From Clostridiales bacterium (GTDB lineage Bacteria > Bacillota > Clostridia > Lachnospirales > Lachnospiraceae), in NCBI GenBank assembly GCA_021203285.1, contig JAJQBM010000138.1, positions 1 through 7,520 of the forward strand: a DNA stretch of 7,520 nt, in the 5' to 3' direction. Positions 1 through 7,520 of the stretch are shown one piece after another. The notes under the pieces were generated by a model. The model was not told the origin of the DNA, ran no database searches, and saw only the letters and a program-made list of their open reading frames with translations. The position numbers and the translations under genes were made by a program. Each line of letters begins with the position of its first letter. The stretch's first letter is position 1.

Positions 1-147
1 GCCAAATAGCATCACCCGGATAAACGCTGCCAACGTGCTCTTCCCCCAGCCGTTTTCCGCACAGATAACATGGCAGCCCTGCTCAAAATCTACAGACACG
101 TCGTGAAGCTTTCCGAAATTTTCTATATGACATCGAATCAGTCGCAC
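1..147 (-). CDS. SbcC/YhaN-like AAA ATPase, N-terminal part only
   Basis: This is the first 49 codons of a gene that leaves the window at position 1. The product starts VRLIRCHIENFGKL and has a Walker A loop, AENGWGKST, at residues 30-38, followed by LAAFIRVMLFG. The pattern 'IENFGKL, short beta strand, ENGWGKST' is typical of the SMC/Rad50-like ATPases (SbcC, YhaN) that pair with an SbcD/YhaO nuclease. In that family the head domain binds ATP, long coiled coils follow, and the complex processes DNA ends. The start is GTG at 147-145, chosen because a perfect AGGAGGT lies 7 nt upstream and because the family's N-terminus begins there. It overlaps the end of the nuclease gene by 10 nt, so translation is probably coupled. 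The coiled coils, signature motif and Walker B are outside the window, so SbcC and YhaN subtypes cannot be told apart. Confidence 0.88.
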   Translation of the reverse strand, partial: MRLIRCHIENFGKLHDVSVDFEQGCHVICAENGWGKSTLAAFIRVMLFG

Positions 148-1310
148 CCCAGCACCTCCTCCCCGGCGATCGCGCGCAGGCCGAAGCGAATAACGGCAGC
201 GCGCTCTTCCTCCGAGAGATCCTCCGCCGCCATCACGGTTCGGACAAACTCCCCCTTCAGCGTCTCATCCAGCGAAAACCGATCCGCGTCCACGCGGAGG
301 GTTGTCTCATCGGATACCTTTACAAAATAAAAATCCTGCTCCAGAGATTTCTGCAGGTAGTCTAAATCAATCCGGCTCTCAACATCCATCTCCCCGGTCA
401 GGACAACCTTCACCAGATCGGCCGATGCCACCGGACGCCATGCCGGCTGTGTATCCATATCCATCGATATTTGCTTCGCAGCTTCAGGCAATTCCCCCTT
501 AAATCCGTCCAGCGCCTCCCGGATCCGACCCAGCATCCCGGCCGGGGTCTCACACCCGCTGATATCTGTCGGCACCTCCCAGAGTCTCCGGCTCGCAAAC
601 GGCACAAACCGGCGTGTACATGTCCCGGCGCTCTCATCCACATCCAGAAGGACAAACCCATGCTCCCCGCACTCGTCAAACCCCCGTCCCTCCAGACAGC
701 CGGGATAACACCAGACGCCGCGGGCATCGATCTGCCCTTCTTTGTAAGAATGAATATGTCCCAGCGCCAGATAGTCAATCCCCTTGTGCTTCAGGTCGCG
801 GAGGCGGATGACCTGCGCCCGGTCCTTCGCGCCGGTTTTTGTCTCCTGCCCATGAAGCATAACAATATGAAACTTCTCCGGCCGCAGCACCAGAGAATGG
901 TATGCGTTTCCCGCATTCTCCTCCGTCAGCTCCAACCCGGAGACAACAATCCGCCCCCCAAGCGGCCATGACGTCCACTCCGTGCCAAAGGTCTTAAAAT
1001 TATCCGGCAATGTCTCCCGCTCCGCGAGGAACCGCTCCGTATCGTGATTCCCCTTCAGATAAAAGAACGTGATTTCACTGTGGCTGCACACGGCATCCCA
1101 CACCGCATGGCAGGCGGTCGCGGAAATATTCCTCGTGTCGAAGAGATCGCCCGCGATGAGAATCGCCTCCACCTCATTTTCAGCGGCATACTCCACCATC
1201 CGCTGAAATGTCAGCAGCAGCTCCTTTTTCCGCTCTCTGGCCTTTTCCTTCGTAAGATGCGTCCGCATTCCGGAATCCAGATGCAGGTCCGCACAGTGAA
1301 TCAGTCGCAT
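138..1310 (-). CDS. SbcD/YhaO-like DNA repair metallophosphoesterase (nuclease subunit)
   Basis: The 390-residue product carries the full calcineurin-type metallophosphoesterase set: DLHLD (D8, H10), GDLFD (D55), GNHD (N88, H89, D90), LHG (H153) and GHIH (H185, H187). These residues bind two metal ions, normally Mn2+, in Mre11/SbcD nucleases. The phosphoesterase domain covers about residues 1-225; the remaining 165 residues are the accessory/capping part that would contact the partner ATPase. The length is close to YhaO/SbcD proteins (roughly 380-410). The expected role is the nuclease subunit of an Mre11-Rad50-like complex acting on DNA ends or hairpins in the cytoplasm; the partner is encoded immediately downstream. 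The ATG at 1310 is preceded by GGGAGGA (1325-1319) at good spacing. The gene overlaps its upstream neighbour by 10 nt and its downstream neighbour by 10 nt. All metal ligands are present, so it should be active. Whether it is a true SbcD or YhaO orthologue is uncertain, so no symbol is given. Confidence 0.93.
   Translation of the reverse strand: MRLIHCADLHLDSGMRTHLTKEKARERKKELLLTFQRMVEYAAENEVEAILIAGDLFDTRNISATACHAVWDAVCSHSEITFFYLKGNHDTERFLAERETLPDNFKTFGTEWTSWPLGGRIVVSGLELTEENAGNAYHSLVLRPEKFHIVMLHGQETKTGAKDRAQVIRLRDLKHKGIDYLALGHIHSYKEGQIDARGVWCYPGCLEGRGFDECGEHGFVLLDVDESAGTCTRRFVPFASRRLWEVPTDISGCETPAGMLGRIREALDGFKGELPEAAKQISMDMDTQPAWRPVASADLVKVVLTGEMDVESRIDLDYLQKSLEQDFYFVKVSDETTLRVDADRFSLDETLKGEFVRTVMAAEDLSEEERAAVIRFGLRAIAGEEVLGCD
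154..160 (-). promoter_or_regulatory. Ribosome binding site of the SbcC-like gene
   Basis: AGGAGGT on the minus strand, inside the last codons of the nuclease gene, with 7 nt between AGGAGG and the GTG at 147-145. It is the strongest Shine-Dalgarno match in the window and decides the non-ATG start of the downstream ATPase. Confidence 0.8.
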
Positions 1311-1930
1311 GCTTTTGTTCCTCCCGAGCCAAGCCTCAGTTCCCGAATGGCGCAGTCCGCAAATTTCCGGTGCCCGTCCTCAGAAAAATGCACACCATCA
1401 AAAAGCACCGGTATCTCCCAGTCCCCCGCGCAGGTAAATGCAATTCCCAGCTTTCCCGCCAACCCACGGTAGCAATCGTCAAGCCTCTTCGACTCCCGGC
1501 ACCGTTCATCGCTCTCCACCCACTGGCCGCGACGCAGGTGCACCGGAGAAATCAGCCGAAGGTGAATCGAACCGCTCCGGATTTCTTCCTGCTCCATAAT
1601 CTTTTTCAAAAACCGCTCCATCCGCTCTGTCACAGACTCCGCGGTCATCTGCGGATTGTGGAAAATATCATTGGTTCCCAGCATGACCCAGAGCCACACC
1701 GGCGACGCCTCATCCGTCCACTGGGTCAGACGGTCGCAGACATAGGTAATCTCCGGAAGAAAATACGGAATGCACCGCCCGTTTTTCCCGAAATTCCGAA
1801 CCGTCCACTCTGTCCGCGCGCCCAGAATCTCCGGCCACCGGCCATCCTCCGGATAACGATTTCCCAGAAACGACCGCGAATCATAGCCGTAGGTATTGGA
1901 ATCGCCGAAGCATATGATCGTACCAGCCAT
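1301..1930 (-). CDS. SGNH/GDSL-family hydrolase
   Basis: A 209-residue protein (from the chosen start) with the SGNH blocks in order: FGDSNTYG near the N-terminus with nucleophile S11, a block-II Gly in FGKNG (G51), LGTND with N87, and DGVHFSEDGH with catalytic D178 and H181. Such enzymes cleave esters or acyl/acetyl groups, often from carbohydrates or lipids; the substrate cannot be read from the sequence. There is no signal peptide or membrane segment, so it should be cytoplasmic. Two ATG codons are possible. I prefer 1930-1928 because AAGGGA lies about 8 nt before it and family members usually start just before the CFGDS strand. The ATG at 1939 adds three residues (MKS) but sits directly against the purine run. 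The gene starts 18 nt after the SNF2 stop and overlaps the nuclease gene by 10 nt, so it is probably translated together with the DNA-processing genes, an unexpected partner for an esterase-like enzyme. Confidence 0.9.
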   Translation of the reverse strand: MAGTIICFGDSNTYGYDSRSFLGNRYPEDGRWPEILGARTEWTVRNFGKNGRCIPYFLPEITYVCDRLTQWTDEASPVWLWVMLGTNDIFHNPQMTAESVTERMERFLKKIMEQEEIRSGSIHLRLISPVHLRRGQWVESDERCRESKRLDDCYRGLAGKLGIAFTCAGDWEIPVLFDGVHFSEDGHRKFADCAIRELRLGSGGTKACD

Positions 1931-1948
1931 AGATTTCATCCCTTTCCG

Positions 1949-3466
1949 TTAAGTTTCACCCAACAGCTCCAACAGATCATCCCTGCTTATGCCGGCGAGC
2001 TGCCCGGCGTCTCCGCTGATCACCTGATCGGCAAGATCCCGTTTCGTCTCCTGAAGCGCAAGAATTTTCTCCTCAATTGAATTTCGAACAATCAATTTAA
2101 ATACTGTCACTTTTTTTGTCTGTCCGATGCGATGCGCCCGATCCGTAGCCTGATTCTGCGCGGCGACATTCCACCACGGATCATAGTGAATTACAACATC
2201 CGCACCGGTCAGATTCAATCCAACTCCGCCCGCCTTCAGCGAAATCAGAAAAACCGGGACATTTCCGGCGTTAAAGTCCTTCACCAGCTCCAACCGATTC
2301 TGTTTTGATGTGCTTCCCGTGATCGTATAATACGGTATGTTTACATTGTCCAACCGTCCCTGCAAAATATCCAGCATGGATGTAAACTGGGAAAACAGGA
2401 GCATTCGATGCCCGCCGTCGATAGCAATCTGTATCAGATCCATACAGGCGTCAGCCTTCGCGGACTCTCCCTGATAACTTTCAAAGCACAGGGACGGATC
2501 GCAGCAGATCTGTCGCAGCCGCATAAACTCGGTTAAAACTGCCAGCTTGTTCCGGTTAAACTCCGCCGCATCCTGACCGGCGATGAGTCGGCGCATATGC
2601 AGAACCTGACCATCGTAAAGCTGCTGCTGCTTTGCATCGAGCTGTACATAGCGTACCTCCTCCAGCTTGTCCGGCAGATCTTTCAGAACATTCTCCTTCA
2701 AACGGCGCAGGATGAAAGGCCCGGTCATTTTCTGAAGACGCTGCATCGCCTGTTCATCCTGATACTTGACAATGGGTATCTCCATCTCACGCCGAAAAAC
2801 CTCATAGGTATACAAAAATCCCGGCATCAGGAAATCAAAAATGCTCCACAACTCGCTCAGCCTGTTCTCAATCGGCGTACCAGTCAGTGCAAAATGATAT
2901 CTGCTCTTTATTACCTTGACCGCCTTAGCCGCGGCGGTAGTATGGTTTTTGATATACTGTGCCTCATCGATCACTTCATATTCAAATGTAATCTCCTCGT
3001 ACAGATTGATATCACGTTTTAAAAGATCATATGATGTCACCGACACATCGTACTCACGGCAGGCAGCAATTTTTTCCTGACGCTCCTTCTGTGTGCCGGT
3101 AATCAGCAGGATCTTCATCTCTGGCGCAAACCGTGCAAATTCCTCGCCCCAGTTGAAGACCAGAGATGCCGGAGCCACCACAAGGGAAGTGGGCGCTTCC
3201 GTGACGCTCCGCTCCTTTGCGGAAAGCAGAAGCGCAATGATCTGCAGGGTTTTTCCCAAGCCCATATCGTCGGCCAGAATACCGCCAAGCTTCCATGTTT
3301 CCAGAGTTCTCAGCCATTTATACCCATCTTTCTGGTATCTTCGCATGATCCCGGAAAGGCTTGACGGAACATCAAAGTCCGCATCATTTACAGTCTTGAA
3401 TTCCATGAACATTTCACTGAAATGGCGATCCCTGGCATTGGAAACGCCCTCGTGCTCCTCCACCAT
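1949..3466 (-). CDS. SNF2-family helicase motor (C-terminal half of a split SWIM/SNF2 protein)
   Basis: This 505-codon reading frame encodes a complete SNF2 ATPase core. Visible motifs are a Q-motif-like RRYQKDGYKWL (42-52), motif I DDMGLGKT (66-73), motif II DEAQ (167-170), motif III LTGTPIEN (194-201), LLFSQFT (356-362), motif V SLKAGGVGLNLTGAD (409-423) and motif VI QATDRAHRIGQT (439-450). SNF2 proteins use ATP to move along double-stranded DNA and displace or remodel bound proteins, usually without separating strands. All catalytic motifs are intact. The only start is weak: ATG at 3466 follows the TAG stop of the upstream gene with no Shine-Dalgarno in front of it. Both genes are in the same frame, and in related clostridial proteins, as I recall them, the SWIM/SNF2-associated region and this motor form one chain. 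Residues 1-40 match the linker that normally leads into the motor. It may therefore be made by reinitiation, by readthrough of TAG, or poorly. Confidence 0.93.
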   Translation of the reverse strand: MVEEHEGVSNARDRHFSEMFMEFKTVNDADFDVPSSLSGIMRRYQKDGYKWLRTLETWKLGGILADDMGLGKTLQIIALLLSAKERSVTEAPTSLVVAPASLVFNWGEEFARFAPEMKILLITGTQKERQEKIAACREYDVSVTSYDLLKRDINLYEEITFEYEVIDEAQYIKNHTTAAAKAVKVIKSRYHFALTGTPIENRLSELWSIFDFLMPGFLYTYEVFRREMEIPIVKYQDEQAMQRLQKMTGPFILRRLKENVLKDLPDKLEEVRYVQLDAKQQQLYDGQVLHMRRLIAGQDAAEFNRNKLAVLTEFMRLRQICCDPSLCFESYQGESAKADACMDLIQIAIDGGHRMLLFSQFTSMLDILQGRLDNVNIPYYTITGSTSKQNRLELVKDFNAGNVPVFLISLKAGGVGLNLTGADVVIHYDPWWNVAAQNQATDRAHRIGQTKKVTVFKLIVRNSIEEKILALQETKRDLADQVISGDAGQLAGISRDDLLELLGET

Positions 3467-3469
3467 CTA
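3467..3469 (-). other. In-frame amber (TAG) codon splitting the SWIM/SNF2 protein
   Basis: The codon order on the minus strand is CTG AAC TAG ATG GTG GAG, giving LN-stop-MVE. No frame change occurs, and the two flanking reading frames join into 1387 residues of one recognisable protein family. It is the only TAG among the six stop codons in the window; the others are three TGA and two TAA. A one-base change from AAG, CAG, GAG or another sense codon would explain it. Confidence 0.9.
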
Positions 3470-6112
3470 GTTCAGATAGAGCGTGGGGTAAAGCGGCAGA
3501 TGCATCTTTCCCTGTACAAAATCTCCGGGCTTTATGTGCATGGATTCCATCAGCTCCAGAAGCAGATCCAGAGACTGCCGGTCCATATCCACATAGGAAC
3601 CGTCCTTCAGCCGGTAATAGGTTTTCTTTTCCCGATAAGCGTTCAGGATATCCAGCAGCTCTTCCGGAGACACATCATCTGTGACGATATCCAGATCGAG
3701 CAGTCCTCCGGATACCGAAACTCCGACAGATATCTTCACCGGCCGAACTTTCCGACGTGCACGGAAGCGATCTGTGCACTGCACCTCACCCAGCGCCAAC
3801 AGTTCCTCCACTCCTGAGGTCATAATCTGATAAATCAGTTCCTCGTCTCCGTCACAGGAAAGCTCCTCGTTTTCCATATCAATAACAGGAAACCATGTAT
3901 ACAGGCGGTACAGCATCTCCTGCTCCGCCTGCACATTTCGGTATGTTTCCAATGTCCCCTGAAACGCCGGATTCATATGATCCATGAGCGACAGCTCCGT
4001 CTGGTCATATCTGGCGAACGGGTGACACTGCACATCACCGTTTCCGGCGTCCAGATAAAACACGAACTTTACCGGAGGCGCGAGGAAAGCGTGTATCCTT
4101 TCCGGATCAGTTTCGACCACATCCGCGATGTCCTGCAGCTCCGGCAGAAGATGATAATAAAACTCTGACAGATTTTTCCTTCCGACGCGGAAAGTAAATC
4201 TTCCGCTCTCGTCCGCCATCTCCGCGAAATTCTCGATTTTTTCCTGAAATCCCTGTGAAGACCGGCACAGCAAATTATCGCTGACATAATAGGCACAATC
4301 CATCCCGAAAAACAGTTCCGGAAGGGTGCCGGAAACCTGTATGCCGTGAAACTCACCGTCAGATGGCGCACTGTGCGGCGTTGCTTTTCCCGATTCTTTC
4401 CCTTTTCTCTTCGAAGAAAGATTCGCCTCTTCAATCTGAAATGTCACATGCGGATTTCCCTCCCCGCATCGCAGAACCTTTTTCACCTTTCCGGCCGCAT
4501 CGCGATCCTCATATTCCACGGACTCATCCGCCAGTTCCTTATAAAGCTCATCCAGCCGCCCGCCGAACATATCCAGGGATCCCCCGACTTTGGCCGTTCT
4601 GTGATAATAGTAGCGGGAACGCACGGCTTCTGCCATACGCTGGCAAAACTCCTCTTCCTCCTGCACGATACGCTCGATAAAACGAATCCATTTTTGCCCG
4701 CTGTCCGTGAAGTTGCTCCGGCGATGATTAAAGCTGGTATTGGATCCGTAGGCAGCGGTCTCTGCATTTCTCACATTTTCGCAGAATTCATCCAGTTGTT
4801 TAATGACAAACAATTTCCCGATGCCAATTTTAAAGGAAACCGACAATGCTCCGCCCTTTTTCACCAGACGGGGCTTTAATGTGAGGCTCTCTGTCTCTGC
4901 CGTTCGGTCTGCTATAAACAGATTGGTTCTCTTTTTGTCATACAGGGAAAGCAGCCTTTTAGCATTCCAGTCCGTTGCATCTCCGACCGGATTCAACGCA
5001 AGGCAATCCTTCAGCGCCGTCAGCACAGCGGCGGCATAGGCACAGGTCGCTTTCGATTCATAATACCAGTTATAGCTTTTCATGCATTTCGGACAGGTGC
5101 ACTGCACCCGGCGAACAGAATCTCTGGTGAAATATACCGTTGTCTGAAATTCTGATCTCCCCTCTTTTCCCTGCCATGATGCCACGCCAATCATATCCGT
5201 GTCGTTTTCATACAACGAACGGCTGTTGCGTTCGTATCCGGTCTCTACCGACACCCCGTCCACAACACCCTGATCATACAGTTCTATGCCTGCTTCGCGA
5301 AGATCATCTGACAGATCCGCGGATTGAAAAATCGACTCGGCATCAAAATAGCTGTATCTGGTCAATGAATCAATGCTGCCATGAGCAATCTCCGTATCCT
5401 CATCGCCCTGCCATGCATCGCCAAGAAGGGAATATGTCTCGGTGCGGCGTGCCCGTTCCTCCTGTTTTTTTCGCTTATCGGCATCTGCCCTTGCCGCCTC
5501 CTCATCCTGGATGCGTTTCTGTCGGCGCCGCTTCTCTTCAACCTTTTTCTCCTGACGAATCGCTTCCCTACGCGCCTCCTCGGCCTTCTGCTTTTCAAGC
5601 TGTCTCTGCCGCAGTGCTTCCGCCGCCGCTTTCTGCTGTGCCTCCTTCTCGGCCCGCTCTGCTTTCCGCTTTTCCCTCGCGGCACGGCGTTCGGCCCGCT
5701 GCGCCTCTTCTTTTGCCGCGCGCTCAATCTCTTTCTTTGTCTCGCGTTTGACTTCTTCTTTTACAGTACGCCCGGTCCTCCTTGTGTCATCGCGTTTGGA
5801 AGGATCTTTCCCGCCATTTTCCGACGATATTTGCTTCGGATGATCCATCGCCTCGATTGCAAAGAGAAGTGCCGCCATATGTACACAACAATTTCCGCTG
5901 CGCGCGACGGGGCAGTGACAGTTCATCCGAGTCGGCGCCCCGTTTTGAAGTGTCAGAGACACCTCATTGCGGGCTCGATCCAGAACAGCCGCCGAATATC
6001 TGTCCCCATCCTGTTTCAGGTCAACAACCTTGTGATTCTGAAACGCTGTCTCTCCCCGCCCTAATGTAGATGTGATAAATTTCTCTTTCCAGTTCTTCTG
6101 TAACCGTCCCAT
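3467..6112 (-). CDS. SWIM zinc-finger and SNF2-associated protein (N-terminal half of a split SNF2 helicase)
   Basis: The 881-residue product begins MGRLQKNWKEKFI. Residues 10-90 form a SWIM module with ligands C65, C67, C76 and H78 (CxC...CxH). Residues about 105-225 are almost only E, K, R, A and Q and should form a long charged helix. Residues about 270-365 look like a second SWIM module with C338, C340, C357 and Tyr359 where His is expected. Residues about 380-881 resemble the bacterial SNF2-associated domain. SWIM domains bind zinc and are thought to contact DNA or protein. This half would recruit or control the motor encoded in the same frame downstream. The start at 6112 is chosen because AAGAGGT lies 7 nt upstream and the SWIM fold begins here; an open frame continues to 6217 but overlaps the VOC gene. 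The gene begins 23 nt after the VOC stop. It ends in TAG, immediately followed by the motor's ATG. The ending LYLN lies inside a normally continuous linker, so this is probably not a natural C-terminus. Confidence 0.85.
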   Translation of the reverse strand: MGRLQKNWKEKFITSTLGRGETAFQNHKVVDLKQDGDRYSAAVLDRARNEVSLTLQNGAPTRMNCHCPVARSGNCCVHMAALLFAIEAMDHPKQISSENGGKDPSKRDDTRRTGRTVKEEVKRETKKEIERAAKEEAQRAERRAAREKRKAERAEKEAQQKAAAEALRQRQLEKQKAEEARREAIRQEKKVEEKRRRQKRIQDEEAARADADKRKKQEERARRTETYSLLGDAWQGDEDTEIAHGSIDSLTRYSYFDAESIFQSADLSDDLREAGIELYDQGVVDGVSVETGYERNSRSLYENDTDMIGVASWQGKEGRSEFQTTVYFTRDSVRRVQCTCPKCMKSYNWYYESKATCAYAAAVLTALKDCLALNPVGDATDWNAKRLLSLYDKKRTNLFIADRTAETESLTLKPRLVKKGGALSVSFKIGIGKLFVIKQLDEFCENVRNAETAAYGSNTSFNHRRSNFTDSGQKWIRFIERIVQEEEEFCQRMAEAVRSRYYYHRTAKVGGSLDMFGGRLDELYKELADESVEYEDRDAAGKVKKVLRCGEGNPHVTFQIEEANLSSKRKGKESGKATPHSAPSDGEFHGIQVSGTLPELFFGMDCAYYVSDNLLCRSSQGFQEKIENFAEMADESGRFTFRVGRKNLSEFYYHLLPELQDIADVVETDPERIHAFLAPPVKFVFYLDAGNGDVQCHPFARYDQTELSLMDHMNPAFQGTLETYRNVQAEQEMLYRLYTWFPVIDMENEELSCDGDEELIYQIMTSGVEELLALGEVQCTDRFRARRKVRPVKISVGVSVSGGLLDLDIVTDDVSPEELLDILNAYREKKTYYRLKDGSYVDMDRQSLDLLLELMESMHIKPGDFVQGKMHLPLYPTLYLN

Positions 6113-6118
6113 CCGGGT

Positions 6119-6125
6119 ACCTCTT
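6119..6125 (-). promoter_or_regulatory. Ribosome binding site of the SWIM/SNF2-associated gene
   Basis: AAGAGGT on the minus strand, with 7 nt between AGAGG and the ATG at 6112-6110. It lies in the gap after the VOC gene's TGA and is the reason for choosing 6112 over the longer open frame that reaches 6217. Confidence 0.6.
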
Positions 6126-6135
6126 TCAAATGCAT

Positions 6136-6498
6136 TCAGAGCCTTTCCTGTATAAACTGCACCATCACCCCATTCGGGTCTTTTACGAAAAAGAACCACG
6201 CATGCGGATTCGGGCAAATCATCTCCCCGGTATCCAGTCCCATGCCGATCAGCCTCTCGCGGCAGGCTTCCGCATCCTCTACCGCAAATCCAATCGAGAG
6301 TCCCGCACCGGAATATGCCTCCGCCGGATTATCCGCCAGCTCCACACAGGTCTCACCAGCACGGTTGGATAAAAACACGACCTTATGTCCGGGGCCGTCC
6401 CGCATGTCCCGCTCAATCGTCAACCCGGCAACTGTCTCATAAAATGCCACGGATTCATCCATATGCGCCGTCATAATTGTTACATGTGCCATTTTCAT
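6136..6498 (-). CDS. VOC-superfamily (glyoxalase/bleomycin-resistance fold) protein
   Basis: A 120-residue protein with the two beta-alpha-beta-beta-beta halves of the vicinal oxygen chelate fold: MAHVTIMTAHMDESVAFYETVAGL at the start, FLSNRAGETCVELAD in the first half, SIGFAVEDAEACRERL opening the second half, and FFFVKDPNGVMVQFIQ at the end. The length is normal for a single-chain VOC subunit, which usually forms a dimer. Of the four metal positions of glyoxalase I, H5 and E53 are present, but the second-half His and Glu appear to be S68 and Q114. It may therefore use a different metal site or only bind a ligand; no substrate can be named. The ATG at 6498 has AAGGGGG (6515-6509) 10 nt upstream. 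It lies 33 nt after the reductase gene and 23 nt before the SWIM gene, so it is probably co-transcribed. Confidence 0.88.
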   Translation of the reverse strand: MKMAHVTIMTAHMDESVAFYETVAGLTIERDMRDGPGHKVVFLSNRAGETCVELADNPAEAYSGAGLSIGFAVEDAEACRERLIGMGLDTGEMICPNPHAWFFFVKDPNGVMVQFIQERL

Positions 6499-6531
6499 TT
6501 AGTATATACCCCCTTATTTTAAATTCTCCCG

Positions 6532-7485
6532 TTAATAGTTGTATTCCAGCGCGCCAATCAGCTCACAGATCATCCGATGCGTCGGAACCTCCAGATCATA
6601 TTGATCCGCAAGACGGACAATACACCCGTTTAATGTGTCAATTTCCGTCTTTTGCTTTTTCTCCATATCCTGCAGCGTGGAAGAACGATGCGCAGCAGTA
6701 TCTGGAATCAGTTTATTATAAAATTCGCTTTTATAAGCCTCCGGCGTCTCCCAGAACGTGCGGTATCCGTGACATTTCATCACGGCAAACGTCTCATCAA
6801 TCAGTCGGTCCATAATCGCTCTGGAATCATCGGATTCCGCCAGCTTTCCGTAAGGAACTCGGAGAATGGCGCCGAGCGGATTCAATGTCGTATTGTAGAG
6901 CATTTTCGCCCAGAGCGCCTCCGACAACACGGCGGTTGTCTCACAGGGAATACCGGACGCGGCAATGGCATGCGCCAACGGCTCCATACAATCCGTGTTT
7001 TTTCCATACAGAGACCCCAGCAGAATCGGAGCGGTGTGAACCGTAATGTTGCTGACATTCGGCGCAGTTCTGGAAAAACCGGTGATCACCCGCGCCTGAT
7101 AAATCTCCTCCTCGGAAAAATACGCACGAAACGGCACATCGTTGCCCCAGCCATTCTGCATGATAACGATCTTGCCGTCCGCCCTTAATTTCTCCCGTTG
7201 ATCCGCCAGCTTTGCGGCGACATCTGCGTTGGCCAATGTCTTTGTACAGACCAAAACATAGTCAATGCTATGGTCTGCAAGGTCGGCGAGATCTTCAATC
7301 ACCGCAATTTTCCCGGCCGGAATTGCAATTTCTCCAAAGAGGCCGGTGCGTCGAACGCCGCCCTCCCGAATGGCTTTTCCCGTATTTTCTCGGGCAAGGA
7401 ATGTAACCTCCACGCCCTGAGAGCAGAGAGATGCACCCATGGCAATGCCGATGGCCCCTGCGCCTATAATCAATGTGTGTATCAT
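6532..7485 (-). CDS. Ketopantoate reductase (ApbA/PanE) family oxidoreductase
   Basis: A 317-residue protein of the usual family length. The N-terminal Rossmann domain has GAGAIG at 8-13 for NAD(P)H, VCTKT at 79-83 and QNGWGN at 110-115 (N111). The C-terminal helical domain has LWAKMLYNTTLNPLGA with the likely catalytic K194 and N198, N202, then S269 and E281, which match by spacing the substrate-binding Ser and acid/base Glu of E. coli PanE (S244, E256; K176). PanE reduces 2-dehydropantoate to pantoate in pantothenate and coenzyme A synthesis. No panB or panC lies nearby and such reductases are often present as several paralogues, so the true substrate may be another 2-keto acid; I give no symbol. 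The ATG at 7485 is preceded by AGAAGGAG (7498-7491) at 5 nt spacing. It is the first gene of the run visible here and is followed after 33 nt by the VOC gene. Confidence 0.92.
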   Translation of the reverse strand: MIHTLIIGAGAIGIAMGASLCSQGVEVTFLARENTGKAIREGGVRRTGLFGEIAIPAGKIAVIEDLADLADHSIDYVLVCTKTLANADVAAKLADQREKLRADGKIVIMQNGWGNDVPFRAYFSEEEIYQARVITGFSRTAPNVSNITVHTAPILLGSLYGKNTDCMEPLAHAIAASGIPCETTAVLSEALWAKMLYNTTLNPLGAILRVPYGKLAESDDSRAIMDRLIDETFAVMKCHGYRTFWETPEAYKSEFYNKLIPDTAAHRSSTLQDMEKKQKTEIDTLNGCIVRLADQYDLEVPTHRMICELIGALEYNY

Positions 7486-7507
7486 ATCGACTCCTTCTGT
7501 AACTCAC

Positions 7508-7519
7508 AGTATAAGTATA
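7508..7519 (-). promoter_or_regulatory. Possible -10 region upstream of the reductase gene
   Basis: TATACT occurs twice in tandem on the minus strand (7519-7514 and 7513-7508), 10-25 nt before the ribosome site of the reductase gene. Each copy matches TATAAT at five of six positions. The matching -35 region would lie beyond the window, so this is only a candidate operon promoter. Confidence 0.3.
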
Positions 7520-7520
7520 C

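Follow-up and report, generated by a model that had tools for sequence, protein, structure and literature searches.

An in-frame amber codon in a Lachnospiraceae SNF2 helicase gene lies in a transversion-rich patch and is very probably an error of the draft contig

The TAG codon that interrupts an SNF2-family helicase gene in a draft Lachnospiraceae bin is very probably a sequencing or assembly error of the contig, with no counterpart in the living cell. The codon is one of ten clustered, window-specific and mostly transversion differences, and the relatives of the gene are intact. The window, meaning the whole stretch of DNA that was analysed, is the complete contig C46 (7,520 bases) of bin G000, which is fragmentary (1,544,943 bases in 287 contigs, 73% complete). 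An earlier note, made from the window alone, had described two frames in phase with one TAG between them and an ATG as the next codon, and this arrangement was confirmed (Table 1). The note had further favoured a very recent or functional stop on the ground that nothing else nearby had decayed. This premise fails, because nine further substitutions, giving eight amino-acid changes, cluster around the TAG. Among the options that it listed, a read or assembly error is now the best supported, and pyrrolysine or recoding has found no support in the bin.

Table 1. Coordinates and character of the features of the interrupted gene in the window
Feature	Position	Strand	Description
In-frame TAG	3467..3469	minus	Sense codon in relatives, Lys in the three nearest
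ATG directly 3' of the TAG	3464..3466	minus	Inherited internal Met codon
N-terminal part, 881 residues (codons)	3470..6112	minus	SWIM-like Cys/His motif, charged stretch, PF08455 SNF2_assoc shortened by the TAG
C-terminal part, 505 residues (505 codons and stop)	1949..3466	minus	SNF2-related ATPase domain PF00176, Helicase_C PF00271
82-base patch, ten window-specific substitutions	3405..3486	minus	Alignment with L032, L033 and L034

The gene is flanked on the same strand by genes for a metallophosphoesterase (138-1310) and a GDSL/SGNH hydrolase (1301-1939) on one side, and for a glyoxalase-fold protein (6136-6498) and a ketopantoate-reductase-like protein (6532-7485) on the other. Counted over both parts, it encodes PF08455, PF00176 and PF00271 in this order. 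The same domains in the same order are found in bacterial SNF2-family helicases with an SNF2_assoc domain from Lachnospiraceae and Clostridiales, the nearest intact copy being locus L032. Proteins of this kind are widespread in Lachnospiraceae and other Clostridia and are ordinary. In the C-terminal part, the Pfam matches cover profile positions 1-290 of 290 for the SNF2-related domain and 2-110 of 110 for Helicase_C, in keeping with the previous statement that the SNF2 motifs downstream of the stop are intact. The match to SNF2_assoc in the N-terminal part runs from profile position 10 to 337 of 373, and that of the intact L032 protein reaches 373. No Pfam SWIM match was obtained in this part at E 0.1; a CxC...CxH arrangement spotted there by eye is what we take to be the SWIM-like motif. 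In the L032 protein, SNF2_assoc occupies residues 551-916 and the TAG falls at residue 882, about 35 residues before the end of the domain. This location within SNF2_assoc speaks against the clean split between domains that had been described.

The nearest relative, L032 (G011:C218), encodes one intact chain of 1,387 residues, protein P0001, annotated as 'SNF2 helicase associated domain-containing protein'. It shares 96.8% DNA identity with the window over 6,128 bases, and the protein identity is 97.4% for the N-terminal part (881 residues aligned) and 96.4% for the C-terminal part (505 aligned). L032, L033 and L034 all have a lysine codon at the place of the TAG, followed by the same ATG (Lys-Met-Leu-Glu-Glu). 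Thus, the ATG in the window is an inherited internal codon and neither a designed start nor evidence of a start site. In total, 91 homologous loci were examined, comprising the best 80 of at least 594 matches in GTDB species genomes and 11 of the same genus; L038 and L108, both on contigs of 48,436 bases, may be one record counted twice. A more distant match from the genus, G009 (39% identity), was excluded from this set and is likewise free of an internal stop. None of the 91 loci has a stop in the aligned stretch, and the expectation that relatives carry one chain holds for all of them. The window differs from these helicases in its patch of ten differences from L032 and in its TAG, where 90 of the 90 covering loci have a sense codon (K 37, R 17, A 15, S 7, Q 4, G 3, E 3, N 2, L 1, T 1). 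At the remaining locus, L126, the alignment begins past this column, and no stop interrupts the frame over the 1,008 codons upstream.

The adjacency of TAG and ATG and the common phase of the two parts would suit a stable functional split, in which two polypeptides are coupled by termination at the TAG and reinitiation at the adjoining ATG. A search with the C-terminal part found 7,987 homologous proteins, of which 120 were listed and ten of the shorter ones viewed. Among these ten, P0136 begins at the same Met as the post-TAG ATG, and P0140, P0186 and P0222 each have a separate initial Met that lies 9 to 13 residues upstream. The few proteins of this size, the size of the C-terminal half, are most likely products of genes truncated where a contig ends, or predicted from an internal start. 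Against such a split, no locus among the 91 is divided, the stop lies inside PF08455 and not between domains, and the ATG is inherited as an internal codon. Moreover, the 31 bases before the TAG hold no AGG, GGA or GAG, as the reported absence of a Shine-Dalgarno sequence had implied. A functional split is therefore regarded as extremely improbable.

Over 7,110 aligned bases, the window differs from L032 by 244 substitutions, of which 184 are transitions and 60 are transversions. The patch around the TAG (Table 1) holds ten of these, nine transversions and one transition, with the TAG among them, whereas the rest of the alignment has 51 transversions and 183 transitions (Fisher 1.6e-5 for the patch against the rest). 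Nine transversions in any 82 bases were not reached in any of 20,000 shuffles of position; when only the labels were shuffled, nine transversions in ten consecutive substitutions were reached in 0.2%. Density alone was considered as a sign of error and was rejected, since 20% of shuffles reach ten substitutions in 82 bases and another place on the contig has 16 in 82. Changes from A to C on the coding strand account for three of the ten, and the whole set is without a single dominant type. L033 and L034 agree with L032 against the window at all ten sites, which indicates that the changes arose on the side of the window.

The effect of the ten substitutions on the protein is equally distinctive. 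Nine of them, the stop included, are protein-changing, compared with 33 of the 78 codons that differ elsewhere in the gene. For random single-base changes in the 28 codons concerned, a uniform model predicts that 81% would change the protein, and at least one stop is expected in 33% of random sets of ten. With a random stop this likely, and the TAG being one of ten hits, no separate explanation for the TAG is required. Residue 876 is Arg in every one of the 89 homologues, but the window has Pro there. Of the nine states seen in the window, again counting the stop, five are absent from the homologues, and three occur in 2, 3 and 6 of the 89. The differences are clustered, private to this assembly, and error-like rather than evolution-like in their spectrum. 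Some points count against an artefact: the density is ordinary, the window's N887H matches a common residue (His in 29 of 89 homologues), the three other replacements just mentioned are also shared with a few homologues, and the window has no N run, so that nothing visible places the patch at a scaffold join.

A metagenome bin can combine several strains, and the patch might have come from another allele, strain or paralogue, either by recombination or by chimeric assembly of strains that co-exist. Other divergent spots between the two bins G000 and G011 would be compatible with such an origin. A working divergent allele, however, would bring mostly silent changes; here only one of the ten is silent, and one of the others alters the Arg876 kept by every homologue. 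In addition, when a 401-base piece spanning the junction was searched against G000, its sole match was to itself, and a 601-base piece had no match that would indicate a plasmid copy. An origin from another allele is thus considered highly improbable.

If the patch is an error, as preferred here, wrong base calls from low-quality read sequence would have been carried into the draft metagenome contig. A thinly covered place may have been bridged by an error-rich read, or may have been gap-filled, and ten roughly random hits would have produced a stop by chance. The gene in the cell would then encode a single, unremarkable protein of about 1,387 residues with SNF2_assoc, SNF2-ATPase and Helicase_C domains. 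According to the cited passages of Cooley and Wright (2024; PMC11017572), assemblies acquire spurious internal stops when coverage is thin and reads are of poor quality. In the low-quality tails of Illumina reads, a substitution error of 6.5% is given for one data set in the cited part of PMC3334598, which also describes regions where wrong calls accumulate and, citing other work, names A-to-C as the most frequent conversion. The present case resembles the spurious 'pseudogenes' of drafts as described in those passages of PMC11017572, with an internal stop in a conserved gene, in a fragmentary bin that contains a second stop-bearing patch. It differs from the spurious stops described there in that nine other substitutions accompany the stop within 82 bases.

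Similar patches are present in the same assembly and in a related one. A scan of 41 contigs of G000 (397,102 bases) against 81 contigs of the sister bin G011, nine of which read only N, aligned 147,514 bases and found 12 patches in which six or more transversions fall within 100 bases, with transitions being few. This figure follows the addition of further G011 contigs; other thresholds had earlier given eight. Some patches that were listed at first turned out to be runs of N or regions with indels and were discarded. Of the 12 patches, six were assigned to one bin and six were left unpolarised. Among the latter, four lie beside indels and may be true divergence, and two, both at L148, are without indels.

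In G000, the patches assigned are that of the window and one other, a thin sample from which to judge the rate in this bin. The second, with six transversions inside 13 bases, lies in a T-rich stretch of araD on contig C24 (L216, about 8704-8735) and creates an in-frame TAA. It is 56-68 bases from a run of 10 N, in place of which the relative has three bases, and a family search found araD in two pieces with the TAA inside. The garbled, T-rich stretch has the appearance of a read tail of low quality that was incorporated into the contig. In G011, patches were assigned in RNase III (L187, about 1273-1345), twice in argH (L210, about 5944-6008 and 6632-6655), one of these about 30 bases from a contig end, and in rhamnulokinase (L193, about 3160-3221), where the patch has an in-frame stop and is 16 bases from a run of 10 N. 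The polarity of the rhamnulokinase patch follows from a comparison of the G011 copy, which holds the stop, with that of G000, which matches the family over its full length. For RNase III it was taken from whole-protein family scores of 245.4 and 235.1 bits, a modest difference; for argH the scores were 553.6 and 533.4 bits, also a modest difference and one that does not tell the two argH patches apart. Caution is advisable with gene calls, and with counts of substitutions, taken from G011.

The same observations bear on whether the patch and its TAG are real. A local mutation shower, for example through error-prone repair synthesis, could have broken the gene recently and left a young pseudogene; the rest of the gene looks intact, and the derivation of all ten changes on the side of the window is what a real recent event would also give. 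Nevertheless, nine transversions in ten stand against the transition-rich pattern elsewhere (183 of 234 substitutions), and the similar patches in G000 and its sister, two of them near runs of 10 N, fit an assembly origin better. Such a shower is considered unlikely. The more specific case, in which the ten bases are real and a transversion-type shower within 82 bases hit the hinge of an SNF2 remodeller and left two coupled polypeptides, is judged decidedly improbable. Were the patch real, it would be a mutation shower caught in the act and would record, in nature, a mutator that works patch by patch. If the artefact reading is true, a lone in-frame stop in a draft metagenome bin calls first for a check of the surroundings for a cluster of transversions, and this check should precede proposals of recoding, splitting or decay.

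Read-through of the amber codon, by which a suppressor tRNA, pyrrolysine or stop recoding would insert a residue at the TAG, was examined at the level of the bin. The six gene stops in the window are three TGA, two TAA and one TAG, which confirms that TAG is used only once. The scarcity of TAG had been offered as a hint, with due caution about so few stops, and it proved meaningless: of the 278 non-overlapping frames with at least 150 codons in 41 contigs of G000, 70 end in TAG, by a mechanical count that may include non-genes. TAG is not rare as a terminator. A release-factor-1 match is also present in G000, with 417.9 bits just under the cut-off of 423.25 and cut at the contig edge. A pyrrolysyl-tRNA synthetase (PylS) together with an amber-reading tRNA was not found in the genome. 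PylS gave no match over the cut-off in G000, although in a bin that is 73% complete this absence is not proof, and none in 18 of the 19 other genomes of the genus, the sister G011 included. None of the eight tRNAs found has a CTA anticodon, a weak test since most tRNAs are missing from the bin. With no PylS over the cut-off and TAG an ordinary terminator, pyrrolysine or a suppressor has no support in the bin, and read-through of this codon is exceedingly improbable. Taken together, a functional split or recoding is very unlikely. The one point in favour of read-through is that a PylS match over the cut-off does occur in one of the 20 genomes of the genus. This match, at G010:C71:26057-26785, is to the C-terminal model of pyrrolysyl-tRNA synthetase (TIGR02367) with 309 bits against a cut-off of 178, and may belong to a foreign contig in a bin that is 7% contaminated.
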